Source: Armatimonadota bacterium (lineage in GTDB: Bacteria > Sysuimicrobiota > Sysuimicrobiia > Sysuimicrobiales > Sysuimicrobiaceae). Taken from it: a stretch of 64,000 nucleotides of DNA. Under the pieces are notes generated by a model. That model was not told the origin of the DNA. It saw only the letters and a list, made by a program, of their open reading frames with translations, and did not search any database. Both the position numbers and the translations under genes were made by a program. Every line of letters begins with the position of its first letter. Position 1 is the stretch's first letter. This document shows positions 1-64,000 of this stretch, piece after piece. The stretch covers positions 1 to 64,000 of the forward strand of contig JANXCW010000002.1 in assembly GCA_025059775.1 (NCBI GenBank). The letters are read 5' to 3'.

Positions 1-57
1 TCCCCCCACCACCACGCACCGCCGACCCCGTAGATCCAACATCACCGGATAGTACAC
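1..57 (-). CDS. Siroheme synthase N-terminal domain (precorrin-2 dehydrogenase), partial
   Basis: Only the first 19 codons lie in the window; the rest continues past position 1. The reading starts at a GTG at 57, 4 nt after the hemD stop, behind a GGGAGGGAT Shine-Dalgarno. It translates to a short YYPVMLDLRGRR leader followed by CVVVGG, which is the typical opening of the Met8/CysG Rossmann domain that oxidises precorrin-2 to sirohydrochlorin with NAD+. An alternative ATG lies at 42. The position directly after uroporphyrinogen-III synthase and in the sulfite reductase operon fits a role in making the siroheme cofactor. Whether a ferrochelatase or methyltransferase domain follows cannot be seen. 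Confidence 0.72.
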   Translation of the reverse strand, partial: MYYPVMLDLRGRRCVVVGG

Positions 58-61
58 CCCT

Positions 62-862
62 CTATCCCTCCCGCCTGTACCTCCGCAGGGCCTCGATGAG
101 CCGCCCCATCTTGGGATGTTCCGGCTCCACGCCCACCCGCACCCCCCGCGCCACCAGGGCTTGGCGCGACACCGGCCCTACCGCAGCCACGGTCACGCGG
201 CCCTGGAGAGCTTCCCGCAAGGCCTCCGCCCATCCCATCTCCTCCGCCACCCGGAAGAGGTGGATCACCTGCGGCCGGCTCGTCACCACCGCCGCCCAAA
301 ATGCACCTTCCACAAGGCCCCGCACGGCCTCCTGGAGCGGGCGGAGATCCGCGGGAAGCACCCAACGATAGGGTTGGACATCCACCACCTCGGTGCCGCG
401 CCCTGTCAGGTGGTTCCGGAGGGCCTCGTTGACTTCCCCGTAGTGCTGGACGAAGACCACGCGGTTCTGAAGCTCTACGGTGTCCAAGGTCGCACACAGC
501 TCCGCGGTGGTGTACGGACTGGGGGCAGAAAGCGATGGATGGATTCCCCACCGTCGGAGCACCGCGGTGGGCTTGGGCCCTCGAACCGCGATGGGCACGG
601 CCCGCAGAGCCTCCAGGTACGCCTGCCCGAGTCCGAGGCGGTCCGCAAGCCGGTGCAGCCGCTCCGCTCCGGTACCGGTCTGCAGCACCACCCAGTCCAC
701 GCCTCGAACGCACAGCCGCTCCAGCGGCTTCCGAACTTCTTCCGGATCCGCGTCCGCCTCCACCACCGCGGGAACGCACACGGGCTCCCACCCTTCCCGC
801 CGTATGAGGTGGACGAGGACTTCCGGCATCCGCGACTCAAGCACGAGCACCCGCCTGTCCAC
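62..862 (-). CDS. hemD: Uroporphyrinogen-III synthase
   Basis: A 266-residue protein predicted to cyclise hydroxymethylbilane to uroporphyrinogen III, the branch point for heme, siroheme and cobalamin. HemD sequences diverge strongly, so the call rests on overall length, alternating Rossmann-like segments and the C-terminal signature around VAAVGPVSRQALVARG followed by a short HPKMGRLIEAL segment, as is usual in this family. The GTG at 862 is chosen because it follows a GGGAGG ribosome site and matches the usual N-terminus; longer in-frame readings run into cysC. It overlaps the 3' end of cysC by 26 bp and precedes a siroheme synthase, so in this operon its product is probably channelled to siroheme for sulfite reductase. 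Confidence 0.8.
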   Translation of the reverse strand: MDRRVLVLESRMPEVLVHLIRREGWEPVCVPAVVEADADPEEVRKPLERLCVRGVDWVVLQTGTGAERLHRLADRLGLGQAYLEALRAVPIAVRGPKPTAVLRRWGIHPSLSAPSPYTTAELCATLDTVELQNRVVFVQHYGEVNEALRNHLTGRGTEVVDVQPYRWVLPADLRPLQEAVRGLVEGAFWAAVVTSRPQVIHLFRVAEEMGWAEALREALQGRVTVAAVGPVSRQALVARGVRVGVEPEHPKMGRLIEALRRYRREG

Positions 863-1871
863 TGGGCATCCTCCCGTAGCCTCGCTCCGCCAGCAGCGCC
901 AGCACCCTCTGGGCGCTCGCCTCAGGCGGCTCACGGTCCGTATCCAGCACCAGATCCGGAGCCTCCGGAGGTTCGTAGGGGTCGCTCACACCGGTGAAGT
1001 TCTGGACCTCGCCCCGCAGGGCCTGGGCGTACAGGCCCTTGGGATCCCGCTCGACGAGCACCTCCAACGGGCAGCGCACGTACACCTCGAGGAAGTCGCC
1101 GATGCGCTCCCGGGCCTCCCTCCGGCCCTCCCGGTACGGGGAGACCAGGGCCACCAGCACCACCACCCCGTGGCGGACCAGCAGCTCCGCCACGTAGGCC
1201 ACGCGGCGGATGTTCTCGAGGCGGTCCTCCCGGGAGAACCCGAGGTCGCGGGAGAAGTGCTGGCGCACTACGTCTCCATCTAGGATCTCCACTGGGTGTC
1301 CTTGGGCGCGCAGGCACTCGGCCACGCGGTACGCGATAGTAGTCTTTCCGGAACCCGGAAGCCCAGTGAGCCACACGCAGATGCCCCGAGGTGAAGGGGT
1401 GCTCCTCCCTTCCCCCACGGTAAGGCTTTCCACCTGCACGCCGTCCGCCCGTACGGCCAGGGTCAATCCGAGGCCGTCGGCCTGCAGGGTCACGGTGAAG
1501 TGACCCAGAGTCCGCATCGCTACCCGGACGGCGTCCAGCCGCAGGCCCCGCAGGGCCTGAAGGACCTGGTTCACTCCCTCCAGCTGGGCCTGCAGCGCTT
1601 GCCCCCGAGGCGTACGCAGCAGGAGATCGGTCCAGAGGCGCTCGCCCTCTGCGCGGCCGAGAGTCCGGGCCCGTCCCGTTTGCAGCACCATGACCGCAAG
1701 CCCTTCCAGCAGCTCCACGAGTTCGCCCGGAACCGTTCCTGCCCGGACGTGTTCCACCAGCTCCAGCAGCCGGGAGCGCTGGGGCTCCCGCGCGGCCCGG
1801 CTCAGGGCTAGCGCCTCCTCGGCGACCAGCCGGGTCTCCTCCTCCGTCAGGGGGATGCCTGCCTTGGTCAT
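837..1871 (-). CDS. cysC: Adenylylsulfate (APS) kinase with an extra N-terminal domain
   Basis: Residues about 163-344 form a standard APS kinase, which phosphorylates APS to PAPS with ATP. Visible are the Walker A motif GLPGSGKTT at 170-178, the DGDVVR segment, the ENIRRV segment and a family-typical C-terminus. The first ~160 residues are not part of the known kinase fold. They contain helical Leu/Ala/Glu/Arg-rich stretches and a short beta-rich patch before residue 160; I do not recognise the domain. APS kinases are usually about 200 residues, so this is a fusion. The ATG at 1871 overlaps the cysH stop (ATGA). Coexistence with an iron-sulfur APS reductase makes PAPS non-essential for reduction, so the kinase may serve sulfation or APS homeostasis (inference). 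Confidence 0.88.
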   Translation of the reverse strand: MTKAGIPLTEEETRLVAEEALALSRAAREPQRSRLLELVEHVRAGTVPGELVELLEGLAVMVLQTGRARTLGRAEGERLWTDLLLRTPRGQALQAQLEGVNQVLQALRGLRLDAVRVAMRTLGHFTVTLQADGLGLTLAVRADGVQVESLTVGEGRSTPSPRGICVWLTGLPGSGKTTIAYRVAECLRAQGHPVEILDGDVVRQHFSRDLGFSREDRLENIRRVAYVAELLVRHGVVVLVALVSPYREGRREARERIGDFLEVYVRCPLEVLVERDPKGLYAQALRGEVQNFTGVSDPYEPPEAPDLVLDTDREPPEASAQRVLALLAERGYGRMPSGQAGARA

Positions 1872-2686
1872 TCCGCCCGCCCTCCCACGGGCTCGGACGC
1901 CACACCGTGGGCTTCCTTTAGGATGGCGTGGGCCTCGTGTTCGAACCCACCGGTCTCGATGGGGCAATGGATGCCGCACTCCTTGGGTGCTCCCACCTCC
2001 CACCACCACCGGCCCGCTCGGTCGTCCTCGCCCCGCTGGATCGGCCGGGTGCAGGGGTCGCAGCCGATGCTGGTGTAGCCTTGCTCGTATAGGGGATGGA
2101 TGGGAACGCCGTAGCTCGTGAGGTACTCCCACACCTCCTCCTTGGTCCAGTCCGCGAGCGGATTCACCTTCACGATGCCGTCGTGGTCGTGGTCCAGCTC
2201 CACCTTGCGGATATTGGCCCGGGAGGCCCACTGCTCCCGGCGCAGGCCCGTGATCCACGCATCGAGCCCCTCCAGGGCCCGCACGAGAGGCCGCACCTTC
2301 CGGATCTGACAGCACAGCAGCCGCAGGGGTACGGACCGGTAGAAGAGATTTACGCCGTGCCGCCGCACCATGGTCTCCACCTCCCGGTAATCTGGGAAGA
2401 GCACCTCGAACCGGGCCTGCGGGTAGTGCTCCCGCACCCGGTCCATGAAGGCGTAGGTGGCTTGCGGCAGCCGTCCTGTGTCCACAGTGATCACCCGGAC
2501 ATCCGGCCGGATGCGGGAAGCCATGTCCAGGATGGCCATCCCCTCCGCCTGGAAGGCGGTGACCACCGCCACCCCATCTTCGAAGGTATCTAAGGCCCAG
2601 GCGATCACCTCTTGCGGCTCCCGGTCGTCCAGCTCGATGGCGATCTCTCCGATCTCCAGGTCGTCGAAGGTCACCCGCCGCGACAT
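1868..2686 (-). CDS. cysH: Adenylylsulfate (APS) reductase, [4Fe-4S] type
   Basis: A 272-residue thioredoxin-dependent reductase of the CysH family that converts APS (or PAPS) to sulfite and AMP. Cys125-Cys126 together with Cys209-x2-Cys212 form the four-cysteine set that binds the [4Fe-4S] cluster in assimilatory APS reductases and is absent from enteric PAPS reductases. The catalytic ECGIHC motif is at 236-241. The PP-loop-like N-terminal half contains the VDTGRLP segment. It sits between the sulfite reductase fusion (18 nt gap, GGAGGTGG ribosome site) and cysC (4 bp overlap). The cysteine pattern predicts APS as substrate; the neighbouring kinase means PAPS cannot be excluded. Confidence 0.93.
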   Translation of the reverse strand: MSRRVTFDDLEIGEIAIELDDREPQEVIAWALDTFEDGVAVVTAFQAEGMAILDMASRIRPDVRVITVDTGRLPQATYAFMDRVREHYPQARFEVLFPDYREVETMVRRHGVNLFYRSVPLRLLCCQIRKVRPLVRALEGLDAWITGLRREQWASRANIRKVELDHDHDGIVKVNPLADWTKEEVWEYLTSYGVPIHPLYEQGYTSIGCDPCTRPIQRGEDDRAGRWWWEVGAPKECGIHCPIETGGFEHEAHAILKEAHGVASEPVGGRAE

Positions 2687-2704
2687 TCCGCCACCTCCTT
2701 GCCT

Positions 2705-4636
2705 CTAGCCGCCCGAAAGGGCAGGCAGAATGGTGAGCTCCTGTCCCGCGCACAGGGGGGTATCGAGCCCCGCGAGCCCTCGGATGTCCTCCTCGTCCAC
2801 GAAGAGGTTGATACCCGGATGCACCTGGCCGTCCGGGGCGAGGAGATGGGGGGCGAGCTGTGGGTACTGTGTCCTCAGGACCTGGAGGGCTTCCCGCACC
2901 GTCCTGGCCTCCACCTCCACCCGGTCCGCACCGCCCGTGAAGGGGAGGAACATGCCCGGAATGCGCACCACAGGCCGCCGCGGAGCCTCTTCCTCCCCGA
3001 CCAACCGGCCCAGGGCAAGGGCCTGCAGGGCGTCATCGGTGTGCGCGTCCACGAAGTCCCGGAAGGTGTACCCGTCGCCATGTCTGGCCCGCTCCCGCAG
3101 CCACGCCTCCACCAGGCGTCCCACCACCTCCGTGATCTGATCTTCGGGGATGCGGCGCAGGATCGGCTTGCCGATGGCGGCCCGGCTTCCCAGTCCCCCG
3201 CGCAGGCACACATCGTATGCCTCCACCCGCACGCCCTTGGTGGGGTGCTGCGTGGTGGTTCCCTGCAGTCCGATGTCTCCCACCCAGTGGTGGGCGCAGG
3301 CGTGTGGGCAGCCGTCCATGTAGATCCGCAGTTCCTCCACGGCCTTCCCGAACCGCTGCTCTAAGGTCTCCAGGATCTGCTGGAGCTTCCCCTTGGTCTC
3401 CGCCACCGAGTAGTTGCAGAACTGGTGATCCGTGCAGGCGGTGGACCGACCGTAGAGTTTGTTGCGGTGCGGATCCAGATGAAACCGCCGCAGCCGATCC
3501 ACAAGCCATCCCAGGCGCTCTTCGGAGACACCGGTCACGAGGATGTTCTGCATGCGGGTAAAGCGTGCATCTCCGCCGAACTCCCCCACGAGCTCACCCA
3601 AGGCCACCAGTTGATCTCCCCGTACCCACCCCATGGGCACCGGAATCCCCACGTAGACCAGCCCCTCCTGCTTCTGCGGGTGGATGCCAAGGTGGTCCGT
3701 GTCCTGCAGGGGTGGAGGAGCCGAACCGTCCTCCAGCCTGTGGCCCAGGCGTTCCTCCACCATGGCCCGCACCTTCTCCGGGCCGTAGTCATCCACCAGG
3801 AACTTGATGCGAGCCTTGGCGCGGCTCAGGCGGTAGCGCAGGTTGTATTGCCAGGTGTCCGTGATGGCCCGCAGGACCTCTACGACCCCCTCGACGGGCT
3901 CCGCAGGTACGAACACACCGAGATCCCGTGAGAGGCGGGGGGTGGCGGAGAGTCCTCCGCCCACCCGCACGGCGAAGCCCCTCCGTCCGCCCTTGAGCAC
4001 GCCTACCAGGGCCACGTCGTGGATCTCGGGGGCGTTGCACTGGGCGGGGCAGGCGCTGATGGTGTACTTGTGCTTGCGAGGGAGGTTGCTGTATTCGCGG
4101 TTTCCGTAGAAGAAGCGGGCCACCGCTTCCACTACAGGCCGTACGTCGAACAGCTCCTCCCGATCCACACCCGCCACGGGGCAGCTGGTGATGTTGCGTA
4201 CCGTATCCCCCTCTCCGCCCACGGTGGTAAGGCCACACGCCTGGATCTCCGCGAGCACCTCTGGAAGTTGCTCTAGCCGCACCCAGTGCAGCTGGATCCC
4301 CTGCCGTGTGGTCAGTTCCCCGTAGTTGCGGCCGTACTTCTGGGAGATCCGGCCTACGGCGATTAACTGGTCCGGCGTGATGCGGCCGCCCGGAACCTTG
4401 ATGCGGACCATGAAGGTGCCGACCTTGGGCTTGTCGTGGGTAAGGCCCCACCAGTTGAGCCGCACGATGTCCTCTTCGGGGATGGCCTCATAGCCCCGCG
4501 CGATGAGTTCCGGCAGCTCGTGGAGGATGTCGAGGGGGAACTTCTCCTGCTTGAGCCGCTCGATGGAGTTCCGTTTGAGCACAAGATCCCAACCCACTTC
4601 CGTCGCCTGTCCAATCCCTGGAATCTGGGCCACCAT
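2705..4636 (-). CDS. Siroheme sulfite reductase fused to a C-terminal MoaD/ThiS-like sulfur carrier
   Basis: Residues 1 to about 545 are a ferredoxin-type nitrite/sulfite reductase: two half-repeats and the siroheme/[4Fe-4S] ligands Cys401-x5-Cys407 and Cys443-x3-Cys447. It should reduce sulfite to sulfide with six electrons. After a short linker, residues ~555-643 form a beta-grasp domain resembling the MoaD/ThiS sulfur carriers: a PFTGGADRVEVEA start, a TVREALQVL helix, a GINLFVDEEDI strand, and a last LTILPALSGG ending exactly on Gly-Gly before TAG. A terminal Gly-Gly is what E1-like enzymes adenylate and convert to a thiocarboxylate. Operon position makes sulfite the substrate rather than nitrite. 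The E1-like partner and any protease are not in the window. Start ATG at 4636 follows GGGGGAGATCC. Confidence 0.9.
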   Translation of the reverse strand: MVAQIPGIGQATEVGWDLVLKRNSIERLKQEKFPLDILHELPELIARGYEAIPEEDIVRLNWWGLTHDKPKVGTFMVRIKVPGGRITPDQLIAVGRISQKYGRNYGELTTRQGIQLHWVRLEQLPEVLAEIQACGLTTVGGEGDTVRNITSCPVAGVDREELFDVRPVVEAVARFFYGNREYSNLPRKHKYTISACPAQCNAPEIHDVALVGVLKGGRRGFAVRVGGGLSATPRLSRDLGVFVPAEPVEGVVEVLRAITDTWQYNLRYRLSRAKARIKFLVDDYGPEKVRAMVEERLGHRLEDGSAPPPLQDTDHLGIHPQKQEGLVYVGIPVPMGWVRGDQLVALGELVGEFGGDARFTRMQNILVTGVSEERLGWLVDRLRRFHLDPHRNKLYGRSTACTDHQFCNYSVAETKGKLQQILETLEQRFGKAVEELRIYMDGCPHACAHHWVGDIGLQGTTTQHPTKGVRVEAYDVCLRGGLGSRAAIGKPILRRIPEDQITEVVGRLVEAWLRERARHGDGYTFRDFVDAHTDDALQALALGRLVGEEEAPRRPVVRIPGMFLPFTGGADRVEVEARTVREALQVLRTQYPQLAPHLLAPDGQVHPGINLFVDEEDIRGLAGLDTPLCAGQELTILPALSGG

Positions 4637-4648
4637 TGGATCTCCCCC

Positions 4649-5818
4649 CTAGCGCACGCGCTCCACGGATCGCCTTTGGATCTGGACGAAATGCTCCAAT
4701 AGGATGCGGGCCACCTCCGGCCGCATCACCTGCGGCGGCGGGAACTGTCCCGCGCGCAGAAGCTCCCGTACCCAGGTGCCGCTGGGGTTCACCCGAGCCT
4801 CCGGCGGGTGCGGGCAGCTGCGCTCCGTGGCCATAGCGTCGCACCGCCGGCAGTAGAAGGCCTCCCCGAAAAAGAGAGGCGTAATCCCGATGGCCTGCGG
4901 ATCGAACCGATCAAAGATGCGGTGAGCTGCATACGGCTCATAGAACCCACCCACACCCGCGTGATCCCGGCCGATGAGGATGTGGGTGCACCCGTAGTTC
5001 TTGCGCACGAGCGCGTGGAACACCGCCTCCCGCGGCCCCGCATACCGCATGGCCGCGGGGAACGCCGCCAGAAGCACCCGGTCTCGGGGATAGTACTCCT
5101 CTAGCAACGCTTCGTAGGTGCGCAGACGCACCAGGGGTGGGAGGTCGTCCTCCTTCGTCTCCCCCACGAGCGGGTGCAAAAAAAGCCCATCCGTCACCTC
5201 CAGGGCGCACTTCTGCAGGTACTCGTGGGCCCGGTGAATGGGATTGCGGGTCTGGAAGGCGGTCACCGTACGCCACCCCACCTGTGTGAAATACGCCCGG
5301 GTCTCCGCGGGATCCCGCTCGAGCCCAGGAAAAGCACGGGGCGGTCGGTCCAGGAGCCAGATCTCCCCGCCCGCCACCCATGGAGACTCCCGCAGCAGCC
5401 GGGCCACGCCTGGATGCCTCCGGTCCGTGGTGCCGAAGACCCACCGAGCTTCCTCCTCCAGGTCCCGTCGGTAGATCTCCTCCACCTCCATCACCGCCAA
5501 GATCCCTCCAGCTCGCAGTGTGAGCCGATCGCCCCGGCCCGCGCGGCGGGCCAGCTCCTCCGGGATCGGCAGGGTGATGGGCAGAGTCCAGGGGAGACCG
5601 CAGGGTAGGTGCATCTCGCGCACCACGGACCGATACTCCTCCTGCGGCATGAACCCTCGCAGGGGGCTGTAGGCCCCCGTGGCGATGAGCACCGCGTCCG
5701 CGGCCTCCTTGGGTGCAAGAGCCACTGCGGGAAGGCGGCGGATCTCCTCGCGCAGGATCTGCGCGCGTTCTCCCTGCACCGTGCGTTGGACCAGCTCTCC
5801 ACCGTGCGGCGCGATCAC
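4649..5818 (-). CDS. sat: Sulfate adenylyltransferase (ATP sulfurylase)
   Basis: A 389-residue monofunctional Sat that makes APS and pyrophosphate from sulfate and ATP, the first step of the pathway. Diagnostic motifs are QTRNPIHRAHEYLQ, the HPLVGETKEDD segment and GRDHAGVGGFYEPYAAH. Length fits the bacterial/archaeal Sat family rather than the CysD-CysN heterodimer. The start is a GTG at 5818 behind a strong CCGGAGGTGG site. It is the first gene of the operon, 12 nt before the sulfite reductase fusion, and is preceded by a sigma70-like promoter and a roughly 217-nt leader, so expression is probably controlled at this point. Confidence 0.96.
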   Translation of the reverse strand: MIAPHGGELVQRTVQGERAQILREEIRRLPAVALAPKEAADAVLIATGAYSPLRGFMPQEEYRSVVREMHLPCGLPWTLPITLPIPEELARRAGRGDRLTLRAGGILAVMEVEEIYRRDLEEEARWVFGTTDRRHPGVARLLRESPWVAGGEIWLLDRPPRAFPGLERDPAETRAYFTQVGWRTVTAFQTRNPIHRAHEYLQKCALEVTDGLFLHPLVGETKEDDLPPLVRLRTYEALLEEYYPRDRVLLAAFPAAMRYAGPREAVFHALVRKNYGCTHILIGRDHAGVGGFYEPYAAHRIFDRFDPQAIGITPLFFGEAFYCRRCDAMATERSCPHPPEARVNPSGTWVRELLRAGQFPPPQVMRPEVARILLEHFVQIQRRSVERVR

Positions 5819-6035
5819 GGGGCCACCTCCGGATATGGCAACACCCTTCCCCGGGCAGGGCCTATCTCCTGCACCGTCCAGGAGAGGGAGTCAGGGAATG
5901 CTATTCGACCGACTCAGAGGGGATCGCGGAAGGGATCAGGTGCCCGCCAGCCTACAGGCACAGATCACCTTCCGCCCAGGACAGATACACTGGCAACGGT
6001 AGAGGCAGGGATCGATCCATCGCAGTTCCATGGCT
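5819..6035 (-). promoter_or_regulatory. Structured 5' leader of the sulfate-assimilation operon
   Basis: About 217 nt separate the predicted transcription start (near 6035) from the sat GTG, and I see no open frame in them. On the minus strand the leader holds an 8-bp stem GCGGAAGG/CCTTCCGC (arms near 5969-5976 and 5923-5930) enclosing a GTGCC/GGCAC hairpin, then a GAGTC/GACTC pairing and a CTCCTG/CAGGAG hairpin close to the ribosome site. There is no terminal U-run, so any control would more likely act on translation. It does not match SAM-I, TPP, cobalamin or Moco consensus elements that I can recall. Function is inferred only from position. Confidence 0.45.
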
Positions 6036-6041
6036 AGGTTT

Positions 6042-6070
6042 ACTGTACGTAAGGAACGATATCCCGTCAA
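6042..6070 (-). promoter_or_regulatory. Promoter of the sat operon
   Basis: The minus strand reads TTGACG, 17 nt, then TACAGT: a near-consensus sigma70-type -35/-10 pair with ideal spacing. The -35 is at 6065-6070 and the -10 at 6042-6047, giving a start near 6035. It lies just beyond the end of the GcvT-like remnant and drives toward sat. Confidence 0.6.
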
Positions 6071-6103
6071 GCAGGAACTCTGCTCCAGGAGAACCAGGAG
6101 GTG

Positions 6104-6376
6104 CTACCGGGCCCCCACCGTCGTCCGGTACTGGCGCGCGGCCTCCGAGTACGGAGCGGGTCCCACGGTGGCGCGGATCTCCACCTGTGTGTGGCGCTCC
6201 ACCGTCGGTTTCTTGGTTCCTCCCCCCTCTTCCCCCCATACCACCACAACCTGAGTACCAGGTCGGCTGTACCGCACATCCACCACGCCCAGGGACAGCA
6301 CGGCCCGCTCGTTCGCGCTGTATCCGGTGTACTTGGAGAACCCGATGATGTCCCCGTGCTCGTTCAGCGCCTCGCC
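6104..6376 (-). pseudogene. C-terminal remnant of a GcvT/LigM-like aminomethyltransferase-family gene
   Basis: About 90 codons up to the stop at 6104 match the C-terminal domain of GcvT-fold demethylases related to vanillate O-demethylase. Recognisable pieces are GFSKYTGYSANERAVLSLG, VVVVWGEEGGG and KPTVERHTQVEIRATVGP. Upstream of about 6376 the same frame turns into arginine/proline-rich antisense of the neighbouring plus-strand ORF and has no family resemblance, so the catalytic N-terminal three quarters are gone. There is no start codon with a ribosome site at the homology boundary. It lies back-to-back with another truncated gene, which suggests one deletion removed the ends of both. Confidence 0.72.
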
Positions 6377-6414
6377 CTGTTCGGATCCTCCGCGAACACG
6401 CTGCCTCCGGAGCG

Positions 6415-7191
6415 TTGGGCATGAACCGAAGGGAAGAGGCCCGATCCGCCCGCGAAGCTTGGGCGCTCCTGGATCGGCTGGGGCTTGCCGCACACGTCCA
6501 CGAGGTCGCCGCAACCCTCCCCTTCGGTCTGCTACGCCTGCTGGAACTCGCCCGCGCCCTGGCCCTCCGTCCCCGACTCCTGCTGCTGGACGAGCCGGCC
6601 TCCGGGCTCGGCGGAGAGCAACGAGGGGAGCTGGCACGACTTATCCGGGAGATCCGCGAGGAGGGCGTGACGGTGGTGCTGGTGGAGCACGGCGTGGAGA
6701 TGGTGCTTCAGGCGGCGGACCGCAGCGTGCGGGATAATCTCCTGCTGAGCGGGTTCGGACGGGGGCTACCGCGATCCCGGATGGAAGAGCGACTGTGCTT
6801 AGTGTATTCTCTCTTTCCAGTGCTGGCTGAGCGTCAGCGGGCCCAGGCCCGATCCCTCTCCGGGGGCCAGCAGCAGATGCTGGCTATCGGACGGGCCCTG
6901 ATGAGTGAACCGTGTGTACTCCTGATGGACGAACCACTGCTGGGACTTGCCACTCTCATCATCTCGGAGCTGCTAGGTCTCCTCCAGCAGTTGTGCGCCG
7001 AGGGGCTCTCGGTGGTCCCGGTGGAGCAGAACGCTCGAGCGGCTCTCTCCGTGGCGAACCGGGCGTATGTCCTGGAACGGGGACAGATCGTCCAGAGCGG
7101 CCCCGCTTGGGATCTACAGGCGGATCCCGCAGTGCAACGGGCCTACCTGGGTGGTCCCCTCGGGCTTGAGACATCCCGAGAGGAGCCTTAA
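6415..7191 (+). pseudogene. In-frame deletion chimera of LivG and LivF ATPases
   Basis: The 258-codon frame joins two ABC ATPase pieces. Residues ~4-103 match the C-terminal half of LivG (helical LLDRLGLA region, degenerate signature LPFGLLRLLELARAL, Walker B LLLLDEPASGL, switch EHGVEMV). From SVRDNLLLSGFG onward the sequence is the second half of LivF (signature SLSGGQQQMLAIGRAL, Walker B VLLMDEPLLGL, EQNARAALSVANRAY). Both Walker A motifs and both N-terminal halves are missing, so it cannot hydrolyse ATP as an ordinary subunit. The TTG at 6415 or ATG at 6421 lacks a clear ribosome site. It converges on the intact livF with a 4-bp overlap. The open frame has survived, so it may be recent. 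Confidence 0.8.
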
Positions 7192-7904
7192 AGCGGAGAT
7201 TGCCGTACGCCCAGTGCCCGGATCAGGCGCTCAGGATCCTGCGAGAGCTCCTCCCGGGTACCAAGGGCATGGATTTCCCCGCTCTCCAGCAAAAGTCCCC
7301 GGTGTACAATCCGGAGTGCTGCCTCCACCCGTTGCTCTGCGAGCAGGACCCCCGTTCCCTTCTGGGTGAGGTGTGTGAGCACCCTCAGCACCTGTTGGAT
7401 CGCTGCGGGCATCAGTCCTTCTAGCGGCTCGTCTAGGAGGAGTAGATGTGGGCGAAGGCAGAGGGCGCGAGCAATGGCCACCATCTGCTGCTCGCCCCCT
7501 GAAAGGGTCCCCGCAGGCTGGTTCCACCGCTCCTGCAGGGTTGGGAAGAGCTCCAGGATCCACCGCAGTACTTCCCGGTTCGAAGCTTGTACTCGCATCC
7601 CCATCCGCAGGTTCTCGCCTACCGTCAGCTCGGGGAAGAGCCGGCGACCCTGCGGGACATACCCGATGCCGAGCCGGGGGATCCTGTGGGGTGGGAGCTG
7701 GGTGAGCTCGATGTTGTCCAGCCAGATGTGGCCCTGCACAGGTCGCATGAGTCCCATGATGGCCCGCAGGAGAGTGGTCTTGCCCGAGCCGTTGCGACCG
7801 AGGAGCCCTACCACTTCCCCGGCTCCCACTTCCAAGGAGACTCCCCGGAGTACCGGCGCACCGCCGTATCCGCACACCAGCTCCTCTACGCGCAGTTTCT
7901 TCAT
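7188..7904 (-). CDS. livF: Branched-chain amino-acid-type ABC transporter ATPase LivF
   Basis: A 238-residue ATPase with Walker A GRNGSGKTT, Q-loop in GYVPQGRRLFPELTV, signature LSGGEQQMVAIARAL and Walker B LLLLDEPLEGL. It is the second ATPase of a HAAT-family importer and acts on the cytoplasmic face of the inner membrane. The ATG at 7904 overlaps the livG stop (ATGA). It is the last gene of the liv operon. The substrate cannot be read from the ATPase; relatives import Leu/Ile/Val, urea or short amides. Confidence 0.93.
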   Translation of the reverse strand: MKKLRVEELVCGYGGAPVLRGVSLEVGAGEVVGLLGRNGSGKTTLLRAIMGLMRPVQGHIWLDNIELTQLPPHRIPRLGIGYVPQGRRLFPELTVGENLRMGMRVQASNREVLRWILELFPTLQERWNQPAGTLSGGEQQMVAIARALCLRPHLLLLDEPLEGLMPAAIQQVLRVLTHLTQKGTGVLLAEQRVEAALRIVHRGLLLESGEIHALGTREELSQDPERLIRALGVRQSPL

Positions 7905-8653
7905 CCTCCTGCTCCCAGGTACACTCGCTGAACCATGGGTTCTTCTTCCACCTCCCTGGGGGTTCCCTCAAAGAGGATGCGGCCCCGATCCATAACCGTC
8001 ACCCGGTGCGCGAGCTCCAGCACCACCGGAAGATTGTGCTCGATGAGGAGCACGGTGGTCCTTTGCGCGACCCGCCGGATCAGGGTGACCCAGTGGGAAA
8101 TCTCCTCGGGGCTCAGGCCCTGCGTGGGTTCATCGAGCACCAGGAGCCGCGGCCGGAGGGCGAGTGCCATAGCCAGCTCCACCAGCCGCTGGTGACCGTA
8201 CGGGAGGGATGCGGCTGGCTGCTCCCACAGATCTGCCAGCCCCACCGCTTCCAGCGCCTCACGGACCCGGACCACCAGGACCTCCCCGCGCGGCCGGAGA
8301 AAGTCGAGGGGACCCCGGAGCTCGACCCGCTGGGCCGCGAGCAGGACGTTCTCAAAAACCGATAGGCCCCGCAGCACCGCGGGGATCTGCAGGGTGCAGG
8401 CGATGCCCAGCTGCACCCGGCGGTGAGCAGGGAGGAAGGTGATCTCCTTTCCCTCCAAGTACACGCGTCCGGAGGTAGGGCGCAACCGGCCGCAGAGGAG
8501 GCTCGCGAGGGTGGTCTTGCCCGCGCCGTTGGGTCCGATGAGGGCCCGGATCTCCGCCGCCTCCACTCGGAAGTCCACATCGTCCACGGCCACAAGCCCC
8601 CCAAAGGTGCGTCGGACCTTCACCGCCTCCAGCAGGGGCCTTATGGAAGCCAC
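7901..8653 (-). CDS. livG: Branched-chain amino-acid-type ABC transporter ATPase LivG
   Basis: A 250-residue ATPase with Walker A GPNGAGKTT and Walker B LLVLDEPTQGL. The signature region reads SLPYGHQRLVELAMAL; the LPYGxQR form is typical for LivG. The family-specific insert after the Q-loop is shortened. The GTG at 8653 is preferred: it stands 5 nt after GGGGG, and the frame upstream is arginine/glycine-rich antisense-like sequence without homology. Another in-frame GTG lies at 8659. The gene overlaps livM by about 13 bp and livF by 4 bp, so translation is probably coupled. Confidence 0.92.
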   Translation of the reverse strand: MASIRPLLEAVKVRRTFGGLVAVDDVDFRVEAAEIRALIGPNGAGKTTLASLLCGRLRPTSGRVYLEGKEITFLPAHRRVQLGIACTLQIPAVLRGLSVFENVLLAAQRVELRGPLDFLRPRGEVLVVRVREALEAVGLADLWEQPAASLPYGHQRLVELAMALALRPRLLVLDEPTQGLSPEEISHWVTLIRRVAQRTTVLLIEHNLPVVLELAHRVTVMDRGRILFEGTPREVEEEPMVQRVYLGAGG

Positions 8654-9561
8654 CGCCACCCCCGATCCCGTAGGCTCCCGAGAATCCCCTGAGGGAACAC
8701 CCGAATGAGGAGGACGAGGGCAAAGCCCACCACCACGAGATACGCGTGCACGAGCCCGCTTGCGATCTCCACCGCGTACGTCACCAGGGCCACCCCCAGG
8801 AGCGGCCCCAGGACGGTGCCCGCTCCGCCCACCAGCACCCACAGCAGGGGATACACGGAGTACAGGACGGAGGCAAAGGCGTTCCCCACGTAGGCGAACA
8901 GCAGGGCATACGCGGCTCCCGCGGCGCCGGAGAGGGTTCCGGAAAGGACGTGCGCTGTCCACTTGTACCGAAGGGGATCATAGCCCAGTAGGTGCGTGCG
9001 CTCCTCGTGCTCCCGCAGCCCCACCAGGACCCGGCCGAAGGGAGATCGCACGAGCCACAGACTCCCAAGCAGGGAGACGCCGAACAGGAGCAAGGCCAGG
9101 TGGTATCGAAGGAGAGGGAAGACCTGGAGGGGAAGGGTGAGGCCCTGATCGGCCCAGGTGATGCGGTTGAAGTACAGGGTCAACAGATATCCCGTCTGTC
9201 CGAACAGAAGGGTTACGATGGAGAAGCGCAACCCCGCGGTGCGGAGAGCGGGGATTCCCACCAGGGCCGCGAGGGCCGCGCCCCCGAGCACGCCCACGGC
9301 AAACGCCTCCGGGCTCCCCAGGCCCAGGTAGTACACGGGAAGCCCGGCCCCGTACATGCCGGCGGCGAAGTAGAGGGCATGCCCCAGGCTCAAAAGGCCC
9401 GTGTAGCCGAGCAGGAGATTGTAGGCCAGGGCGTACGTGCTGAACAGGAGGATCCGGGTCACCACGCCCAGATGGTACGGGGATAGGGCGAACGGCAACA
9501 CGCCAAGTCCCACCAGAACCCCTAGGTGCAGACCCCAGACCCGGTGCTCCCCTGACCTCAT
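8641..9561 (-). CDS. livM: Branched-chain amino-acid-type ABC permease LivM
   Basis: A 306-residue polytopic membrane protein with about nine hydrophobic segments. Family hallmarks are YNLLLGYTGLLSLGHALYF near the N-terminus, RSPFGRVLVGLREHEERTHLLGYD in the coupling region (only partly conserved), and GGAGTVLGPLLGVAL. It forms the channel with LivH. Start at ATG 9561, which overlaps the livH stop (ATGA); the long upstream extension of the frame is antisense-like and without homology. Confidence 0.93.
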   Translation of the reverse strand: MRSGEHRVWGLHLGVLVGLGVLPFALSPYHLGVVTRILLFSTYALAYNLLLGYTGLLSLGHALYFAAGMYGAGLPVYYLGLGSPEAFAVGVLGGAALAALVGIPALRTAGLRFSIVTLLFGQTGYLLTLYFNRITWADQGLTLPLQVFPLLRYHLALLLFGVSLLGSLWLVRSPFGRVLVGLREHEERTHLLGYDPLRYKWTAHVLSGTLSGAAGAAYALLFAYVGNAFASVLYSVYPLLWVLVGGAGTVLGPLLGVALVTYAVEIASGLVHAYLVVVGFALVLLIRVFPQGILGSLRDRGWRWLP

Positions 9562-10424
9562 CCCACCCGCCCGGTCCACAGCCCGTCCCGCCGCACCACC
9601 AGGACCAAAGCCACCATCAGGGTGGCGAAGATGCGGGCAAGGGTGGGAGTGAAGAACAGGGAGACCAAGCTGTCCATCCACCCCACGAGAAGGCTTGCGG
9701 CCACGGTTCCCCCAAGGCTCCCGAGCCCTCCCAGGATGACCACCACGAAGGAGAGCAGGAGCGTATCAAGGCCCATGAGGTAGTGCGCCTGTTGCACGGG
9801 CATCACCAGAACCCCCGCCACCGCGGCCATCCCCGCGCTGAGAGCGAACACCATGGTGTACACCCGCTCCACCGGAACGCCCAGGGCGACCGCCATCTCC
9901 GGATCCTGTTGGGTGGCCCGCATCACTAGGCCCAGATCCGTGCGGCGCAGCAGGGCGCCCAGACCCGCGAGCAGTGCCGCGGACAGACCGGCCACGGCCA
10001 GCTTGTAGCCCGAGTACCCGAACCACGGGAACTCCACCGTGGCCCCGAAGGGCGCGGCGACTCCTCGGGCTTCGGGGCCGTAGAGCAGGAGGGTGAGCTG
10101 CTGGAGCACGTAGAGCACCCCCAGGGTGGCCACCACGGTGGGCTGGGCCGCGTAGCGGAGGGGGCGAAGCACCAGCCGGTCCACCGCAACCGCCAGCGCC
10201 ATCACCGCGGCAGGCGCGAGCAACAGGGCCAGGGGGAAACTCCCCGTGGCCGTGACCACCGTCCAGGCCAGCACCGCGCCCAGCATGAAGAACTCGCCGT
10301 GGGCCACGTTCACGATGCGTAGGATCCCGAAGCTGAGGGAGAAGCCCGCCACCGTGAGGGCCAGCACGAGCCCGGAGGTGGTGCCATCCAGGAGGGCGAG
10401 GGCAAGCGGCCCTGGAGAGGGCAT
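9558..10424 (-). CDS. livH: Branched-chain amino-acid-type ABC permease LivH
   Basis: A 288-residue inner-membrane permease. Visible family features are SGLVLALTVAGFSLSFGILR, the VNVAHGEFFMLGA motif, RATQQDPEMAVALGV (EAA-like coupling loop) and VILGGLGSLGGTVAASLLVG. It pairs with LivM. ATG 10424 gives the usual MPSPGP..LLDGTTSGL opening; 8 nt separate it from the binding-protein gene upstream. Confidence 0.93.
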   Translation of the reverse strand: MPSPGPLALALLDGTTSGLVLALTVAGFSLSFGILRIVNVAHGEFFMLGAVLAWTVVTATGSFPLALLLAPAAVMALAVAVDRLVLRPLRYAAQPTVVATLGVLYVLQQLTLLLYGPEARGVAAPFGATVEFPWFGYSGYKLAVAGLSAALLAGLGALLRRTDLGLVMRATQQDPEMAVALGVPVERVYTMVFALSAGMAAVAGVLVMPVQQAHYLMGLDTLLLSFVVVILGGLGSLGGTVAASLLVGWMDSLVSLFFTPTLARIFATLMVALVLVVRRDGLWTGRVG

Positions 10425-10432
10425 GCGGCAGG

Positions 10433-11722
10433 CTATAGGGGCCGCTGGCGGTAATCCGCCTCCGGCGGATATAGACTTTCCTCGATGCGGGTCCGGTGTA
10501 CCACCCGCAGCCTGCGGCCCTCCACCCGGGAGATGAACTGCTGGCCGAAGGCCTGGTGGATCTGCCCCACAAACCGCTTGGGCCCCTGCGGGTGGCCGAG
10601 CCCCTCCTCGAACCGCTCCGTAGCCTCCAGGGTCTCCACGAAGGCCCGGTAGTCCCGCAGGGTCCGGGTGCGGTAACCGCTGCGCTCCACGATCTCCTTG
10701 ACGACGAACAGGGTCTCCCACACCCCGAACATGTGGGAGTAGGTGGAGACGTCTCGGGGGTCCGTTTTGCTGGCCCCGTTCGCGTCCACCCCCACGGCCT
10801 CCCGGAAACGTCGCTCCCACGGGGTGTTGTACTGCCCCGCGTACCGGGGCAAGGCTTCCCAGAAGTAGGTGCCCTCCAGGAACTCCAGGCCGGGGCTTCC
10901 GAGGTCCACGCCCTCCAGAGAGTCGATGAAGCCGAACAGCTGCGGCCGGCGCCGGCCGAAGTACTCCCCCATCTCCCGCACGAAGGTGAGGACCGCGGGC
11001 CCCACCATCACGTGGTAGATCACGTCCACGTTTCGGGGAATGCGGGGGAAGTACTTCGTGAAGCTGGTCTCCGTGGGCGGGATGGGAACCAGGGCCACGA
11101 GCTCCGCGCCCAGGCGTCGGGCGGCGGCACCGAAGAAATCCCGATGGTCATAGCCGAAGGCGTAGTCCGGGAAGATCATGGCGATGCGCCGGCCCAGGTT
11201 CTTCACGATCCAGGGGGCCACCGCGGTCACCTGGGATCGAACGTCGGTGATGCCGGGCTGGAAAGTCCACCGGTTGAGCTTCCCGCTGGGTACGTGGTAC
11301 CCCTCGCTCACCACCAGGTAGGGGATCTTCAGCTCCGCGGCCCGGGGTGCACACGCCACCACCACGTTGGAGAACAGGGTGCCGAAGATGAAGTCCACCC
11401 GGTGCTGCAGGGCCAGTTTCTCCACCACCTCGATCCCGCGCCTGGGATCCGTCCCGTCGTCCTCCACCACCAGCTGCACGGGACGGCCCGCGATCCCCCC
11501 CTGGGCATTGATCAGCCGCACCGCGGCCCGGGCGGTACGCTCATACCACTTCCCGTACACGGCTCCGATTCCCGTGCGGTGGGCCTGGAGTCCCACCCGC
11601 AGAGGAGGTTGCCCCGCGGTTCCCGCGTACGCATACGGGGCCAGCAGGCGGAAGGCACCCGCCCCGAGGAGGGCCCCTGCGGTCTTCAACAGCTCCCGTC
11701 GGGTCAACAACCGAGCGGACAT
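10433..11722 (-). CDS. ABC transporter substrate-binding protein, type-1 (LivK-like), Tat-exported
   Basis: A 429-residue periplasmic binding protein. The N-terminus MSARLLTRRELLKTAGALLG carries a twin-arginine signal with a hydrophobic stretch and an AYA-like cleavage region, so it is probably exported folded by Tat. The mature part has the Leu/Ile/Val-binding protein layout (LRVGLQAHRTGIGAVYG, INAQGGIAGRPVQLVVEDD, FIFGTLFSNVVVACAP). It is larger than the ~370 residues usual for LivK and its ligand is unknown; amide or urea-like ligands are as likely as branched-chain amino acids. ATG 11722 follows GGAGGTGGTCTGC. It heads the liv operon. Confidence 0.88.
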   Translation of the reverse strand: MSARLLTRRELLKTAGALLGAGAFRLLAPYAYAGTAGQPPLRVGLQAHRTGIGAVYGKWYERTARAAVRLINAQGGIAGRPVQLVVEDDGTDPRRGIEVVEKLALQHRVDFIFGTLFSNVVVACAPRAAELKIPYLVVSEGYHVPSGKLNRWTFQPGITDVRSQVTAVAPWIVKNLGRRIAMIFPDYAFGYDHRDFFGAAARRLGAELVALVPIPPTETSFTKYFPRIPRNVDVIYHVMVGPAVLTFVREMGEYFGRRRPQLFGFIDSLEGVDLGSPGLEFLEGTYFWEALPRYAGQYNTPWERRFREAVGVDANGASKTDPRDVSTYSHMFGVWETLFVVKEIVERSGYRTRTLRDYRAFVETLEATERFEEGLGHPQGPKRFVGQIHQAFGQQFISRVEGRRLRVVHRTRIEESLYPPEADYRQRPL

Positions 11723-11743
11723 GCAGACCACCTCCGGCCGTCT

Positions 11744-11749
11744 ATTGTA
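11744..11749 (-). promoter_or_regulatory. Possible -10 element for the liv operon
   Basis: TACAAT on the minus strand, placed so that transcription would begin about 15 nt upstream of the binding-protein ATG and just before its ribosome site. No convincing -35 is visible. A GCCCCC/GGGGGC hairpin (about 11752-11766) immediately upstream could end ftsH transcription but has no U-tract. Confidence 0.3.
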
Positions 11750-11789
11750 GATAGCCCCCGTGGGGGGCCATGAGGGGTCGCATCTCCGC

Positions 11790-13712
11790 TTACCCGGCCT
11801 CCGGCTTGGGCCGCAGGCTCGGAAGGGGGGGTGCCACGGGCTTGATGGGCTCCGCAGGCGCCTTGGGTGCCGGCGGAGAGGGCGGGGAAGATGCGGGCTC
11901 CAGGCTTTGTCCGCTCACCAGTCGATCCAGCTCCTCCGCGTCCAGGGTCTCCTTCTCCAGCAGGGCCCGGGCGATCCGCTCCAGCTTGTCCCGGTTCGCC
12001 TCAAGGGTCGAGCGGGCCCGTTCGTAGCACTCGTCGATGATGCGGCGCACCTCCTTGTCGATCTCGTAGGCGATCTCCTCGCTGTAGTTCCGGCTCTCCA
12101 CCAGATCCCGGCCCAGGAAGATGGGGCCGTGCCGCTTGCCGAAGGACATGGGGCCCAGCTTTTCGGACATGCCATACTCCGTGACCATGCGGCGGGCCAT
12201 GTCCGTGGCCTGCTCGAAGTCGTTCTCCGCCCCCGTGGTAACCTCCCCGAACACGAGCTCCTCCGCCACCCGACCCCCCATGGCCACGGTGATCTCGTCC
12301 AGCAGCTCCGCCCGCGTGCGGGTGTACCGGTCCTCCGGGGGCATCCCCATCACGTAGCCCAGGGCCATGCCACGGGAGACGATGGTGACCTTGCTGGGCG
12401 GATCCGCGTGCGGCAGGAGCTTGCGCAGCAGGGCGTGCCCGGCCTCATGGTAGGCCACCAGCTCCCGCTCCCGGGGGGAGAGCACCCGGCTGCGGCGCTG
12501 CGGCCCCGCGATGACCCGCTCGATGGCCTCATCGAATTCGGCCATAGTGATCCTGCGCTTGTTGCGGCGGGCGGCCAGCAGCGCCGCCTCGTTCACGAGG
12601 TTCGCGAGGTCCGCGCCGGAAAACCCCGGGGTGCGCTTGGCCAGCAGCTCCACGTTCACGTCCTCCGCCAGGGGCTTGCCCCGCAGGTGGACCTCTAAGA
12701 TAGCCTTGCGGCCCTTGGTGTCGGGGTTGTCCACGATGATGCGGCGGTCGAAGCGGCCTGGGCGCAGCAGGGCCGGATCCAAGATGTCGGGCCGGTTGGT
12801 GGCCGCGATGACCACGATGCCCGCATTGGGATCAAACCCGTCCATCTCCACCAGAAGCTGGTTCAGGGTCTGCTCCCGCTCGTCGTGGCCGCCCCCAAGC
12901 CCCGCACCCCGCTGCCGACCCACCGCGTCGATCTCGTCGATGAACACCAGGCACGGGGCGCTCTTCTTGGCCTGATCGAACAGATCCCGCACCCGGCTCG
13001 CGCCCACTCCCACGAACATCTCCACGAACTCCGAGCCGGAGATGGAGTAAAAGGGCACCCCTGCCTCCCCCGCCACTGCCTTCGCCAGCAGGGTCTTCCC
13101 GGATCCCGGCGGCCCCACCAGGAGAACTCCCCGGGGGATCTTGGCCCCTAGAGCCTGGAACTTCTTAGGGTGCTTGAGGAACTCGATGATCTCCTGCAGC
13201 TCCTCCTTGGCCTCGTCCACGCCCGCCACATCCTCGAAGGTCACCCTGGGCTTGGACTCGTGGTGCAGACGGGCCCGGCTCTTCCCGAAGGACATGGCCT
13301 GGTTGCTGCCCGACTGCGCCTGCCGGATCATCAGGAACCACAGCCCGATGATGAGCAATACGGGCAGGAAGCTGCTGAGGAGGTTGGGCCAGGGCGAGTT
13401 GCGGGCAGAGGCCTCGATGCGGAAGGGAATCCGGCGCTCCCGTAGCATCTGCTGGATCTGCGGTGTGGTCTCCCGGGAATAGGTGGTTCGGAAGGGCTGT
13501 CCGTCCCGGGTGGTGCCGTAGATGGTGCTGGAGTCCTCGTTGAACACCACGGTGTCCCGAATCCGTCCTGTCTCCACCCAGCCCAGGAACTGACTGAAGT
13601 CCACCTGGTGTGGGGTCGTCCGGGTGCTCCGGTACATGGGCACCAGGACGAAGAGCACCACGGTGATCACCAGGGACCAGATCAACAGACTGCGTATGTA
13701 CCGGTTCGCCAC
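11790..13712 (-). CDS. ftsH: ATP-dependent zinc metalloprotease FtsH
   Basis: A 640-residue membrane-anchored AAA+ protease that degrades misfolded membrane proteins and selected soluble regulators. Two transmembrane helices flank a periplasmic domain (about residues 8-28 and 108-126). The AAA module shows Walker A GPPGSGKT, Walker [10 protein letters not shown], and the second region of homology [20 protein letters not shown]. The zinc site HEAGH follows, then the downstream glutamate helix. The C-terminus is Pro/Ala-rich. GTG 13712 follows GGGAGGAGG; an ATG at 13748 would lie on the -10 element and is less likely. It is downstream of tilS, a very common arrangement. Confidence 0.97.
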
Positions 13713-13722
13713 ATCCTCCTCC

Positions 13723-15174
13723 CTACCGGCCACCTCCGGCCGCCCCATTATAGCACCCTGAGCCCCCGCTCCCCGCCTCCAGCCGCCACGCCCGCATCCG
13801 CAGGCACCGGCCACCCGGGGAGGGCGGGAAAGCCGCCGCGCAGTAGCCGATCACCCAGAGGACCTCGCCATCCCGGGTGGCCACGATTCCCACCCCGTCC
13901 CGATCCCACCGGGGAACCCCGGCCTCCGTGAGGACGTCCTGCACCTTGCGGCGTCCCCCCCGAAGCCGGATCCGATCCCCCGGCCGGCGGTTGCGGAGTA
14001 CCAACCCCCGCTCGCTCACCGCGGGATCCAGCTCTACTTCCCACTCCCCCCGCGCCGTCCCCTCTCCTTCCACCGGTTCAATCCTTGCCTCCACGAAAAG
14101 CCCTAGTTCTGTGCTGATGACCTCCCCGGGCACCGGGAGAGGTACTTCCACGGGCGGAAGGGATGGGCTGTCCTCCCGATCCACCATCATCACCTCCCGG
14201 GCAAGCCGGACCCGCACCCCGTGCGGCAGGGTAAACTCCCTTCCCGTCTCCCCCCGCAGGACCGCCCGACGGATCTGCTCCACGTGGACGAAGGTGGCGT
14301 CTGCCCCGACTCCCAGCTCCTCGGCCAGCGCCCGGAGCAGCCGTCGTTGGAGGGCTGGGGCGAGTTCCTGGAAGCCAAGGCGGTCCACCCGCAAGGCACC
14401 TTCCGTCTTACGGACCACCAGGGTCTCCCGAAGGGTTTCCAGCTGCTCCTCCCACCAGGCTTCCTCTGCCCGCACCATCTCCGCCAGGTGCGCCAGGGCT
14501 TCCCGGATCCGCGGGTTTTCCCGTTCCAGCAGGGGGAGCACCAGGTGTCGGATCCGGTTGCGCTGGCGGGTGAGGTCCGCATTGGTGGGATCCTCCCGCC
14601 AGGGGGACCCGAGGCTGGAGAGGAACGCCCGGAGTTCCTCGCGCCGGGCCCACAGCAAGGGCCGGACCACCTCAACCCCAGGCTGAAGGGGCCGGCGGGG
14701 GGGGATTCCCCCGAGCCCTGCCACCCCCGTACCCCGCACCAGCCGCAACAGCACCGTCTCCGCCTGGTCGTCCAGGGTGTGGCCGGTGGCCACCACCCGG
14801 GCACCGGCGGCGGCCGCCATCCGACCCAGGGCTTGGTAGCGGGCCTCCCGGGCCCGAGCCGCGAGGTTGGCATCCTGCGCCCGAAGACCGGTCAGCCGCT
14901 CCAGATAGAAGGGAACCCCTAGTTCCGCGCACAGGCGCTGGACGAAGGCCGCGTCCTCGTCCGCCTCCGGGCGCAGACCGTGGTGCACGTGGCCCACGGC
15001 GAGCTGCAGGCCCCAGGACTCGGGGAAGCGCCGTAGGATATGGAGGAGGGCGGTGCTGTCGGCTCCGCCCGAGCATGCCACCAGGATCCGGGCACCGGGG
15101 GAAAACAGGCGGCATTCGCTCACCGCTCTCTGAATGCGGGCGATCAAGCGATCCACAGACACCGAAGACGCCAT
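13723..15174 (-). CDS. tilS: tRNA(Ile)-lysidine synthase
   Basis: A 483-residue PP-loop enzyme that attaches lysine to C34 of tRNA-Ile(CAU), changing its decoding from AUG to AUA. The SGGADS ATP-binding loop is near residue 36, [20 protein letters not shown] marks the tRNA/substrate region, and the C-terminal TilS domain with [11 protein letters not shown] is present, so it is the full-length form. The last ~20 residues are glycine-rich and overlap the -10 element of ftsH. The start ATG at 15174 has only a weak GGGAT site; GTG codons a few residues in are alternatives. Confidence 0.94.
13747..13752 (-). promoter_or_regulatory. -10 element for ftsH inside the end of tilS
   Basis: A perfect TATAAT on the minus strand, 35 nt before the ftsH GTG, within the last codons of tilS. 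No good -35 is present at 16-18 nt. It suggests ftsH can be transcribed independently of tilS. Confidence 0.4.
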
Positions 15175-15208
15175 CCAGAATCCCGCCCATGCCGCGGGAT
15201 GGTGCCGC

Positions 15209-15284
15209 TGGTGGCGGCGGTGGGACTCGAACCCACGACACCGCGGGTATGAGCCGCGTGCTCTGACCTCTGAGCTACGCCGCC
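15209..15284 (-). tRNA. tRNA-Met (anticodon CAU)
   Basis: On the minus strand the sequence folds into a full cloverleaf. The acceptor stem is GGCGGCG/CGCCGCC with discriminator A and an encoded CCA (15209-15211). The D arm is GCTC/GAGC with a short loop, the anticodon stem CGCGG/CCGCG closes the loop CTCATAC, and the T arm is GTGGG/CCCAC with TTCGAGT. The first pair is a Watson-Crick G1-C72, unlike initiator tRNAs, so it is an elongator-type Met or the Ile2 tRNA that TilS modifies; the acceptor and D-arm sequence favour elongator Met. It lies 34 nt upstream of tilS in the same direction. Confidence 0.93.
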
Positions 15285-15337
15285 CCCCTCCTTTTTACCA
15301 CCCACGGCCCCCGTGGAGGAAGCCAAGACCCGAAAGA

Positions 15338-16543
15338 ATGGCTACAATGGCGATGATGCGCTCCGTGTGGGGAGTGGTGCTCCTCCTGCTGGTGGCCGCC
15401 GCGCTGCGGTTCTGGCGGCTCGGGGAACCCCCAAAGCAGTTCTTCGATGAGATCTACTACGCCCGCACGGCCCAGGAGTACCTCACGGGCCGACCCGTCT
15501 ACGAGTGGACCCATCCGCCTCTCTCCAAGCTCCTGATAGCGGGCAGCGTGCGGGTCTTCGGGTTCACCCCGTGGGGGTGGCGCTTCGCGAGCGCCCTGGC
15601 AGGGGTGCTGGTGGTGGCGGCCCTCTACGCGCTGGGGTACGCGGTGCTCCAGGACTCCCAGAAGGGCCTCGTGGTGGCGACACTGGGGACCGTAGACGGA
15701 CTCCTCCTGGTGGAGTCCCGGATCGCGAAACCCGAGATCTTCCTCCTGCTCTTCTGCACCGCCGCTTACGCCGCGTGGTGGGCCGGAGTCCGCACCCGCC
15801 GTCCGGCGTGGTACCTCGCCGCGGGGCTCTGCGCGGGTGCGGCGGCGGCCACGAAGTGGACGGGCCTCACGAGCGTGGGGATCCTCTTTGTCGCTAGCCT
15901 CCTGGCGTGGCGGCGGGGGGAACTTCCGGCTCCCGGCCTCAACTTCGCCGCCCTGCTGTTCCTCCCCGCGATCCCTTACACGGCTTCCTACCTCCCCCAC
16001 CTCCTGCGGGGGGAAACACTTTCGGACCTTCTGCGTCTCCACGAGAACATGTACCGGTACCACAGCACCCTGGTGGCCACCCATCCGTATGCGAGCCGCT
16101 GGTGGACCTGGCCTCTGCTGCTGCGGCCCATGTGGTACCACTACGAGGTGCAGGGGAAGATCATGACCGGCATCTTCGCGGTGGGGAACCCCGCGGTGTG
16201 GTGGGCCATCCTCCCCTCCGTCGGCCTTGTGGCCCCGCGTGCGGTCTTTGCCCGCTCAGGGAGGGGCCTGTTCATCCTCCTGGGATTCCTCTTCTCCTAC
16301 GTCCCCTACGCTTTCATCGGCCGGCTCCTCTTCATCTACCACATGCTGCCCGCCCTGCCCTTCGCGTACCTCGCCATCACGGAGGCCCTGGGGGACATGG
16401 AGCAGCGGACGGCAAGGACGTGGGCGCGGGCGTACCTCCTCCTGGCGAGCATGGTCTTCGCCTTCCAGCTGCCGGTTCTCGTGGCGTATCCCGTGCCCGC
16501 CCGGTGGCTGCGGTGGTGGATCTGGATGCCCACATGGGTCTGA
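15338..16543 (+). CDS. PMT-family (GT39-like) membrane glycosyltransferase
   Basis: A 401-residue polytopic membrane protein. The N-terminal half has the dolichyl-phosphate-mannose protein mannosyltransferase pattern: FFDEIYYARTAQEYL with the acidic pair in the first periplasmic loop, then EWTHPPLSKLLI. About nine to ten hydrophobic helices follow. It is shorter than yeast Pmt (no MIR domain), like bacterial members. It probably moves a sugar from a polyprenyl-phosphate carrier to a protein on the outer face of the inner membrane. ATG 15338 is used; ATGs at 15347, 15353 and 15356 are also possible because the ribosome site is weak. It overlaps the downstream GT2 gene by 10 bp. Confidence 0.8.
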   Translation: MATMAMMRSVWGVVLLLLVAAALRFWRLGEPPKQFFDEIYYARTAQEYLTGRPVYEWTHPPLSKLLIAGSVRVFGFTPWGWRFASALAGVLVVAALYALGYAVLQDSQKGLVVATLGTVDGLLLVESRIAKPEIFLLLFCTAAYAAWWAGVRTRRPAWYLAAGLCAGAAAATKWTGLTSVGILFVASLLAWRRGELPAPGLNFAALLFLPAIPYTASYLPHLLRGETLSDLLRLHENMYRYHSTLVATHPYASRWWTWPLLLRPMWYHYEVQGKIMTGIFAVGNPAVWWAILPSVGLVAPRAVFARSGRGLFILLGFLFSYVPYAFIGRLLFIYHMLPALPFAYLAITEALGDMEQRTARTWARAYLLLASMVFAFQLPVLVAYPVPARWLRWWIWMPTWV

Positions 16544-17310
16544 AGCGCTCCTTGACCGCCTTCTTCCCTGCCTACAACGAGGAGGGCAACATCGAGAGGA
16601 CCGTGCGCCGGGCGCTCGAGGTGCTGCCCGCATACGCGGACGTGTTTGAGGTGATCGTGGTGGACGACGGGAGCACGGACCGTACCGCGGAGGTGGTGCG
16701 CCGTCTCATGGAGGAGGATCCCCGGGTCCGGCTCGTGCAACACGATCGCAACCGCGGCTACGGAGCGGCCCTGCGCACGGGATTTGCAGCCGCCCGGTAC
16801 GAGTGGGTGTTCTTCAGCGACGCGGACCTGCAGTTCGATCTCGCGGACCTAGGCCGCCTGCTCCCCTTTACAGAGCGAGGAGACCTCGTGGTGGGCTACC
16901 GCCTCCGACGCCGGGATCCGTTCCACCGCCGTCTCATCGGGCGGGCGTGGAACCTCCTCGTGCGATGGGCCTTCGGGGTGCGGGTGCGGGACGTGGACTG
17001 CGCCTTCAAGCTCCTGCGCCGGGAAGTGGTGCAGCGATTGCCCCTGCGCAGCGACGGGGCCTTCATCAGCACGGAGCTACTCTGCCGGGCCGCGGCCGCG
17101 GGGGCCCGCATCGCGGAGGTTGGGGTTCCGCACTACCCCCGCCGGTGGGGCCGGCAGGGAGGAGCAAGCCTGCGGGTGATCCTTCGGGCCCTGCAGGAGC
17201 TGTGGCGGCTTTGGCGGGACCTCAGGCGGGCCTCCGCACAAGGACAAGCAGCATCCACCCCAGCAGCGCCAGGTGTAGGAGCGAGAGGGCGGCGGTCACG
17301 GGAGGGGTGA
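16534..17310 (+). CDS. Family 2 glycosyltransferase, polyprenyl-phosphate glycosyltransferase (DPM1-like)
   Basis: A 258-residue GT2 enzyme with the FPAYNEEGNIERT nucleotide-sugar motif, VVDDGSTDRT, the metal-binding FFSDADLQFD (DxD-like) and GYRLRRRDPFHRRL. This is the layout of dolichol-phosphate mannose synthase-like enzymes, which transfer a sugar from GDP or UDP to a lipid phosphate. No C-terminal membrane helices, so it is presumably a peripheral cytoplasmic enzyme. Co-translated with the PMT gene, it could make the lipid-linked donor used by PMT. The last ~30 residues are low-complexity and lie antisense to the end of the next gene. Confidence 0.85.
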   Translation: MGLKRSLTAFFPAYNEEGNIERTVRRALEVLPAYADVFEVIVVDDGSTDRTAEVVRRLMEEDPRVRLVQHDRNRGYGAALRTGFAAARYEWVFFSDADLQFDLADLGRLLPFTERGDLVVGYRLRRRDPFHRRLIGRAWNLLVRWAFGVRVRDVDCAFKLLRREVVQRLPLRSDGAFISTELLCRAAAAGARIAEVGVPHYPRRWGRQGGASLRVILRALQELWRLWRDLRRASAQGQAASTPAAPGVGARGRRSREG

Positions 17311-18382
17311 AGAGGCTCCACACCGCGTGGTAGAGGGGAGTCCGCGTGGCGGGGTATGTGCTCAGGTAGGCAAGGCCGTAGGCCAGATCCGCAGAGAGCA
17401 GGAAGGTCAGGCTGGCAACCGCATGAGCCCCGATCCGCCCCCCTCTCCACGCGAGGATCCCAAAGGGCAGGGCCGGGAAGAGATAGCGTTCGTGCATTCG
17501 GGTACCCAGGGTGAAGACGCCCAGGAAGAATATGGCCGCGGCGAGGTAGAAGCTCCCGGGTTCACGCGCTCGCCCACACCGCCACAGGACTACGCCTCCT
17601 ACGGCTCCCGCGAGCAGGAGCCCCCACGCGCTGGCCGGCATCCCCATCCACCGCGTGGCATCGGGTTTCCAGTTGAACCCAAGGAGATGCCACAGGTTCA
17701 GGGCGTTCACGGAGCCATAGGGGTAGACCCGGGCGGCCTGGAGCACAAAGGCAAGCAGGCGGGTGGGCGTCAGGCCGAACCAGAGGGAGGGGAGCACCAC
17801 GGCCGCGGCCCCCGCTCCCACAACCCCTCCCCAGTCCTCCCGTCGCAATCGTCCAGCACGAACCGCCCAGAGGGCGATCACGGGAAGTACCAGGGCGTAC
17901 TGGGGCTTGGTGAGGACTCCAAACCCCAGGAGGACGCCTCCCAGAACGAGTTGGCGGTTCTGAAGGGCCCACCAGCCCCACAGGATCCAGGCCATGGCCA
18001 CGGATTCCGCCTGTCCCCACAGGGCCCCAATGCACAGCACCGCGGGGTTCCACAGATACCACCAAGCGGCCCGCGGCCCGCCGAGCCGCGCCAGCGCCCC
18101 CGCCACCGCGAAGTCCGCTAAGGCGGGAGGGAGCTTGACGAGCACCGGACCCGCCTGCGGTGCAAGGCGCATCAGGACTCCCAGGGGCCACAGCACGAGC
18201 AGGTAACCAGGGAGGTAGTCCACGAAGGTATCCGGAGTGTAGAAGTGGAAAGGCCCTGTCCGGGCCATCCGCAGGGCCCAGGACTGAAAGGTGGCCACGT
18301 CCACCGCGTGTCCGGGAAGCAGCAGGAGAAGACCGCGGAGGAGCACGGGCCAAAGCCAGGCGGATCCCCGCAGAGCTCCCAC
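17222..18382 (-). CDS. Polytopic membrane glycosyltransferase (GT87/DUF2029-like)
   Basis: A 386-residue protein with about ten hydrophobic segments. It has the C-terminal GTRMHERYLFPALPFG motif found in polyprenyl-phosphate-mannose-dependent mannosyltransferases and related GT-C enzymes, preceded by GFGVLTKPQYALVLP and a DxxxFxxW-like first loop (VDVATFQSW). It probably adds a sugar from a lipid carrier on the periplasmic side; donor and acceptor are unknown. The start is GTG 18382. It converges on the GT2 gene with an 89-bp coding overlap, so the two genes run into each other tail to tail. Confidence 0.72.
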   Translation of the reverse strand: MGALRGSAWLWPVLLRGLLLLLPGHAVDVATFQSWALRMARTGPFHFYTPDTFVDYLPGYLLVLWPLGVLMRLAPQAGPVLVKLPPALADFAVAGALARLGGPRAAWWYLWNPAVLCIGALWGQAESVAMAWILWGWWALQNRQLVLGGVLLGFGVLTKPQYALVLPVIALWAVRAGRLRREDWGGVVGAGAAAVVLPSLWFGLTPTRLLAFVLQAARVYPYGSVNALNLWHLLGFNWKPDATRWMGMPASAWGLLLAGAVGGVVLWRCGRAREPGSFYLAAAIFFLGVFTLGTRMHERYLFPALPFGILAWRGGRIGAHAVASLTFLLSADLAYGLAYLSTYPATRTPLYHAVWSLFTPPVTAALSLLHLALLGWMLLVLVRRPA

Positions 18383-18444
18383 GCCACCATGGTAGCGGAT
18401 CCCTAGGAAACCGCCGGAAAGCCATCGAAGAGGAGGAAGCAGGG

Positions 18445-19566
18445 ATGCGGATCGGGGTGCCCCGGGAGCGCAAGGACCAAGAGTACCGGGTGGGAATCAC
18501 GCCCGGGGGCGTGATGCAGCTCGTGCAAGCGGGCCACGAGGTCCTCCTCGAGGCGGGGGCAGGCGAGGGGAGCGGGTTCTCGGATGAGGAGTACCGACGC
18601 CGGGGGGCCCGCATCGTCCTGGACCCTTCGGAGGTGTGGGGATGCGACCTGGTGATGAAGGTGAAGGAGCCCCTCCCTGAGGAGTACCGGTACCTGCGAG
18701 AAGGGCTCGTGCTCTTTGCCTTTCTGCACCTCGCGGCGGACGCACCCCTGACCCAGGCGCTGGTGGCCTCCCGCGCGGTGGCCATCGCCTACGAGACCGT
18801 GCAGCTCCCGGACGGGGAACTACCCCTGCTTACCCCCATGAGCGAGGTGGCGGGGAAGCTGGCGGTCCAGGAGGCCGCCTACTACCTGAAGCGCACCCAG
18901 GGCGGGAAGGGCACGCTCCTGGGAGGAGTGACCGGCGTCGCGCCGGGGACGGTGGTCATCCTGGGCGGCGGTGTGGTGGGCACGAACGCCGCCCGGGTGG
19001 CGCTCGGGATGGGTGCACAGGTCACCATCCTGGAGAAAAACTTCCGGAGGATGCTGTTTCTGGACGACGTGCTCCACGGCAGGTTCCAGGTCCTCGCCAG
19101 CAATCCCTACACCATCGAGCAGGCGGTGGCGTACGCGGACGTGCTGGTGGGCGCGGTCCTGGTCCCCGGGGCCCGCACGCCGCGGCTGGTGACGGAAGAG
19201 ATGGTTCGGGCCATGAAGCCCGGGTCCATTATCCTGGACGTCTCCATCGATCAGGGCGGATGCGTGGAAGGCATCCGGCCCACCACTCACCGCGATCCCG
19301 TGTACGTGCGGCACGGGGTGGTGCACTACGCGGTCACCAACATGCCCGCGGCCGTCCCCCGGACCTCCACCGTGGCCCTCACCAACGCCACCATCCCCTA
19401 CGCCCTGCAGATCGCCGCAAAGGGGTGGCGGCGGGCCTGCCGGGAGGATCCGGCGCTCCGGAGGGGGCTCAACGTGGTGGAGGGTGCCATCACCCACCCC
19501 GGGGTGGCCGAGGCCCATGGGCTCCCGTATACTTCTGCGGAGGAGGTTCTGGAAGGATCAGGTTAG
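18445..19566 (+). CDS. ald: Alanine dehydrogenase
   Basis: A 373-residue NAD-dependent L-alanine dehydrogenase (reversible L-Ala to pyruvate plus ammonia). Family signatures are [29 protein letters not shown], the Rossmann motif [20 protein letters not shown] and [17 protein letters not shown]. The start ATG at 18445 is 8 nt after GAGGAGG. It is a single plus-strand gene, divergent from the GT87-like gene (62 bp apart) and converging on rpoZ with a 4-bp overlap. Length and motifs are complete. Confidence 0.96.
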
Positions 19567-19784
19567 AGATCCCGGAAGATGGCCAGGGGCTCCCGGGGCC
19601 ACTCCGGCCGGACCCGGCCGGCCGCGACTTCCTCGAGGGCAATGGTGACAGGGTTCTGGGAGTCCACATCCACTAGGGGCAGCTGCCCCGCACCCAGCTG
19701 CTGGGCCCGCTTCGCGGCCAGCATCACCAGAGCGTACTTGTTGGGCACGCGTTCGAGCAGCACCTCAAGGGGTGGTCGGATCAT
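19563..19784 (-). CDS. rpoZ: RNA polymerase omega subunit
   Basis: A 73-residue protein with the omega pattern MIRPPLEVLLERVPNKYALVM, AAKRAQQL and PVTIALEEVAAGRV. It assists assembly of the beta' subunit. The ATG at 19784 matches family length; the frame is open 17 codons further upstream but that part lacks similarity. It follows the secreted-protein gene by 7 nt and has its own near-consensus promoter. Confidence 0.92.
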   Translation of the reverse strand: MIRPPLEVLLERVPNKYALVMLAAKRAQQLGAGQLPLVDVDSQNPVTIALEEVAAGRVRPEWPREPLAIFRDL

Positions 19785-19791
19785 GCCGTCC

Positions 19792-20670
19792 TCACCTCGC
19801 AGGGCCCATTGTAGCGGGTTCAGGGAATCTGTCAAAGCCGGTTCGGGAGTCCTCGCGGCCGGAGCCGTCTCCGAGAGGGCGGTACAGGCGAAGCCCCAGG
19901 AAAACCCTGTTCTCCACCACCCCCAGTTCCAGGGTGCCGCGGTCCGTGGCCAAGGCCACGGTTAGGCCCACCTCCTGCTCCCGCCAGCTTCCGCTCACAG
20001 AGATGGTCCGATCCTCCCAGGGCCAGCTCCCCTGAGCGGCGAGAGCGGGAGGATAGCGTGCCTCCAGGGTAAGAAGCCCTCTCCCCACAAACCCCGTGAT
20101 CCCCACCGTGGCCTGTCCTCCCCCTCCCACGGCGAACACGTCCCCGTAGACCACCACCTCTCCCAGGGAAGCGGTCATCGAAAGCCCAAGTCCTCCGGAG
20201 AGAACATAGGCCTTCAGCTCCCGCAAACTGAGCTCCACGAGGATCCCGCGGTCCGCCGCGTAGCCCGCCCGGATCCGGTATTCGGGGGCGTAGTAGGTGA
20301 GGGCTAGCCCCGAAAGCCCTTCCTGGTAGCCTGTGGGGAGCGGCGTCTGCCAGGTGTAGGGGAGCAGGCGCGCTTCCCCAAACCCGAGCGGGAAACGTCC
20401 CAGGAGCACGGAAAGGGGGCCCTCGTCCCACCGCAGGGAGAGGGTTTCCACCGCCACGGCTCCCCCTCCGAGCCAGGGGTGGTAGAAAGGGGAGACGGCG
20501 TACTGCAGCTCCCCCCTCCCGAGCGGGACGCTTCCTGAAAGCCGCAGGAAGATGACCTCCATCTCCCCGCTCCGGCGCAGCCCTGCTTCGAGGATCCCGC
20601 GAGACGGCGCTGCTCCCGCGGGAGGAGCGACCCCGAGCCCCACGACGAGAAGCCACACCAGAGGCCGCAA
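19792..20670 (-). CDS. Secreted beta-strand-rich protein of unknown function (possible outer-membrane barrel)
   Basis: A 292-residue protein with a cleavable-looking signal peptide (MRPLVWLLVVGLGVAPPAGA). The rest consists of alternating short amphipathic strands and turns with many Gly, Tyr and Ser, such as LSLRWDEGPLSVLLGRFPLGFG and GQATVGITGFVGRGLLTLEAR, and a near C-terminal LGLRLYRPLG strand. This is what a small outer-membrane barrel or surface beta protein looks like; I do not recognise a family. It starts at a TTG (20670), 3 nt after the ABC ATPase stop, so it is the last member of the export cassette operon. Confidence 0.6.
   Translation of the reverse strand: MRPLVWLLVVGLGVAPPAGAAPSRGILEAGLRRSGEMEVIFLRLSGSVPLGRGELQYAVSPFYHPWLGGGAVAVETLSLRWDEGPLSVLLGRFPLGFGEARLLPYTWQTPLPTGYQEGLSGLALTYYAPEYRIRAGYAADRGILVELSLRELKAYVLSGGLGLSMTASLGEVVVYGDVFAVGGGGQATVGITGFVGRGLLTLEARYPPALAAQGSWPWEDRTISVSGSWREQEVGLTVALATDRGTLELGVVENRVFLGLRLYRPLGDGSGREDSRTGFDRFPEPATMGPAR
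19808..19835 (-). promoter_or_regulatory. Promoter of rpoZ
   Basis: On the minus strand TTGACA (19830-19835), 16 nt, TACAAT (19808-19813). This is the best -35 match in the window. The start would fall near 19802, 18 nt before the rpoZ ATG, inside the last codons of the upstream gene. Confidence 0.6.
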
Positions 20671-20673
20671 CCC

Positions 20674-21354
20674 CTACCCCCTCCGCTCGTCCGCCACCAC
20701 CGTCCCGTCCTCCAACCGCACGATGCGTCCCACCTGTTCCAGCAGGCGCGGATCGTGGGTGGAGAACAGGAAGGTGATGTGCTTTCTCTCGTTGAGCCGC
20801 TTCATGTGCCGGATGAGGTCCAAGCCCGTTTTGGAGTCCAGGTTCGCGGTAGGCTCGTCCGCAAGGACGACAAGGAGTTCTGCCACCATGGCCCGAGCCA
20901 CCGCCACCCGCTGCTGCTCCCCTCCGGAGAGCTGAGCGGGCCGACGGCGGGCTTTGTCCGCAAGGCCGAAGGCCTCCAGGGCCGAAAGGGCCTGGCGCTC
21001 CCGCTCCGGCCGAGGAATGCCCCGTAGCTCCAGCAGAAGCGCGGCGTTCTCCAGAGCCGTGAGCACCGGCAGGAGATTGTAGGCCTGGAACACCGAGCCC
21101 ACGTGGAACAGGCGGAACCGGGCCCGTTCCGCCCGGCTGAGCCGGTCCACCCGCACCCCGGCCACGTACACCTCGCCCTCCGTGGGCAGGTCCAGGCCGG
21201 CCAGGAGGTGCAGGAGGGTGCTTTTTCCGGATCCGGAAGGCCCCACGATGGCGGTAAATTCCCCCCGCTCCACGGAGAGCTCCACGCCCCGCAGAGCTAC
21301 GGTCTCCACCCCGTTGCTCCGGTAGACCTTTCTGAGTCCCACCGTTCGGATCAT
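20674..21354 (-). CDS. LolD/MacB-family ABC transporter ATPase
   Basis: A 226-residue ATPase of the MacB/LolD/FtsE clade: Walker A GPSGSGKST, Q-loop GSVFQAYNLLPVLTA, signature QLSGGEQQRVAVARAM and Walker B VVLADEPTANLDSKTG. It powers the two FtsX-like permeases encoded just upstream. Such systems use mechanotransmission to release lipoproteins or push substrates across the periplasm. ATG 21354 follows the permease stop by 10 nt; the 32-codon upstream extension of the frame has no similarity. Confidence 0.9.
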   Translation of the reverse strand: MIRTVGLRKVYRSNGVETVALRGVELSVERGEFTAIVGPSGSGKSTLLHLLAGLDLPTEGEVYVAGVRVDRLSRAERARFRLFHVGSVFQAYNLLPVLTALENAALLLELRGIPRPERERQALSALEAFGLADKARRRPAQLSGGEQQRVAVARAMVAELLVVLADEPTANLDSKTGLDLIRHMKRLNERKHITFLFSTHDPRLLEQVGRIVRLEDGTVVADERRG

Positions 21355-21364
21355 GGGAGTCTCC

Positions 21365-22576
21365 TCAAGGCGCATACCGCATGGCCTCCACGGGCTCCAG
21401 CCGACCCGCCAGGTGGGCAGGCCAGAGGGCTGCGAGCACCGATACTGCAAGGGCGTACCCCACCGTCAGGAGGAAATCCCGGGCAGTAAGCCTCCCGTAA
21501 AGGACCTCCGGGAAACCGAACTCCAAGTACCGCTCTGCCAGGCCGAAGGGGAGGCGGAAGCCGTCGCGCATCTCCAGATACATCCCTATCCCCACGAGTA
21601 CCCCCACGAGCGTCCCCAGACCCACCAGGAACCCGCTCTCCAGCAGGACCACGCCCACAATCCGCCTCCTGCTCGCGCCGAGGGCCGCCAGCAGGCCGAA
21701 CTCCCGGATTCGCTCCACGAAGCTCAGGTAGAGGGCGTTCAGGAGGATGAGACCCACTAGGCCAAAGAAGATCCCCACGTAGACCGCGAGGATGGGCTCG
21801 TACAGCCGGATAAGGGCATCCATGGCAGGGTTCGCCTCCCGCCAGGTCTCCACCTGGAAACCCACTAGCCTCCTCCGGAGCACCTCCTGGAGGGCCTGGA
21901 CCTTCTCCTCCTCGTAGAGGCCGTGTGCCGGAAGCCGCACCTCCAACCGGGTGACCCGCCCGGGAGCGAGGAGGACCTGCGCGGCCGATAAGGGCACGAG
22001 AAGGGTCCTGGCCTCCTGCCCCGTCTCTGGGAGATCCAGCAGCCCCACCACCCGGAAGGCGGCGATCCCGGTCCCCGTGCCACCCGGCGCGTAGGCTACC
22101 ACTTCCCCTCCCAGATCCACCCGCAGGGCCCGGGCCAGAGCGGCGCCCAGGAGCGCTTCGTCCCCCCGTTGAGGGAGACGGCCCCGGGTGAGGTAGCTCT
22201 CCTGCCGGCGAAACCCGGGTGGCTCAAGTCCTACGAGCACGGCCGCCCGGCTCCGATCCCCCGCGATGAGGAGGGCGGGTCCTTCGAGAACTCCCTCCCC
22301 CGTACTCCCCGAAGGAAGGGACAGGGTTCCCCGGAGGGGTTCCGCCTCGAAGCTGAGGCTTTCCAGGTCCTCCTTTTCCCGGTATCCCTCCACCCGGATC
22401 ACCACATGTCCGCCTCGCTCCGTGAGGGTCCGGATGAAGCCGTCCAAGCTGGCGGCGGCGAAGGACAGGAGGAGGAGACTGAGGCAGACCACCAGGGCCA
22501 CGGTGAAGACCGTGGTGAGGGAGCGGCCCCTGGCCCTCAGCAGGTTCCGCCAGGCGAGTGCCCCCACTACGGGCAC
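21365..22576 (-). CDS. FtsX/LolC-type ABC permease A
   Basis: A 403-residue permease of the MacB/LolCE superfamily. It opens with LAWRNLLRARGRSLTTVF and the first transmembrane helix, continues with a periplasmic domain of about 210 residues, and ends with the three-helix FtsX domain (RIREFGLLAALGASRRRIVGVV is the characteristic cytoplasmic loop), closing LEPVEAMRYAP. The start GTG 22576 overlaps the LolA-like gene by 10 bp and stands after GGAGCGAGG. It presumably forms a heterodimer with permease B. Confidence 0.88.
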   Translation of the reverse strand: MPVVGALAWRNLLRARGRSLTTVFTVALVVCLSLLLLSFAAASLDGFIRTLTERGGHVVIRVEGYREKEDLESLSFEAEPLRGTLSLPSGSTGEGVLEGPALLIAGDRSRAAVLVGLEPPGFRRQESYLTRGRLPQRGDEALLGAALARALRVDLGGEVVAYAPGGTGTGIAAFRVVGLLDLPETGQEARTLLVPLSAAQVLLAPGRVTRLEVRLPAHGLYEEEKVQALQEVLRRRLVGFQVETWREANPAMDALIRLYEPILAVYVGIFFGLVGLILLNALYLSFVERIREFGLLAALGASRRRIVGVVLLESGFLVGLGTLVGVLVGIGMYLEMRDGFRLPFGLAERYLEFGFPEVLYGRLTARDFLLTVGYALAVSVLAALWPAHLAGRLEPVEAMRYAP

Positions 22577-23256
22577 CCTCGCTCCAGGGAGAGGGGATTG
22601 AAGCAGCGCTCCGGAACCGGACCCACCCGCACCTCGCTCACCTCCACCACCGTCCGATACCCGGACCTGAGGAGGTCCCGGACCTCCACCCGGCCGGGCA
22701 GGACCGCCGCCCCGTGTCGGGTGTACCCGGAGATCCGAACCTCCCGGATGGCCGCCCCCCTCTGGTCGTAGTACAGGAGGCGTTCCGGAAGCTCCTCCCG
22801 GAGGTAGACCTCCACGCGGCCGTAGGGTGTGGGAGCTCCGGGCTTGGGGACCAACACCAAGGCCTCCCTTTCCTCGGCCACGGAGAACTGCTCTTCCAGA
22901 TCCCGGCCCATGAGGTCCTGGTAGGTGAGATCGCTTCCCAGAAAGCGCTCCGCGCGCCCCGTGGGAGGCAGGCGGAGGGTGCGCCCGAGACGTGGGTCGT
23001 AGAGGTACAACTCGCCTTCCAGGGACAGGAAGGCCTGCCCCGCCTCCCGGACCGGTTCCAGCACCCGCAGCCGCGCGCGCCTGCCGTCCGTGTACACCTT
23101 CAGGCGGTAGCTCCGTTCCGCATTCGGGCGCACCACCCGGATGGTGTAGGTGGCCTCGTGGCTGGGACCCCGCAGCCGGTCCAGGATAGCCTTCAACCGG
23201 GCCTCCGGCCCCGGGGCCAGGGCAAGGGAAACCACGAGCGCCCAAGCCACGTGCAC
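22567..23256 (-). CDS. Outer-membrane lipoprotein-sorting (LolA-like) periplasmic protein
   Basis: A 229-residue exported protein (VHVAWALVVSLALAPGPEA signal). The mature part follows the LolA/LolB-like half-barrel pattern used by MacB-linked proteins: LKAILDRLRGPSHEATYTI, a run of strands with a conserved LYLYDPRLGRTLRLP segment, FLGSDLTYQDLMGRD, LVLVPKPGAPTPYGRVEVY and GAAIREVRISGYTR. It likely carries a lipid or lipoprotein substrate between the permease and the outer membrane. Three in-frame GTGs (23250, 23256, 23262) follow GGAGGT; 23256 has the best spacing. It sits between the two permease genes. Confidence 0.8.
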   Translation of the reverse strand: MHVAWALVVSLALAPGPEARLKAILDRLRGPSHEATYTIRVVRPNAERSYRLKVYTDGRRARLRVLEPVREAGQAFLSLEGELYLYDPRLGRTLRLPPTGRAERFLGSDLTYQDLMGRDLEEQFSVAEEREALVLVPKPGAPTPYGRVEVYLREELPERLLYYDQRGAAIREVRISGYTRHGAAVLPGRVEVRDLLRSGYRTVVEVSEVRVGPVPERCFNPLSLERGCP

Positions 23257-23258
23257 GC

Positions 23259-24458
23259 TCACACCTCCTTCAGGTACCTCGGCACGTTCAGGTAGACCAC
23301 GAGCCTGCTGGGAAAGAGAAAAGCCAGGAGGGTAGAGAGGACCACGGTGGTGGCCGCATACAGGGCGTAGTGCGGTCGCACAGCGGTATAGAGGGCCTCC
23401 GTGAGACCGGATTCCGGCAGGAGCTCCACGGAGAGCCGCATGAGCGGACCGAAGACGTTGTGGGCGGAGGTATACAGAAGGAGGCCGTAGCCGAGGAGCA
23501 GTCCTCCCACCAGCCCCACCAGGCTCGCGAGGAACGCTTCGAGGGCCACCATCGCCGCAAGGCGCCCGGGGCTCATTCCCAAGCTTTCCATCACACTGAG
23601 CTCCCTGAGCCGCTCCCGCACGCTCACGTATGTGGTGCTGGTCACCGCCACCGCCGCGAGCAGCATGAACAACCCCACGATCGGGATGTAGAACAGGCGG
23701 CTCGCCTCGTAGTCGTACCGGATGGGACCCATGAGCTCCCACACCCCCTTCGCCCGGAGCTCCGGAGAGAGCACCCGATTCAGCTCCTCCGCGGCCCGCA
23801 TCTCCCACCCCCGCGGGACCCGCACCGCCAGCTCCGTGGCCCGAATCCCCGTCAACCCTTGCGCATCCTCCAGAGGGATGTACAGTCCGGAGTGGTCCAC
23901 CGTGGAAACCCCGGCTCGGAGGATCCCCACCACCTGCAACCCCAAGGCCTGCGGGCCCCTGCGGCCGCTGGTCTCCACCACAAGCCTCTCCCCCACCCGC
24001 ACGTCCAGCCGGCGAGCCAACCGCTCCCCGAGCACCACTTCCCCCCGCCGGGCCATCCAACGGCCTTGGACCACCTTCCCGGCAAGACGGCTCAGCCCCC
24101 TCTCGCCCTCCGAGTGGACTCCCACCACCTCCAGGCCCTCCGTGCGGTACGGAGATCGAACAAGGGCCGCAAACCGGAGCCTCGGGGTCTGTGCCTGGAC
24201 CCTCGGATGGGAGAGGACGGGAAGGCGTGTGAGGCCGTGGGCCGGATCTGGGTCTTCCCACCACGCGGTTCTTGCCACCACCACGGGGGCCACCAGGTAG
24301 GCCCCATACGCTTCCACGAGGCTCTCCCCGTACCCGTCCAGAAAACCGTAGAGGAACAGCACGGCCACGGTCACGTAGGCGACCACCAGGCCCAGCAGCG
24401 CCGTCCTCTGACGGTGCCGGAAGAGGTTGCGCCACGCGAGCCGGAGGATGGGAATCAC
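23259..24458 (-). CDS. FtsX/LolE-type ABC permease B
   Basis: A 399-residue MacB/LolCE-family permease: RLAWRNLFRHRQRTALLGL N-terminus, first helix, a ~200-residue periplasmic domain and a terminal three-helix FtsX domain with the loop RERLRELSVMESLGMSPGRL. The start GTG 24458 overlaps the nth stop by 4 bp and follows GGGGAGG. It is the first gene of the export cassette and is 2 nt from the LolA-like gene. Confidence 0.88.
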   Translation of the reverse strand: MIPILRLAWRNLFRHRQRTALLGLVVAYVTVAVLFLYGFLDGYGESLVEAYGAYLVAPVVVARTAWWEDPDPAHGLTRLPVLSHPRVQAQTPRLRFAALVRSPYRTEGLEVVGVHSEGERGLSRLAGKVVQGRWMARRGEVVLGERLARRLDVRVGERLVVETSGRRGPQALGLQVVGILRAGVSTVDHSGLYIPLEDAQGLTGIRATELAVRVPRGWEMRAAEELNRVLSPELRAKGVWELMGPIRYDYEASRLFYIPIVGLFMLLAAVAVTSTTYVSVRERLRELSVMESLGMSPGRLAAMVALEAFLASLVGLVGGLLLGYGLLLYTSAHNVFGPLMRLSVELLPESGLTEALYTAVRPHYALYAATTVVLSTLLAFLFPSRLVVYLNVPRYLKEV

Positions 24459-25153
24459 AAGCGCCTCCCCGCCGTCTGCCCCGTGAAGAACGCACAGGAC
24501 TCCTGGACCGGGCATCCCCCACACCGGGGCACGCGGGCCCGACACAGCTCCCGGCCGTGGCGCACCAGCAGGAGGTGGAAGGGAGCGTACCGCTCGGGCG
24601 GAACCAGGGCTTCCATCCACCCATGGGCAGCTTCCCGGGACATCCCCGCAGGCAGCAGCCCGATCCGGCGGGCCACCCGATACACGTGGGTGTCCACGGG
24701 AAAGGCGGGAATCCCAAGGCCGAACAGCAGCACGATGGCCGCGGTCTTCGGCCCGATCCCCGTCTGCCCGAGCAGCCACGCCTTCGCCTCCTCCACAGGC
24801 ATGTCCCCCACAAACGCCAAGGAAGGTTCGCCCCGGACCACTGGGAGGATCCGGAGGAGGGCCTGGATGCGGCGGGCCCGCACGGCACTGAGGCCCGCGG
24901 GTCGGATGAGGGTCTCCACCGTGTGCGGGGGAGCATCCCGCACCCCGCTCCAGGTGTGGAAGCGAGCCCGCAGCCGTCGGAAGGCCTGGTCGCTGTTCCG
25001 GTCGGAGGTGTTCTGGGAAAGAAGGGCACGCACAAGCACCCCCACGGGATCTCCAGGCACCGGGATCCGGGGTGGACCATAGAAGGCCTCCAGCCGGCGG
25101 TCGATGGCCCGGGCCCTGCGCCGGAGCGACGGGGAGGGCGCTCGCTCCGTCAC
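24455..25153 (-). CDS. nth: Endonuclease III-like DNA glycosylase/AP lyase
   Basis: A 232-residue helix-hairpin-helix glycosylase for oxidised pyrimidines. The HhH with catalytic lysine is LLGQTGIGPKTAAIVL, the catalytic aspartate is in FPVDTHVYRVARRIGL, and the C-terminal [4Fe-4S] loop is C-x6-C-x2-C-x5-C (CRARVPRCGGCPVQESC). All key residues are present. GTG 25153 overlaps the DUF72 stop. It is in the same transcript as polX, mpg and mutS2, so this is a repair-rich operon. Confidence 0.92.
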   Translation of the reverse strand: MTERAPSPSLRRRARAIDRRLEAFYGPPRIPVPGDPVGVLVRALLSQNTSDRNSDQAFRRLRARFHTWSGVRDAPPHTVETLIRPAGLSAVRARRIQALLRILPVVRGEPSLAFVGDMPVEEAKAWLLGQTGIGPKTAAIVLLFGLGIPAFPVDTHVYRVARRIGLLPAGMSREAAHGWMEALVPPERYAPFHLLLVRHGRELCRARVPRCGGCPVQESCAFFTGQTAGRRL

Positions 25154-25932
25154 GGGGCCGACACCTCCGCGCGGACCCATTGGGAGAGAGAGAGGGCGTT
25201 GCGCACCGCATATCCCGCCACATCGTTGTTGTAGAAGGCATACACGTCCCGTCCCTTGCGCAGCTCCTCCTGGATCCAGGCGGCATCCTGACGGATGAAG
25301 GCTTCCGGGTAGCAGCTGCGGTACAGGGGTCCGGGCCCGTGCCGGCGGAGGTAGCTCCAGCAGGCCACCTGAGGCACTCGCACCACGGGCCGGTCCAGGG
25401 GCTGCGGGGTCATGTCCGGGAGCAGCACCTGGAAGGGCCAGTCCGCTCCCACCACCGCGGCGTCCTGAGCCTCCAGCCGTCGGTAGACCGCCTCCGTGAA
25501 CCAGGAGGGATCCCGGAACTCGAAGGCATGCCGCACCTGGCCGGGAAGCGCCTGCAGGAAGGTCTCCAGAAGCTCCGGGTCCGCCCGGAAGCGGGGCGGG
25601 AGCTGCCACAGGACGCAGCTCAGGCGCCACCGCAGGGGCTGCGCGGCAGAGAAGAACCGGTGCAGGGCTTCTCCGGCCTCCCGCAGGCGGCGGAGATGGG
25701 TGATGAAGCGGCTGCCCTTGAGCACGAACCGGAAATGGTCCGGGACCTCTTGGGCCCAGGCCTCAAAGGTCCTGCGGGGCGGCAGGCGGTAGAAGGTGAC
25801 GTTCAGCTCCACGGCGTTGAAGTGCTCGGCATAGTGCCGTAGCCACCGGCGCGGCGGGAGATCCTCGGGGTACAGGACGCCCACCCAGTGCCGGTAGGTA
25901 AATCCGGAGGTCCCGATCCACGCGGTGGCCAC
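25150..25932 (-). CDS. DUF72 (YecE-like) family protein
   Basis: A 260-residue TIM-barrel-like protein of the YecE/DUF72 family. Typical pieces are WIGTSGFTYRHWVGVLYP, FNAVELNVTFYRLP, FRFVLKGSRFITHLRRL, HAFEFRDPSWF and DVYAFYNNDVAGYAVRNA. The biochemical role is unknown. It lies 3 nt downstream of tyrS and overlaps nth by 4 bp. The GTG at 25932 is the first reasonable start. Confidence 0.9.
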   Translation of the reverse strand: MATAWIGTSGFTYRHWVGVLYPEDLPPRRWLRHYAEHFNAVELNVTFYRLPPRRTFEAWAQEVPDHFRFVLKGSRFITHLRRLREAGEALHRFFSAAQPLRWRLSCVLWQLPPRFRADPELLETFLQALPGQVRHAFEFRDPSWFTEAVYRRLEAQDAAVVGADWPFQVLLPDMTPQPLDRPVVRVPQVACWSYLRRHGPGPLYRSCYPEAFIRQDAAWIQEELRKGRDVYAFYNNDVAGYAVRNALSLSQWVRAEVSAP

Positions 25933-25935
25933 GGG

Positions 25936-27159
25936 TCACCGGAGCAGGCGGATGCGGGCGAACCGACGCTTACCGACCCGCAGCACCATCCCGTCCCGCA
26001 CCTCCACCCGTGCCTCTGGATCCTCAAGCCGCCTCCCGTCTACGCTCACCCCACCCTGCAGGACCAGCCGACGCGCCTCGCTGCGGCTCCGGACGAGACC
26101 CGCCCGCACCACCAGATGCGCCACAGGCAAGGACCCCTCCCATAGGTCCGCCTCCCGGAAAAAGACCTCCGGGATCTCTTCCGGCAGCTCCTTGCGGGCA
26201 AAGACCCGGTCGAAGGCCTCCTCCGCGGCCCGGGCGGCCTCCTCCCCGTGCCAGAGACGCACGATCTCCCGGGCGAGCCGGCGCTTCGCGTCCCGGGGGT
26301 GTACGGTGCCCCGTTCCAGGCCCGTCACCAGTTCCCGGACCTCCGCCTCGGGGAGTTCTGTGCACAGCTCGAAGTAAGTCGGCATGAGTGCGTCCGGGAT
26401 GGACATGACCTTTCCGTACATCTCCTCATGTGGCTCGGTGATCCCGATGTAGTTGCCCAGGGACTTGCTCATCTTCTCCACCCCATCGAGACCCGGCAGG
26501 AGCGGCATGAGGAAGGCCACCTGCGGTGGCTGACCGAACTCCCGCTGGAGGTTTCGGCCCATGAGGAGGTTGAACTTCTGGTCTGTCCCTCCGAGCTCCA
26601 CGTCCGCCTGCAAAGCCACGGAGTCGTACGCCTGACAGAGCGGATACAGGAGCTCGTGGAGGCCGATGGGGATCCCTTCCCGCCACCGCTGGGTGAAGTC
26701 GTCCCGCTCCATCACCCGGGCCACCGTGACCTTGCTGGCAAGCCGGACCACGTCCGCAAACTGCATGGGGCTCAACCACTGACTGTTGAACACCACCCGG
26801 GTGCGCTCGGGATCCAGGATGCGGCTGTACTGCGCCCGGTAGGTGGCAGCGTTTCGCGTCACCTCCTCCGGAGAGAGCATCGGCCGGGTCTGCTTCTTTC
26901 CAGAGGGATCCCCGATGAGGGCCGTGAAGTCCCCGATGACGAGGATGGCCTCATGTCCCAGGTCCTGGAACTGCCGCAGCTTCCGCAGCACCACCGCAAA
27001 CCCCAGGTGGATGTCCGGGGCCGTGGGATCCAGTCCCAGCTTCACCCGCAGCGGCCGTCCCTCCTGCAGCTTCCCGAGCAGCTCCTCCTCCGAGACGATC
27101 TCCGCGGCACCCCGACGCAGCAGCGCCAGCTGCGCCTGCGGGGTCATTCCGGGACTCAT
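25936..27159 (-). CDS. tyrS: Tyrosyl-tRNA synthetase
   Basis: A 407-residue class I synthetase. It has the HIGH variant DIHLGF, the KMSKS signature in [11 protein letters not shown], the tRNA/Tyr pocket region [13 protein letters not shown], and a C-terminal S4 RNA-binding domain ([18 protein letters not shown]). It corresponds to the TyrZ-like subgroup, judged by length and the [15 protein letters not shown] segment. The ATG 27159 follows GGAGGCCGCA and overlaps queT by 4 bp; an internal ATG at 27147 is possible. Confidence 0.96.
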
Positions 27160-27650
27160 TGCGGCCTCCGGGAAGGCAAGCCCAGGATCTCCGGTCGGGC
27201 CTGCAGGGCCAGGAGCAGCGGGTACCCGATCCCGTAGCAGGCCACGAGCTGGCCTAGGAACACCGTTCCCACCGTGGGCCAGTACGGCACCCCCACCAGG
27301 AACTGGAGGTAGAGGGGAACGCCCAAGGCGTTGACCACCACGGGCGGGAGGGGCGCAAGCCACGGCCGGGGCATGCGGGCGGTGAGCAAGGCCGCCAGAA
27401 GGGTCAACAGGGTACCGAGCAATACGTCCACAAGCCCGTACGGGCCCAGCAGGTTCGCCACGAACACCCCCAGCACCACCCCCAGGGTTCCGGCCGCGGG
27501 ATCCAGGTAGGGGAGCACGGTGAGGGCCTCAGAGATCCGTACCTGCACGGGACCATAGCCGAGCTCCCCCAGGGATGCGGTCGCCGCCGCGTACACGCCC
27601 GCGATCAGGGCGGCCCGCACCAGCAATCCGATCCGCACCTTCCGGCTCAT
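27156..27650 (-). CDS. queT: QueT-family queuosine-precursor ECF transporter S component
   Basis: A 164-residue membrane protein with five to six helices. It matches the QueT family by [40 protein letters not shown] and [20 protein letters not shown]. QueT proteins are substrate-binding subunits of group II ECF transporters for deazaguanine precursors of queuosine; the shared EcfA/EcfT module would be elsewhere. Both ends overlap neighbours by 4 bp. No preQ1 riboswitch is visible because the gene is internal to an operon. Location next to tyrS is suggestive, since tRNA-Tyr is a queuosine target (inference). Confidence 0.85.
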
Positions 27651-28759
27651 GGCCTCTCCCCCTCCGTACTGAACAGCAGCCGCAGCGCCCTCCGGTCCAC
27701 CTCCACGCCAAGCCCAGGACCCCGGGGAGGGGCTCCAAACCCGTCCTGGGTACGGGGTGGATCCCCTGCCACGTGCTCCAGGACCCAGTCGCTCATGAAG
27801 GAAGCTGCCAGAAAGGCCTCGGGCCTGGTGCTGGCGGCCAGGTGGCTGGTGGCCGCGGTCACGAGATCCCCGCCCCACGTGTCCTCGAGGATGAGGCAAA
27901 GCCCCAGCTCCTGGGCGAGATCCCGCACCCAGCGCGATGGGGTGAGTCCCCCGAACCGGCTGATCTTGAGGTTGATCCCCGTGGCCCCCATCCGTGCGGC
28001 CTCCAGCACGTCCTGCACGCCCGTCACCACCTCGTCCAGGAGCATGGGGAGGGAAGCGGATCTCCGGACCGCCCGGCACTCTCCCAGGGTGGGGCAGGGT
28101 TGCTCCAGGATCAGGCGGGGAAGTGCTTCCAGCTGCCGGACCAGGAGCATGGCGGAGTGGAGCCGGTAGGCTCCGTTCGCGTCTGCGATCACCACGTCCT
28201 CTTCCCCGGTGACGTCCAGGACCGCCCGCACCCGAGCCACATCCTCGCGGGGCGTGGTGCCGATCTTGAGCTGGAACCGGCGGATGCCCTGCGCGCGTTG
28301 CTCCCGCACGAACTCCGCCATCTCCTCCGGCTTCCGCAGCGGGACCGCGGTGTAAAGGGGAAATCGTTCCTGCCACCGTCCGCCGAGAAGCAGGAAGACG
28401 GGAAGCCCCGTGGCCTTGCCCATGAGGTCCCAGCACGCCACATCCACCGGGCTTTTCGCAAACTCAAACCCACGCAGGGTACGCTCCATGCGGCGGTGAA
28501 TGGCCGCAAGGTCCCGGGGATCCAGGCCCAGAAGCGGCGGGAGGAGTTCCCGAAGCGCAACCCGGATCCCTTCCGCGAAGGCCGGCAGGTAGGTGGATCC
28601 CAACGGGCACACCTCCCCCCACCCCTCCAACCCTTCGTCGGTCAAAACCCGCACCACCGTGGAAGGCAGGGTGTGGACCACACGGCCGCCGGACATCCCG
28701 TAGGCCCCGTGGCGGTAGGTGAGCTCGTAGCCGTACACCTCGATGCGCACGATCCTCAT
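27647..28759 (-). CDS. Enolase-superfamily racemase/epimerase or dehydratase (MR/MLE subgroup)
   Basis: A 370-residue two-domain enzyme with capping domain and TIM barrel. Candidate catalytic and metal residues are the lysine in RRFQLKIG, Asp in VIADANGAY, Glu in LILEQPC, Asp in MLLDEVV and Lys in GINLKISRFGG. The pattern is that of the mandelate racemase/muconate lactonizing group that abstracts an alpha proton from a carboxylate. It is closest in my reading to the hydroxyproline-betaine epimerase/cis-3-hydroxyproline dehydratase-like members, but substrate cannot be assigned. Its 5' end overlaps mutS2 by 4 bp and its 3' end overlaps queT. Confidence 0.82.
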   Translation of the reverse strand: MRIVRIEVYGYELTYRHGAYGMSGGRVVHTLPSTVVRVLTDEGLEGWGEVCPLGSTYLPAFAEGIRVALRELLPPLLGLDPRDLAAIHRRMERTLRGFEFAKSPVDVACWDLMGKATGLPVFLLLGGRWQERFPLYTAVPLRKPEEMAEFVREQRAQGIRRFQLKIGTTPREDVARVRAVLDVTGEEDVVIADANGAYRLHSAMLLVRQLEALPRLILEQPCPTLGECRAVRRSASLPMLLDEVVTGVQDVLEAARMGATGINLKISRFGGLTPSRWVRDLAQELGLCLILEDTWGGDLVTAATSHLAASTRPEAFLAASFMSDWVLEHVAGDPPRTQDGFGAPPRGPGLGVEVDRRALRLLFSTEGERP

Positions 28760-31098
28760 GGTTCGAACTCCACCACGGTCACCCCCTCTCCCCCCTCCTG
28801 CGGGCCCGCCAGGTGGAACCGGAGGCCGGGGTGCGCGGACAGCACCTCATGCACGGCCCGACGGAGGGCCCCCGTGCCCTTGCCATGCACCACCACGAGG
28901 CGCCGCACGCCCCGGAGCAGAGCCGTGTCCAGGGCCCGCTCCAGCTCGTAGGCCGCGTCGTCCGCTCGGAGCCCCCGGAGATCCAGGCGGGTGGCGGATT
29001 CCGCGGCAAAGCCCCGCTCCGTGGTCCGACGGGGCCGGGAGGGCGGCTCGGAACCGGTGGGCTGCCGCAGATCCGTCCGGGGAACCCGGACCTTCCACTG
29101 CCCCACCTGTACTTCCACCTCGCCCCGATCCGTAGTACCCACCACGGTTCCCTCGGTCCGCAGGGAGACCACCCGCACCCGATCCCCCGGTGCGATGGCC
29201 TCCACGGGTTCTCCCACCTCAGGAGCCTGCTCGGCCTTCAGGGTCCTGTGGAGCTCCGCGAGCCGGGAGGAGGCCTCCTGCGCCACCTGCGCCCGACGCT
29301 CCGCCCGCAGCTCCGCGAGCACCCTCCGGACTTCCTCCTGGGCTCGTTCCACGATCCCCCTGGCCTCCTCCCGGGCCTGGGCCAGGAGCCGCTCCCGCTC
29401 CGAACGGAGCTGTGCCCGCAGCGCCTCGTAGCGCGCGCGTTCCTCCGCCGCCTCCCGGCGTAACCGCTCCGCCTCTGCCCGGGCCGTCTCCATCCGCCGC
29501 CGGTCCTCGCTCAATCCGGCCAGCATGCTCTCCACCTCCGTCACCTCCCGCGGGAGGTATCCTCGCGCCCGCTCCAGCACCCCCGGAGGTAGCCCCAGGC
29601 GCTGGGCGATGACGAAGGCGTGGCTGCTCCCCGGAATCCCAATCCGCAGCCGGTAGGTGGGGCGCAGGGTCTCCGCGTCGAAGTCCACGGAGGCGTTCTG
29701 CACGCCCTCCCGGTCGTACGCGAGGGACTTGAGCTCTCCGTGGTGGGTGGTGGCCACCACCCGGCAGTCCCGTTCGTGCAGGGCCTCTAGGATGGCGCGG
29801 GCCAGAGCCGAGCCCTCCGCGGGATCCGTGCCCGCCCCGATCTCATCCAGGAGCACCAGGGCAGCGGGCCCGGCCCGGTGCAGGATGTCCACGATGGCCC
29901 GCAGGTGGCTGCTGAAGGTCGAGAGCGACTGCTCGATGCTCTGCTCATCCCCGATGTCCGCGAAGATCTGAGGGAAGACGCCCATCCGGCTCCGGGGGGA
30001 AACGGGAACGAACAGCCCCGACTGCAGCATCAGCTGCAGCAGACCGATGGTCTTCAGGGCCACGGTCTTGCCCCCCGTGTTGGGCCCCGTGAGGATGAGG
30101 GTGCGGAAATCCATCCCCAGGCGCACGTCGATGGGAACCACCGGCCGTTGGGGATCCCGCCGGTGGGCGTAGACGAGGAGGGGGTGCCGGGCCTCCACGA
30201 TCTCCAGCTGGGGGCCTGGTAGCAGTTCCGGATTCACCGCGTCCAGTTCCTCCGCCAGGCGTGCCTTGGCAAGCGCTAGGTCGAGACGGGCCAGAATGTG
30301 CAGGGACCGTTCCAGCTCGGCCGCACAGACGGCCACCTGTTCCGAGAGCCTCCTCAGGATCCGCTGGACCTCCCGCTCCTCCGTGCCCCGCAGGGCCCGG
30401 ATGCGGTTTTGGAGCTGCACGGCGACCAGCGGCTCCATGAAGGCGGTCTGGCCGGTACTGGACTGGTCGTGGAGGATCCCGGGGAACTGGTGCACATACT
30501 GGTGCTTCACGGGCACCACGTACCGATCACCCCGCACGGTGATGATGGGATCCTGGAGCATGCGGCTCCAACGGGGCGACCGGATGATCTCCTCGAGCTT
30601 GCTGCGCAGCTCCTCCTCCGTGGCCCGCAGCTGTCGCCGGATGCGGCTGAGCTCGGGGCTCGCGCTATCCAGCACCGCCCCGTCCTCCCCGACGCCCCGC
30701 TCCAGCTCCGCCTCCAGCAGGACCAAGGTGGGGAGCTCCCGGGCCAGGGCGGACAGCTGTGGCACCTGCTCTGCCCGGGAGAGCACCGCACCCTTCACCC
30801 TCCGGGCAGCCCGAGCGGTGTGCAGAATCCGCAGCAGGTCCTCCGGCGAGAGCACCCCGCCCACCCGGACCCGGGTGAGATGGGGTCGGAGGTCATGCAC
30901 CCCGCGCAGGGAGAGCTCACCCTCCCGCAGGAGCCTTCGGGCCTCCGCGGTCTCCTGCAGTCGCTCCTGCACGGTGTGGAAGTCCGCGGCGGGTTCCAGC
31001 TCTGCCGCGAGCTCCGCCCCCATCGCGGTCTCCGCCAGCTGGCGCAGGCGCTCCCGGATCTTCTCGAACTCCAGAACCCGCAGGGTGCGCTCATCCAT
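28756..31098 (-). CDS. mutS2: Endonuclease MutS2
   Basis: A 780-residue MutS homologue without the mismatch-recognition domain. Walker A is LTGPNTGGKTVALKT near residue 330, followed by Walker B VLLDEIGAGTDPAEGSALA and the ATTHHGELK switch. A long coiled coil occupies about 515-640. The C-terminal Smr nuclease domain begins near 700 (LDLRGLRADDAAYELE, VVHGKGTGALRRAV). MutS2 suppresses recombination and, in Bacillota, also rescues collided ribosomes. ATG 31098, 3 nt after mpg. Confidence 0.96.
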   Translation of the reverse strand: MDERTLRVLEFEKIRERLRQLAETAMGAELAAELEPAADFHTVQERLQETAEARRLLREGELSLRGVHDLRPHLTRVRVGGVLSPEDLLRILHTARAARRVKGAVLSRAEQVPQLSALARELPTLVLLEAELERGVGEDGAVLDSASPELSRIRRQLRATEEELRSKLEEIIRSPRWSRMLQDPIITVRGDRYVVPVKHQYVHQFPGILHDQSSTGQTAFMEPLVAVQLQNRIRALRGTEEREVQRILRRLSEQVAVCAAELERSLHILARLDLALAKARLAEELDAVNPELLPGPQLEIVEARHPLLVYAHRRDPQRPVVPIDVRLGMDFRTLILTGPNTGGKTVALKTIGLLQLMLQSGLFVPVSPRSRMGVFPQIFADIGDEQSIEQSLSTFSSHLRAIVDILHRAGPAALVLLDEIGAGTDPAEGSALARAILEALHERDCRVVATTHHGELKSLAYDREGVQNASVDFDAETLRPTYRLRIGIPGSSHAFVIAQRLGLPPGVLERARGYLPREVTEVESMLAGLSEDRRRMETARAEAERLRREAAEERARYEALRAQLRSERERLLAQAREEARGIVERAQEEVRRVLAELRAERRAQVAQEASSRLAELHRTLKAEQAPEVGEPVEAIAPGDRVRVVSLRTEGTVVGTTDRGEVEVQVGQWKVRVPRTDLRQPTGSEPPSRPRRTTERGFAAESATRLDLRGLRADDAAYELERALDTALLRGVRRLVVVHGKGTGALRRAVHEVLSAHPGLRFHLAGPQEGGEGVTVVEFEP

Positions 31099-31101
31099 AC
31101 C

Positions 31102-31716
31102 CTAATTCCCCGCGCCATTGTATACCGGCCGGGAAAGAAAGGGGCTTTCGGGGTCCACGAACCGCCAGGGGCGGTCTCGGGCGCGCCGGATTCCGATGCG
31201 CGGGGTGGCGAGAAGGCGGCGGGGTGGAATCCCCGCGGCAAGGTAGAGGGGACCCGGTCGCGTGAGGTCCGCTCCGTTCCAGGAGAGATCGATGGCGAAG
31301 GCCTGCGTGAGGCGGCCGGGGCCGCTGGTGAGCAGCCGCACTTCCTCTACTCCCCGCAGCCCGCGCATTGCCTCCAGTCCTTCGAGGGGCTCCGCGGCCC
31401 GCAGGAGTACGGCTCCCGGAACCCCTTCCGGTTCCGTGACCACGTTGATGCAGTGGTGGTTGCCGTACGTGAAGTACACGTAGGCGATCCCCGGCGGGCC
31501 CCACATGACGGCACTGCGGGCGGTGCGGCGGTAGGCGTGGCTTGCGGGGTCCTGGGGTCCCAGGTATGCCTCCACCTCCACGAGGCGTCCCACGAGCCGC
31601 ACCCCGTCCGGCAGAACCCGTACGAGCAGCGCTCCCACCAGTTCCCGCGCCACCTGGAGGGTGGGCCGGGCGAAGAAGCTGCGGGGCAGGGGCTGGAGAG
31701 CGCGTTCCGCGATCAT
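31102..31716 (-). CDS. 3-methyladenine DNA glycosylase (AAG/MPG family)
   Basis: A 204-residue glycosylase excising alkylated and deaminated purines. Hallmarks are the catalytic glutamate in LVEVEAYLGPQDPASHAYR, the pocket residues of RSAVMWGPPGIAYVYFTYG and HHCINVVTEPEG, and the LTSGPGRLTQAF segment. The length is standard. ATG 31716 overlaps the polX stop (ATGA); the earlier part of the open frame lacks similarity. It acts in base excision repair together with nth in the same run of genes. Confidence 0.94.
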   Translation of the reverse strand: MIAERALQPLPRSFFARPTLQVARELVGALLVRVLPDGVRLVGRLVEVEAYLGPQDPASHAYRRTARSAVMWGPPGIAYVYFTYGNHHCINVVTEPEGVPGAVLLRAAEPLEGLEAMRGLRGVEEVRLLTSGPGRLTQAFAIDLSWNGADLTRPGPLYLAAGIPPRRLLATPRIGIRRARDRPWRFVDPESPFLSRPVYNGAGN

Positions 31717-33455
31717 CCGGAGCGCTTTCCCCGGGCGGCAGGACGCTTGCGGCCCAGGACCTCGAGGAGCTTCCGCAGCGGCAGGGTGTTCACCACGTCC
31801 TTCGCCTCCGCCCACCCCCGCCGGGCGGTCCCCACGCCCAGCTCCATGTACCGGAGCTGCGCGGGGCTGTGGGCATCCGTGTTGATGCAGAGCAAGGCCC
31901 CATGCTCCACGGCCAGCCGCACGTGCACGTCCTTGAGATCCAGCCGCTCCGGGGCCGCGTTCACCTCCAGGATGGTGCCGGTCCTGCGGGCGGCCTCCAC
32001 CAGCCGCTCCACGTCCACGGAGTAGGGATCCCGCTGCTGGACGAGCCGGCCCGTGGGGTGTCCCAGGATGGTGACGTAGGGGTTGTGCATGGCCCGCACG
32101 ATGCGCTCCGTCATGGCTTGAGCGTCCATGCGGAAATGGGTGTGCACGGAGGCCACCACCACGTCCAGGTCCGCCAGGACCTCGTCCGGGTAGTCCAGGG
32201 ATCCGTCCGGAAGGATATCCACCTCAGACCCGATGAGGACCACGATCCCCTCCAGCCGCTCGCTGAGACGGCGCACGTCCCGGATGTGGCGCCGAAGGTC
32301 CTCCACCGTCACCCCGCCCGCGAACTTGAGGCTCTGGGAGTGGTCCGTGATGCAGATGTACTCGTAGCCCAGCTCCCGCGCAGCCCGGGCCATCTCCTCC
32401 ACCGTGGCGGTGCCGTCGCTCCACCGGGTGTGCATGTGGAGGTCACCCCGGATGTCCTGGAGGGTCACGAGCTTCGGAAGCGCTCCGCGCTCCGCCACTT
32501 CCAGTTCCCCCTGATCCTCCCGCAGCTCCGGCGGGATCCAGGGGAGCCCTACCGCGGCGTACACCTCCTCCTCCGTCCGGCCCGCGATGCGCCGCTCCCC
32601 TCGGAAGACCCCGTACTCGTTGATCTTGAGGCCCATCCGCACGGCCCGCTCCCGGAGCTTGATGTTGTGTCCCTTGCTCCCCGTGAAGTACTGCAACGCC
32701 GCGCCGAAGCAGATGGGCTCTACCACCCGAAGGTCCGCTTGGATCCCCACCCGGAGCAGCACGCTGCTCCGGGTGGGGCCGTGCGAGAGCACCTCCCCGA
32801 CCTCCGGCATCCGCACGAAGGTCTCCATAGGCTCCTCGGGGGCACTGCTGGTCACCAGGATATCGATGTCGCCGATGGTGTCCTTCATGCGACGCAGGCT
32901 GCCGGCCACGCGGACGCCGTGGACGGACGGCAGCCTCTGCAACCGGGCCACGATCTCCTGAGCATACGGCCGCACGGTCCCCAGGGGCAGCCGCTTCCCT
33001 GCCCGGCGCACCTGTTCGATCCCCCGCAGGATGTTCTCCACCGTTTTCTGTCCCATGCGGGGAAGGCCCACGAGCCGTCCGGATCGCGCGGCCTGTTCCA
33101 GCTCCTCCAGGGTGGTGATCCCCAGATGCTGGTAGATGAGCATGGCGGTCTTCGGCCCCAGTCCCGGGATCCGCAGGAGGGTGGTGATGCCCGCGGGGAG
33201 TTCCCTCAACAGTTCCGCGTGGTAGGCGATCCTCCCCGTGTGCAGGTATTCCCGGATCTTCTCCGCGATGCTCTTGCCTACCCCGGGAATCTCCTCCAGG
33301 GCTCCCCGGGCCGCCAGTTCCTCGATGTCCTCCGTAAGGCTCTCCATAGCCCGGGCAGCCCGGCGGTATGCGTTCACCCGGAAGGGGCTCTCTCCCTTCA
33401 CCTCCAGCAGGTCCGCGATCTCGTTCAGCAGGGACGCGAGCTCCAGGTTCTTCAT
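31713..33455 (-). CDS. polX: DNA polymerase/3'-5' exonuclease PolX
   Basis: A 580-residue bacterial family X polymerase. The N-terminal HhH/lyase-like domain has EEIPGVGKSIAEKI and RIPGLGPKTAMLIY; the nucleotidyltransferase site is VAGSLRRMKDTIGDIDILV with the catalytic aspartates; and the C-terminal PHP domain starts at DIRGDLHMHTRWSDG with metal-binding histidines. The PHP part supplies exonuclease and AP-endonuclease activity in characterised relatives. The gene is between cvpA (3 nt gap) and mpg (4 bp overlap). Confidence 0.95.
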   Translation of the reverse strand: MKNLELASLLNEIADLLEVKGESPFRVNAYRRAARAMESLTEDIEELAARGALEEIPGVGKSIAEKIREYLHTGRIAYHAELLRELPAGITTLLRIPGLGPKTAMLIYQHLGITTLEELEQAARSGRLVGLPRMGQKTVENILRGIEQVRRAGKRLPLGTVRPYAQEIVARLQRLPSVHGVRVAGSLRRMKDTIGDIDILVTSSAPEEPMETFVRMPEVGEVLSHGPTRSSVLLRVGIQADLRVVEPICFGAALQYFTGSKGHNIKLRERAVRMGLKINEYGVFRGERRIAGRTEEEVYAAVGLPWIPPELREDQGELEVAERGALPKLVTLQDIRGDLHMHTRWSDGTATVEEMARAARELGYEYICITDHSQSLKFAGGVTVEDLRRHIRDVRRLSERLEGIVVLIGSEVDILPDGSLDYPDEVLADLDVVVASVHTHFRMDAQAMTERIVRAMHNPYVTILGHPTGRLVQQRDPYSVDVERLVEAARRTGTILEVNAAPERLDLKDVHVRLAVEHGALLCINTDAHSPAQLRYMELGVGTARRGWAEAKDVVNTLPLRKLLEVLGRKRPAARGKRSG

Positions 33456-33458
33456 GGT

Positions 33459-33971
33459 TCAGAAGGACTCCCCGCCCGGCCCCAGCTCCGGAATCTTCCA
33501 GGGGAGGACGCCGTTCAGGCTCCGCACGGCAGTCGCCTCCCAGCTCGCGAGGGTGGGCGCGAGCAGGGATCGCTCCACATCCGGCCGCACCGCGGGGCCG
33601 AAGGGTGCGGCCAGGAGGAACACCAGGAAGATCATGGAGAGCACGGCTCCCTTGAGAACCCCCAGGAGTCCACCAAGAAGGATCTGAACGCCGGCAGCCG
33701 CCCCCCGGCCCGCGATGGCCGCGGTGAGGTAATTGCCCACCACCACGAGCACCACCAGCATCCCCAAAAAGGTCACGGTGGCCGCCCATTCCGGCCAGGG
33801 GAAATCCCGGCCGAAGAGGGCTTGAGCCGCGGCCTTGTAGAACCGGCTGGTGAGTCCGAAGGCGAGCGCGAGAAAGCAGGTCTCCAGCAGGGTTCTGAGC
33901 GGTCCCCGAGCCAGCCCAGAGAGGACCATGAGCAGGGTCAGGGCGAGGATAATCCAGTCCACCCACGTCAT
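33459..33971 (-). CDS. cvpA: CvpA-family membrane protein
   Basis: A 170-residue inner-membrane protein with four hydrophobic helices (starting VDWIILALTLLMVLSGLARG) and the family-typical GGLLGVLKGAVLSMIFLVFL near the third helix. CvpA proteins are linked to envelope homeostasis and colicin V export, but no molecular activity is established. The order pheT-cvpA-polX-mutS2 is common in Bacillota-like genomes. Start ATG 33971 lies 52 nt after pheT; the spacer holds nothing I can name. Confidence 0.85.
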   Translation of the reverse strand: MTWVDWIILALTLLMVLSGLARGPLRTLLETCFLALAFGLTSRFYKAAAQALFGRDFPWPEWAATVTFLGMLVVLVVVGNYLTAAIAGRGAAAGVQILLGGLLGVLKGAVLSMIFLVFLLAAPFGPAVRPDVERSLLAPTLASWEATAVRSLNGVLPWKIPELGPGGESF

Positions 33972-34023
33972 GCCGCTCCCTCCCCCCCCCAGGATTCGCG
34001 GCACCGCGGGGAGTTCCTGCGTT

Positions 34024-36093
34024 CTACGCGCCCCGGAGGCGGGCACCGAACCGCTGCCGCAGGGCCTCCAGGACCTCCTCCAGAATCGCCTCCACCTCCC
34101 GGGCCTCCAGGGTACGATCCGGGGATCGGAACCGGAGGGAGAGAGCCACGCTCTTGTGGCCCGGTGGCACCTGCGGTCCCGTGTACACATCGAAGGGCTC
34201 TGCCGCCTCCAGCACCGGGCCCGCCACCCTCCGGATCTCCCCCACCAGGTCCCCCGCCGCCACCTCCTCCCGGACCACCACCGCCAGGTCCCGGTCCACC
34301 GCGGGGTAACGGGGAAGGGGCCGGAGCTCCGGAGGCCGGGCGTGCGCGAGCAGGGGCGCGAGGGCCACCTCCGCCACGTACGCCCTTTCCCGCAGATCGT
34401 AGACCTCCGCCACGTGGGGGTGCACCTCCCCCATCCATCCGACCCGCTCCGATCCAATCCACACGGCAGCGGAGCGGTAAGGGTGAAGCCAGGGGACGGC
34501 TTCCGGCACCAGCCGCCAGTCGGGAATGTGCAGGGACTCGAAGAGGGTTTCGAGGTTCCCCTTGAGGTGGTAGAAGGTGCTCTCCACCACCTCTTCCGGG
34601 AGGTTCCAGCGCCCCAGGAGCACCCGGCCCATGCGGGCGATCCCCACCACCTTACGCTCCTCCCAGCCCTCCGGGGTGGAGAAGTACACCCGGCCGATCT
34701 CGAAGATGTGCACGTCCGGGATTCCTCGGGTGCGGTTCGTACGCAGGACCTCCAGGAGGGAGGGCAGAAGCGTGGTGCGCAGGTGCGTGTGTTCCTCCGT
34801 GAGGGGGTTGAGAAGTCTGGGGGCCTCCCGGAGCGGGTGGTCGGGCGGAATCCGGAGGCGAGCGAGGTCCCGGGGATGGAGGAGGGAAAGGGTGAATACC
34901 TCCGTGAGGCCATCGCGCAGCAGGATCTCCCGCACCTCCCGCTCCCGCGCGAGGTGCTCCGGGAGCCTTCCCACCCCCATCTCGCCGAGGGGCATGGTCT
35001 CCGGGATCCGGTCGTAGCCCCACAGCCGGGCCACCTCCTCGATGAGATCCTCCTCCCGCTCCACGTCCCGGCGGTGGTGGGGGACCCGGACCACCGCCCG
35101 GTCCTCCTGCGGCTCCACACCGAATCCCAACCTGCGGAGGGTCCCTTCGGCCTCCTCCCGCGGGATTTCAGTCCCCAGCACCCGGCAGAGGCGGTCGTAC
35201 CGCAGGACTACCACCCGGGGCGGCTCCGGGCGGGGGTACACGTCTACCTCGCCACGCAGCACCCGCCCCCCGCAGTAGCGGCGCATGAGCTCCGCGGCGC
35301 GGGCGGCGGCGATCCGGGCCCGCTCCGGATCCCCACCCCGCTCGTGCCGGGTGCTCGCCTCCGTGCGCAAGCCCACGGCCCGGGCCGTGCGTCGCACCGC
35401 CACGGGGTTGAACCACGCGGACTCCAGCAGCACCCGGCGGGAGGTGGGTCGGATCTCGGTGTCCGCGCCGCCCATGATCCCGCCCAGGGCCACGGGCCGC
35501 TCCCCGTCCGCGATCACGAGCGTCCCTTCCGGTAGCACCCGCTCCACCCCGTCCAGGGTCACGAGCCGCTCTCCTGCCCGCGCGGTCCGGACCACAATCC
35601 TGCCGTCCACGAGGGCGTCGTAGTCGAAGGCGTGGAGGGGTTGGCCCAGCTCCAGCATCACATAGTTGGTGATGTCCACCACGTTGTTGATGCTGCGGAT
35701 CCCGCACTTCTCCAGCCGCTCGGTCATCCACCGGGGAGCCGGACCCACCTGAACGTCCACGATCACCCGAGCCACGTACCGGTAGCAGAGATCGGGATCC
35801 GCGAACGTCACGGAGGCGAGACTCCCCGCCGCGGGATCCTCCTCCTCCACCACCGTGGGAGGGACCACCACCTCCCCGCCCGTGGCCGCCGCCACCTCCC
35901 GCGCGATCCCCACCATCCCCAGCCAGTCGGGCCGGTTCGTGGTGGTCTCCAGGCAGAACACCCAGTCATCCCCCCACCGCTCCACGGCCTCCACGCCCAG
36001 GCCCAGCATGGGGAACCGCTCTGTCCACGCTTCGGGATCGAGGGGGTCCGGTGTGCGCACCAGTTCCCGGAGCCAGGTCCACGGAACCCGCAT
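34024..36093 (-). CDS. pheT: Phenylalanyl-tRNA synthetase beta subunit lacking the tRNA-binding OB domain
   Basis: A 689-residue beta subunit, about 100 residues shorter than the usual ~790. B1 is present (residues 1-45), but MLGLGVEAVERWGDDWVF runs straight into the LETTTNRPDWLGMVGIARE segment that normally follows the EMAP II-like OB domain (B2); B2 is absent. B3/B4 (SINNVVDITNYVMLELGQPL), B5 (VLGTEIPREEAEGTLRRLG), the catalytic-like core and a C-terminal anticodon-binding FDX-ACB domain (PLPRYPAVDRDLAVVV) are present. The missing domain is an appended tRNA-binding module, so the enzyme should be active. It is 9 nt downstream of pheS. Confidence 0.95.
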   Translation of the reverse strand: MRVPWTWLRELVRTPDPLDPEAWTERFPMLGLGVEAVERWGDDWVFCLETTTNRPDWLGMVGIAREVAAATGGEVVVPPTVVEEEDPAAGSLASVTFADPDLCYRYVARVIVDVQVGPAPRWMTERLEKCGIRSINNVVDITNYVMLELGQPLHAFDYDALVDGRIVVRTARAGERLVTLDGVERVLPEGTLVIADGERPVALGGIMGGADTEIRPTSRRVLLESAWFNPVAVRRTARAVGLRTEASTRHERGGDPERARIAAARAAELMRRYCGGRVLRGEVDVYPRPEPPRVVVLRYDRLCRVLGTEIPREEAEGTLRRLGFGVEPQEDRAVVRVPHHRRDVEREEDLIEEVARLWGYDRIPETMPLGEMGVGRLPEHLAREREVREILLRDGLTEVFTLSLLHPRDLARLRIPPDHPLREAPRLLNPLTEEHTHLRTTLLPSLLEVLRTNRTRGIPDVHIFEIGRVYFSTPEGWEERKVVGIARMGRVLLGRWNLPEEVVESTFYHLKGNLETLFESLHIPDWRLVPEAVPWLHPYRSAAVWIGSERVGWMGEVHPHVAEVYDLRERAYVAEVALAPLLAHARPPELRPLPRYPAVDRDLAVVVREEVAAGDLVGEIRRVAGPVLEAAEPFDVYTGPQVPPGHKSVALSLRFRSPDRTLEAREVEAILEEVLEALRQRFGARLRGA

Positions 36094-36102
36094 CCCGCCC
36101 TC

Positions 36103-37086
36103 CTAGAACTGGTTCAAAAAGCGCAGGTCGTTCTCCCAGAAGAGGCGGATATCGCCGATGCCGTATCGGACCATGGCCGGTCGCTCCACCCCCAGCCCGA
36201 AGGCGAAGGCGGTGTACCGCTCGGGATCCATTCCCGCCATCTCCAAAACCCTGGGATGGAACATCCCGCACCCTCCGATCTCCAGCCACCGGCCGCTGAA
36301 GTACACCGCGATCTCCGCGCTGGGCTCCGTAAAGGGGAAGTACGAGGGCTGGAAACGGATCCGGGTCTGCGGGCCCCACATCTCCCGGGCGAACCGGGAG
36401 AGCACCCCTTTGAGGTCCGAGAACCGCACGTCCTGATCCACCCAAAACCCGTCCACCTGGTGGAACACGGGCGCGTGAGTGGCATCGAGGGCGTCCCGGC
36501 GGTAGCACCGGCCGATGCTCACCACCCGCAGGGGAGGCCTTCGTACCGCCATCACCCGCACATCCACCGCGGTGACCTGGGTCCGCAGGAGGTGCTCGCG
36601 GTCCAGGTAGAAGGAGTCCTGCATGTCCCGGGCAGGGTGGTCATCCGGGATATTGAGGCGGCGGAAATTGAACTCCTCCGTCTCGATCTCCGGTCCTTCC
36701 GCCACCTCAAACCCCATGGAGCGGAAGATCTCCAGGATCTCCTGGATGGTACGGCCCAGGACGTGCGGCCGCCCGGGAATGGGGCGCCGGCCGGGGAGGG
36801 TGACGTCTATGGCCTCCGCGCGGAGCTGCCTCTGCAGAGCGATCGCCCGAACCACTTCGGCCCGGGCTTCCAGTTGAGCCTCGAGCCACTCCTTGGTCTC
36901 ATTGAGGAGGGCACCCATCCGGGTCCGCTCCCCCGGCGGGAGATCCCGCAAGCCCCGCAGCAGCTGGGTGAGCTGGCCTCGCTTGCCGAGATACCTACGG
37001 CGGACGGCCTCCAGGGCCTCCGGGGTCTCGGCCCGCTGGATTTCCTGTTCGGCCTCCTCCCGCAGGGTCCGGATCTCCGGTTCCAC
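36103..37086 (-). CDS. pheS: Phenylalanyl-tRNA synthetase alpha subunit
   Basis: A 327-residue catalytic subunit. It has the N-terminal coiled coil (to ~90), class II motifs HPARDMQDSFYL and VSIGRCYRRDALDATHAPVFHQVDG, and motif 3 in AFAFGLGVERPAMVRYGIGD. The GCGMFHPRVLEMAG segment lines the active site. It starts at GTG 37086 behind AGGAGGAAC. A promoter (-10 TATACT) is 50 nt upstream. The leader is only about 40 nt, too short for a T-box, so no tRNA-sensing control is expected. Confidence 0.96.
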   Translation of the reverse strand: MEPEIRTLREEAEQEIQRAETPEALEAVRRRYLGKRGQLTQLLRGLRDLPPGERTRMGALLNETKEWLEAQLEARAEVVRAIALQRQLRAEAIDVTLPGRRPIPGRPHVLGRTIQEILEIFRSMGFEVAEGPEIETEEFNFRRLNIPDDHPARDMQDSFYLDREHLLRTQVTAVDVRVMAVRRPPLRVVSIGRCYRRDALDATHAPVFHQVDGFWVDQDVRFSDLKGVLSRFAREMWGPQTRIRFQPSYFPFTEPSAEIAVYFSGRWLEIGGCGMFHPRVLEMAGMDPERYTAFAFGLGVERPAMVRYGIGDIRLFWENDLRFLNQF

Positions 37087-37135
37087 AACGTTCCTCCTGG
37101 GAAGCGTGGTTCCGCACGACCTCGCCGATGCCGGT

Positions 37136-37141
37136 AGTATA
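37136..37141 (-). promoter_or_regulatory. Extended -10 promoter for the pheST operon
   Basis: The minus strand reads TGGTATACT: an extended -10 (TGn plus TATACT), in the 72-bp gap between pheS and the upstream trmH-like gene. Predicted start near 37129. No recognisable -35 is present, as is common for extended -10 sites. Confidence 0.5.
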
Positions 37142-37158
37142 CCAGGGGCGGGACGGGC

Positions 37159-37896
37159 TCAGCCACCGCGCCGGGCCTCGTACAGGAGCACGGCCGCTGC
37201 GGCCACCACGTTCAGGGATTCCGCCTTACCGTAAACCGGGATCCGGACCCGGACCGATCCAGGCCAGGGATGTCGGGGTCCACTCCCTTCGCTCCCGAAC
37301 ACGAGGGCCACAGGTGGCGTGTAATCCGCCTCCCGGTAGTCCACCGCCCCCCGGGGGTCTGCCACGTACACCCGAGCCCCCCGCACCTCCTCCCAGGTGG
37401 CCCGCGCGATGGGGAGCGCGAAGCAGGACCCCGCACTCGCGCGGATGGCCCTCGGATGAAAGGGATCCACGGTTCCCTCGAGAACGGCCAGGGCATCGAA
37501 CCCTGCGGCGTCCGCGGTGCGGACCAGGGCCCCCATGTTCCCCGGATCCTGGAGCCCGTCCGCCACCGCGAGTCGGGACCAGGGGAGGGAGGAGAGGGGG
37601 CGCACCGTGGGGATCCGGACTACCGCGCACACGGGTTGGGGAGTCTCCACGTCCGCCAAGGCCTCCATCACCCGCGGCCCCACCCGGAGTATCCGGATCC
37701 CCGTGCGTCGGGCTAGGCGTTCCAGTTCCGGCATGGGCTCCGCCACCAGGAGCTCCTCCACCTGCCCTCCCACCCGGAGGATGGTCTCCACGATCCGGAC
37801 TCCGCTCACGACGACCCGACCCTGCGTCCACCGCTCCCGCCGACGGGCCAGGGCCCGAAGTTCCCGGATGTGCGGGTTTTTTGGGCTCGTGATCAC
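37159..37896 (-). CDS. TrmH/SpoU-family RNA 2'-O-methyltransferase
   Basis: A 245-residue SPOUT methyltransferase. The N-terminal substrate-binding domain starts [21 protein letters not shown]. The three SPOUT motifs are [26 protein letters not shown] and [17 protein letters not shown], which form the knotted SAM site. Members modify ribose in tRNA or rRNA; the target here cannot be told. The GTG 37896 overlaps the rplT stop (GTGA), and the position after rplT is common in Bacillota and relatives. Confidence 0.9.
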
Positions 37897-38249
37897 CCCA
37901 GACGGGCCGTGGCGCTCCGGACGATCTCCGCGAATGCCTGGGGATCCCGCACCGCCAAGTCCGCGAGGACCTTGCGGTTCAGGGCGATGCCGTTCTGTCG
38001 CAGGGCATGCATGAGTCGGCTGTACGACAGGCCGTGCTGGCGGGCAGCCGCATTGATGCGGACGATCCACAGGCGCCGGAAATCCCGCTTGCGCTGTCGG
38101 CGATCCCGGTACGCGTTGCGCAGGGCCCGGATCACGTACTGGTTCGCCAGCTTGAACCAGCGGCTCTTCTTGCCCCAGTAGCCCCGCGCCAGCTTCAGGA
38201 TCTTCTTGTGGCGGCGACGTACCGTCTTCCCGCGCTTGACCCTTGGCAT
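37893..38249 (-). CDS. rplT: 50S ribosomal protein L20
   Basis: A 118-residue L20 of canonical length with [20 protein letters not shown] at the start and the globular [21 protein letters not shown] part at the end. It is an early 23S rRNA assembly protein and, in Bacillota and enterobacteria, the autoregulator of this operon. It lies 13 nt after rpmI. Confidence 0.97.
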
Positions 38250-38262
38250 GCTCCGCTCTCCC

Positions 38263-38466
38263 TCACTCCAGATCGTACGGGATCAGGGCCCGGATGCGCC
38301 TGGTGTCCTGGGACGCCACGGGCACCTCCTGCGCGAGGCTGCGCAGCCTCCGGGCCCGCTTCTTCTCCTTCAGGTGCCCGCCGCCCTGACGGCGGCGGAG
38401 GAGCCTGCCGGTGCCCGTTACCTTGATCCGCTTGCGCGTGCCCTGGTGGGTCTTGGCCTTGGGCAT
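38263..38466 (-). CDS. rpmI: 50S ribosomal protein L35
   Basis: A 67-residue, very basic protein with the L35 opening [20 protein letters not shown] and [19 protein letters not shown]. It is full length and in the conserved infC-rpmI-rplT order, 12 nt after infC. The start ATG at 38466 is preceded by AGGAGGCAGAAGG. Confidence 0.96.
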
Positions 38467-38478
38467 CCTTCTGCCTCC

Positions 38479-38988
38479 TCATCGCCGGGCCGGGTTATAC
38501 ACCACCACCATGTTCCGCCCCTCCATGGAGGGAGGACGCTCCACGGTGGCGATGGGCGAGACGTACTCCGTGAGCCGGTCCAGGATCATGCGCCCCAGCT
38601 CCGGGTGTACCGCCTCCCGACCCCGGAACCACATCTCCACCTTCACCTTGTGCCCTTCCTGCAGGAAGTTGTACACCATCTTCGCCTTCGTCTGGAAATC
38701 GTGATCCCCGATCTTCGGGGTCATCCGAATCCGTTTCAGCTCCATGGTCCTGGCCTTCCGGTGCGCCTCCCGGTCCCGCTTGCTCTGTTCGTACTTGTAC
38801 TTCCCGTAGTCCATGATCTTGACCACGGGCGGTTCCGCCTGAGGCGCCACCTCCACCAGGTCCAGCCCCGCCTCCCGCGCCCGTTGCAGGGCTACGTGGA
38901 TGGGAACGATCCCGAGATTCTCTCCGCCCGGCCCGATCAGCCGGACCTCATGTGCCCGAATCCGTTCGTTCACCCGGGGTTCCCGATG
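38479..38988 (-). CDS. infC: Translation initiation factor IF-3, probable AUC start
   Basis: Both IF-3 domains are present: the N-terminal half with VNERIRAHEVRLIGPGGENLG and the C-terminal half from RMTPKIGDHDFQTKAKM. The first standard start is GTG 38973, but that leaves no usual N-terminal tail and lies 24 nt beyond the AAGGAGGGGAG ribosome site. An in-frame ATC at 38988 stands 7 nt after GGGGAG and gives IGNPGVNERIR, the expected N-terminus of about 169 residues. infC is known to use rare AUU/AUC/AUA starts in many bacteria, through which IF-3 represses its own synthesis. Start choice is inference; the gene identity is certain. Confidence 0.95.
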   Translation of the reverse strand, partial: HREPRVNERIRAHEVRLIGPGGENLGIVPIHVALQRAREAGLDLVEVAPQAEPPVVKIMDYGKYKYEQSKRDREAHRKARTMELKRIRMTPKIGDHDFQTKAKMVYNFLQEGHKVKVEMWFRGREAVHPELGRMILDRLTEYVSPIATVERPPSMEGRNMVVVYNPARR

Positions 38989-39176
38989 GATGCTCTCCCC
39001 TCCTTACGCTCCGGGTATCTTCCGCGGCCTACCCGCACTGTCCCGGTAAAATGAAAGCGGGCAGCAGAAGCCGCCCGCAACGGACATCCCCGCACGGGAT
39101 TCCCTTGCCCCCTGGCATGGGCCTCGGATCCCGTTGCGGTAGGAGGAATCGCCAGGCTTCTGCACGCACCCGAGCC
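38989..39176 (-). promoter_or_regulatory. infC-rpmI-rplT leader with mutually exclusive structures
   Basis: A leader of roughly 188 nt without an open frame. CGCAACGG (39131-39138, minus strand) can pair with CCGTTGCG (39076-39083). The last three bases of that 3' arm are the first bases of the terminator-like hairpin at 39057-39078, so the two folds compete. This resembles the L20-type attenuation leaders of Bacillota operons in position and logic; sequence similarity to those was not tested. Confidence 0.5.
39045..39078 (-). terminator. Terminator-like attenuator hairpin in the infC leader
   Basis: Minus strand: GCGGGCGGC-TTCT-GCTGCCCGC, a 9-bp stem with one G-U pair and a 4-nt loop, followed by TTTCATTTTACC. 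It lies between the promoter and infC, with no gene upstream to terminate, so conditional termination is the natural reading. Confidence 0.6.
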
Positions 39177-39182
39177 GCGATC

Positions 39183-39211
39183 AACCTAACATGGGCGTGG
39201 AGGTCCGTCAA
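39183..39211 (-). promoter_or_regulatory. Promoter of infC-rpmI-rplT
   Basis: Minus strand TTGACG (39206-39211), 17 nt, TAGGTT (39183-39188). Start near 39176. The -35 and spacer cover the first codons of the divergent mlaE, so the two operons overlap at their 5' ends. Confidence 0.55.
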
Positions 39212-39988
39212 GCCGGCTCCCGGCCGTCTCTGTGGGAGGCGGTGGGGCGTGTTGTGCTGAACTGGCTCGAGGAGCTGGGAGCGGGAACCCTGCTCCTCTT
39301 CCGGGTCCTCGTGGCCCTCGCCCGCCTCCGGTGGGAGGTCCGGGAGACCCTCCGACAGATGGATCGGGCGGGGGTGGACTCCATCCCCCTGGTCCTCCTC
39401 ACGGGAGCGTTTTCCGGTATGGTCCTCGCCTTCCAGACCGCCCGACAGCTCCTGGCGGTGGGGGCCGAGGGGTTCGTGGGGGGGCTTGTGGCGGTGTCCA
39501 TGGCCCGGGAGGCGGCCCCCGTGTTCACCGCGGTGACCGTGGCGGGCCGGGTGGGGGCGGGGGTCACGGCGGAGCTGGGCACCATGAAGGTCACAGAGCA
39601 ACTGGACGCCCTCGAGGTGATGGCCACGGATCCCGTGGAGTACCTGGTGCTGCCGCGGGTGGTGGCCCTGGTGGGAATGTTGCCCGTCCTGGTCCTTCTG
39701 GCGAACGCAGTCGGTGGACTGGGGGGCTACGTGGTGGCCCTCCTCACAGGGGTACCGGGATCCGTGTACCTGAGCTCCGTGCGGGAGTTCCTGGATTTCG
39801 CGGATGTGCTCAAGGGGCTCGGAAAGGCCGCGGTCTTCGGAGCCGCCATCGGCCTCGTAGCCTGCACCAAGGGGATGCGGACCTCGGGCGGCGCGGAGGG
39901 CGTGGGAAGGGCCACCACCAGCAGCGTGGTGACCGCCATCGTGCTCCTCCTCGCCCTCAACTACTTCTTGGATCTCCTGCTGTTCTGA
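39191..39988 (+). CDS. mlaE: MlaE-family phospholipid ABC permease
   Basis: A 265-residue inner-membrane permease of the MlaE/YrbE family with an amphipathic N-terminal helix and five hydrophobic helices. Recognisable are LLTGAFSGMVLAFQTARQL, VTVAGRVGAGVTAELGTMKV and TEQLDALEVMATDPVEYLVL, the last being the family's most conserved stretch. With MlaF and MlaD it moves phospholipids between the membranes. The ATG at 39191 has no clear ribosome site. A start further inside (GTGs in the first 30 codons) is possible. It heads a three-gene plus-strand operon. Confidence 0.92.
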   Translation: MGVEVRQAGSRPSLWEAVGRVVLNWLEELGAGTLLLFRVLVALARLRWEVRETLRQMDRAGVDSIPLVLLTGAFSGMVLAFQTARQLLAVGAEGFVGGLVAVSMAREAAPVFTAVTVAGRVGAGVTAELGTMKVTEQLDALEVMATDPVEYLVLPRVVALVGMLPVLVLLANAVGGLGGYVVALLTGVPGSVYLSSVREFLDFADVLKGLGKAAVFGAAIGLVACTKGMRTSGGAEGVGRATTSSVVTAIVLLLALNYFLDLLLF

Positions 39989-40000
39989 CACGGAGGGGAG

Positions 40001-40774
40001 ATGATCCTCGAGGGCCGGATCGCACTCCTGGACCTCCATAAGTCCTTCGGGACACAGGCAGTCCTCCGGGGCGTCTCCCTGGTGGTGGAGCCCGGGGAGT
40101 CCGTAGCCATCCTGGGGCCAAGCGGTGCCGGCAAGAGCGTGCTCCTCAAGCATGTGGTGGGACTTCTCCGTCCGGACGGGGGCGAGGTTCGGATCGACGG
40201 CCACGTGGTGCACGCCCTGCGCCCCCGGGAGTTGTCCTTGCTGCGCATGCAGGTGGGAATGGTCTTCCAGAGCTCCGCCCTCCTGGACTCCCTCACCGTG
40301 GGGGAGAACGTGGCGTTTCCGCTCCGCCGTCACCGTCGGATGACGGAACGCGCCCTCCAGGAAAAAGTCCTGGAGAAGTTGAAGCTGGTGGGCATGGAGG
40401 GGGCCAAGGACCGGATGCCGGCGGAGCTCTCCGGGGGGATGCGCAAGCGGGTGGGCATCGCCCGGGCCCTGGTGCTGGAGCCCCGCATCCTCCTCTACGA
40501 TGAGCCCACCGCGGGGCTCGACCCGGTCACCGCCCGCGCGGTGGACGACCTCATCCTGCACGTCCAGCGTCAGACCGGGACCACCACGGTACTGGTCACC
40601 CATGACCTCGTGACCGCCTTCCGGGTGGCTCAGCGCATCGCGGTGCTGGAGGGAGGACGGTTCGTCCTCGTGGGCCCCCCGGAGGCCCTGTGGAGGTCGG
40701 ACCACCCGGTGGTGGTGGAGTTCCTCCGCGCGAGCTTCGTGCCCACCCCTGGGAGGGAGGAGGGAAGGCTGTGA
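40001..40774 (+). CDS. mlaF: MlaF-family phospholipid ABC ATPase
   Basis: A 257-residue ATPase. Walker A is GPSGAGKSVLLKHVVGLLRP, the signature ELSGGMRKRVGIARAL is in the MlaF-specific form (GGMRKR), and Walker B is ILLYDEPTAGLDPVTARAVD. ATG 40001 follows GGAGGGGAG, 12 nt after mlaE. Its TGA overlaps the GTG of mlaD. No MlaB (STAS) gene is adjacent, as in many non-proteobacterial systems. Confidence 0.94.
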   Translation: MILEGRIALLDLHKSFGTQAVLRGVSLVVEPGESVAILGPSGAGKSVLLKHVVGLLRPDGGEVRIDGHVVHALRPRELSLLRMQVGMVFQSSALLDSLTVGENVAFPLRRHRRMTERALQEKVLEKLKLVGMEGAKDRMPAELSGGMRKRVGIARALVLEPRILLYDEPTAGLDPVTARAVDDLILHVQRQTGTTTVLVTHDLVTAFRVAQRIAVLEGGRFVLVGPPEALWRSDHPVVVEFLRASFVPTPGREEGRL

Positions 40775-42198
40775 GAACCGAGGCTCGAGTCGGATTCGCC
40801 GTGGTGCTGAGTCTCGTGCTGCTGGCTGCCCTGGCGGTATTCCTGGGACGGGTCCCGCTCTTCGAGCGGGGGTATGAATTCACCGTGGTGTTCGAGAGTG
40901 CGGAGGGGCTCGGTCCCGGCACCCCGGTCCGGATGGCGGGAGTGCAGGTGGGGGAGGTGCGCGCTCTCCGCCTCACGCCCGAGCACCGGGCCGCGGTGCG
41001 GGTGCGCATCCGGCCCGAGATCCGGATCCCCGCGGGATCCCGTTTCCAGGTGGCCAGCAGCACCCTCCTGGGGAACCGCTACCTAGCAATCCTTCCCTCC
41101 GGGGAAGCCGCGTCCATCCCACCGGACGCGGTGGTCACCGGCGAGCGGGCCAGTACCGTGGAGGACCTTTACCGGAGGGTGGATGCCCTGGCGGCGGAGG
41201 TGGAGACGGCGGTGCAGGACGTGCGTCGCCTCATCCGGTCCGCCCAGGGGGTGGTGGAACGCCTGGACGAGACCCTGGGCGCGATTCAGGAGACGGTGGC
41301 CGATCCTCGGCTCCGGGCCTCCCTGGTCCGGGCCGCGGAGCACTTGGAAGGCGCGGGCCAGTCCGTGGAGCGAACGCTCAGGCAGGTGGAGAGGATGACG
41401 GAGGTGGTGGGCACGGAGGTAACCCGCGCTGCCCACAGCCTGAGGGACTTCGCGCAGGACCTCCGGAGCACCGCCCGGGAGATCCGCCGGTTCACGGAGG
41501 ACGTCACCGCTCGGGGGCAGACCGCCGCCAGCCTCCGTCGGTCCGTAGCCAGCGTGGAGGAGGCGGCCTCGACCTTCCAGCGCACCGCGGGCAGCGTGGA
41601 GCGGACCGCCCGGCGCGTGGAGGAAATGAGCCGCGATCTCCAGGAGGGCCTGATCAACGAGACGCAACTGCGGGAGGTGCGTGCCCTCCTCACGGATGCG
41701 CGGGCGGCCGCCCGCCGGGTGGATGAGGTGATGGGCAAGATCGACCGGACCGTGGGGGACCTGGAACCCATCCTACAGCGGGTCCAGGAAGGGGTGCTCC
41801 TCCTCCCCAATCTGCACGTCACCTACGCGGTGTGGTACAACAGCCGCACCCAGTTCCGCCACGATCTCGACCTGTGGGTGACGCCCGGAGAGGGTCGCTA
41901 TTACCGCCTGGGAGTCCACGATGTGGGACGGGAGAACCTGTTGCAGCTCCAGGCGGGGTTCCGCCTCACGGACGCCCTAGGATGGCGGGCAGGGCTTGTG
42001 GATTCCCAGGTAGGTGTGGGGCTCGACTATCAGGCCGCAGGAGGATGGCGGGTTGCCCTGGACCTCACGAACTTCAACCGTCCCACCCTGCACCTCTCCC
42101 TCCACTACGCGGTTCAGCCCGCCCTCGCCATCGGCGCGCACCTGCGGGATGTGCTCCAGGAGCCCTCGTACGGGATCGGCCTGCGGTACCGATTCTGA
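40771..42198 (+). CDS. MCE-domain (MlaD-like) protein with an extra C-terminal beta domain
   Basis: A 475-residue protein. One N-terminal transmembrane helix (about 7-28) anchors it in the inner membrane. A single MCE domain follows (about 36-115, with GLGPGTPVRMAGVQVGEVRAL and SSTLLGNRYLAILP). A long helical coiled-coil region (about 130-345) with repeated heptads comes next. The last ~125 residues are different: alternating amphipathic strands (YAVWYNSRTQFRHDLDLWV, YYRLGVHDVG, LHLSLHYAVQ) that end in IGLRYRF with a terminal Phe. That pattern resembles outer-membrane barrel strands. Such a protein could span the periplasm from inner to outer membrane. E. coli MlaD is only ~183 residues. Confidence 0.88.
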   Translation: MRTEARVGFAVVLSLVLLAALAVFLGRVPLFERGYEFTVVFESAEGLGPGTPVRMAGVQVGEVRALRLTPEHRAAVRVRIRPEIRIPAGSRFQVASSTLLGNRYLAILPSGEAASIPPDAVVTGERASTVEDLYRRVDALAAEVETAVQDVRRLIRSAQGVVERLDETLGAIQETVADPRLRASLVRAAEHLEGAGQSVERTLRQVERMTEVVGTEVTRAAHSLRDFAQDLRSTAREIRRFTEDVTARGQTAASLRRSVASVEEAASTFQRTAGSVERTARRVEEMSRDLQEGLINETQLREVRALLTDARAAARRVDEVMGKIDRTVGDLEPILQRVQEGVLLLPNLHVTYAVWYNSRTQFRHDLDLWVTPGEGRYYRLGVHDVGRENLLQLQAGFRLTDALGWRAGLVDSQVGVGLDYQAAGGWRVALDLTNFNRPTLHLSLHYAVQPALAIGAHLRDVLQEPSYGIGLRYRF

Positions 42199-42199
42199 A

Positions 42200-42243
42200 A
42201 CAGAGAAACAGAAAAGCCCCGGGACCATGGAAGGCCCCGAGGC
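42200..42243 (-). terminator. Intrinsic terminator after the lysine-rich micro-gene
   Basis: Minus strand: GCCTCGGGG/CCCCGGGGC stem (42216-42243, one G-U pair) with a short loop, followed by TTTTCTGTTTCTCTGTTT. It ends the 30-codon gene transcript and stands between two convergent operons. No U-run follows in the plus direction, so it is one-sided. Confidence 0.65.
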
Positions 42244-42266
42244 CAGCGCGAGCGCTGAGGGAAGCG

Positions 42267-42359
42267 TTACCGCTTCTTCTTCGCGCTCTTCTTCGCCGTG
42301 GACTTGGCGGAGGTCTTCTTGGCGGTGGCCTTCTTTCCGGCCGCCTTCTTCGCCGCCAT
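42267..42359 (-). CDS. 30-residue Lys/Ala-rich (histone H1-like) micro-protein
   Basis: The frame MAAKKAAGKKATAKKTSAKS plus ten more residues ends in KSAKKKR. It has 13 Lys, no acidic residues and a repeated AKK/TAKK pattern, like the tails of bacterial histone H1-like and HU-extended proteins that bind DNA. Strong expression signals support it: AAAGGAGGT 9 nt before the ATG, a TATACT -10 upstream and an intrinsic terminator behind. It is too short for most gene finders. Function is not known; nucleic-acid or ribosome association is inference from charge. Confidence 0.7.
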   Translation of the reverse strand: MAAKKAAGKKATAKKTSAKSTAKKSAKKKR

Positions 42360-42395
42360 GGCTCGGCTACCTCCTTTCCGTTTTGGTTTGTAAAC

Positions 42396-42401
42396 AGTAT
42401 A
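42396..42401 (-). promoter_or_regulatory. -10 element of the micro-gene
   Basis: TATACT on the minus strand in the 91-bp gap after the threonine aldolase gene. The start would be near 42389, about 30 nt before the ATG. There is no clear -35. The gap is AT-richer than its surroundings. Confidence 0.45.
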
Positions 42402-42450
42402 CGCAAGGGGCGCGGGAATTCCTTCTTCCCTTCGTAAATTCGTTCGGATT

Positions 42451-43479
42451 TTACAGGGAGACCCAGACCCGCCGGAAGGCCTCCACCGCCCAGACCACGT
42501 CCTCATCCGAGATGTGCCGGTGGGTGACGAGCCGGATCTCGCTTGGGGAGACGGCAAAGCAGAGAACTCCCTGTTCCGCGAGCCGCGCGACGAGCCCGTG
42601 GGCGTCCCCATCCACCCGCACCAGGACGATGTTGGTGTCCACCTGGTCCGGCTCCACCACCACGCCGGGGATCCGGGCAAGTCCTCTCGCCAGCGCTTTG
42701 GCGAGCCGGTGGTCCTCCGCGAGGCGATCCACCATCTCCTCCAGGGCCACAATCCCCGCGGCGGCCAGCACCCCCGCCTGCCGCATCCCGCCGCCCACGA
42801 TCTGCCGCCACCGCCGCGCGCGCTCGATGAAGGGTTTGCTGCCGCACAGCACGGAGCCTACGGGTGCGCTCAATCCTTTGGAGAGGGAGAACATCACGGA
42901 GTCCACCGGTTCCGCGAGCACGCGCGCGGGTACACCCAGGGCCACCGCGGCATTGAAGATGCGGGCTCCGTCCAGGTGTACGGCTAGACCCATCCGGCGG
43001 GCGGCGGCGGCGGTGGCCGCGATCCGGTCCGGGGGAATGGCCACGCCCCCCGCCCGGTTGTGGGTGTTCTCCAGGCACAGCAGGCGCGGGGGAGATAAGC
43101 GGGGACCTGGGGGGTGCAAAGCTGCTTCCAAGATCTCCGGAGGGATCCACCCCCGCTCGCCCGGGATGGGGCGCAGGAGCCCTCCTGCGAGGGCACAGAG
43201 GCCCTCCCCCTCGTACACGTAGAGGTGCGCGGCGGCCTCGCACAGCACCGTGTCTCCCCGCTGCGCATGCGTGAGGAGGGCCACCAGGTTCGCCATGGTG
43301 CCGCTCGCGCAGAACAGGGCCGCCTCCTTCCCCATCCGCTCCGCCGCGAGCTCCTCCAGGGCCCGCACCGTGGGGTCTTCCCCGTACACATCGTCCCCAA
43401 CCCGGGCTCGCGCCATGGCCTCCCGCATCCGCTCCGTGGGCTGGGTGACGGTGTCGCTGCGCAGGTCTACCACCCTCAT
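42451..43479 (-). CDS. ltaE: Low-specificity L-threonine aldolase
   Basis: A 342-residue PLP enzyme cleaving L-threonine/allo-threonine to glycine and acetaldehyde. Motifs are VVDLRSDTVTQPTERMREAM at the N-terminus, ALFCASGTMANLVALLTHAQ, LENTHNRAGG, HLDGARIFNAAVALG and the PLP-lysine in FSLSKGLSAPVGSVLCG. The ATG 43479 follows AGGAGTGAGGGG; a GTG at 43488 overlapping the upstream stop is an alternative. It is the last gene of the long minus-strand run that starts at rpsB. Confidence 0.95.
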   Translation of the reverse strand: MRVVDLRSDTVTQPTERMREAMARARVGDDVYGEDPTVRALEELAAERMGKEAALFCASGTMANLVALLTHAQRGDTVLCEAAAHLYVYEGEGLCALAGGLLRPIPGERGWIPPEILEAALHPPGPRLSPPRLLCLENTHNRAGGVAIPPDRIAATAAAARRMGLAVHLDGARIFNAAVALGVPARVLAEPVDSVMFSLSKGLSAPVGSVLCGSKPFIERARRWRQIVGGGMRQAGVLAAAGIVALEEMVDRLAEDHRLAKALARGLARIPGVVVEPDQVDTNIVLVRVDGDAHGLVARLAEQGVLCFAVSPSEIRLVTHRHISDEDVVWAVEAFRRVWVSL

Positions 43480-43484
43480 TCCCC

Positions 43485-43781
43485 TCACTCCTGGGGCTCC
43501 ACGGCCCGGGCGGCCTGATACATCCCGATCCCCCGCCCCGCGATGGCGGAGGCAAGGTACCCGAGGAGGAAGAGGAACAGGGCGCGCACCAGCAGGGCCA
43601 GCACCAGATTGAGGTCCGGCCCCTGCTGCGGAGTCGGGGAGGTGAGCCGGCTCAAGGCGCCGGCCGCCAGCTCCGTGTACGCGGTGTAGAAGACGTAGAT
43701 GAGCAGGACTACCCCCACCACGAACACCACCATGCCCAGAATGCGGCCCGGCGGGTCTGTGGGGCTCCTCCCTCCCGGCAT
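43485..43781 (-). CDS. Small two-helix membrane protein of unknown function
   Basis: A 98-residue protein with two hydrophobic helices (ILGMVVFVVGVVLLIYVFY and LVLALLVRALFLFLLGYLAS), a Pro/Gly-rich N-terminus and a short polar tail. No family recognised. ATG 43781 is chosen because AGGAGGTGAGG stands right before it; the frame is open to 43817. It lies between mtnP (32 nt) and ltaE (5 nt), so it is in the same transcript. Confidence 0.65.
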   Translation of the reverse strand: MPGGRSPTDPPGRILGMVVFVVGVVLLIYVFYTAYTELAAGALSRLTSPTPQQGPDLNLVLALLVRALFLFLLGYLASAIAGRGIGMYQAARAVEPQE

Positions 43782-43813
43782 CGCCTCACCTCCTGCAGTC
43801 GGGTTTCCTCCGT

Positions 43814-44629
43814 TCACCGCGCCACCACCCGCGCCCGATCCAGCGCGTGCGGACAGAGGGGACAGGAGTTCTCCTCGGGTAGCCGCGCGATGGCCTCCAG
43901 GATGAGCGTGCGCAGCTTCGCGTTGTTCGCCGAGAACATGCGCATCACCTCCTCCGCGCTCACGGGCTCCAGGTCCTCCCTTCCCTCCAGGCCCACGTCA
44001 TAGTCCGTGACCAGGGAGATGTTCACGTAGCAGATCCCCAGCTCCCGGCTCAGGATGGCTTCGGGATACTGGGTCATGTTGACCACGTCCCACCCCTGCG
44101 CGTGGAACCAGCGGCTCTCCGCCCGGGTACTGAACCTCGGGCCCTGGATCACCACCACAGTTCCCCGCTCGTGCAGGGGAAGCCCCTGCTCCCGGGCCAC
44201 CTCCGCCACCAGTCTCCGCAGGGTGGGGCAGTACGGGTCCGCGGCGCTCACGTGCGTGGTGATGGGGCCGTCGTAGAAGGTGTCCGCCCGGCCCCGGGTG
44301 CGGTCCACGAACTGATCGCACAGCACGAAATCCCCGGGCCGAATGTGGGGCTGTAGGCTCCCGACCGCGCAGGGCCCGAAGATCCACCGCACGCCCAGCT
44401 CCCGCATGGCCCACAGATTGGCTCGGTAGTTGATGCGGTGGGGCGGGATGCTGTGGTCCCGGCCATGTCGGGGCAGGAACGCCACGCGCTTGGGGCCCAC
44501 CTGCCCGATGGTCACCGCGTCGCTGGGAGGCCCGTAAGGTGTCTCGATCCGGTGCTCCTCCACCTCCTCCAGCAGCTGATAGAACCCTGAGCCCCCGAAC
44601 ACGCCCACGTCCGCACGAACCGTCCTCAT
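43814..44629 (-). CDS. mtnP: S-methyl-5'-thioadenosine phosphorylase
   Basis: A 271-residue PNP-family phosphorylase that splits 5'-methylthioadenosine into adenine and methylthioribose-1-phosphate, recycling by-products of polyamine synthesis and other SAM-consuming reactions. Signatures are VGVFGGSGFYQLLE, AFLPRHGRDHSIPPHRINYR, GAVGSL-like CAVGSLQPHIRPGD, VVIQGPRFSTRAES and NMTQYPEAILSRELGICY. The NMTQYPEA form is the MTA type rather than guanosine/inosine phosphorylase. The 5' end overlaps the VWA gene by 4 bp. The SAM synthetase gene is 10 kb upstream in the same run. Confidence 0.94.
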   Translation of the reverse strand: MRTVRADVGVFGGSGFYQLLEEVEEHRIETPYGPPSDAVTIGQVGPKRVAFLPRHGRDHSIPPHRINYRANLWAMRELGVRWIFGPCAVGSLQPHIRPGDFVLCDQFVDRTRGRADTFYDGPITTHVSAADPYCPTLRRLVAEVAREQGLPLHERGTVVVIQGPRFSTRAESRWFHAQGWDVVNMTQYPEAILSRELGICYVNISLVTDYDVGLEGREDLEPVSAEEVMRMFSANNAKLRTLILEAIARLPEENSCPLCPHALDRARVVAR

Positions 44630-47298
44630 ATGCCCTCCTGCTCGTCCTTGGATTGTCTCAGCCGGAGGATGTACAGCCGCGTGAGCGCCTCCGTGGAGGC
44701 CGGAAGGGCTTCCTCCGGGAACCTCCACCGATCCGCTTCTTCATACGCTCGATCCTCCTCCCGCGTCCCCCACGGGTGCAGGCGGGCCAGCAACCCCTGC
44801 CAGGCCGCCTGGAGCGTGGGGATCCGGCGGCTCGCCACCTCCCCCAGGAGGAGGCAGAGGGCTACGGACACGAGCAGGTCCGCGAGATTCCGAGGGGTGC
44901 GAGCGGAGGGATCCCTGCGGAGGACCTCCGCGGGGTGGTGCACCACCCGTCCGCCCGTCGTCTCCGCGATCCGTTCCAGAAGGGATATCCCGCGGGAACC
45001 GGATCGCAGTTCCGGAGAGTAAGGGAGCAGCACGGGAACCGAAGCGCTCCCCACCCTCCGGCCGTCCAGGAAGGCGGACACCGTCACCGCGTAGGTACCG
45101 GGGGCACCGAGCTGTAGGTGCGCCTCGTACCATCCGGGACCGGTCTGCACGAACCGGATCCTCTGGGTCTGCGGCCCCACCAAGGTGCCCACCACCGTGA
45201 GTCCGTCCAGGGGGTTGCCCTCCGCATCCCGCGCATCCACCACCGCCTCCACGGCGGCACCCCTTAAGTGTACCCGCACCTCCAGGGGCTCCAGAGAAGG
45301 TCGCATGGCCCACCGTACCACCCGGGACCAGAAAGCGGCGGAGTACGACCACTGCCGCCACTCCGGCGCCCACCGCAGCCCTCCGTCCGAGGTGAAGGCC
45401 GCCGCCCGCCCCAGCCCATACTGCCACGTGGCCAGCAGCGGATCCCCGTGAGGGGAGACGAGGTGAACCTGAGCCGCAGGCTTCGGAGAGGTGGCTACAT
45501 ACCCCCGCAGGGGTGGAATCGTGGGCACCCCGGAGAGAAAGGCAGTGCCGGTGCGCCGGGGGACAAACCGCTCCTCCACGAAGTACGCCCGACGGGTGAC
45601 GGTGACCTCCGCGGTCAAGAGCTGCGGAACGGTGTAAGGATCCCGGGCATGGTAGTGCCGGCCCCCTCCCCACTCCGCGAGCCGCCGCATGAAGGCGACG
45701 TCCGCGTCCCGTCCCACGGAGACCGCACTCAGGGTGATCCCCGCGGCCCGCATCTGCAGTGCGAGCCCCTGGAAATCTCCAGGATCCGTCTGCCCGTCGG
45801 AGAGGGCGATGACGTGCTTCACCCGCGCCCGGACCCCTCTCAGGGCCTCCGCCGCGCCCCGCAGGGCCGGCCACATGTCCGTCCCCCCGCCCGTGCGCAG
45901 CCGGGCGATGCGTTCCTCGATCCGGTCCCGCTCCCGGACCGGGGTGAGGGGAACCAACCACCGGTACTCCTGGTCAAAGGCGATGATCCCGATGAGATCC
46001 TGCTCCCCGAGGAAGTCGAGGACGGACCGGGCCGCCTCCTTCGCCAGCTCCACCTTGGCGGGTTCGTTGCTCAGGCCGGCCATGCTGGCAGAGGTGTCCA
46101 GGACCAGCACCACGGCCGCGGGTACAATCCCCACCCGGTGCCGGACGTCCATGGAGACGGGCAACACCTCTTCCAGCGGAGTTCCCGCATAGCCGCCGGG
46201 GCCGAAGGCGCGCGTCCCCCCCACCACGACCAAGCCCCCCCCGAGGGAAGCCACGTAGGTGCGCAGGCTTTCCATCTGGGCCTGTGAGAGTCGGTGGGCG
46301 GGAAGATCTTCCAGGATCACGGCTTCGTACTGCACCAAAGAGGCGGCATTGCCCGGAAGGCGCTCCGGACTTGCCTCCTCTACCCGGAGACCTTGTGCCC
46401 GCAGCAGTCGGGGGAGGTCTCCGGATCCCACGTACAGGACGGTGGGCGCCCCGTGTCCCCGCACCACCGCCTCCGCCACGTTGTTCTCCCAAACCCCGTC
46501 CTGCTCAGGCAGAAGGCGTACCCGGAGGGGAAGCCATCCTTGCGGCCCCGTTAGGAAGAAGGACACCGCGGTCCACCCAGCGGAGAGCCGAAGCTCCCTG
46601 CTCGCCACCAGGCGTCCTCCGGCCGAGAGCTCCAGGCGGGCCCGCTGCGCGCGGGAGGACCAAACGAGCGCCTGCACCTGGAACCGCTCCCCCGCCCGAA
46701 CCGTCGCGGGCGTCAGGAGGTCCTGGACCCGCGCGCCGTCCCGATCGAGGACGGACTGCAAGGGCACCGTGAAGATGGGGACCCCGGCCGCCGCCGCCCG
46801 ACGGGCGGCCTCCATCGCCCCTCCCCGCAGATCCAGTCCGTCGCTCAGGAGCACAAGCCGCCTCCCGCCCTCCTGCGGAAGGACGGCGAGCGCGAGCTCC
46901 AGGGCACTCTGGATGTCCGTGTCCACGGGATGCGGCCGAAGGGTGGGAGAGGGATCGAACCGATCCGTGGGTACCTGCTCGACCACCGCCTTCCCGCCGA
47001 AGGTCACGAGTCCAAGCCGATCGCCCGGCTGCCGGAACCGGGTGGCGGCTGCGAGGAACCGCTCGGCCCGCGCGGCTTCCTCCGGAGGAACGCTGTCGGA
47101 TCGGTCCAGGACGAACACCACGGAGAGCGATCCCCCGGGGAGGAGGAGCTGCATCCCTGCAAGGGCAAGCACCACCAATCCCAGGGCCACCGTCCGCAGG
47201 AGGAGGGCGAGTCCGACCCGGAAGGGGCGGGAAGCCCGCCACAGGAAGGGGAGGAGGAGGAGTAGGAGGAGGGCAGGGGGAAAGGAGAAGCGGATCAA
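44626..47298 (-). CDS. Large VWA/glutamine-amidotransferase-like membrane protein
   Basis: An 890-residue protein. Two N-terminal transmembrane helices are followed by a first VWA domain (VVFVLDRSDSVPPEE MIDAS-like). A beta-rich region and a GATase1-like segment (VLYVGSGDLPRLLRAQGLRV through GGGLVVVGGTRAFGPGGY) come next. Within it lies a second VWA with intact DxSxS (VVLVLDTSASMAGLSN) and a conserved TGGGTDMWPALRGA. A C-terminal helix (NLADLLVSVALCLLLGEVA) and a cytoplasmic tail end the chain. It closes the MoxR/DUF58 cluster. The start is TTG 47298 behind GGGGAGGCC, overlapping the upstream stop. Confidence 0.8.
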   Translation of the reverse strand: MIRFSFPPALLLLLLLPFLWRASRPFRVGLALLLRTVALGLVVLALAGMQLLLPGGSLSVVFVLDRSDSVPPEEAARAERFLAAATRFRQPGDRLGLVTFGGKAVVEQVPTDRFDPSPTLRPHPVDTDIQSALELALAVLPQEGGRRLVLLSDGLDLRGGAMEAARRAAAAGVPIFTVPLQSVLDRDGARVQDLLTPATVRAGERFQVQALVWSSRAQRARLELSAGGRLVASRELRLSAGWTAVSFFLTGPQGWLPLRVRLLPEQDGVWENNVAEAVVRGHGAPTVLYVGSGDLPRLLRAQGLRVEEASPERLPGNAASLVQYEAVILEDLPAHRLSQAQMESLRTYVASLGGGLVVVGGTRAFGPGGYAGTPLEEVLPVSMDVRHRVGIVPAAVVLVLDTSASMAGLSNEPAKVELAKEAARSVLDFLGEQDLIGIIAFDQEYRWLVPLTPVRERDRIEERIARLRTGGGTDMWPALRGAAEALRGVRARVKHVIALSDGQTDPGDFQGLALQMRAAGITLSAVSVGRDADVAFMRRLAEWGGGRHYHARDPYTVPQLLTAEVTVTRRAYFVEERFVPRRTGTAFLSGVPTIPPLRGYVATSPKPAAQVHLVSPHGDPLLATWQYGLGRAAAFTSDGGLRWAPEWRQWSYSAAFWSRVVRWAMRPSLEPLEVRVHLRGAAVEAVVDARDAEGNPLDGLTVVGTLVGPQTQRIRFVQTGPGWYEAHLQLGAPGTYAVTVSAFLDGRRVGSASVPVLLPYSPELRSGSRGISLLERIAETTGGRVVHHPAEVLRRDPSARTPRNLADLLVSVALCLLLGEVASRRIPTLQAAWQGLLARLHPWGTREEDRAYEEADRWRFPEEALPASTEALTRLYILRLRQSKDEQEGI

Positions 47299-49070
47299 GA
47301 TGGCCTCCCCGAAACCGTGGGCCTCCGGCCCCGCTGCCGTAAGAAGAGCCCCCACTCCCCTACCAAGAGGGCGAGGAGGACCCACAGGAATCCCCGGGAG
47401 AGGTCGCGGCCTGCCGCGTGGGCTTCCCCGGATCCGGCGGCGCCGGAGGTGGCACTGGGGGCCACAGGGAGTTCTTCCCCTGCCGCGGGCTGCACCGCGA
47501 TGGTGCGCACCTCTCCGGAGGCTACCCGCAGCCGGTAAACGCCCGCGCGATCTAAAGGCGGGGTATGGAACACGCCGGCGGTGGCCTGCAGCCGTACGGA
47601 CCCCCCAGGGCCCTCCAGCCACGCCTCCCGGTGCGGTCCCGCGGGAAGGGTGAGCTCCTCCCCCGCCTGCACCACGGACCGACCTGCCAACCAGTCCAGG
47701 ACATTGGCTAGGAAGATGGGAAATGCGGGCCGCAGGCCGAAGTCAGACCCCTCTAGATCGAAGGCGAGGAGCACCACCCGGTGGGTTCCCGATTCATACC
47801 CCCACACCAGTGGGGAGCCTCCCTCCACCAAGACCTCTCCCGCCCGGGTTTCCAGGAGCAAGGCATCCCGAATCTGTAGCCCCGAGAGATCCACGAAGCG
47901 AAGGAGGGGGTGCGTCCGGTGGAACCGGATCACCCGCGGCTCCGGAACAACTCCCCTTGCCTGGACCGGAAGGTTGTGCGGGACGGTACGGATCACGAGC
48001 GCCCCTCCAGACGGGAGCTCCCGCACGGGAAGGCGGTCCACGACGACCACGTCGGAGGGAGACCACTGGTGCGGATCCGGGGATTCGCTGCGCGCCACCT
48101 CCCGCACCCCTATGGCCCGAAGGGCTTCTAGGAGAAATGTGGGGGAGCGGCTCACCACTAGCACCGTGGGGAGGGAGCGACGTCCTAGGGTTACTCGCCG
48201 GTCATCCGCGGGCAGGTCGTCCTGGGCGAGCAAGACGCCCTCCACCACCTCCCCCTGAGGGACCTCGAAGCGCATTCCCCGCTCCCCCGAGGGAGGGAGG
48301 GACACCTGGGAGCGCGCCACCTCCCTCCCATCCACCTGGATTACCAAGGGGACGTGGAGAGGGGTGAGGGTATCGTTTCGCACCCGGAGGACAACCCGAA
48401 GCCGGCCAGGCTCGTGGGGATAGGCGAGGAGCTGGGTGAGCCCCACGTTGCGGGCAGTGCCCCTGAAGAGGTGCGTGGTGGTTCCGGGAACGGACCGATC
48501 CGAGAACACGTGGACTCCCATGGGGCGGCCCGGGCGGGTGAGAGCGCGCGCCAACCGAACCGCGCCTGCTAGGTCCGCAGGCCCGTCCGTGGGCTCCAGC
48601 TCCCGGAGGGCCCGCAGGGCCTCGGCGGGAGGGCCGAGCGGACGGATCAGGCGGGGCGTGCGGGCGGCCCCAATAAGGGCCGCGGAATGGCCGGGCCCCA
48701 CCCGTGCCAGCAGCGCTTGGGCCGCGCGGCGGGCCGCCTCGAACCGGCTGGGCACGAGGTCCCGGGCCTGCATGTTCAGGGAGACATCCACCACCACCGC
48801 CACATCCGTGCCCACGCCGCCGGGGAGGAGGAGGTGGGGCCGTGCGAGGGCGAGGGAGGCGGCGCAGACCGCAAGGATCTGCAGGAGCAAGAGAAGGTTG
48901 CGCTCCAGTCGCCGGACCGGGCGGCGTACCTGGAGGTCCCGGGCTGCCCGTTGCCAGAGGAGGAGACTCGGGACCACCACTTCCGTGCGTCGAGTCCGCA
49001 GGAAGTACAGGAGCACCAGGAAAGGGATGCTCACCAGCCACCAGAGGGCCGTGGGGTTTTCTAGCGTCAT
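47295..49070 (-). CDS. BatA-like N-terminal/VWA membrane protein
   Basis: A 591-residue protein. It begins with the aerotolerance-regulator (BatA) N-terminal motif MTLENPTALWWLVSIPFLVL and RTEVVVPSLLLWQR. A second helix follows, then a VWA domain whose MIDAS reads VVVDVSLNMQ: the last Ser is Asn, so metal binding may be weakened. Beta-sandwich and GATase-like parts complete the body, and a C-terminal helix (LWVLLALLVGEWGLFL) anchors the end. ATG 49070 overlaps the DUF58 stop. It likely works with the next VWA protein as a membrane complex remodelled by MoxR. Confidence 0.82.
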   Translation of the reverse strand: MTLENPTALWWLVSIPFLVLLYFLRTRRTEVVVPSLLLWQRAARDLQVRRPVRRLERNLLLLLQILAVCAASLALARPHLLLPGGVGTDVAVVVDVSLNMQARDLVPSRFEAARRAAQALLARVGPGHSAALIGAARTPRLIRPLGPPAEALRALRELEPTDGPADLAGAVRLARALTRPGRPMGVHVFSDRSVPGTTTHLFRGTARNVGLTQLLAYPHEPGRLRVVLRVRNDTLTPLHVPLVIQVDGREVARSQVSLPPSGERGMRFEVPQGEVVEGVLLAQDDLPADDRRVTLGRRSLPTVLVVSRSPTFLLEALRAIGVREVARSESPDPHQWSPSDVVVVDRLPVRELPSGGALVIRTVPHNLPVQARGVVPEPRVIRFHRTHPLLRFVDLSGLQIRDALLLETRAGEVLVEGGSPLVWGYESGTHRVVLLAFDLEGSDFGLRPAFPIFLANVLDWLAGRSVVQAGEELTLPAGPHREAWLEGPGGSVRLQATAGVFHTPPLDRAGVYRLRVASGEVRTIAVQPAAGEELPVAPSATSGAAGSGEAHAAGRDLSRGFLWVLLALLVGEWGLFLRQRGRRPTVSGRPS

Positions 49071-49951
49071 CCCCGCACCAGCCCTGCGGCCCGCATGTAA
49101 CGGAGCACCAGGTCCTGCACCGGCACACGGGTGGTGGTGCGAAGGTAGACGATTCCGTGCCGGAGGCAGAACTGCCGGCACCCCTCCAGAAACCCGTCGC
49201 GGGCTCGGGCGAAGGCCTCCAGGGCTTCCCGGGAACTCGTCCACTCCAGGGCGGATCCCGTCTCCGCGTCCACCAGTCGGAGCTCCCCCCTGAGGGGAGG
49301 GAAGAGCTCTTCCTCGCTGAGGACCTGAACGAGGAACGTCTCGAACCGCCCGTAGTGGAGCCGCCGAAGCACCTCCTCGTAGCCCGCGGGATCCAGAAGA
49401 TCCGTGAGCAGGATCGCCACACCCCGCCGCCGGGTCCGGGCGGTGTAGTCCGCGAGGGCGGAGGCCAAGGTGGTGGGGCCCTCCGGCCGAATCTGCTCCA
49501 GGAAGGAGAAGAGGGTGTGTGCGGATGTCCGGCCCCGGCGGGGCGGAAGTACCTGGACGCGGGGGCCCTGCAGGACCACCACGCCCACCCGCTCGAGGTT
49601 CACTAGGGAGACATAGCCCAGAGCAGCCGCCAGCCGCTTCGCGTAGTCCAGCTTGGTCGGATCCCCGAACCCCATGGACGCGCTCGCGTCCAGGAGGAGG
49701 TGGACATCCAGGTCTTCCTCCGTGGTGGTGAGCTTCACGAACAGCCGGTCCAGGCGTGCGTAGGCGTTCCAATCCACAAACCGGTAATCGTCGCCCACCT
49801 GGTAGGAGCGGTAGTCCGCGAACTCCACCCCGCGGCCCATGAGCGTGCTGGGCCGGTCTCCTCCGGATCGGCTGTGGACCCGGCGGCGCACGAGGAGCGT
49901 GAGGCGTTCCAGCTCGCGGAGGAAGTCCGGATCCAGCAGCATGGAGCTCAC
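49067..49951 (-). CDS. DUF58 (VWA-like) protein
   Basis: A 294-residue protein with the DUF58 core signature GRGVEFADYRSYQVGDDYRF followed by VDWNAYARLDRLFVK, and a VWA MIDAS LLLDASASMGFG. DUF58 proteins are almost always encoded next to MoxR ATPases, as here. They are thought to be co-substrates or adaptors in chaperone-like assembly of metal-binding or cell-surface complexes. GTG 49951 overlaps the moxR stop; the ATG at 49942 is an alternative. Confidence 0.9.
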   Translation of the reverse strand: MSSMLLDPDFLRELERLTLLVRRRVHSRSGGDRPSTLMGRGVEFADYRSYQVGDDYRFVDWNAYARLDRLFVKLTTTEEDLDVHLLLDASASMGFGDPTKLDYAKRLAAALGYVSLVNLERVGVVVLQGPRVQVLPPRRGRTSAHTLFSFLEQIRPEGPTTLASALADYTARTRRRGVAILLTDLLDPAGYEEVLRRLHYGRFETFLVQVLSEEELFPPLRGELRLVDAETGSALEWTSSREALEAFARARDGFLEGCRQFCLRHGIVYLRTTTRVPVQDLVLRYMRAAGLVRG

Positions 49952-50946
49952 GGCGCCGGGAGGGGCTCTGTAGGCTCGAGCTCGGGGGTGTGGGCCAGGA
50001 CATCCCGCAGGATCCGGTCAGGATCCACTCCCTCCGCCTCGCCCTCAAAGTTCAGGAGGATCCGATGTCGGAGGGCAGGGAGCACCACGGACCGGATGTC
50101 CTCCGCACTCACGTGCGCCCTCCCCGCCACCAGGGCCCGCACCTTCGCCCCTAAGAGGATGGCCTGGGCCCCTCGGGGACTGCTGCCGTACCGCACGAAC
50201 CTGGAGACGAGGGCACAGCAGCGGGGGCTTCCTGGGTGGGTGGCTTCCACGAGGCGTGCTACGTACCCGAGCAGGTGCGGAGCTACCGCCACCTCCCGTA
50301 CCAACGCCTGCATGGCGAGGACGGTGGCGCTGTCCACCACGGGCTCCGCCTTCGGAAACACCGCCCCGGTGGTGCGGTCCAGGATCTCCACCAGCGACGG
50401 CACGTCCGGATAGGGGACGCGGAGTTTGAAGAAGAACCGGTCCAGCTGGGCCTCGGGGAGCGGGTAGGTTCCCTCCATCTCGATGGGGTTCTGCGTAGCG
50501 AGCACAAAGAAGGGGCGCTCCAGGGGATAGGAGACCCCGAAGACGGTCACCGCCAGTTCCTGCATGGCCTCCAGCAGGGCAGACTGGGTTTTGGGCGTAG
50601 CCCGGTTGATCTCGTCCGCGAGCACCAGCTGGCTGAACACGGGGCCGGGCTGGAAGGCAAAGTGCCGCCGGCCGTCCTCGTCTGTCACGAGGACGTTGGT
50701 TCCCACGATATCCGCGGGCATGAGGTCCGGGGTAAACTGAATCCGTGAGAACCGCAGGTTCAGCACGCGGGCCACGGTCTTCACCAGCAGCGTCTTGCCC
50801 ACCCCCGGAACCCCCTCGAGGAGCACGTGGCCTCCCGCAAACAGGGCTACCAAGACCAGATCCACCAGCTCCTCGTATCCCACCATCACCTTCCCGATCT
50901 CCGCCCGGATCCTCCGGTAGAGGTGCTGGAACTCGTGGATCTCCAC
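49948..50946 (-). CDS. MoxR-family AAA+ ATPase
   Basis: A 332-residue ATPase with Walker A GVPGVGKT, Walker B LVLADEINRATPKTQSALLE, sensor FFVLATQNPIEMEGTYPLPE and an arginine-finger region RFFFKLRVPYPD. It is the MoxR/RavA-type motor paired with VWA proteins. GTG 50946 follows GGAGGGACTAGG and is 1 nt from the upstream stop; the longer open frame upstream is not similar to the family. Confidence 0.93.
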   Translation of the reverse strand: MEIHEFQHLYRRIRAEIGKVMVGYEELVDLVLVALFAGGHVLLEGVPGVGKTLLVKTVARVLNLRFSRIQFTPDLMPADIVGTNVLVTDEDGRRHFAFQPGPVFSQLVLADEINRATPKTQSALLEAMQELAVTVFGVSYPLERPFFVLATQNPIEMEGTYPLPEAQLDRFFFKLRVPYPDVPSLVEILDRTTGAVFPKAEPVVDSATVLAMQALVREVAVAPHLLGYVARLVEATHPGSPRCCALVSRFVRYGSSPRGAQAILLGAKVRALVAGRAHVSAEDIRSVVLPALRHRILLNFEGEAEGVDPDRILRDVLAHTPELEPTEPLPAP

Positions 50947-50947
50947 C

Positions 50948-52462
50948 CTAGTCCCTCCGGTGTCCGAGCTCCAGGAAGTACCGCCGCACCAGGTCCCGAT
51001 ACGGCGCGGGAATCCGCTCACGCGCCATGGCCTCGTCCGACCGCGACACCACCACGAGGGGGACGTGCGTGGGGACGGTCCGAGGTTGGCTCCGCACGCC
51101 TGCTCCCTGGACCTCCACGAGGGTCGGCCTTCCCCCCCCGGGGACCCCTCGAAGGAGCTCCCGCCTAAGCCCGGTCCCCAGCCGCTCCGTGGGCTCCCCC
51201 AGCTTCTCCCGCAGGCTTCCCTGTCCCGCCCGAAGTCCCTCGTTCGGCCCCTCCGTAAGCGCCCCGGGTCTCGGACCGTCCTGCTTGATGGTTCGACGGG
51301 AACCCGCGGGGGCTGAGGAGAAGGGAGCGGCTCCCGTCACGATGTCCCGCTCTTCCACCGCGGTGGGAGTCTCCGCGGGTGCCTGGATGCGTTGCCCGGT
51401 CGCCTCCACCTCCCGCGCCAACGTCTGCAGGGCCTCCACCTCCGAGGCCAGGCGTTGCATCCCCTGGAGATCCTCCCGCGCCTGCTCCAGGGCCTGGAGG
51501 GCGGAGGCCTGATCCGATGGTCGCAAGCCCTGGCGGGCCCTACGCAGAGAGGTCCGGACGGACGGGGGGAGGTCCTGGCGAGAGGCTAAATCCCGCAGGG
51601 CCTCTTTCACCCTTTGCTTCTCCTGAGGGGAGATGGCGGTGCTCAACCGATGCTGGAGGGCCTGCAGGTCTTGAATGTGCCGGTCTAGGGCCTCCCGGGT
51701 AGGCAGGCGAGGCGTACCGACTTCCTCTCGGAGGAGACCTTCCGCGGCCTGACGGGCACCCTCTACCTGGCGCGCCAGCGCTCGCAACCGCTCCACCGCT
51801 CCCTGGCGCGTCATCCGCTCCTGCCGCAGGGCGCGGGCCGCCTGCCGTACCCGTTCCGCCTGCTCCGCGGCCCGCAAGAGCCGTTGCGCCCGTGCGCTCT
51901 GTCCGATCCGCACAACCCTCTGCTCCAGCCGTTGGCTTTCTGCCCGGAGGAGCTCCTGCGCCCGGCGCGCAGGGGTCCCCGGCAGCGTGGCACCGCCCAG
52001 CACCAGATCCCAGCCCAACAGCCCTCCCGCCAGCACGAGGATCCGGGGATCCAGGGCCCTCCGCAGGGGCACGGCACGGCGGGCATCCGCGTGGAGAAGG
52101 GCCTGGGTCGCCTCCTCCAGCACCTGATCCCGGAACCGGGAGCGAACCCGGCCCAGGGCGATGCCCAGGGCGGTGGTCAGCCGGTCCTCCAGCCCGCAGG
52201 CCTGGTCCAGGAGGTAGGCCGCCTGATACAGCGGGGGGACCAGGAGGAGGCGGCCTGCGAGGAGGCCTGAGAGGGCTGCGAGAACACTTCCTCCGAAGAT
52301 CCACCCGAGCGGTACCTCCACCGGGAGCGCCAGGGAGAGGACCCGCATGGCAATTCCCCACCCGAGCCCGCCCAGGCTCACCACGCAGGCCAAGCTTACG
52401 GCCCGCTGCCACGCCATGCGGCTTCGGGCTTGGTGCAGAGTCTGGAATGCCTGAGTGCTCAC
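50948..52462 (-). CDS. Membrane-anchored coiled-coil protein (DUF4175-like layout)
   Basis: A 504-residue protein. Two or three transmembrane helices occupy the first ~130 residues, with a further hydrophobic stretch near 165. From ~190 to ~400 it is a long Arg/Glu/Gln/Leu-rich coiled coil (RLLRAAEQAERVRQAARALR and similar). A disordered Gly/Pro/Arg stretch and a conserved-looking tail IPAPYRDLVRRYFLEL end it. The tail motif PYRDLVRRYF also occurs in DUF4175 proteins found with MoxR clusters. No catalytic motif is visible. GTG 52462 overlaps the upstream stop. Confidence 0.6.
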   Translation of the reverse strand: MSTQAFQTLHQARSRMAWQRAVSLACVVSLGGLGWGIAMRVLSLALPVEVPLGWIFGGSVLAALSGLLAGRLLLVPPLYQAAYLLDQACGLEDRLTTALGIALGRVRSRFRDQVLEEATQALLHADARRAVPLRRALDPRILVLAGGLLGWDLVLGGATLPGTPARRAQELLRAESQRLEQRVVRIGQSARAQRLLRAAEQAERVRQAARALRQERMTRQGAVERLRALARQVEGARQAAEGLLREEVGTPRLPTREALDRHIQDLQALQHRLSTAISPQEKQRVKEALRDLASRQDLPPSVRTSLRRARQGLRPSDQASALQALEQAREDLQGMQRLASEVEALQTLAREVEATGQRIQAPAETPTAVEERDIVTGAAPFSSAPAGSRRTIKQDGPRPGALTEGPNEGLRAGQGSLREKLGEPTERLGTGLRRELLRGVPGGGRPTLVEVQGAGVRSQPRTVPTHVPLVVVSRSDEAMARERIPAPYRDLVRRYFLELGHRRD

Positions 52463-53133
52463 GGGTTCCTCCGGAGGCGCTCCACCTGCCAGGCGCAGAT
52501 CCAGAACAGTGCCAAAGCCGCCCCCGTCCACCCTCCGATCCACAGGCACCTCGAAAGCGCTGGAGCGGCGGGATGAAGGGCCTGGAGGGGAGAGAGCGTT
52601 CCCCACAGGGCGAAAGCGCCCAGTCCCCCCACCCCGGTCCACACCGCGAGGGATCGGAGGAGGTCGTTCTCCACCGCACTCCCAAGCCAGGTCCCGACTC
52701 CGACAAAGGCCCATCCCACGGGGACGACCGCTGCCACCTGGGAGGCGGCCGCCTCCCACGGAAGGGCCCGCAGCCCTACGAGGAAGGAGAGGACGGGTAA
52801 GGCCAGCAGGGAGAGGAGGGAGGAGTACAGGAGTCCGGCGAGCGCCTTCCCGCCCGCGATGTCGCGGGCGGAGAAGGATGTGGTGGCCAGATCCGGTAGA
52901 CCTTTCTCGCCCGGGATCGTGATCTCCCCGCTTCCCACCGCCACGCCCAGGAAGCCCACCGCCGCGAGGAAAACCCAGGAGGCCACGGCAAGGGTGGGAT
53001 GATCCGCGGTTCCATCCGGGGTGGTGCCGAACAGGGCCAAGAGGTGGAGACCTGCGAGCCATATGGCGAGTACGGCCACGCCCTTCGCGGTCGTGAGCCG
53101 GGCACGGAGATCACCCCGTGCCACCGCCATCAT
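52459..53133 (-). CDS. Six-helix membrane protein, ABC-2 permease-like
   Basis: A 224-residue protein with six hydrophobic segments. The segment ARDIAGGKALAGLLYSSLLS resembles the coupling region of ABC-2-type permeases. No partner ATPase gene is adjacent, so transport function is uncertain. It overlaps both neighbours by 4 bp and therefore belongs to the MoxR/VWA cluster. Start ATG 53133 (a second ATG follows directly). Confidence 0.6.
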   Translation of the reverse strand: MMAVARGDLRARLTTAKGVAVLAIWLAGLHLLALFGTTPDGTADHPTLAVASWVFLAAVGFLGVAVGSGEITIPGEKGLPDLATTSFSARDIAGGKALAGLLYSSLLSLLALPVLSFLVGLRALPWEAAASQVAAVVPVGWAFVGVGTWLGSAVENDLLRSLAVWTGVGGLGAFALWGTLSPLQALHPAAPALSRCLWIGGWTGAALALFWICAWQVERLRRNP

Positions 53134-54626
53134 CGCCAGCCCGCCACGAGAACCACCCAGCCGCCGCCCGATTCCCCCAGCAGCACCGGGTAGGATTTCA
53201 TTATATCATCCCAGCCGGGAACCAGCCGACGCCCCAGCTGCATCCCGGGGTGGGCTCCGTCCAGGGGCCGCCACGCCCCCGCTTCCAGGGCTGTACGGCC
53301 CTCCCGGAGGCTGTGGAACTCGATCGCCCGGCCGTTCCACACGAGCCAGGAACGCCCCAGGTGGCCTCCCCGGAGTTCCAACCAGCGACCCTGCCGGTCT
53401 ACCCCCGCGGTGTGTTCCCCTTCCCCAACCCGCTCCCACCGGAGCAAGAGGGGTTGAGCAGGCTGCTGGTGGAGGCGTACCCGGACGCCGTTCCCCTTCT
53501 CAACTTCCGCTTCCGGAAAGACGCCCTGGAGGAGCACGGAGGAGTTGGCGGGGAGATCTACGATGACGGGCCCGCCGTACGCGGAGCGGTGACTTCCGAA
53601 ACCATACGTCCACGCCGCGTCCTCCACCACCACCGTCACCCATCCCCGATCCGGGAGGGTCACCTGGCGCCGTACCTCTCCGGCGAGGAGCAGAAGTCCC
53701 GCCGTCGCAACGCCCACCCCCACGGGAATCCAAACCCACCCCCACGGACGCAGGGCACCCGCGCGAAGCGCGAGAAAGAGCGCAAGCCATGCACCCGCGA
53801 GCCCCCAGGCCACGAGCCCAAAAGGCGGGCGCGGCCGGGCCACCTCCTCCGGACTCCACTCTACGGACCGGCGGAGGGGCCTCTTCCCCGTGCCGTCCGG
53901 CTCCGCACCCGTGGGATCCCAGAAGTCGACCCGTCCAAGTCCCGCAGGAGATGTCGCGGCCGCCACCAGCCAGGTCCCAAGAGGGCCGGAGGAACGGAAA
54001 GCACGCTCCAGCAGGATCCATCCCCCGTGCAGGACCCAGGCCCTGAGGGCCTCCCGCTGCCGCCGGTTCAGGTCCCCCTCCACGAGGGTCCGGATCGCGA
54101 GCGCATCCAGGGAGGTATAGGCCAGGGGGTTTTCCGGGAGATCCTGCTCCCGCAACACGATCGCCACACGCCGGCCGGGCTCCGCGAGTCGGCCCGGTCC
54201 CCGCCCCACCCGGTCCACCACCGCCACCAAGCCCTGGGCTACCCGCCGGGGGGAGATCCGCACGACGGTGCGGGCGACGGTCCGGCCCTCCGTCTCCACG
54301 GAGATCCTCACCGGCCCCCGGAGATCTAGGAGGGGGAGGGTGAGGTGGAACACCCTCGGGGTATTGCCCGGAAGGTGGATCGGCCGGCGGTAGCGCACTC
54401 GGCTCTGGGCACCTGAGGAGATCTCCACCACCACCCATCCCTCCAGGGATGCGGACGACCGCAGGAGGATGAGGAGGGGATGCCAGGAGCCGGGGCGCAC
54501 CCACCCCTTCCACCCCACTTCTCCCTGCACCTGCAGGGAGGCGGCGTAGCCTGGCGCGCAGAGGAACAGGGCAAGCAGGAGCAAGAAGGGCGCACGGCGC
54601 AGGGCCGTGCGCCCCAGACCTTCCAT
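53130..54626 (-). CDS. Exported membrane protein of the MoxR cluster, function unknown
   Basis: A 498-residue protein with a signal peptide (RAPFLLLLALFLCAPGYAAS). The N-terminal half is beta-rich and periplasmic with a GATase-like middle (LRAWVLHGGWILLERAF). Two transmembrane helices follow (GLVAWGLAGAWLALFLALRA and the next hydrophobic run), and then a second beta-rich domain. The arrangement parallels that of the GATase-like VWA proteins downstream but has no MIDAS. ATG 54626 is used because it directly precedes the signal peptide. It is 16 nt downstream of fmdB. Confidence 0.65.
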   Translation of the reverse strand: MEGLGRTALRRAPFLLLLALFLCAPGYAASLQVQGEVGWKGWVRPGSWHPLLILLRSSASLEGWVVVEISSGAQSRVRYRRPIHLPGNTPRVFHLTLPLLDLRGPVRISVETEGRTVARTVVRISPRRVAQGLVAVVDRVGRGPGRLAEPGRRVAIVLREQDLPENPLAYTSLDALAIRTLVEGDLNRRQREALRAWVLHGGWILLERAFRSSGPLGTWLVAAATSPAGLGRVDFWDPTGAEPDGTGKRPLRRSVEWSPEEVARPRPPFGLVAWGLAGAWLALFLALRAGALRPWGWVWIPVGVGVATAGLLLLAGEVRRQVTLPDRGWVTVVVEDAAWTYGFGSHRSAYGGPVIVDLPANSSVLLQGVFPEAEVEKGNGVRVRLHQQPAQPLLLRWERVGEGEHTAGVDRQGRWLELRGGHLGRSWLVWNGRAIEFHSLREGRTALEAGAWRPLDGAHPGMQLGRRLVPGWDDIMKSYPVLLGESGGGWVVLVAGWR

Positions 54627-54642
54627 GCGCCCGGGGGAGGCC

Positions 54643-54915
54643 TTACCGGTCCGCGTCCGACCCCGTGGCCGCGCCCTCAGATTTCCTTTCCCCCTTTTTC
54701 TCCTTAGGCTCGGCTCCGGACGTCCCGTTGCCACCCGAGGGCCGCCCGTAGTCCGTACGGTAGAACCCGGAGCCGCGGAACACGAGGCCCACGGATCCGT
54801 ACGCCCTGCGGCTGGGTGCGCCGCAGGCGGGACATGGCTCCGGGGGAGCGCCCACCGGTTGGATGCGCTCAAAGTGGTGCCCGCAGTGGGTACAGCGGTA
54901 CTCGTAGAGCGGCAC
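54643..54915 (-). CDS. FmdB-family zinc-ribbon protein
   Basis: A 90-residue protein. MPLYEYRCTHCGHHFERIQ and PCPACGAPSRRAY give two CxxC pairs that form the zinc ribbon. RGSGFYRTDYG is the conserved FmdB ending, and a charged Glu/Lys/Gly-rich tail follows. FmdB proteins are regarded as small regulatory factors, but the role is not established. GTG 54915 follows GGAGGTGAAC. Confidence 0.88.
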   Translation of the reverse strand: MPLYEYRCTHCGHHFERIQPVGAPPEPCPACGAPSRRAYGSVGLVFRGSGFYRTDYGRPSGGNGTSGAEPKEKKGERKSEGAATGSDADR

Positions 54916-54937
54916 TTCTGTTCACCTCCGGAGCCCC

Positions 54938-54966
54938 ATTCTCTGGAATCTCGGGCTCTCCGTCAA
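54938..54966 (-). promoter_or_regulatory. Possible promoter in front of fmdB and the MoxR cluster
   Basis: Minus strand TTGACG (54961-54966), 17 nt, GAGAAT (54938-54943), in the 56-bp gap after the SAM synthetase gene. It gives a start near 54931, about 16 nt before the fmdB GTG. The -10 is imperfect. Confidence 0.4.
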
Positions 54967-54971
54967 CGCCC

Positions 54972-56174
54972 TCACAGCATGGCGTACTTCCCCGCCACCA
55001 GGTCTTGCACGAGCTGGGGGAGGCGGAGGAGTTCCCGCTCCATGATCTCCCGGATCTGCCGGAACGCCCGCTCCTTCTGCACACCCCGCGCAAAGACCAC
55101 CTGAGCCGCGGCGACCCGCGGACGGTGGATGGGTTCCCCGATCTGGCTCGCGAGCCACACGTAGCACTCCCGGACGCCCCGTACCTCCTCATGTACCCTC
55201 TGGGCCATCTGGTGGGCCAGCACGGTGTAGATCTTCCCCACGTGGGAGACGGGGTTCTTGCCCGCGGCCGCCTCCGTGCCCATGGGGCGGTTCAGGGCGA
55301 TGACCCCGTTCACCTTGTTCCCACGGCCCACCTGTCCGCTGTCACCACCCTCCGCGGAGGTGCCGGTGACGGTGAGGTACATCCCTCCCAGGCCCCGACC
55401 GGGCTGATCTGCGTTGTTGATGGTGAGCTCCACCTCCAGGGGACACCGGCTGCGGACGAACTCCAGGACCGTCTCCTGCATGTGGGCCTTCCGCCGGAAG
55501 TATGTGGCCTCGCTGTCCACGAACCGATCCACGAAGGCCACGGCCACGGTGAGGTGCAGGGTGGACCCCGTCCGGACCCCCATGACCTTGATGTCCTCTC
55601 CCGCCTCCGGGAAGATCCGCTTGAACTCCGGACCGTTCATGTAGCGCTCCACCTCCAGCACCGTCTGCTCCGTAATGGTGAGGGGAGCGTAGCCTACGGC
55701 CGCGGAGGTATCGTTGGCCCCTATCTCCTCCCGGTGGAAGATGTCCACCAGCTCCGGGGAACCTGGACGGATGAGGCTCTCGTAGCGCACGTGCCGGTCG
55801 GGGTCCACAAACCGGAGGTTTTCCCGGATCCACCGCTTGGCCGTGGCGGTGGCGATCTCGTGTACGGGAATCTCCACGTCCTGGATCCGAAAGGTGGCCC
55901 GATCGCCGAAGATCAGGCGCATGGGCTCCCGGACCTCTCCTCCTCCCAGGCGGACCTCCGCCTCCCCGGCCACCAGAAGGGCCTTGTCGATGTTGTGGTG
56001 CAGGATGGTGCCCGTGCGCTCCAGATACACCCGGCAGAGCTCCACGCAGATCTGTTCCATGATGGCGTCACAGATGGAGTCCGGATGTCCGACCCCCTTC
56101 CGCTCCACGAGCTCCATCTGGTGCTCGGAGACCGGAGGACCGGGAAGCGACTCCACGAGGATGCGATCCCTCAT
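54972..56174 (-). CDS. S-adenosylmethionine synthetase, archaeal type
   Basis: A 400-residue enzyme making SAM from methionine and ATP. It belongs to the archaeal MAT family, not to bacterial MetK: ELVERKGVGHPDSICDAIME, HHNIDKALLVAGEAEVRLGG, EIGANDTSAAVGYAPLT, GEDIKVMGVRTGSTLHLTVA, TGTSAEGGDSGQVGRGNKVNG and RPMGTEAAAGKNPVSHVGKIY are all from that family. Length and motifs are complete. The ATG 56174 follows GGAGGGAGGAAG. A few bacterial lineages (for example Aquificales) carry this type, usually explained by transfer from archaea. It sits 30 nt after the rhomboid gene. Confidence 0.94.
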   Translation of the reverse strand: MRDRILVESLPGPPVSEHQMELVERKGVGHPDSICDAIMEQICVELCRVYLERTGTILHHNIDKALLVAGEAEVRLGGGEVREPMRLIFGDRATFRIQDVEIPVHEIATATAKRWIRENLRFVDPDRHVRYESLIRPGSPELVDIFHREEIGANDTSAAVGYAPLTITEQTVLEVERYMNGPEFKRIFPEAGEDIKVMGVRTGSTLHLTVAVAFVDRFVDSEATYFRRKAHMQETVLEFVRSRCPLEVELTINNADQPGRGLGGMYLTVTGTSAEGGDSGQVGRGNKVNGVIALNRPMGTEAAAGKNPVSHVGKIYTVLAHQMAQRVHEEVRGVRECYVWLASQIGEPIHRPRVAAAQVVFARGVQKERAFRQIREIMERELLRLPQLVQDLVAGKYAML

Positions 56175-56204
56175 CTTCCTCCCTCCCGCCTCTGAGATCT
56201 TCGC

Positions 56205-56873
56205 TCACCACCGTCTGCGGGTGCGGCGGGCGAACACTCGGATGCACACCAAGCCCGCCACGAACCCGCCGATGTGCGCCCAGAAGGCCACGCCCCCGCC
56301 GAACTCGCTCCGCACGCCCAGGGACGCGATCCCGTACACCAGCTGCAGGAGGAACCACATGGGAAGGAAGAGGATGGCGGGGACCTCCGTCAGGTGCAGG
56401 AAGAACCCCAAGGGGACCAGCGCCAGGATCCGTGCCCGAGGATAGAGCACGAGATACCCGCCCAGCACCCCCGCGATGGCCCCGCTCGCGCCCACCATGG
56501 GCACCCGGGAGGTGGGCTGGATGAGGATCTGGGCGAAGGCGGCCGCAAGCCCACACAGCACATAGAACGCCAGGAACCCCACATGGCCCGTGGCATCCTC
56601 CACGTTGTTCCCGAAGATCCAGAGGTACAGCATGTTCCCCGCCAGGTGCAGCCATCCTCCGTGGAGGAACATGGAGGTGAAGAGCGTGTAGTAGGGGGGG
56701 TCCGGGCCCAGGATCCTCGCGGGCACGAGACCGTACGTCTCGAAGAAGGCCTGGATCTCCCACGGACTTTCCAGGCCCGCGGTGTACAGGAACACCAGGA
56801 TGTTCGTCACGAGCAGGGTGAGCATCGTGATCGGGGTCCGTCGACTGGGGAGGCTATCGCGGAGCGGAATCAC
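56205..56873 (-). CDS. Rhomboid-family intramembrane serine protease
   Basis: A 222-residue protein with six helices. The catalytic serine is in VGASGAIAGVLGGYLVLYP and the catalytic histidine in FWAHIGGFVAGL. The HGGWLHLAGNMLYLWIFGNNVED segment of loop 1/helix 2 is the third hallmark. It cleaves substrates within the membrane; substrates are unknown. GTG 56873 overlaps mgtC by 4 bp. Confidence 0.94.
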   Translation of the reverse strand: MIPLRDSLPSRRTPITMLTLLVTNILVFLYTAGLESPWEIQAFFETYGLVPARILGPDPPYYTLFTSMFLHGGWLHLAGNMLYLWIFGNNVEDATGHVGFLAFYVLCGLAAAFAQILIQPTSRVPMVGASGAIAGVLGGYLVLYPRARILALVPLGFFLHLTEVPAILFLPMWFLLQLVYGIASLGVRSEFGGGVAFWAHIGGFVAGLVCIRVFARRTRRRW

Positions 56874-57541
56874 CGGAACTCCCCCGAGGAGGCCCCCCAG
56901 CGGGCCTGACGGACGCCGTCCGCCTCGAGGAGGGCGGCCAGCAGTTGAGCCCGATCCACCTCCGGAGGGGTCCGAACGGTGAAGGTCAGGTGCACGAGGC
57001 CGTCCGTGCCTTGAGCCACCTCGGCACCGAGGACCGTTGCCCGGTGCCGCATGAGAAGGCCGAACAGCTCCGCCAACCGGCCGGGCCGGTCCTGCACGGC
57101 CAGGTGGAGCACCCCGGTGTTCCCCCGGCGCAGCAGGCGGGCATCAATCCGCGGGAAGAGATGGAGGATGGCCACCACCGCCAGGGTGCCGAGGGCCGCG
57201 GGAAGGTACAACCCGGTCCCCACCGCCATCCCGATGGCGGCCACGGTCCATAGGCTTGCCGCGGTCGTGAGCCCTCCAACCCCTACGCCGTGGCGCCAGA
57301 TGGTTCCGGCGCCCAAAAAGCCGATGCCCACCACCACGTTTGCCGCGATGCGGGTGGGATCCGCCCCGCTTCCTCGGAACCCGTAGCCGCTGATGAGGGT
57401 GAACAGGGTGGCTCCCAGAGCGACCAGGATGTGGGTGCGAAAGCCCGCGGGTTTCTCCAGGGCCTCCCGCTCCAGGCCCACGACGCCGCCCAGCAGGACC
57501 GCGAGTCCGAGGCGTAGGATGACCTCCAGGGTCTCGATCAC
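56870..57541 (-). CDS. MgtC/SapB-family membrane protein with C-terminal ACT-like domain
   Basis: A 223-residue protein. The MgtC core is GGVVGLEREALEKPAGFRTH followed by VALGATLFTLIS, GIGFLGAGTIWRHG and GLTTAASLWTVAAIGMAVG, spread over four to five helices. The last ~80 residues form an ACT-like soluble domain (GVLHLAVQDRPGRLAELFG). MgtC proteins affect Mg2+ and acid adaptation, in pathogens by inhibiting the F1Fo ATP synthase. Start GTG 57541. Confidence 0.9.
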   Translation of the reverse strand: MIETLEVILRLGLAVLLGGVVGLEREALEKPAGFRTHILVALGATLFTLISGYGFRGSGADPTRIAANVVVGIGFLGAGTIWRHGVGVGGLTTAASLWTVAAIGMAVGTGLYLPAALGTLAVVAILHLFPRIDARLLRRGNTGVLHLAVQDRPGRLAELFGLLMRHRATVLGAEVAQGTDGLVHLTFTVRTPPEVDRAQLLAALLEADGVRQARWGASSGEFR

Positions 57542-57556
57542 ATCTCCCCTCGGCCA

Positions 57557-58591
57557 CTAGAACCCAGTGCCGCCAGCCCATCGTAGAATGTCCCGGTAGG
57601 TCAGCACAAGGATGAGCAGAAGGAGCAGGGCGAACCCCACGAGGTGTACGTACCCCTCCCGCCGGGGATCCACCGCCCGGCGCCGTACCGCCTCCACGAG
57701 CAGGAAGGCAAGCCGCCCTCCGTCGAGAGCGGGAACCGGAAGCAGGTTGAAGAAGCCTACCATCACACTGAGGAAGGCGGTCATGAAGAGGTAGGAATCG
57801 AATCCTGTTCGGGCCGCGTCCCCCAGCAGGCGGACCGCGCCCACGGGACCCGCGAGCCCCTCCAGGAAGCTCCCGGTGGCCAGCAGATGCACCACTCCCA
57901 CCACGATGTCCCGCGCGAACCGCGCGGTCTGAGCGGTGGCCCAAACGAGGGCGGAGAAGGGAGCCTGGCGCTGCCGGAGGACTCCGGGCGTGATGCCGAT
58001 GGCGCCCACCCGCAGCCGGGGCTCGAGCTTCGGCGTGACGGTCACCTCAAACACCCGCCCCTCCCGATCCACCCGGATCCGCAGGGGGCGCCCCGGGCTT
58101 CGGTGGATGGTCTGGACCATCTGCTCCCCACTCCGGATCTCCTCCCCGTTGATGGCCACGATCCGATCTCTCACCCGCAGCCCCGCCTGCTCCGCGGGCC
58201 ATCCGGGTCGGATCTCCGCGATCTCGTTCGTCACCCCCACGGGCAGCCCCCACACGGTGACCACCGACCCCAGCAGGAGCAAGGCCAGCAGGAAGTTCAT
58301 CAAGGGCCCAGCCGCGACCACCAGCATCCGCTGCCCCACCCGTTTCGAGCGGAAGGAGCCCGATCCCGCCTCCTCCTCGAAGTCCTCGCCCGCCAACCGC
58401 ACGTAGCCCCCAAAGGGGAAGAGGTTGATCCGGTAGGTGGTCTCCCCCCGGCGGAACCGAACCAGGGAAGGGCCGAACCCGATGGCGAACCCCTGCACCG
58501 TCACCCCTACCCATCGGGCCACGAGGAAGTGCCCCAGCTCATGGGCCAGGATCATAAGCCCGAATGCGAACACCGCGAGCAGGATCGGCAT
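57557..58591 (-). CDS. rseP: Site-2 metalloprotease RseP/RasP
   Basis: A 344-residue intramembrane zinc protease. The HELGH motif is at about residues 17-21 in the first helix, one PDZ domain follows (LRVRDRIVAINGEEIRSGEQ), and the third metal ligand is in NLLPVPALDGGRLAF. It cleaves anti-sigma factors and signal-peptide remnants. ATG 58591 overlaps the dxr stop by 1 nt (TGATG), implying translational coupling. The order dxr-rseP is widely conserved. Confidence 0.95.
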   Translation of the reverse strand: MPILLAVFAFGLMILAHELGHFLVARWVGVTVQGFAIGFGPSLVRFRRGETTYRINLFPFGGYVRLAGEDFEEEAGSGSFRSKRVGQRMLVVAAGPLMNFLLALLLLGSVVTVWGLPVGVTNEIAEIRPGWPAEQAGLRVRDRIVAINGEEIRSGEQMVQTIHRSPGRPLRIRVDREGRVFEVTVTPKLEPRLRVGAIGITPGVLRQRQAPFSALVWATAQTARFARDIVVGVVHLLATGSFLEGLAGPVGAVRLLGDAARTGFDSYLFMTAFLSVMVGFFNLLPVPALDGGRLAFLLVEAVRRRAVDPRREGYVHLVGFALLLLLILVLTYRDILRWAGGTGF

Positions 58592-59739
58592 CAAAGCCCC
58601 CTCACCAACGCCCGGGCCCAGCGGTCCGCCTCCAGGACCTCTTCCAGGGTGGGATCCGGGACAGGATCGTGCAGATCCAGGGCCATCCGCACCGCTTTCG
58701 GGATTTCCACAAACGTTATCTCCCGCCTCAGGAACCGCTCCACCGCCACCTCGTTCGCCGCATTTAGCACCGCGGGCGCCGTTCCCCCCCGTCCCAGGGC
58801 CTCATACGCGTAGTTCAGGCACGGAAACCGTCGGGGGTCCGGCGGCTCAAAGGTGAGCGCCTGAGGACGGCTCCAGTCCATTCGAGCATACGACACCTCC
58901 GCCCGATCGGGGTAGGTGAAGGCGTACTGGATGAAAAGCCGCATATCCGGGGGGCTGAGATGCGCTAGGACCGTCCCGTCCACCAGCTCCACCATCCCAT
59001 GCACCACGCTCTGGGGGTGGATCACCACCTGGATCCGGTCTGGCGGGAGGTCGAACAGCCACCGGGCCTCGATGACCTCCAGACCCTTATTCATGAGGGT
59101 GGCGCTGTCTACGGTGACCTTGGGCCCCATCCGCCAGGTGGGATGCTGCAAGGCCTCCTCCGGGGTAACGGCGTGGAGGGAGGAGAGGGGCCGCCGCAGG
59201 AAGGGCCCCCCGGAAGCGGTGAGCACCACCCGGGCCACGGTGCCGGGGTCCCGCCCCTCCAAGACCTGGAAGATGGCGCTGTGCTCCCCGTCCACGGGGA
59301 TCAGGCGGACTCCCCTGGCCGCCACAGCCCGGCGGACCAGGTGACCTGCGGCCACCAAGGTTTCCTTGTTGGCGAGCGCCACGTCGTGCCCAGCTTCGAC
59401 GGCGCTCAGGGTGGGGCGTAGGCCCGCGATGCCGCTGAGGGCCACGAGCACGAGGTCCGCTTCCGGCCACCGGGCGAGCCACTCCAGGGCCCCTTCCCCT
59501 CCTCGGAAAGCGCCCCGGAACTCCGGCACATGGGCCCGGAAGGTCTGGGCGGCCCCCGGGTCGCTCAGGGCCACAGCCTCCGGTTGAAACCGGCGCACCT
59601 GCTCTGCGAGGGCCTCCACGTCCCGCCGGGCTCCCAGCCCCGTGATCTGCACCCGGCCCGGGATCGCCTCGGCCACCTTCAAGGCCTGGCGGCCGATGGA
59701 GCCGGTGGAACCCAGGATCACCACCCGCCTTGCCCTCAC
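58591..59739 (-). CDS. dxr: 1-deoxy-D-xylulose 5-phosphate reductoisomerase
   Basis: A 382-residue enzyme of the MEP isoprenoid pathway. The NADPH motif GSTGSIGRQALKVAEAI is at the N-terminus, ASGGPFLRRPLSSL and WRMGPKVTVDSATLMNKGLE form the catalytic and metal site, and HPQSVVHGMVELVDGTVLA is the flexible-loop neighbour. GTG 59739 overlaps cdsA by 4 bp. Its product feeds UppS in the same operon. Confidence 0.97.
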   Translation of the reverse strand: MRARRVVILGSTGSIGRQALKVAEAIPGRVQITGLGARRDVEALAEQVRRFQPEAVALSDPGAAQTFRAHVPEFRGAFRGGEGALEWLARWPEADLVLVALSGIAGLRPTLSAVEAGHDVALANKETLVAAGHLVRRAVAARGVRLIPVDGEHSAIFQVLEGRDPGTVARVVLTASGGPFLRRPLSSLHAVTPEEALQHPTWRMGPKVTVDSATLMNKGLEVIEARWLFDLPPDRIQVVIHPQSVVHGMVELVDGTVLAHLSPPDMRLFIQYAFTYPDRAEVSYARMDWSRPQALTFEPPDPRRFPCLNYAYEALGRGGTAPAVLNAANEVAVERFLRREITFVEIPKAVRMALDLHDPVPDPTLEEVLEADRWARALVRGL

Positions 59740-60527
59740 AGGGCCCCCGTCCAGGTGGCGAAGACGTAGTAGCCCACCACGGCCGCAAAGAGCACGCCAT
59801 CAAACCGATCCAGGAATCCCCCGTGCCCCGGAAGGATGGTGCCCGAGTCCTTCACCTGGGCCTCCCGTTTCAAGGCGGATTCCCACAGGTCTCCCGCCAC
59901 AGCCGCGGTGCTGCAGAGGGCTCCGGCCACCGCGGCCACGCCGAGCGGGATCCCAAATCCCGCACCCACCGCCAGTGCTCCCAGCACCCCGCACGCCACG
60001 CCTGCGGTCGCTCCCTCCACGGTCTTGTTCGGGCTCACCCGCGGGAGGAGCTTGCGCCGGCCCAGCCACCGGCCCACGAAGTAGGCGGCCGTCTCCGTGG
60101 CCCACACGGTCCCGAATACGAGGAAGGTGAAGGCCATCCCGTGTCGGAGCTGCCGGAGCAGCAGCAGGTGGGTGGCGAAATAGCCCACGTACAGGACCCC
60201 AAGGACCGTACCCGCGGCGTTGGCCAAAGCCCGGCCACGGTTCGGACTGAGCTGCGTGGAGAGGACGTACAGCACCACTCCCGCGAGAACCGCAAGGACC
60301 CCCCGCCGCTCCCCCAGATATGCGAGAACCGCGAGCGCCACCCCCGCCAGGACTCCTACCATCCGGCTCGGCGCATACCCCGCGAGGTCCGCGAGAGTGT
60401 AGAACTCCCACAGCCCCAACACGATGAGGGCTGCCACCAGGACCAACAGGACCTCCCCCCCGAGCCAAACCCCCACCACGATGATGGGAATGCCGGTGAG
60501 AGCGGTAAGGAGCCTTCGGCCTAGCAT
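59736..60527 (-). CDS. cdsA: Phosphatidate cytidylyltransferase
   Basis: A 263-residue membrane enzyme making CDP-diacylglycerol from phosphatidate and CTP. It has about seven hydrophobic helices, the RVSPNKTVEGATAGV segment and the family signature VKDSGTILPGHGGFLDRFDG. ATG 60527 overlaps uppS by 7 bp. Confidence 0.95.
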   Translation of the reverse strand: MLGRRLLTALTGIPIIVVGVWLGGEVLLVLVAALIVLGLWEFYTLADLAGYAPSRMVGVLAGVALAVLAYLGERRGVLAVLAGVVLYVLSTQLSPNRGRALANAAGTVLGVLYVGYFATHLLLLRQLRHGMAFTFLVFGTVWATETAAYFVGRWLGRRKLLPRVSPNKTVEGATAGVACGVLGALAVGAGFGIPLGVAAVAGALCSTAAVAGDLWESALKREAQVKDSGTILPGHGGFLDRFDGVLFAAVVGYYVFATWTGAL

Positions 60528-61372
60528 CCCGAGCCGGGAGCGCCGTCGAACTCCGCGGGGACGAGGCCACCGTACCGACGCACCCGCCGCTGGTAGTCCC
60601 GGATGGCGGCGATGAGAGTCTCCCGGTCGAACTCCGGCCACAGGACGGGGGTGAAGTACAGCTCCGTGTACGCGCACTGCCAGATGAGGAAGTTGCTCAG
60701 CCGCCGCTCCCCCGCGGTTCGGATGATGAGGTCGGGATCCGGAAGGGGATGGGTCTGGAGGTGCCGAGCCACCACCGCCTCGTCCACCTCCTCGGGCCGG
60801 AGCCGACCCGAGGCGATGGCCATGGCGATCTCCCGGACCGCCCCCGTGATTTCCGCCCGGCCTCCGTAGTTCAACGCCCCCACCAGCACGAAGGCGTGGT
60901 TGTTCCGGGTGGTCTCCTCCGCAAACCGGATGGCCTCCTGGAGGCTTTGGGGAAACCGGGTGCGATCGCCGATGATGCGGATCTGGACTCCCTGCACGGC
61001 GAGTTCCGGGGTTTCCTCCCACAGGACCTGCTCATAGAGCGCACACAGGGCTTCGATCTCCTCCCGGGGACGCCGCCAGTTCTCCGTGCTGAAGGCGTAC
61101 AGGGTCAGCACCCGGAGCCCCAGCTCCCGCGCCGCCCGAACCGTACGACGGATGGCCTCCCGACCGGCCCGGTGCCCCTCGATCCGGTCAAGCCCCCGGG
61201 CCATGGCCCATCGGCCGTTTCCGTCCATGATGATGGCCACGTGGTGGGGAATGCGGCGGGGATCGAGCCCCAGGCTCCGGAGAACGGATCCGGCTTCTGG
61301 GGCAGAGGTCGGATCGGGGCGAGATGCGGTGGACACCTCAGCGGCCTTGCGGGGAGGGGGAAAGCCGTTCAT
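60521..61372 (-). CDS. uppS: Undecaprenyl diphosphate synthase (cis-prenyltransferase)
   Basis: A 283-residue cis-prenyltransferase supplying the lipid carrier for peptidoglycan and other glycans. Signatures are HHVAIIMDGNGRWAMARGL, LYAFSTENWRRPREEI, ALNYGGRAEI and PDPDLIIRTAGERRLSNFL. It has an N-terminal extension of about 40 residues before the core. ATG 61372 follows GGGAG; starting inside the extension is possible. It overlaps the PASTA gene by 35 bp. Confidence 0.95.
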   Translation of the reverse strand: MNGFPPPRKAAEVSTASRPDPTSAPEAGSVLRSLGLDPRRIPHHVAIIMDGNGRWAMARGLDRIEGHRAGREAIRRTVRAARELGLRVLTLYAFSTENWRRPREEIEALCALYEQVLWEETPELAVQGVQIRIIGDRTRFPQSLQEAIRFAEETTRNNHAFVLVGALNYGGRAEITGAVREIAMAIASGRLRPEEVDEAVVARHLQTHPLPDPDLIIRTAGERRLSNFLIWQCAYTELYFTPVLWPEFDRETLIAAIRDYQRRVRRYGGLVPAEFDGAPGSGC

Positions 61373-61553
61373 ACCACTCCCAGCTCACCACGAGCTCCAC
61401 CACGCCGTCCCGGAGCCGCTGGCGAACCACCCGCTGGGAACCCGTCCCCCGTCCTGCCCGGGGAGGAGCGGTCTGCTGGACTTCCACCCGCCACCCTTCC
61501 GCCTCCAGCTGTGCCCGCGCTTCCTCCAGGGGATAGCCCACGACGTCCCGCAC
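61338..61553 (-). CDS. Single PASTA-domain-like micro-protein
   Basis: A 71-residue protein. VRDVVGYPLEEARAQLEAEG followed by WRVEVQQTAP has the PASTA pattern (V-G-x5-A-x2-L-x3-G), and the C-terminal half RVVRQRLRDGVVELVVSW supplies the remaining strands. No signal peptide or membrane helix, so it is probably cytoplasmic, unlike the extracellular PASTA repeats of PBPs and kinases. GTG 61553 directly follows the frr stop. Its frame overlaps uppS by 35 bp in a different frame. Function unknown. Confidence 0.68.
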   Translation of the reverse strand: MRDVVGYPLEEARAQLEAEGWRVEVQQTAPPRAGRGTGSQRVVRQRLRDGVVELVVSWEWYERLSPSPQGR

Positions 61554-62111
61554 CTAAACCTCCAGGATCTCCGCCTCCTTGCGCTGGAGGAGGGCGTCGA
61601 TCTCCTCGATGAACCGATCCGTGAGCTTCTGGAGTTCCTCCTGAGCACGACGGGCCTCATCCTCCGAGATCTCTCCCTCGTCCTCCAGCTCCTCGATGGT
61701 CTCCTTGGCCTCCCTCCGGATGTTCCGGATGGCCACACGTCCCTCCTCCGCCAGCTTCCGGGCCAGCTTCACGAGATCCTGCCGGCGCTCCTCCGTGAGG
61801 GGCGGGATGGGAACCCGCAGGACGTTCCCATCCGAGGTGGGATGGAGGCCGAGGTCGCTCTGCAGGAGGGCTTTCTCGATGCTGCGCAGGGCGGATTTGT
61901 CCCAGGGCTGAATGACCAGCAGGCGCGGTTCCGGAGCGGTGATGGTGGCCAGCTGGTTCAGGGGAACGGGGGTACCGTAGTACTCGACCCGGATGTGCTC
62001 CACCAGCCCCGGATGCGCCCGGCCCGTGCGCAGCCCCGCGAGCTCCCGACGGGTAGCTTCCACCGACTTCTGCATCCGCTGCCGGGCGTCCGCCAGGACC
62101 TCCTGGATCAC
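61554..62111 (-). CDS. frr: Ribosome recycling factor
   Basis: A 185-residue RRF of standard length. It shows LADARQRMQKSVEATRREL, LRTGRAHPGLVEHIRVEYYG, NVLRVPIPPLTEERRQDLVK and RNIRREAKETIEELEDEGEI. It splits post-termination ribosomes with EF-G. The GTG 62111 overlaps the pyrH stop (GTGA). Confidence 0.97.
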   Translation of the reverse strand: MIQEVLADARQRMQKSVEATRRELAGLRTGRAHPGLVEHIRVEYYGTPVPLNQLATITAPEPRLLVIQPWDKSALRSIEKALLQSDLGLHPTSDGNVLRVPIPPLTEERRQDLVKLARKLAEEGRVAIRNIRREAKETIEELEDEGEISEDEARRAQEELQKLTDRFIEEIDALLQRKEAEILEV

Positions 62112-62839
62112 AGCATCCCTCCGATCAGGGTCCCCACATGCTCGCCCCGCACGATGCGCTCCACGTTGCCCGGCTCCGTCAGCCGGAACACCCAGATATC
62201 CATGTTGTTGTCCATACACAAGGATACCGCGGTGGCGTCCACCACCTGTTGGATCCCCCGGTTGAGGAACTCCAGGTAAGTGAGACGGTCCAGCAGCACC
62301 GCGTCGGGGTAGCGCGCCGGGTCCTTATCGTAGACCCCTGCCACTCCCTTCTTGGCCATGAGCACGGCTCCCGCCTCAATCTCGATGGCCCGCAGGGCCG
62401 CGGCGGTGTCCGTAGTGAAGTAGGGGTTCCCTGTACCTGCCGCGAACAGCACCACCCGTCCCTTTTCAAGGTGCCGGATCGCCCGGCGCCGGATGTAGGG
62501 CTCCGCGATCTCGTGCATGGCGATGGCGGTCTGCACCCGGGTGGCAAGCCCTTCCCCTTCCAGGATCTCCTGAAGGGCGAGGGCGTTGATGACCGTGGCC
62601 AGCATGCCCATGTAATCCGCGGTGACCTTCTCGATGCCCAGCCGGCGGCTCAGCTCCCCTCCCCGCACGATGTTCCCACCGCCCACCACCAGGGCCACCT
62701 GGACTCCCAGCTCCCAGACGGCCTTCACCTCCCGCGCCACCAGTTCCAACACCCGGGGATCCAGGATCTCCCGGCCGTTCCCGCTCAGCTCCTCTCCGCT
62801 CAGCTTCAGGACGATGCGGCGGTAGCGGAGGTTCGCCAT
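62108..62839 (-). CDS. pyrH: UMP kinase
   Basis: A 243-residue UMP kinase of the amino-acid kinase fold: RIVLKLSGEELSGNGREIL, VALVVGGGNIVRGGELSRR, DYMGMLATVINALALQE and AGTGNPYFTTDTAAALRAIE. It supplies UDP/UTP and is the usual partner of frr. ATG 62839, 13 nt after tsf. Confidence 0.97.
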   Translation of the reverse strand: MANLRYRRIVLKLSGEELSGNGREILDPRVLELVAREVKAVWELGVQVALVVGGGNIVRGGELSRRLGIEKVTADYMGMLATVINALALQEILEGEGLATRVQTAIAMHEIAEPYIRRRAIRHLEKGRVVLFAAGTGNPYFTTDTAAALRAIEIEAGAVLMAKKGVAGVYDKDPARYPDAVLLDRLTYLEFLNRGIQQVVDATAVSLCMDNNMDIWVFRLTEPGNVERIVRGEHVGTLIGGML

Positions 62840-62852
62840 GGCAGGCTCGCCC

Positions 62853-63473
62853 CTACAAACCCTCCCCCACCCGGAACCGGCAGAAGCGCCGCACCACGAT
62901 GTTCTCCCCGGTCTTCGCCACCACCTCCGCGATCACGTCCGAGACCTTTCGCTTTTCATCCCGGATGAAGGGCTGCTCCAGGAGCACCACGCCCTCGATC
63001 CACTTCTCCACCTTCCCTTCCACCGCCCGCTCCAGGGCCTGAGGGGGTTTCCCCGCCATGGCCTCCTGGAGCTGGCTGCGGGCGATCTCACGCTCCCGCT
63101 CCAGCTCCTCGGGAGGAATCTGGTCCCGGGAGATGTACTTCGGGTCCGTGGCTGCCACCTGCATGGCCAGGTCCCGCACCAAGCGCCGGAACTCCTCCGT
63201 ACGCGCCACGAAGTCCGTCTCGCAGTTCACCTCGATGAGCACTCCCAACACACCGTTCCCGTGGATGTAGGCATCCACCACGCCCTGAGCCGCGGTACGT
63301 CCTGCCCGCCTGGCGGCGGCCGCAAGTCCCCGGGCCCGCAGGATCTCGATGGCCCGTTCCAGGTCCCCCGCCGCTTCCACGAGCGCCCTGCGGCAGTCCA
63401 GCACGCCGGCCCCCGTACGGGCCCGAAGCTCCCGGATGGCCTCCACGGGTACTTCCCGGTCCTTCTCGCTCAC
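62853..63473 (-). CDS. tsf: Elongation factor Ts
   Basis: A 206-residue short-form EF-Ts (as in Thermus, about 196). It has the UBA-like N-terminus with [39 protein letters not shown], and a C-terminal segment ending [18 protein letters not shown]. It exchanges GDP on EF-Tu. The second dimerisation subdomain of E. coli EF-Ts is lacking, typical of short forms. GTG 63473 overlaps rpsB. Confidence 0.96.
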
Positions 63474-64000
63474 AGGTCTTCATCCTCCTCGAGATCAAAG
63501 GCTTCCTCCATCTCCGACTCCAGATCGAAGGTCTCCAGCTCCTCCTCCAGGCCCTCGACCGGCACGGGTTCCTCGGCGGGCGCGGGTACCGCGGGTGGCA
63601 CCGCCACCGCCTCCTCCCCGAGGAGCTTGCGCCGTTCCTCGATGCCCTCCAGGCATGCGTCCGCCATCTTGGTGGTCACAAGCCGTACGGCCCGGATGGC
63701 GTCATCGTTCCCGGGGATGGGGTAATCCACCTCATCCGGATCCGCGTTGGTGTCCACGATGGCTACGATGGGGATGCGCAGCTTCCGCGCCTCTGCCACC
63801 GCGATGTGCTCCTTCCGGGTGTCCACCACGTACACCGCACCGGGGAGCTTGGGCATATTCTTAATCCCACCCAGGTACTTCTCCAGCCGCTCCAGCTCCT
63901 CCAGAACCCGCACCTGCTCCTTCTTGGGCAGAAGCTCGAGTTCTCCCAGGTGCCTGCGCATCTCCAGTTCCCGCAGCCGATCCACCCGGCGGCGGATGGT
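63470..64000 (-). CDS. rpsB: 30S ribosomal protein S2, C-terminal part (runs off the window)
   Basis: The last ~176 residues of S2, open beyond position 64000. [59 protein letters not shown] and [20 protein letters not shown] are clear S2 sequence. After the normal end the protein continues for about 50 residues as a Pro/Val then strongly acidic tail ([18 protein letters not shown], ending LEEDEDL). The tsf start overlaps its stop by 4 bp. Confidence 0.96.

Follow-up and report, generated by a model that had tools for sequence, protein, structure and literature searches.

The window, a stretch of 64,000 nucleotides at the start of contig JANXCW010000002.1 of an Armatimonadota bacterium (assembly GCA_025059775.1), carries near its beginning a tight operon on the minus strand. 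The genes are, in order, sat, a gene fusing a sulfite reductase (SiR) to a sulfur carrier of the CysO type, a cysH-like gene, a gene for APS kinase and hemD. The following features were assigned.

62-862, minus strand: uroporphyrinogen-III synthase gene (hemD), for siroheme supply, assigned by Pfam; the contig starts here.
837-1871, minus strand: APS kinase gene; the kinase domain spans about residues 162-332 and is preceded by an unnamed domain of about 155 aa.
1868-2686, minus strand: PAPS/APS reductase gene (cysH-like), immediately downstream of the fusion, assigned by Pfam.
2705-4636, minus strand: SiR-CysO fusion gene, 643 aa, with an ATG start and a stop codon after ...ILPALSGG.
2708-2965, minus strand: within the fusion, CysO-type beta-grasp sulfur-carrier domain (residues 558-643) with the C-terminal LSGG.
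2990-4636, minus strand: within the fusion, siroheme/4Fe-4S sulfite reductase part of the NirA/SirA type (residues 1-549), assigned by Pfam, fold and invariant cysteines.
4649-5818, minus strand: ATP sulfurylase gene (sat), upstream of the fusion in the same operon with a 12-base gap, assigned by Pfam and gene prediction.

In Pfam, the fusion matched NIR_SIR twice and NIR_SIR_ferr twice; after these, residues 561-643 matched ThiS (PF02597) and scored 41.1 bits, where the cut-off is 22.5. These repeated reductase domains and the four siroheme/4Fe-4S cysteines (C401, C407, C443 and C447), which are invariant among 23 aligned fused homologues, are features of assimilatory siroheme sulfite reductases. 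By sequence, the reductase part is close to nitrite reductases and to M. tuberculosis NirA alike; by fold, M. tuberculosis NirA (1zj8) is the nearest solved reductase (E 3e-46). Sulfite is favored over nitrite as the substrate because the operon holds sat, cysH and the APS kinase gene. The enzyme is probably ferredoxin-dependent. The reductase part is complete. The initial annotation, which had described a siroheme sulfite reductase with a C-terminal carrier and a protein ending in Gly-Gly, was confirmed by Pfam, AlphaFold2 and conservation. Directly 3' of cysH, nearly all of these operons, with or without the fusion, encode a conserved protein of about 155 residues that has no Pfam match; it is joined to the APS kinase in the window's family (the N-terminus of 837-1871) and is a separate gene in most relatives (for example L013:10682-11146 and L012:3121-3666).

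The fused carrier is a CysO, the carrier type of the M. tuberculosis cysteine pathway, according to profiles, tree, sequence and modelled fold. Group profiles made without the test sequences scored the domain of the window at 87 bits for CysO, 13 for MoaD and 3 for ThiS. A tree was built from 89 carrier domains; all 23 fused ones fell into one clade (100/98) nested in CysO, and fused domains and CysO together stood apart from ThiS and MoaD with a support of 98/95; a ThiS or MoaD identity was ruled out by these profiles and this tree. The nearest solved relative of the tail by sequence is CysO of M. tuberculosis (3dwg_C, E 6e-12), followed by CysO of Amycolatopsis (4n6e_B). AlphaFold2 gave a pLDDT of 86.8 for the whole protein and 90 for the tail alone, and in both models the tail is a beta-grasp. 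Among carriers, the CysO structures 4n6e_B, 3dwg_C and 3dwm_A ranked first in the fold comparison with these models and were the best solved matches of the tail (TM 0.83-0.90). A beta-grasp fold had been set as a test beforehand and was borne out by this match of the models to CysO crystals; the length of the carrier domain, put earlier at about 90 residues, was refined to about 86 (558-643).

G642 and G643 were invariant in the alignment of 23 homologues, where just 8 of the 94 carrier-domain positions are invariant. Together with five further fused proteins, which come from the same genus or from Actinomycetota and all end at Gly-Gly, the pair is kept in 28 of 28 fused proteins, as expected by the initial annotation for close homologues. 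A chance Gly-Gly or a mis-read tail was ruled out by conservation and fold. The statement that the protein stops exactly at Gly-Gly holds for 16 of the 23 aligned sequences; in six others, which form three sister pairs, two more residues follow, and the remaining one reads through into CysH. The last case (L014:7941-10721) is a single open frame of 926 aa encoding sulfite reductase, CysO and CysH; its Gly-Gly is internal, so that cleavage would be needed. Comparison with free CysO proteins revealed changed residues in the fused clade: F58, found in 30/30 free CysO, and R12, found in 29/30, are each present in 0/23 fused domains, and G41 (27/30) is mostly lost. Contacts with E1, CysM or JAMM may therefore differ, and at least one protein contact of the fused carrier has probably changed. 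Judged from these residues, the fused domain would be a divergent branch of the CysO family, F58, R12 and G41 not being a recognised family criterion.

Among the 51 loci that a pattern-based scan found in 84,980 species genomes, 22 carry a full-length fusion. The reductase tree gathers the fused proteins, with sequences from Chloroflexota, Rhodothermota, Acidobacteriota, Actinomycetota and others, in a single clade (99/99), and no loss of the carrier was seen within it. We infer that the CysO fusion had one origin and then spread horizontally across several phyla. In the phylum of the window it is confined to the window's family, and in Actinomycetota it was found in 10 of 397 genomes. At the locus of a close relative (G085, L052:6816-9576 and L209), sat is intact and the fusion gene is cut short at about residue 237, from where it continues into a rhodanese gene; neither the remainder of the reductase nor cysH was found on that stretch, which reflects either a deletion or an assembly fault.

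The genome of the window (2.35 Mb, 99% complete) encodes five carriers: a ThiS-ThiG fusion (G000 C5, L075:4642-5652), a MoaD-MoaE fusion (C4, L076:5111-5782), a TtuB-like protein adjoining a TtuA-like gene, a free CysO and the CysO tethered to SiR. The carrier is N-terminal in the ThiS-ThiG and MoaD-MoaE fusions and their Gly-Gly is internal, whereas that of SiR-CysO is free. A single E1 scored over the cut-off; it is MoeZ-like, with a rhodanese domain, and its ATP loop, two CxxC pairs and rhodanese YCASGQR loop are present. A second operon encodes the free CysO, which ends AGGWR, a SerK/SbnI-like kinase, CysM, a JAMM peptidase with an intact HxHx7SxxD motif and a CymR-like regulator. The E1-like protein, the JAMM protease and a CysM acceptor sought on the basis of the initial annotation were thus all found, the latter two in one shared operon, and every partner gene is present in the genome. 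CysM is the only cysteine synthase among six PALP enzymes, the others being of the threonine synthase, dehydratase and TrpB types; comparison of CysM with the PDB did not separate O-phosphoserine from O-acetylserine enzymes. No serine acetyltransferase (CysE) scored over the cut-off in the genome, where partial hexapeptide matches only were seen. Either methionine or cysteine had been proposed as the product. The CysO type of the carrier indicates cysteine, and the methionine reading, with an HcyS-type carrier, was rejected because the genome has no MetY-type enzyme (no PF01053 match over the cut-off, with controls positive in 14/14).

A similar set was found in the 22 other fused genomes: E1 over the cut-off in 21/22, JAMM in 21/22, free CysO in 21/22 and a CysE-like protein in just 4/22; these are draft genomes, in which single absences are weak evidence, and the overall pattern is consistent. 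No E1, JAMM or CysM gene was seen near the fusion at any fused locus. As a control, genomes with an unfused SiR were found to carry CysO too, so co-occurrence alone is not specific and CysO is a common background of this reductase branch. Among unfused loci, L055 holds E1, CysO, CysM, SiR, CysH, CysC and Sat in one cluster, and in L227 CysO lies immediately upstream of SiR. Other arrangements of these genes were noted. CysO is fused in one frame to the N-terminus of its own E1 at L145:1402-2925 (G009), there with a rhodanese-like domain in between, at L195:1477-2940, at G004:C7 263552-264586 and at G005:C122 1985-3028. In three of the 21 genomes above, the free CysO lies within one frame with E1. 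A short protein between the CysM/NIL and SiR genes (L055:6502-7149 and L045:1202-1849) has an E1-like start, looks degenerate and has no Pfam match. G008, a Chloroflexota genome of 1.6 Mb in which the SiR-CysO fusion is present too, contains three CysO genes, an E1 and CysM genes in about 4 kb (C35 13451-16658).

A sulfite reductase with a different carrier was found in a genome of the same order and another family (G087, L208).

L208:1073-2932: sulfite reductase with a ThiS-type tail.

This sulfite reductase of 619 residues is 48% identical, and its tail is a short ThiS-type domain ending ALSGG and followed by SGGEVICREWA, i.e. 11 residues beyond Gly-Gly. The tail exceeds the Pfam cut-off for ThiS, scores 25 bits with the ThiS profile compared to 6 with that of CysO, and groups with ThiS/TtuB in the carrier tree. 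Upstream of it lies a rhodanese gene, and another sulfite reductase, which is partial, follows directly downstream. Based on these sequences, L208 is apparently an independent second fusion at the same position of SiR, seen in one genome so far and on a long reductase branch. The presence of two unrelated carriers at the same position of SiR suggests selection for coupling between the reductase and a carrier.

In M. tuberculosis, MoeZR thiocarboxylates CysO, CysM uses the product with O-phosphoserine, and Mec+ frees cysteine; the source of the CysO sulfur was stated to be unknown in that work (PMC3227635). With the M. tuberculosis CysO set in this genome, the simplest interpretation would be one in which sulfur made by the reductase charges the CysO tethered to it and is spent by CysM. 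We regard this proposal, a capture by the tethered CysO of sulfur from the reductase of the same polypeptide for use in cysteine synthesis, as the best explanation, and hold it with moderate confidence. The fusion would then carry out the final reductive step of a route from sulfate to cysteine that uses protein-bound sulfur. Sulfite would be supplied by Sat, APS kinase and CysH and reduced at the siroheme center. The single MoeZ-like E1 would adenylate the tethered CysO at its free C-terminal Gly-Gly, which would become a thiocarboxylate with sulfur made by the same polypeptide and supplied either as sulfide or as sulfane sulfur via the rhodanese domain of E1. CysM would take this sulfur and a carrier-Cys adduct would be formed, the co-substrate probably being O-phosphoserine made by the SerK/SbnI-like kinase of the CysM operon. 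Finally, the JAMM peptidase of the same operon would release cysteine; in variants with residues beyond Gly-Gly, it would trim those first. According to a 2026 report, the direct product of assimilatory sulfite reductases is zero-valent sulfur and not sulfide (PMC13188885), and such a product would suit the rhodanese domain of E1. A point against the tethered CysO as the carrier spent by CysM is that the free CysO of the CysM operon could do the job alone.

This free CysO is central to another explanation, in which the tethered CysO is a docking module that recruits E1, free CysO or CysM to the sulfite reductase, and free CysO would be charged close to where the sulfur is made. A free CysO accompanies the fusion in the genome of the window and in 21/22 others, and the fused domain differs from free CysO at several positions that are invariant in the latter; both points favor docking. 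Docking would not obviously need an invariant Gly-Gly, yet the pair is kept in 28/28 proteins while the body of the domain diverges to 40-79% identity, and we consider this explanation unlikely. The same loss of CysO-invariant residues suggests a changed partner, and one E1 must serve several carriers; the carrier might hence be thiocarboxylated and either deliver its sulfur to an acceptor other than CysM (in tRNA thiolation, a cofactor or Fe-S) or receive it from a cysteine desulfurase. Dedicated ThiS-ThiG, MoaD-MoaE and TtuB-TtuA-like pairs already cover thiamine, molybdopterin and tRNA, however, and the fusion sits in a sulfate-assimilation operon, which makes such a role quite improbable.

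Two further explanations were weighed. The fusion might be a neutral by-product of gene order, a stop codon having been lost between SiR and cysO, with a carrier that acts like free CysO. That cysO adjoins SiR in some genomes and that L014 shows a further read-through, into CysH, fit this origin; but the single origin followed by spread through several phyla with no carrier loss seen, and the second, unrelated carrier at the same place, point to selection and render a neutral fusion very unlikely. The tail might also be a regulatory tag, forming reversible protein adducts as archaeal SAMP1 does or being used by JAMM to control the reductase. The NCBIfam model SAMP1 matches the fused tail with 50 bits, under its cut-off of 60, and an enzyme of Haloferax is regulated by SAMP1 and HvJAMM1 (PMC4443979). 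CysO is closer by both sequence and fold, and the neighboring genes are metabolic, so that we give this last explanation very little credence.

The proposed charging of the tethered CysO with sulfur from its own reductase can be compared to known systems. The HcyS-HcyF-HcyD-MetY system is a methionine route of Wolinella succinogenes with a thiocarboxylate carrier, an E1 and a JAMM protein that is tied to sulfate assimilation; by contrast, the genome of the window has a CysO-type carrier and is the one described above as devoid of a MetY-type enzyme over the cut-off. DsrAB-DsrC resembles the fusion in that a sulfite reductase works with a dedicated acceptor with a reactive C-terminal tail. The analogy is functional only: DsrC uses cysteines instead of Gly-Gly, has a fold other than the beta-grasp and is not known to occur fused to its reductase. 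Homologues of all four components of the M. tuberculosis CysO-CysM-Mec+-MoeZ pathway are found in the genome of the window, with the differences that the carrier is covalently attached to SiR, E1 is encoded elsewhere, some CysO-invariant residues are changed and the CysM operon also has the SerK/SbnI-like kinase. The M. tuberculosis reductase NirA/SirA (1zj8) is without a carrier domain, unlike the fusion. Iyer et al. (2006; PMC1779556, text and Table 1 row 4e) reported that in Nocardioides and Acidothermus cellulolyticus sulfite reductase has a distinct ThiS fused to its C-terminus, placed these fusions in a cluster class with E1, JAB, SirA and sulfate genes, and suggested that sulfate/sulfite sulfur might end on a ThiS/MoaD-like protein. 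Because of this note (one sentence and a table note), the architecture was already known, and the domain order and the sulfate-assimilation neighborhood are the same as in the window. The carrier was called a distinct ThiS in two actinobacteria, whereas here it is a CysO found in several phyla, linked to a CysM/JAMM/kinase operon in another part of the genome and accompanied by a second, unrelated fusion. In the open-licence literature searched, no study of the fused protein itself was found beyond the 2006 note. To that note, this analysis adds the assignment of the carrier to CysO, the spread of the fusion and its single origin, a closed set of pathway genes within one genome, the changed residues and the second fusion.

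The natural SiR-CysO fusion, in a genome with no CysE or MetY detectable, points to the reductase as the source of sulfur. The fusion offers one purified protein in which the origin of the sulfur of the CysO thiocarboxylate can be tested, and asking whether a protein accepts the sulfur is timely given the report of zero-valent sulfur (PMC13188885). The family, its partner genes and the second case make the idea of a built-in sulfur hand-over testable. Tentatively, and with some doubt, we suggest that tethering of a carrier to SiR evolved at least twice, once with CysO and once with a ThiS-type protein, because the reductase passes sulfur directly to the C-terminus of the carrier, as an assimilatory counterpart of DsrAB-DsrC. 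If such a direct hand-over is true, cysteine would be made from sulfate without a pool of free sulfide.

Follow-up and report, generated by a model that had tools for sequence, protein, structure and literature searches.

A five-gene cassette of two FtsX-type permeases, a LolA-fold carrier, an ABC ATPase and a predicted porin-like barrel: a candidate accessory export route shared with Thermus

The window, as we call the whole 64,000-nucleotide stretch of DNA analysed here, probably belongs to the phylum Sysuimicrobiota (CSP1-3), which, in the portion of the source consulted, is described as having one order, being common in hot springs and having formerly been placed within Armatimonadota (PMC11604079). 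Five open reading frames lie on its minus strand from 24458 to 19792, and the gene order on that strand is nth, permease A, a LolA-fold protein, permease B, an ATPase, a 292-residue protein with a signal peptide, and rpoZ. A sequence-only reading of this DNA had proposed a five-gene cassette at 19792-24458, and the reading frames, their order and their packing into a single tight block were all confirmed. Neighbouring genes overlap by at most 4 nt or are separated by gaps of at most 10 nt, provided that the chosen starts are correct; for the LolA-like gene, an alternative in-frame GTG start 6 nt upstream is possible. The features are as follows:

23259 to 24458, minus strand: permease A (permA), 399 aa, FtsX and MacB_PCD domains, 4 predicted transmembrane (TM) segments; GTG start overlapping the nth stop
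22567 to 23256, minus strand: LolA-like carrier, 229 aa, putative periplasmic LolA-fold protein (PF17131) of LolA3/DUF1329 type; GTG start
21365 to 22567, minus strand: permease B (permB), 400 aa, FtsX and MacB_PCD domains, 4 predicted TM segments
20674 to 21354, minus strand: LolD-like ABC ATPase, 226 aa
19792 to 20670, minus strand: barrel protein (gene 5), 292 aa, signal peptide, predicted porin-like outer-membrane beta-barrel; TTG start
19808 to 19835, minus strand: promoter-like site TTGACA-16-TACAAT, presumably the rpoZ promoter, within the 3'-terminal part of the barrel gene and conserved in the empty site of genome G001

Judging by their spacing, the five genes are probably read as one transcript. 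The sole promoter-like site detected in 19560-25200 was the one inside the 3' end of gene 5, facing rpoZ. The block is not marked as foreign by base composition (67.5-70.0% G+C, compared with 67.2-71.3% in five neighbouring genes). No substrate clue, biosynthetic gene or regulator was recognized in the window's block, nor a regulator adjoining it.

Both permeases matched PF02687 (FtsX) and PF12704 (MacB_PCD) above the Pfam cut-off, a hydropathy scan gave each of them four TM segments with a long insert after the first, and the ATPase matched ABC_tran at 116 bits (Pfam). These are the features of type VII ABC transporters, namely 4-TM FtsX-type permeases with a domain after the first TM segment and an ABC ATPase in the same block. 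Pfam and NCBIfam thus upheld the claim that two FtsX-type permeases flank a LolA-like protein in the company of a LolD-like ATPase. The closest NCBIfam models were LolC/E for the permeases, which scored 78 and 64 against a cut-off of 362.45 bits, and LolD for the ATPase, which scored 216.9 against a cut-off of 307.75 bits, so that neither model was reached. Among the block's five proteins, the domain search found no MacA-type (HlyD) adaptor and no TolC-type gene product, and Pfam found neither an RND pump nor a DUF1302 protein. Two other MacB_PCD permeases are encoded elsewhere in the window's genome (contigs C1 and C13), where they adjoin HlyD-like adaptors, named from sequence, in MacAB fashion.

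The LolA-like protein matched PF17131 at 100.3 bits (Pfam cut-off 30) and gave no match to canonical LolA, PF03548. Its model (pLDDT 85.5) was nearest to P. gingivalis LolA3 (PDB 9tp6; Z 25.0, 21% identity), the closest solved fold (PMC13103446, consulted in part), followed by a DUF1329 protein (4z48, Z 24.2), 3bk5 (Z 24.0) and 3buu (Z 22.1), while canonical LolA scored Z 13.4 or less. Family match and modelled fold together indicate a carrier of the LolA3/DUF1329 type, not canonical LolA. PF17131/DUF1329 proteins are annotated as lipoprotein-sorting. In those parts of the literature that we consulted, P. gingivalis LolA3 binds LolB weakly and is without the LolA-type arginine (PMC13103446), deletion of lolA3 left gliding and amylase secretion unaffected in F. 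johnsoniae (PMC11885536), and the function of solved PF17131/DUF1329 proteins is mostly unknown (PMC6394551). A plasmid search with the LolA protein returned two weak partial matches. Weak, partial LolA-type matches in three genomes (G000 contig C24, G001 and G004; G and L numbers are our working labels for genomes and loci) lie near a sigma-factor gene, and we set them aside as apparent RseB/MucB relatives, named from sequence, that do not belong to the cassette.

The terminal protein had been described as a beta-rich protein with no recognized family and as a candidate barrel, and both statements held. It has no Pfam or NCBIfam match, its N-terminus is hydrophobic at residues 3-21, and AlphaFold2, working from 7 sequences, modelled 18 strands in a barrel (pLDDT 74.3, pTM 0.69), with residues 269-292 below a pLDDT of 50. 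The top Foldseek match was the bacterial porin 1prn (E 3e-9), and VIA-align gave Z 15.1, numerous barrels of the OmpF-type, Occ and maltoporin groups being tied. Gene 5 is accordingly best described as a predicted porin-like outer-membrane beta-barrel. Because uptake porins of the OprD/Occ group are among these nearest folds, it is conceivable that the barrel imports a hydrophobic compound, which the carrier would bring to the inner membrane as a retrograde lipid or nutrient route. We consider such an inward route very improbable: the exporter AlgE scores nearly as high (Z 13.9), and the known type VII ABC systems (LolCDE, MacAB, FtsEX and YbbAP-TesA) extract, export or act mechanically, according to the sections of the source consulted (PMC12646458).

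A scan of named genomes with the LolA protein yielded 12 loci: three in Thermus, one in Armatimonadetes bacterium RBG_19FT_COMBO_69_19 (G028, of the window's order), one in isolate RSA8, four in Trueperaceae/Truepera, and three distant ones without this cassette. The cassette thus recurs in Thermus, in Trueperaceae and in two genomes of the window's own order (G016 and G028). The core order permA-lolA-permB-ATPase was the same in all 11 cassette loci compared (the nine nearer loci, the window and G016), which were located through their LolA gene. Because of this recurrence with the same core order, the block is a genuine module whose arrangement is not due to chance. A barrel-type gene comes next after the core in 9 of the 11; the gene is truncated by the end of the contig in G016, and part of it is masked in G028. 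At L031 and L032 a cupin-like gene, named from sequence, stands where the barrel gene would follow, and the barrel gene does not adjoin the core. As a tblastn query, gene 5 matched only the three Thermus loci and L033, the other barrel copies being assigned by position and sequence character. Given the conserved position and the predicted fold, it is unlikely that the barrel is a chance barrel-like sequence.

Thermus caliditerrae, T. igniterrae and T. arciformis (L025-L027) carry the same five genes in the same order. Compared with these three copies, permease A is 65-71% identical, the LolA-like protein 68-71%, permease B about 62%, the ATPase 74-77%, and the barrel protein 38-40% over 169-237 residues. 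The three Thermus cassettes differ from the window's in occupying another chromosomal site, and in L025 a MarR-type gene lies upstream. MarR-type genes were found just upstream of the cassette in L025 and L033 by Pfam and in L091, L092 and L096 by tblastn, and a TetR-type gene lies downstream in L029 (Pfam). Such neighbours, together with the MacB_PCD domains of the permeases, would fit a MacAB-like drug efflux pump in which the LolA-fold protein replaces the MacA adaptor. However, the block contains no HlyD-type adaptor or TolC-type gene, and the genome already has other MacB_PCD permeases beside HlyD-like adaptors (named from sequence), so that we regard a pump of this kind as quite unlikely. 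Control by MarR-type genes is not confined to efflux.

Within the phylum the cassette is rare. The LolA protein was present in 3 of 41 near-relative genomes, the window's own included, and an alignment search of 43 phylum genomes found a LolA-like match in six, three at full length, one as a 52-residue fragment (G014) and two weak. The G014 fragment sits among broken pieces of permease B and the ATPase, as expected of a decayed copy, and the two weak matches represent another LolA-fold protein near a sigma-factor gene. Among 27 Thermus genomes, the LolA gene was found in 15 and the barrel gene in 15: both in 12, LolA only in three, the barrel only in three and neither in nine (Fisher p = 0.007, with kinship ignored). 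In every one of the 12 genomes with both, the two genes lie about 2 kb apart on one strand. Five of the six incomplete Thermus cases were inspected (all but G073). In G067 lolA is broken into three frames and there is no barrel; G054 is missing the ATPase and barrel at the locus; G053 is missing the barrel, with the rest present; G065 retains part of the ATPase and the barrel; and G070 has the barrel only. The cassette has therefore been lost or has decayed in many Thermus species. With three full-length copies and one decayed copy among 43 phylum genomes, an empty site within the genus and a LolA gene in 15 of 27 Thermus genomes, the best reading is that the cassette is accessory and not a core function. 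The sequence-only reading had named conservation of the five-gene block across the phylum as a check and a split block in relatives as a refutation; the order is indeed kept where the block is present, in 11 of 11 loci for the core, but the full-length LolA-like gene occurs in only 3 of 43 genomes, and several Thermus species have the block in split or degraded form.

Genome G001, of the same genus, has an empty site, with rpoZ coming immediately after nth. In a local alignment, the window and G001 matched through nth almost to the end of that gene, and matched again starting at the -35 box of the presumed rpoZ promoter. This promoter falls within the 3'-terminal part of gene 5, so that the last approximately 16 codons of the gene are read from old nth-rpoZ spacer DNA. 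The two genomes are compatible both with acquisition by the window's species and with loss from G001. Contamination was rejected: rpoZ on one flank, and nth with the genes past it on the opposite flank, correspond to the sequence of the same-genus genome, and the block lies on a contig of 245,660 bases. A tree built from the four core proteins (13 rows and 1275 columns) grouped the window with three Thermus copies (100/99), separately from the two copies of its own order. Constraining it to join those two cost 393 log units (AU p = 7e-8), and common descent of the window's copy with its in-phylum relatives is rejected. In a second tree (three proteins, 20 rows, 12 of them Thermus), the window was sister to all Thermus rows (100/99). 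The trees therefore indicate that the cassette crossed between the Thermus lineage and the window's lineage. A Thermus-like donor would be the simpler reading, because other copies occur in Trueperaceae, which also belong to Deinococcota.

Since 39 of 43 phylum genomes contain Omp85, the phylum is expected to have an outer membrane and is diderm by gene content. Lgt was present in all five genomes tested, and lipoproteins are presumably made in the window's lineage since this enzyme is present. A dedicated Lol-like pathway, in which one lipoprotein or a small number of them would reach the outer membrane and the barrel would stand in for LolB, either accepting them or serving as a surface-export pore, would agree with the presence of Lgt, with LolC/E and LolD as the top NCBIfam models and with the LolA fold of the carrier, and a similar proposal has been made for Borrelia BBJ23-29 in the part of that source consulted (PMC13078400). 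Nevertheless, we think it unlikely. All three Lol scores fall far under their cut-offs, as given above, the carrier is not of the canonical LolA type, no lipoprotein gene was recognized in the block, and a patchy presence misfits general sorting. As the housekeeping Lol pathway of the phylum, the cassette is rejected on distribution, with the LolA-like protein at full length in 3 of 43 genomes and PF03548 in 0 of 43 (and in 0 of 8 genomes with related cassettes). The nearest congener (G001) is without the LolA-like gene at an otherwise syntenic site, yet has Lgt. An inner-to-outer-membrane route in a diderm had been suggested from the sequence; it makes sense given that gene content points to a diderm host phylum, but the LolA-like distribution and the gene's absence from the congener speak against its being the phylum's lipoprotein route.

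We suggest instead, as somewhat more probable than not, that the cassette is an accessory route acquired by horizontal transfer, in which an ABC pump drives the export of a hydrophobic or amphiphilic substrate. While the parts, their order, the patchy distribution and the transfer, and likewise the predicted carrier and barrel folds, come from computation, it is complex formation, the direction of transport and the substrate class that we infer. Permeases A and B with an ATPase dimer would form a type VII ABC complex, which would lift the substrate out of the inner membrane's outer leaflet. The carrier, with its LolA fold, would then take it into its groove, cross the periplasm and hand it to the porin-like barrel, which would release it either into the outer membrane or beyond it. 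As substrate, a special lipid or a small molecule of lipid-like character is more likely than bulk lipoproteins. Points for export are the uniform core order (11 of 11), the barrel-type gene next in 9 of 11, the barrel fold (Z 15.1), the LolA3/DUF1329-type carrier, the accessory distribution, the co-occurrence of LolA and barrel genes in Thermus, the MarR/TetR-type neighbours, the trees and the precedent of the Ame system described below; points against it are the lack of a recognized substrate, biosynthetic gene or regulator in the window's block, the wider range of functions under MarR-type control, the barrel gene that is not next to the core at L031 and L032, the absence of a barrel in G053, and a barrel model built from 7 sequences.

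No description of the five-gene block was found in the literature searched, which was mostly without subscription papers. By mode, the closest worked example is the Ame cassette of Castellaniella defragrans for apolar monoterpenes, which in the text consulted comprises AmeD, an RND pump; AmeB, a DUF1329 protein of the LolA superfamily; AmeC; and AmeA, a DUF1302 outer-membrane protein (PMC6394551). Both would combine an inner-membrane pump, a soluble LolA-superfamily protein and a dedicated outer-membrane protein in one accessory cassette, and the likeness is limited to this proposed way of working: the Ame pump is RND and not ABC, Ame has the extra periplasmic AmeC, and gene 5 has no DUF1302 match (Pfam). 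By ABC type, the closest is the Borrelia BBJ23-29 proposal, which differs, in the part consulted, in having one permease (a proposed homodimer), an Omp85-type barrel, two TPR proteins and seven genes (PMC13078400). YbbAP-TesA is presented, in the sections seen, as an extractor of hydrophobic compounds from the inner membrane (PMC12646458). E. coli LolCDE-LolA-LolB shares two FtsX-type permeases, a LolD-like ATPase and a LolA fold, but the window's block falls below the Lol cut-offs, has another LolA subtype, includes a barrel gene and is accessory in distribution. More tentatively, we can postulate that the cassette is a mobile, ATP-driven counterpart of the RND-DUF1329-DUF1302 route, with a LolA3-type shuttle, a type VII ABC extractor and its own porin-like barrel, that may be traded between phyla and, controlled by MarR/TetR-type sensors, may export a single specific lipid-like substrate in Thermus and in hot-spring bacteria.

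Thermus is a genus open to genetics. The cassette there brings a PF17131/DUF1329 protein together with a barrel and an ABC extractor, so that the partners and substrate of such a protein would be directly testable in that genus. Our findings also suggest caution in equating a LolCDE-like operon with the route by which a diderm phylum sorts its lipoproteins; in the present case the operon appears to be an acquired extra.

In the LolA-like protein (window 22567–23256), residues 218 and 228, close to the C-terminal end, are cysteines. The pair was conserved in all three sequences of one alignment and in six of the eight sequences of a second, the remaining two of which are truncated ahead of the second cysteine; a Cys 218–Cys 228 disulphide is possible. 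At the 3′ end of the cassette, the presumed rpoZ promoter lies within the reading frame of the porin-like barrel gene (window 19792–19840). The C-terminal tail of the barrel protein is translated from old spacer DNA in this same interval, and the C-terminus is therefore unlike those of the Thermus homologues.

Among the cassette loci that we examined, the only interruption of the four-gene core was a 124-residue ORF located between the permease A and LolA genes in a Truepera genome (L033, 7520–7894). Decayed remnants of the cassette were present in G014, a genome from a different family of the window's order, as fragments of the lolA, permease B and ATPase genes with frame breaks (L062, 5717–6372).

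Examination of the genes beside related cassettes revealed a nitroreductase-like gene, so assigned from its sequence, in two genomes of the window's order, G016 (L005, 5842–6423) and G028 (L006, 8–589), where it is divergent from the cassette and about 50 nt from permease A. Upstream of the cassette of isolate RSA8 (L029, 1–2978), the ORFs read as spore-germination receptor-like genes, and the range of the cassette may thus also include a lineage that forms spores and possesses barrels of the outer-membrane type.

We also identified a second PF17131 system, with a gene order unlike that of the cassette, in G047 and G050:

L063 (G047) and L064 (G050): ATPase, then FtsX-type permeases, LolA-like protein and long outer-membrane-type protein

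The principle of combining an ABC transporter, a LolA-fold protein and a barrel seems to extend beyond the window-type cassette.
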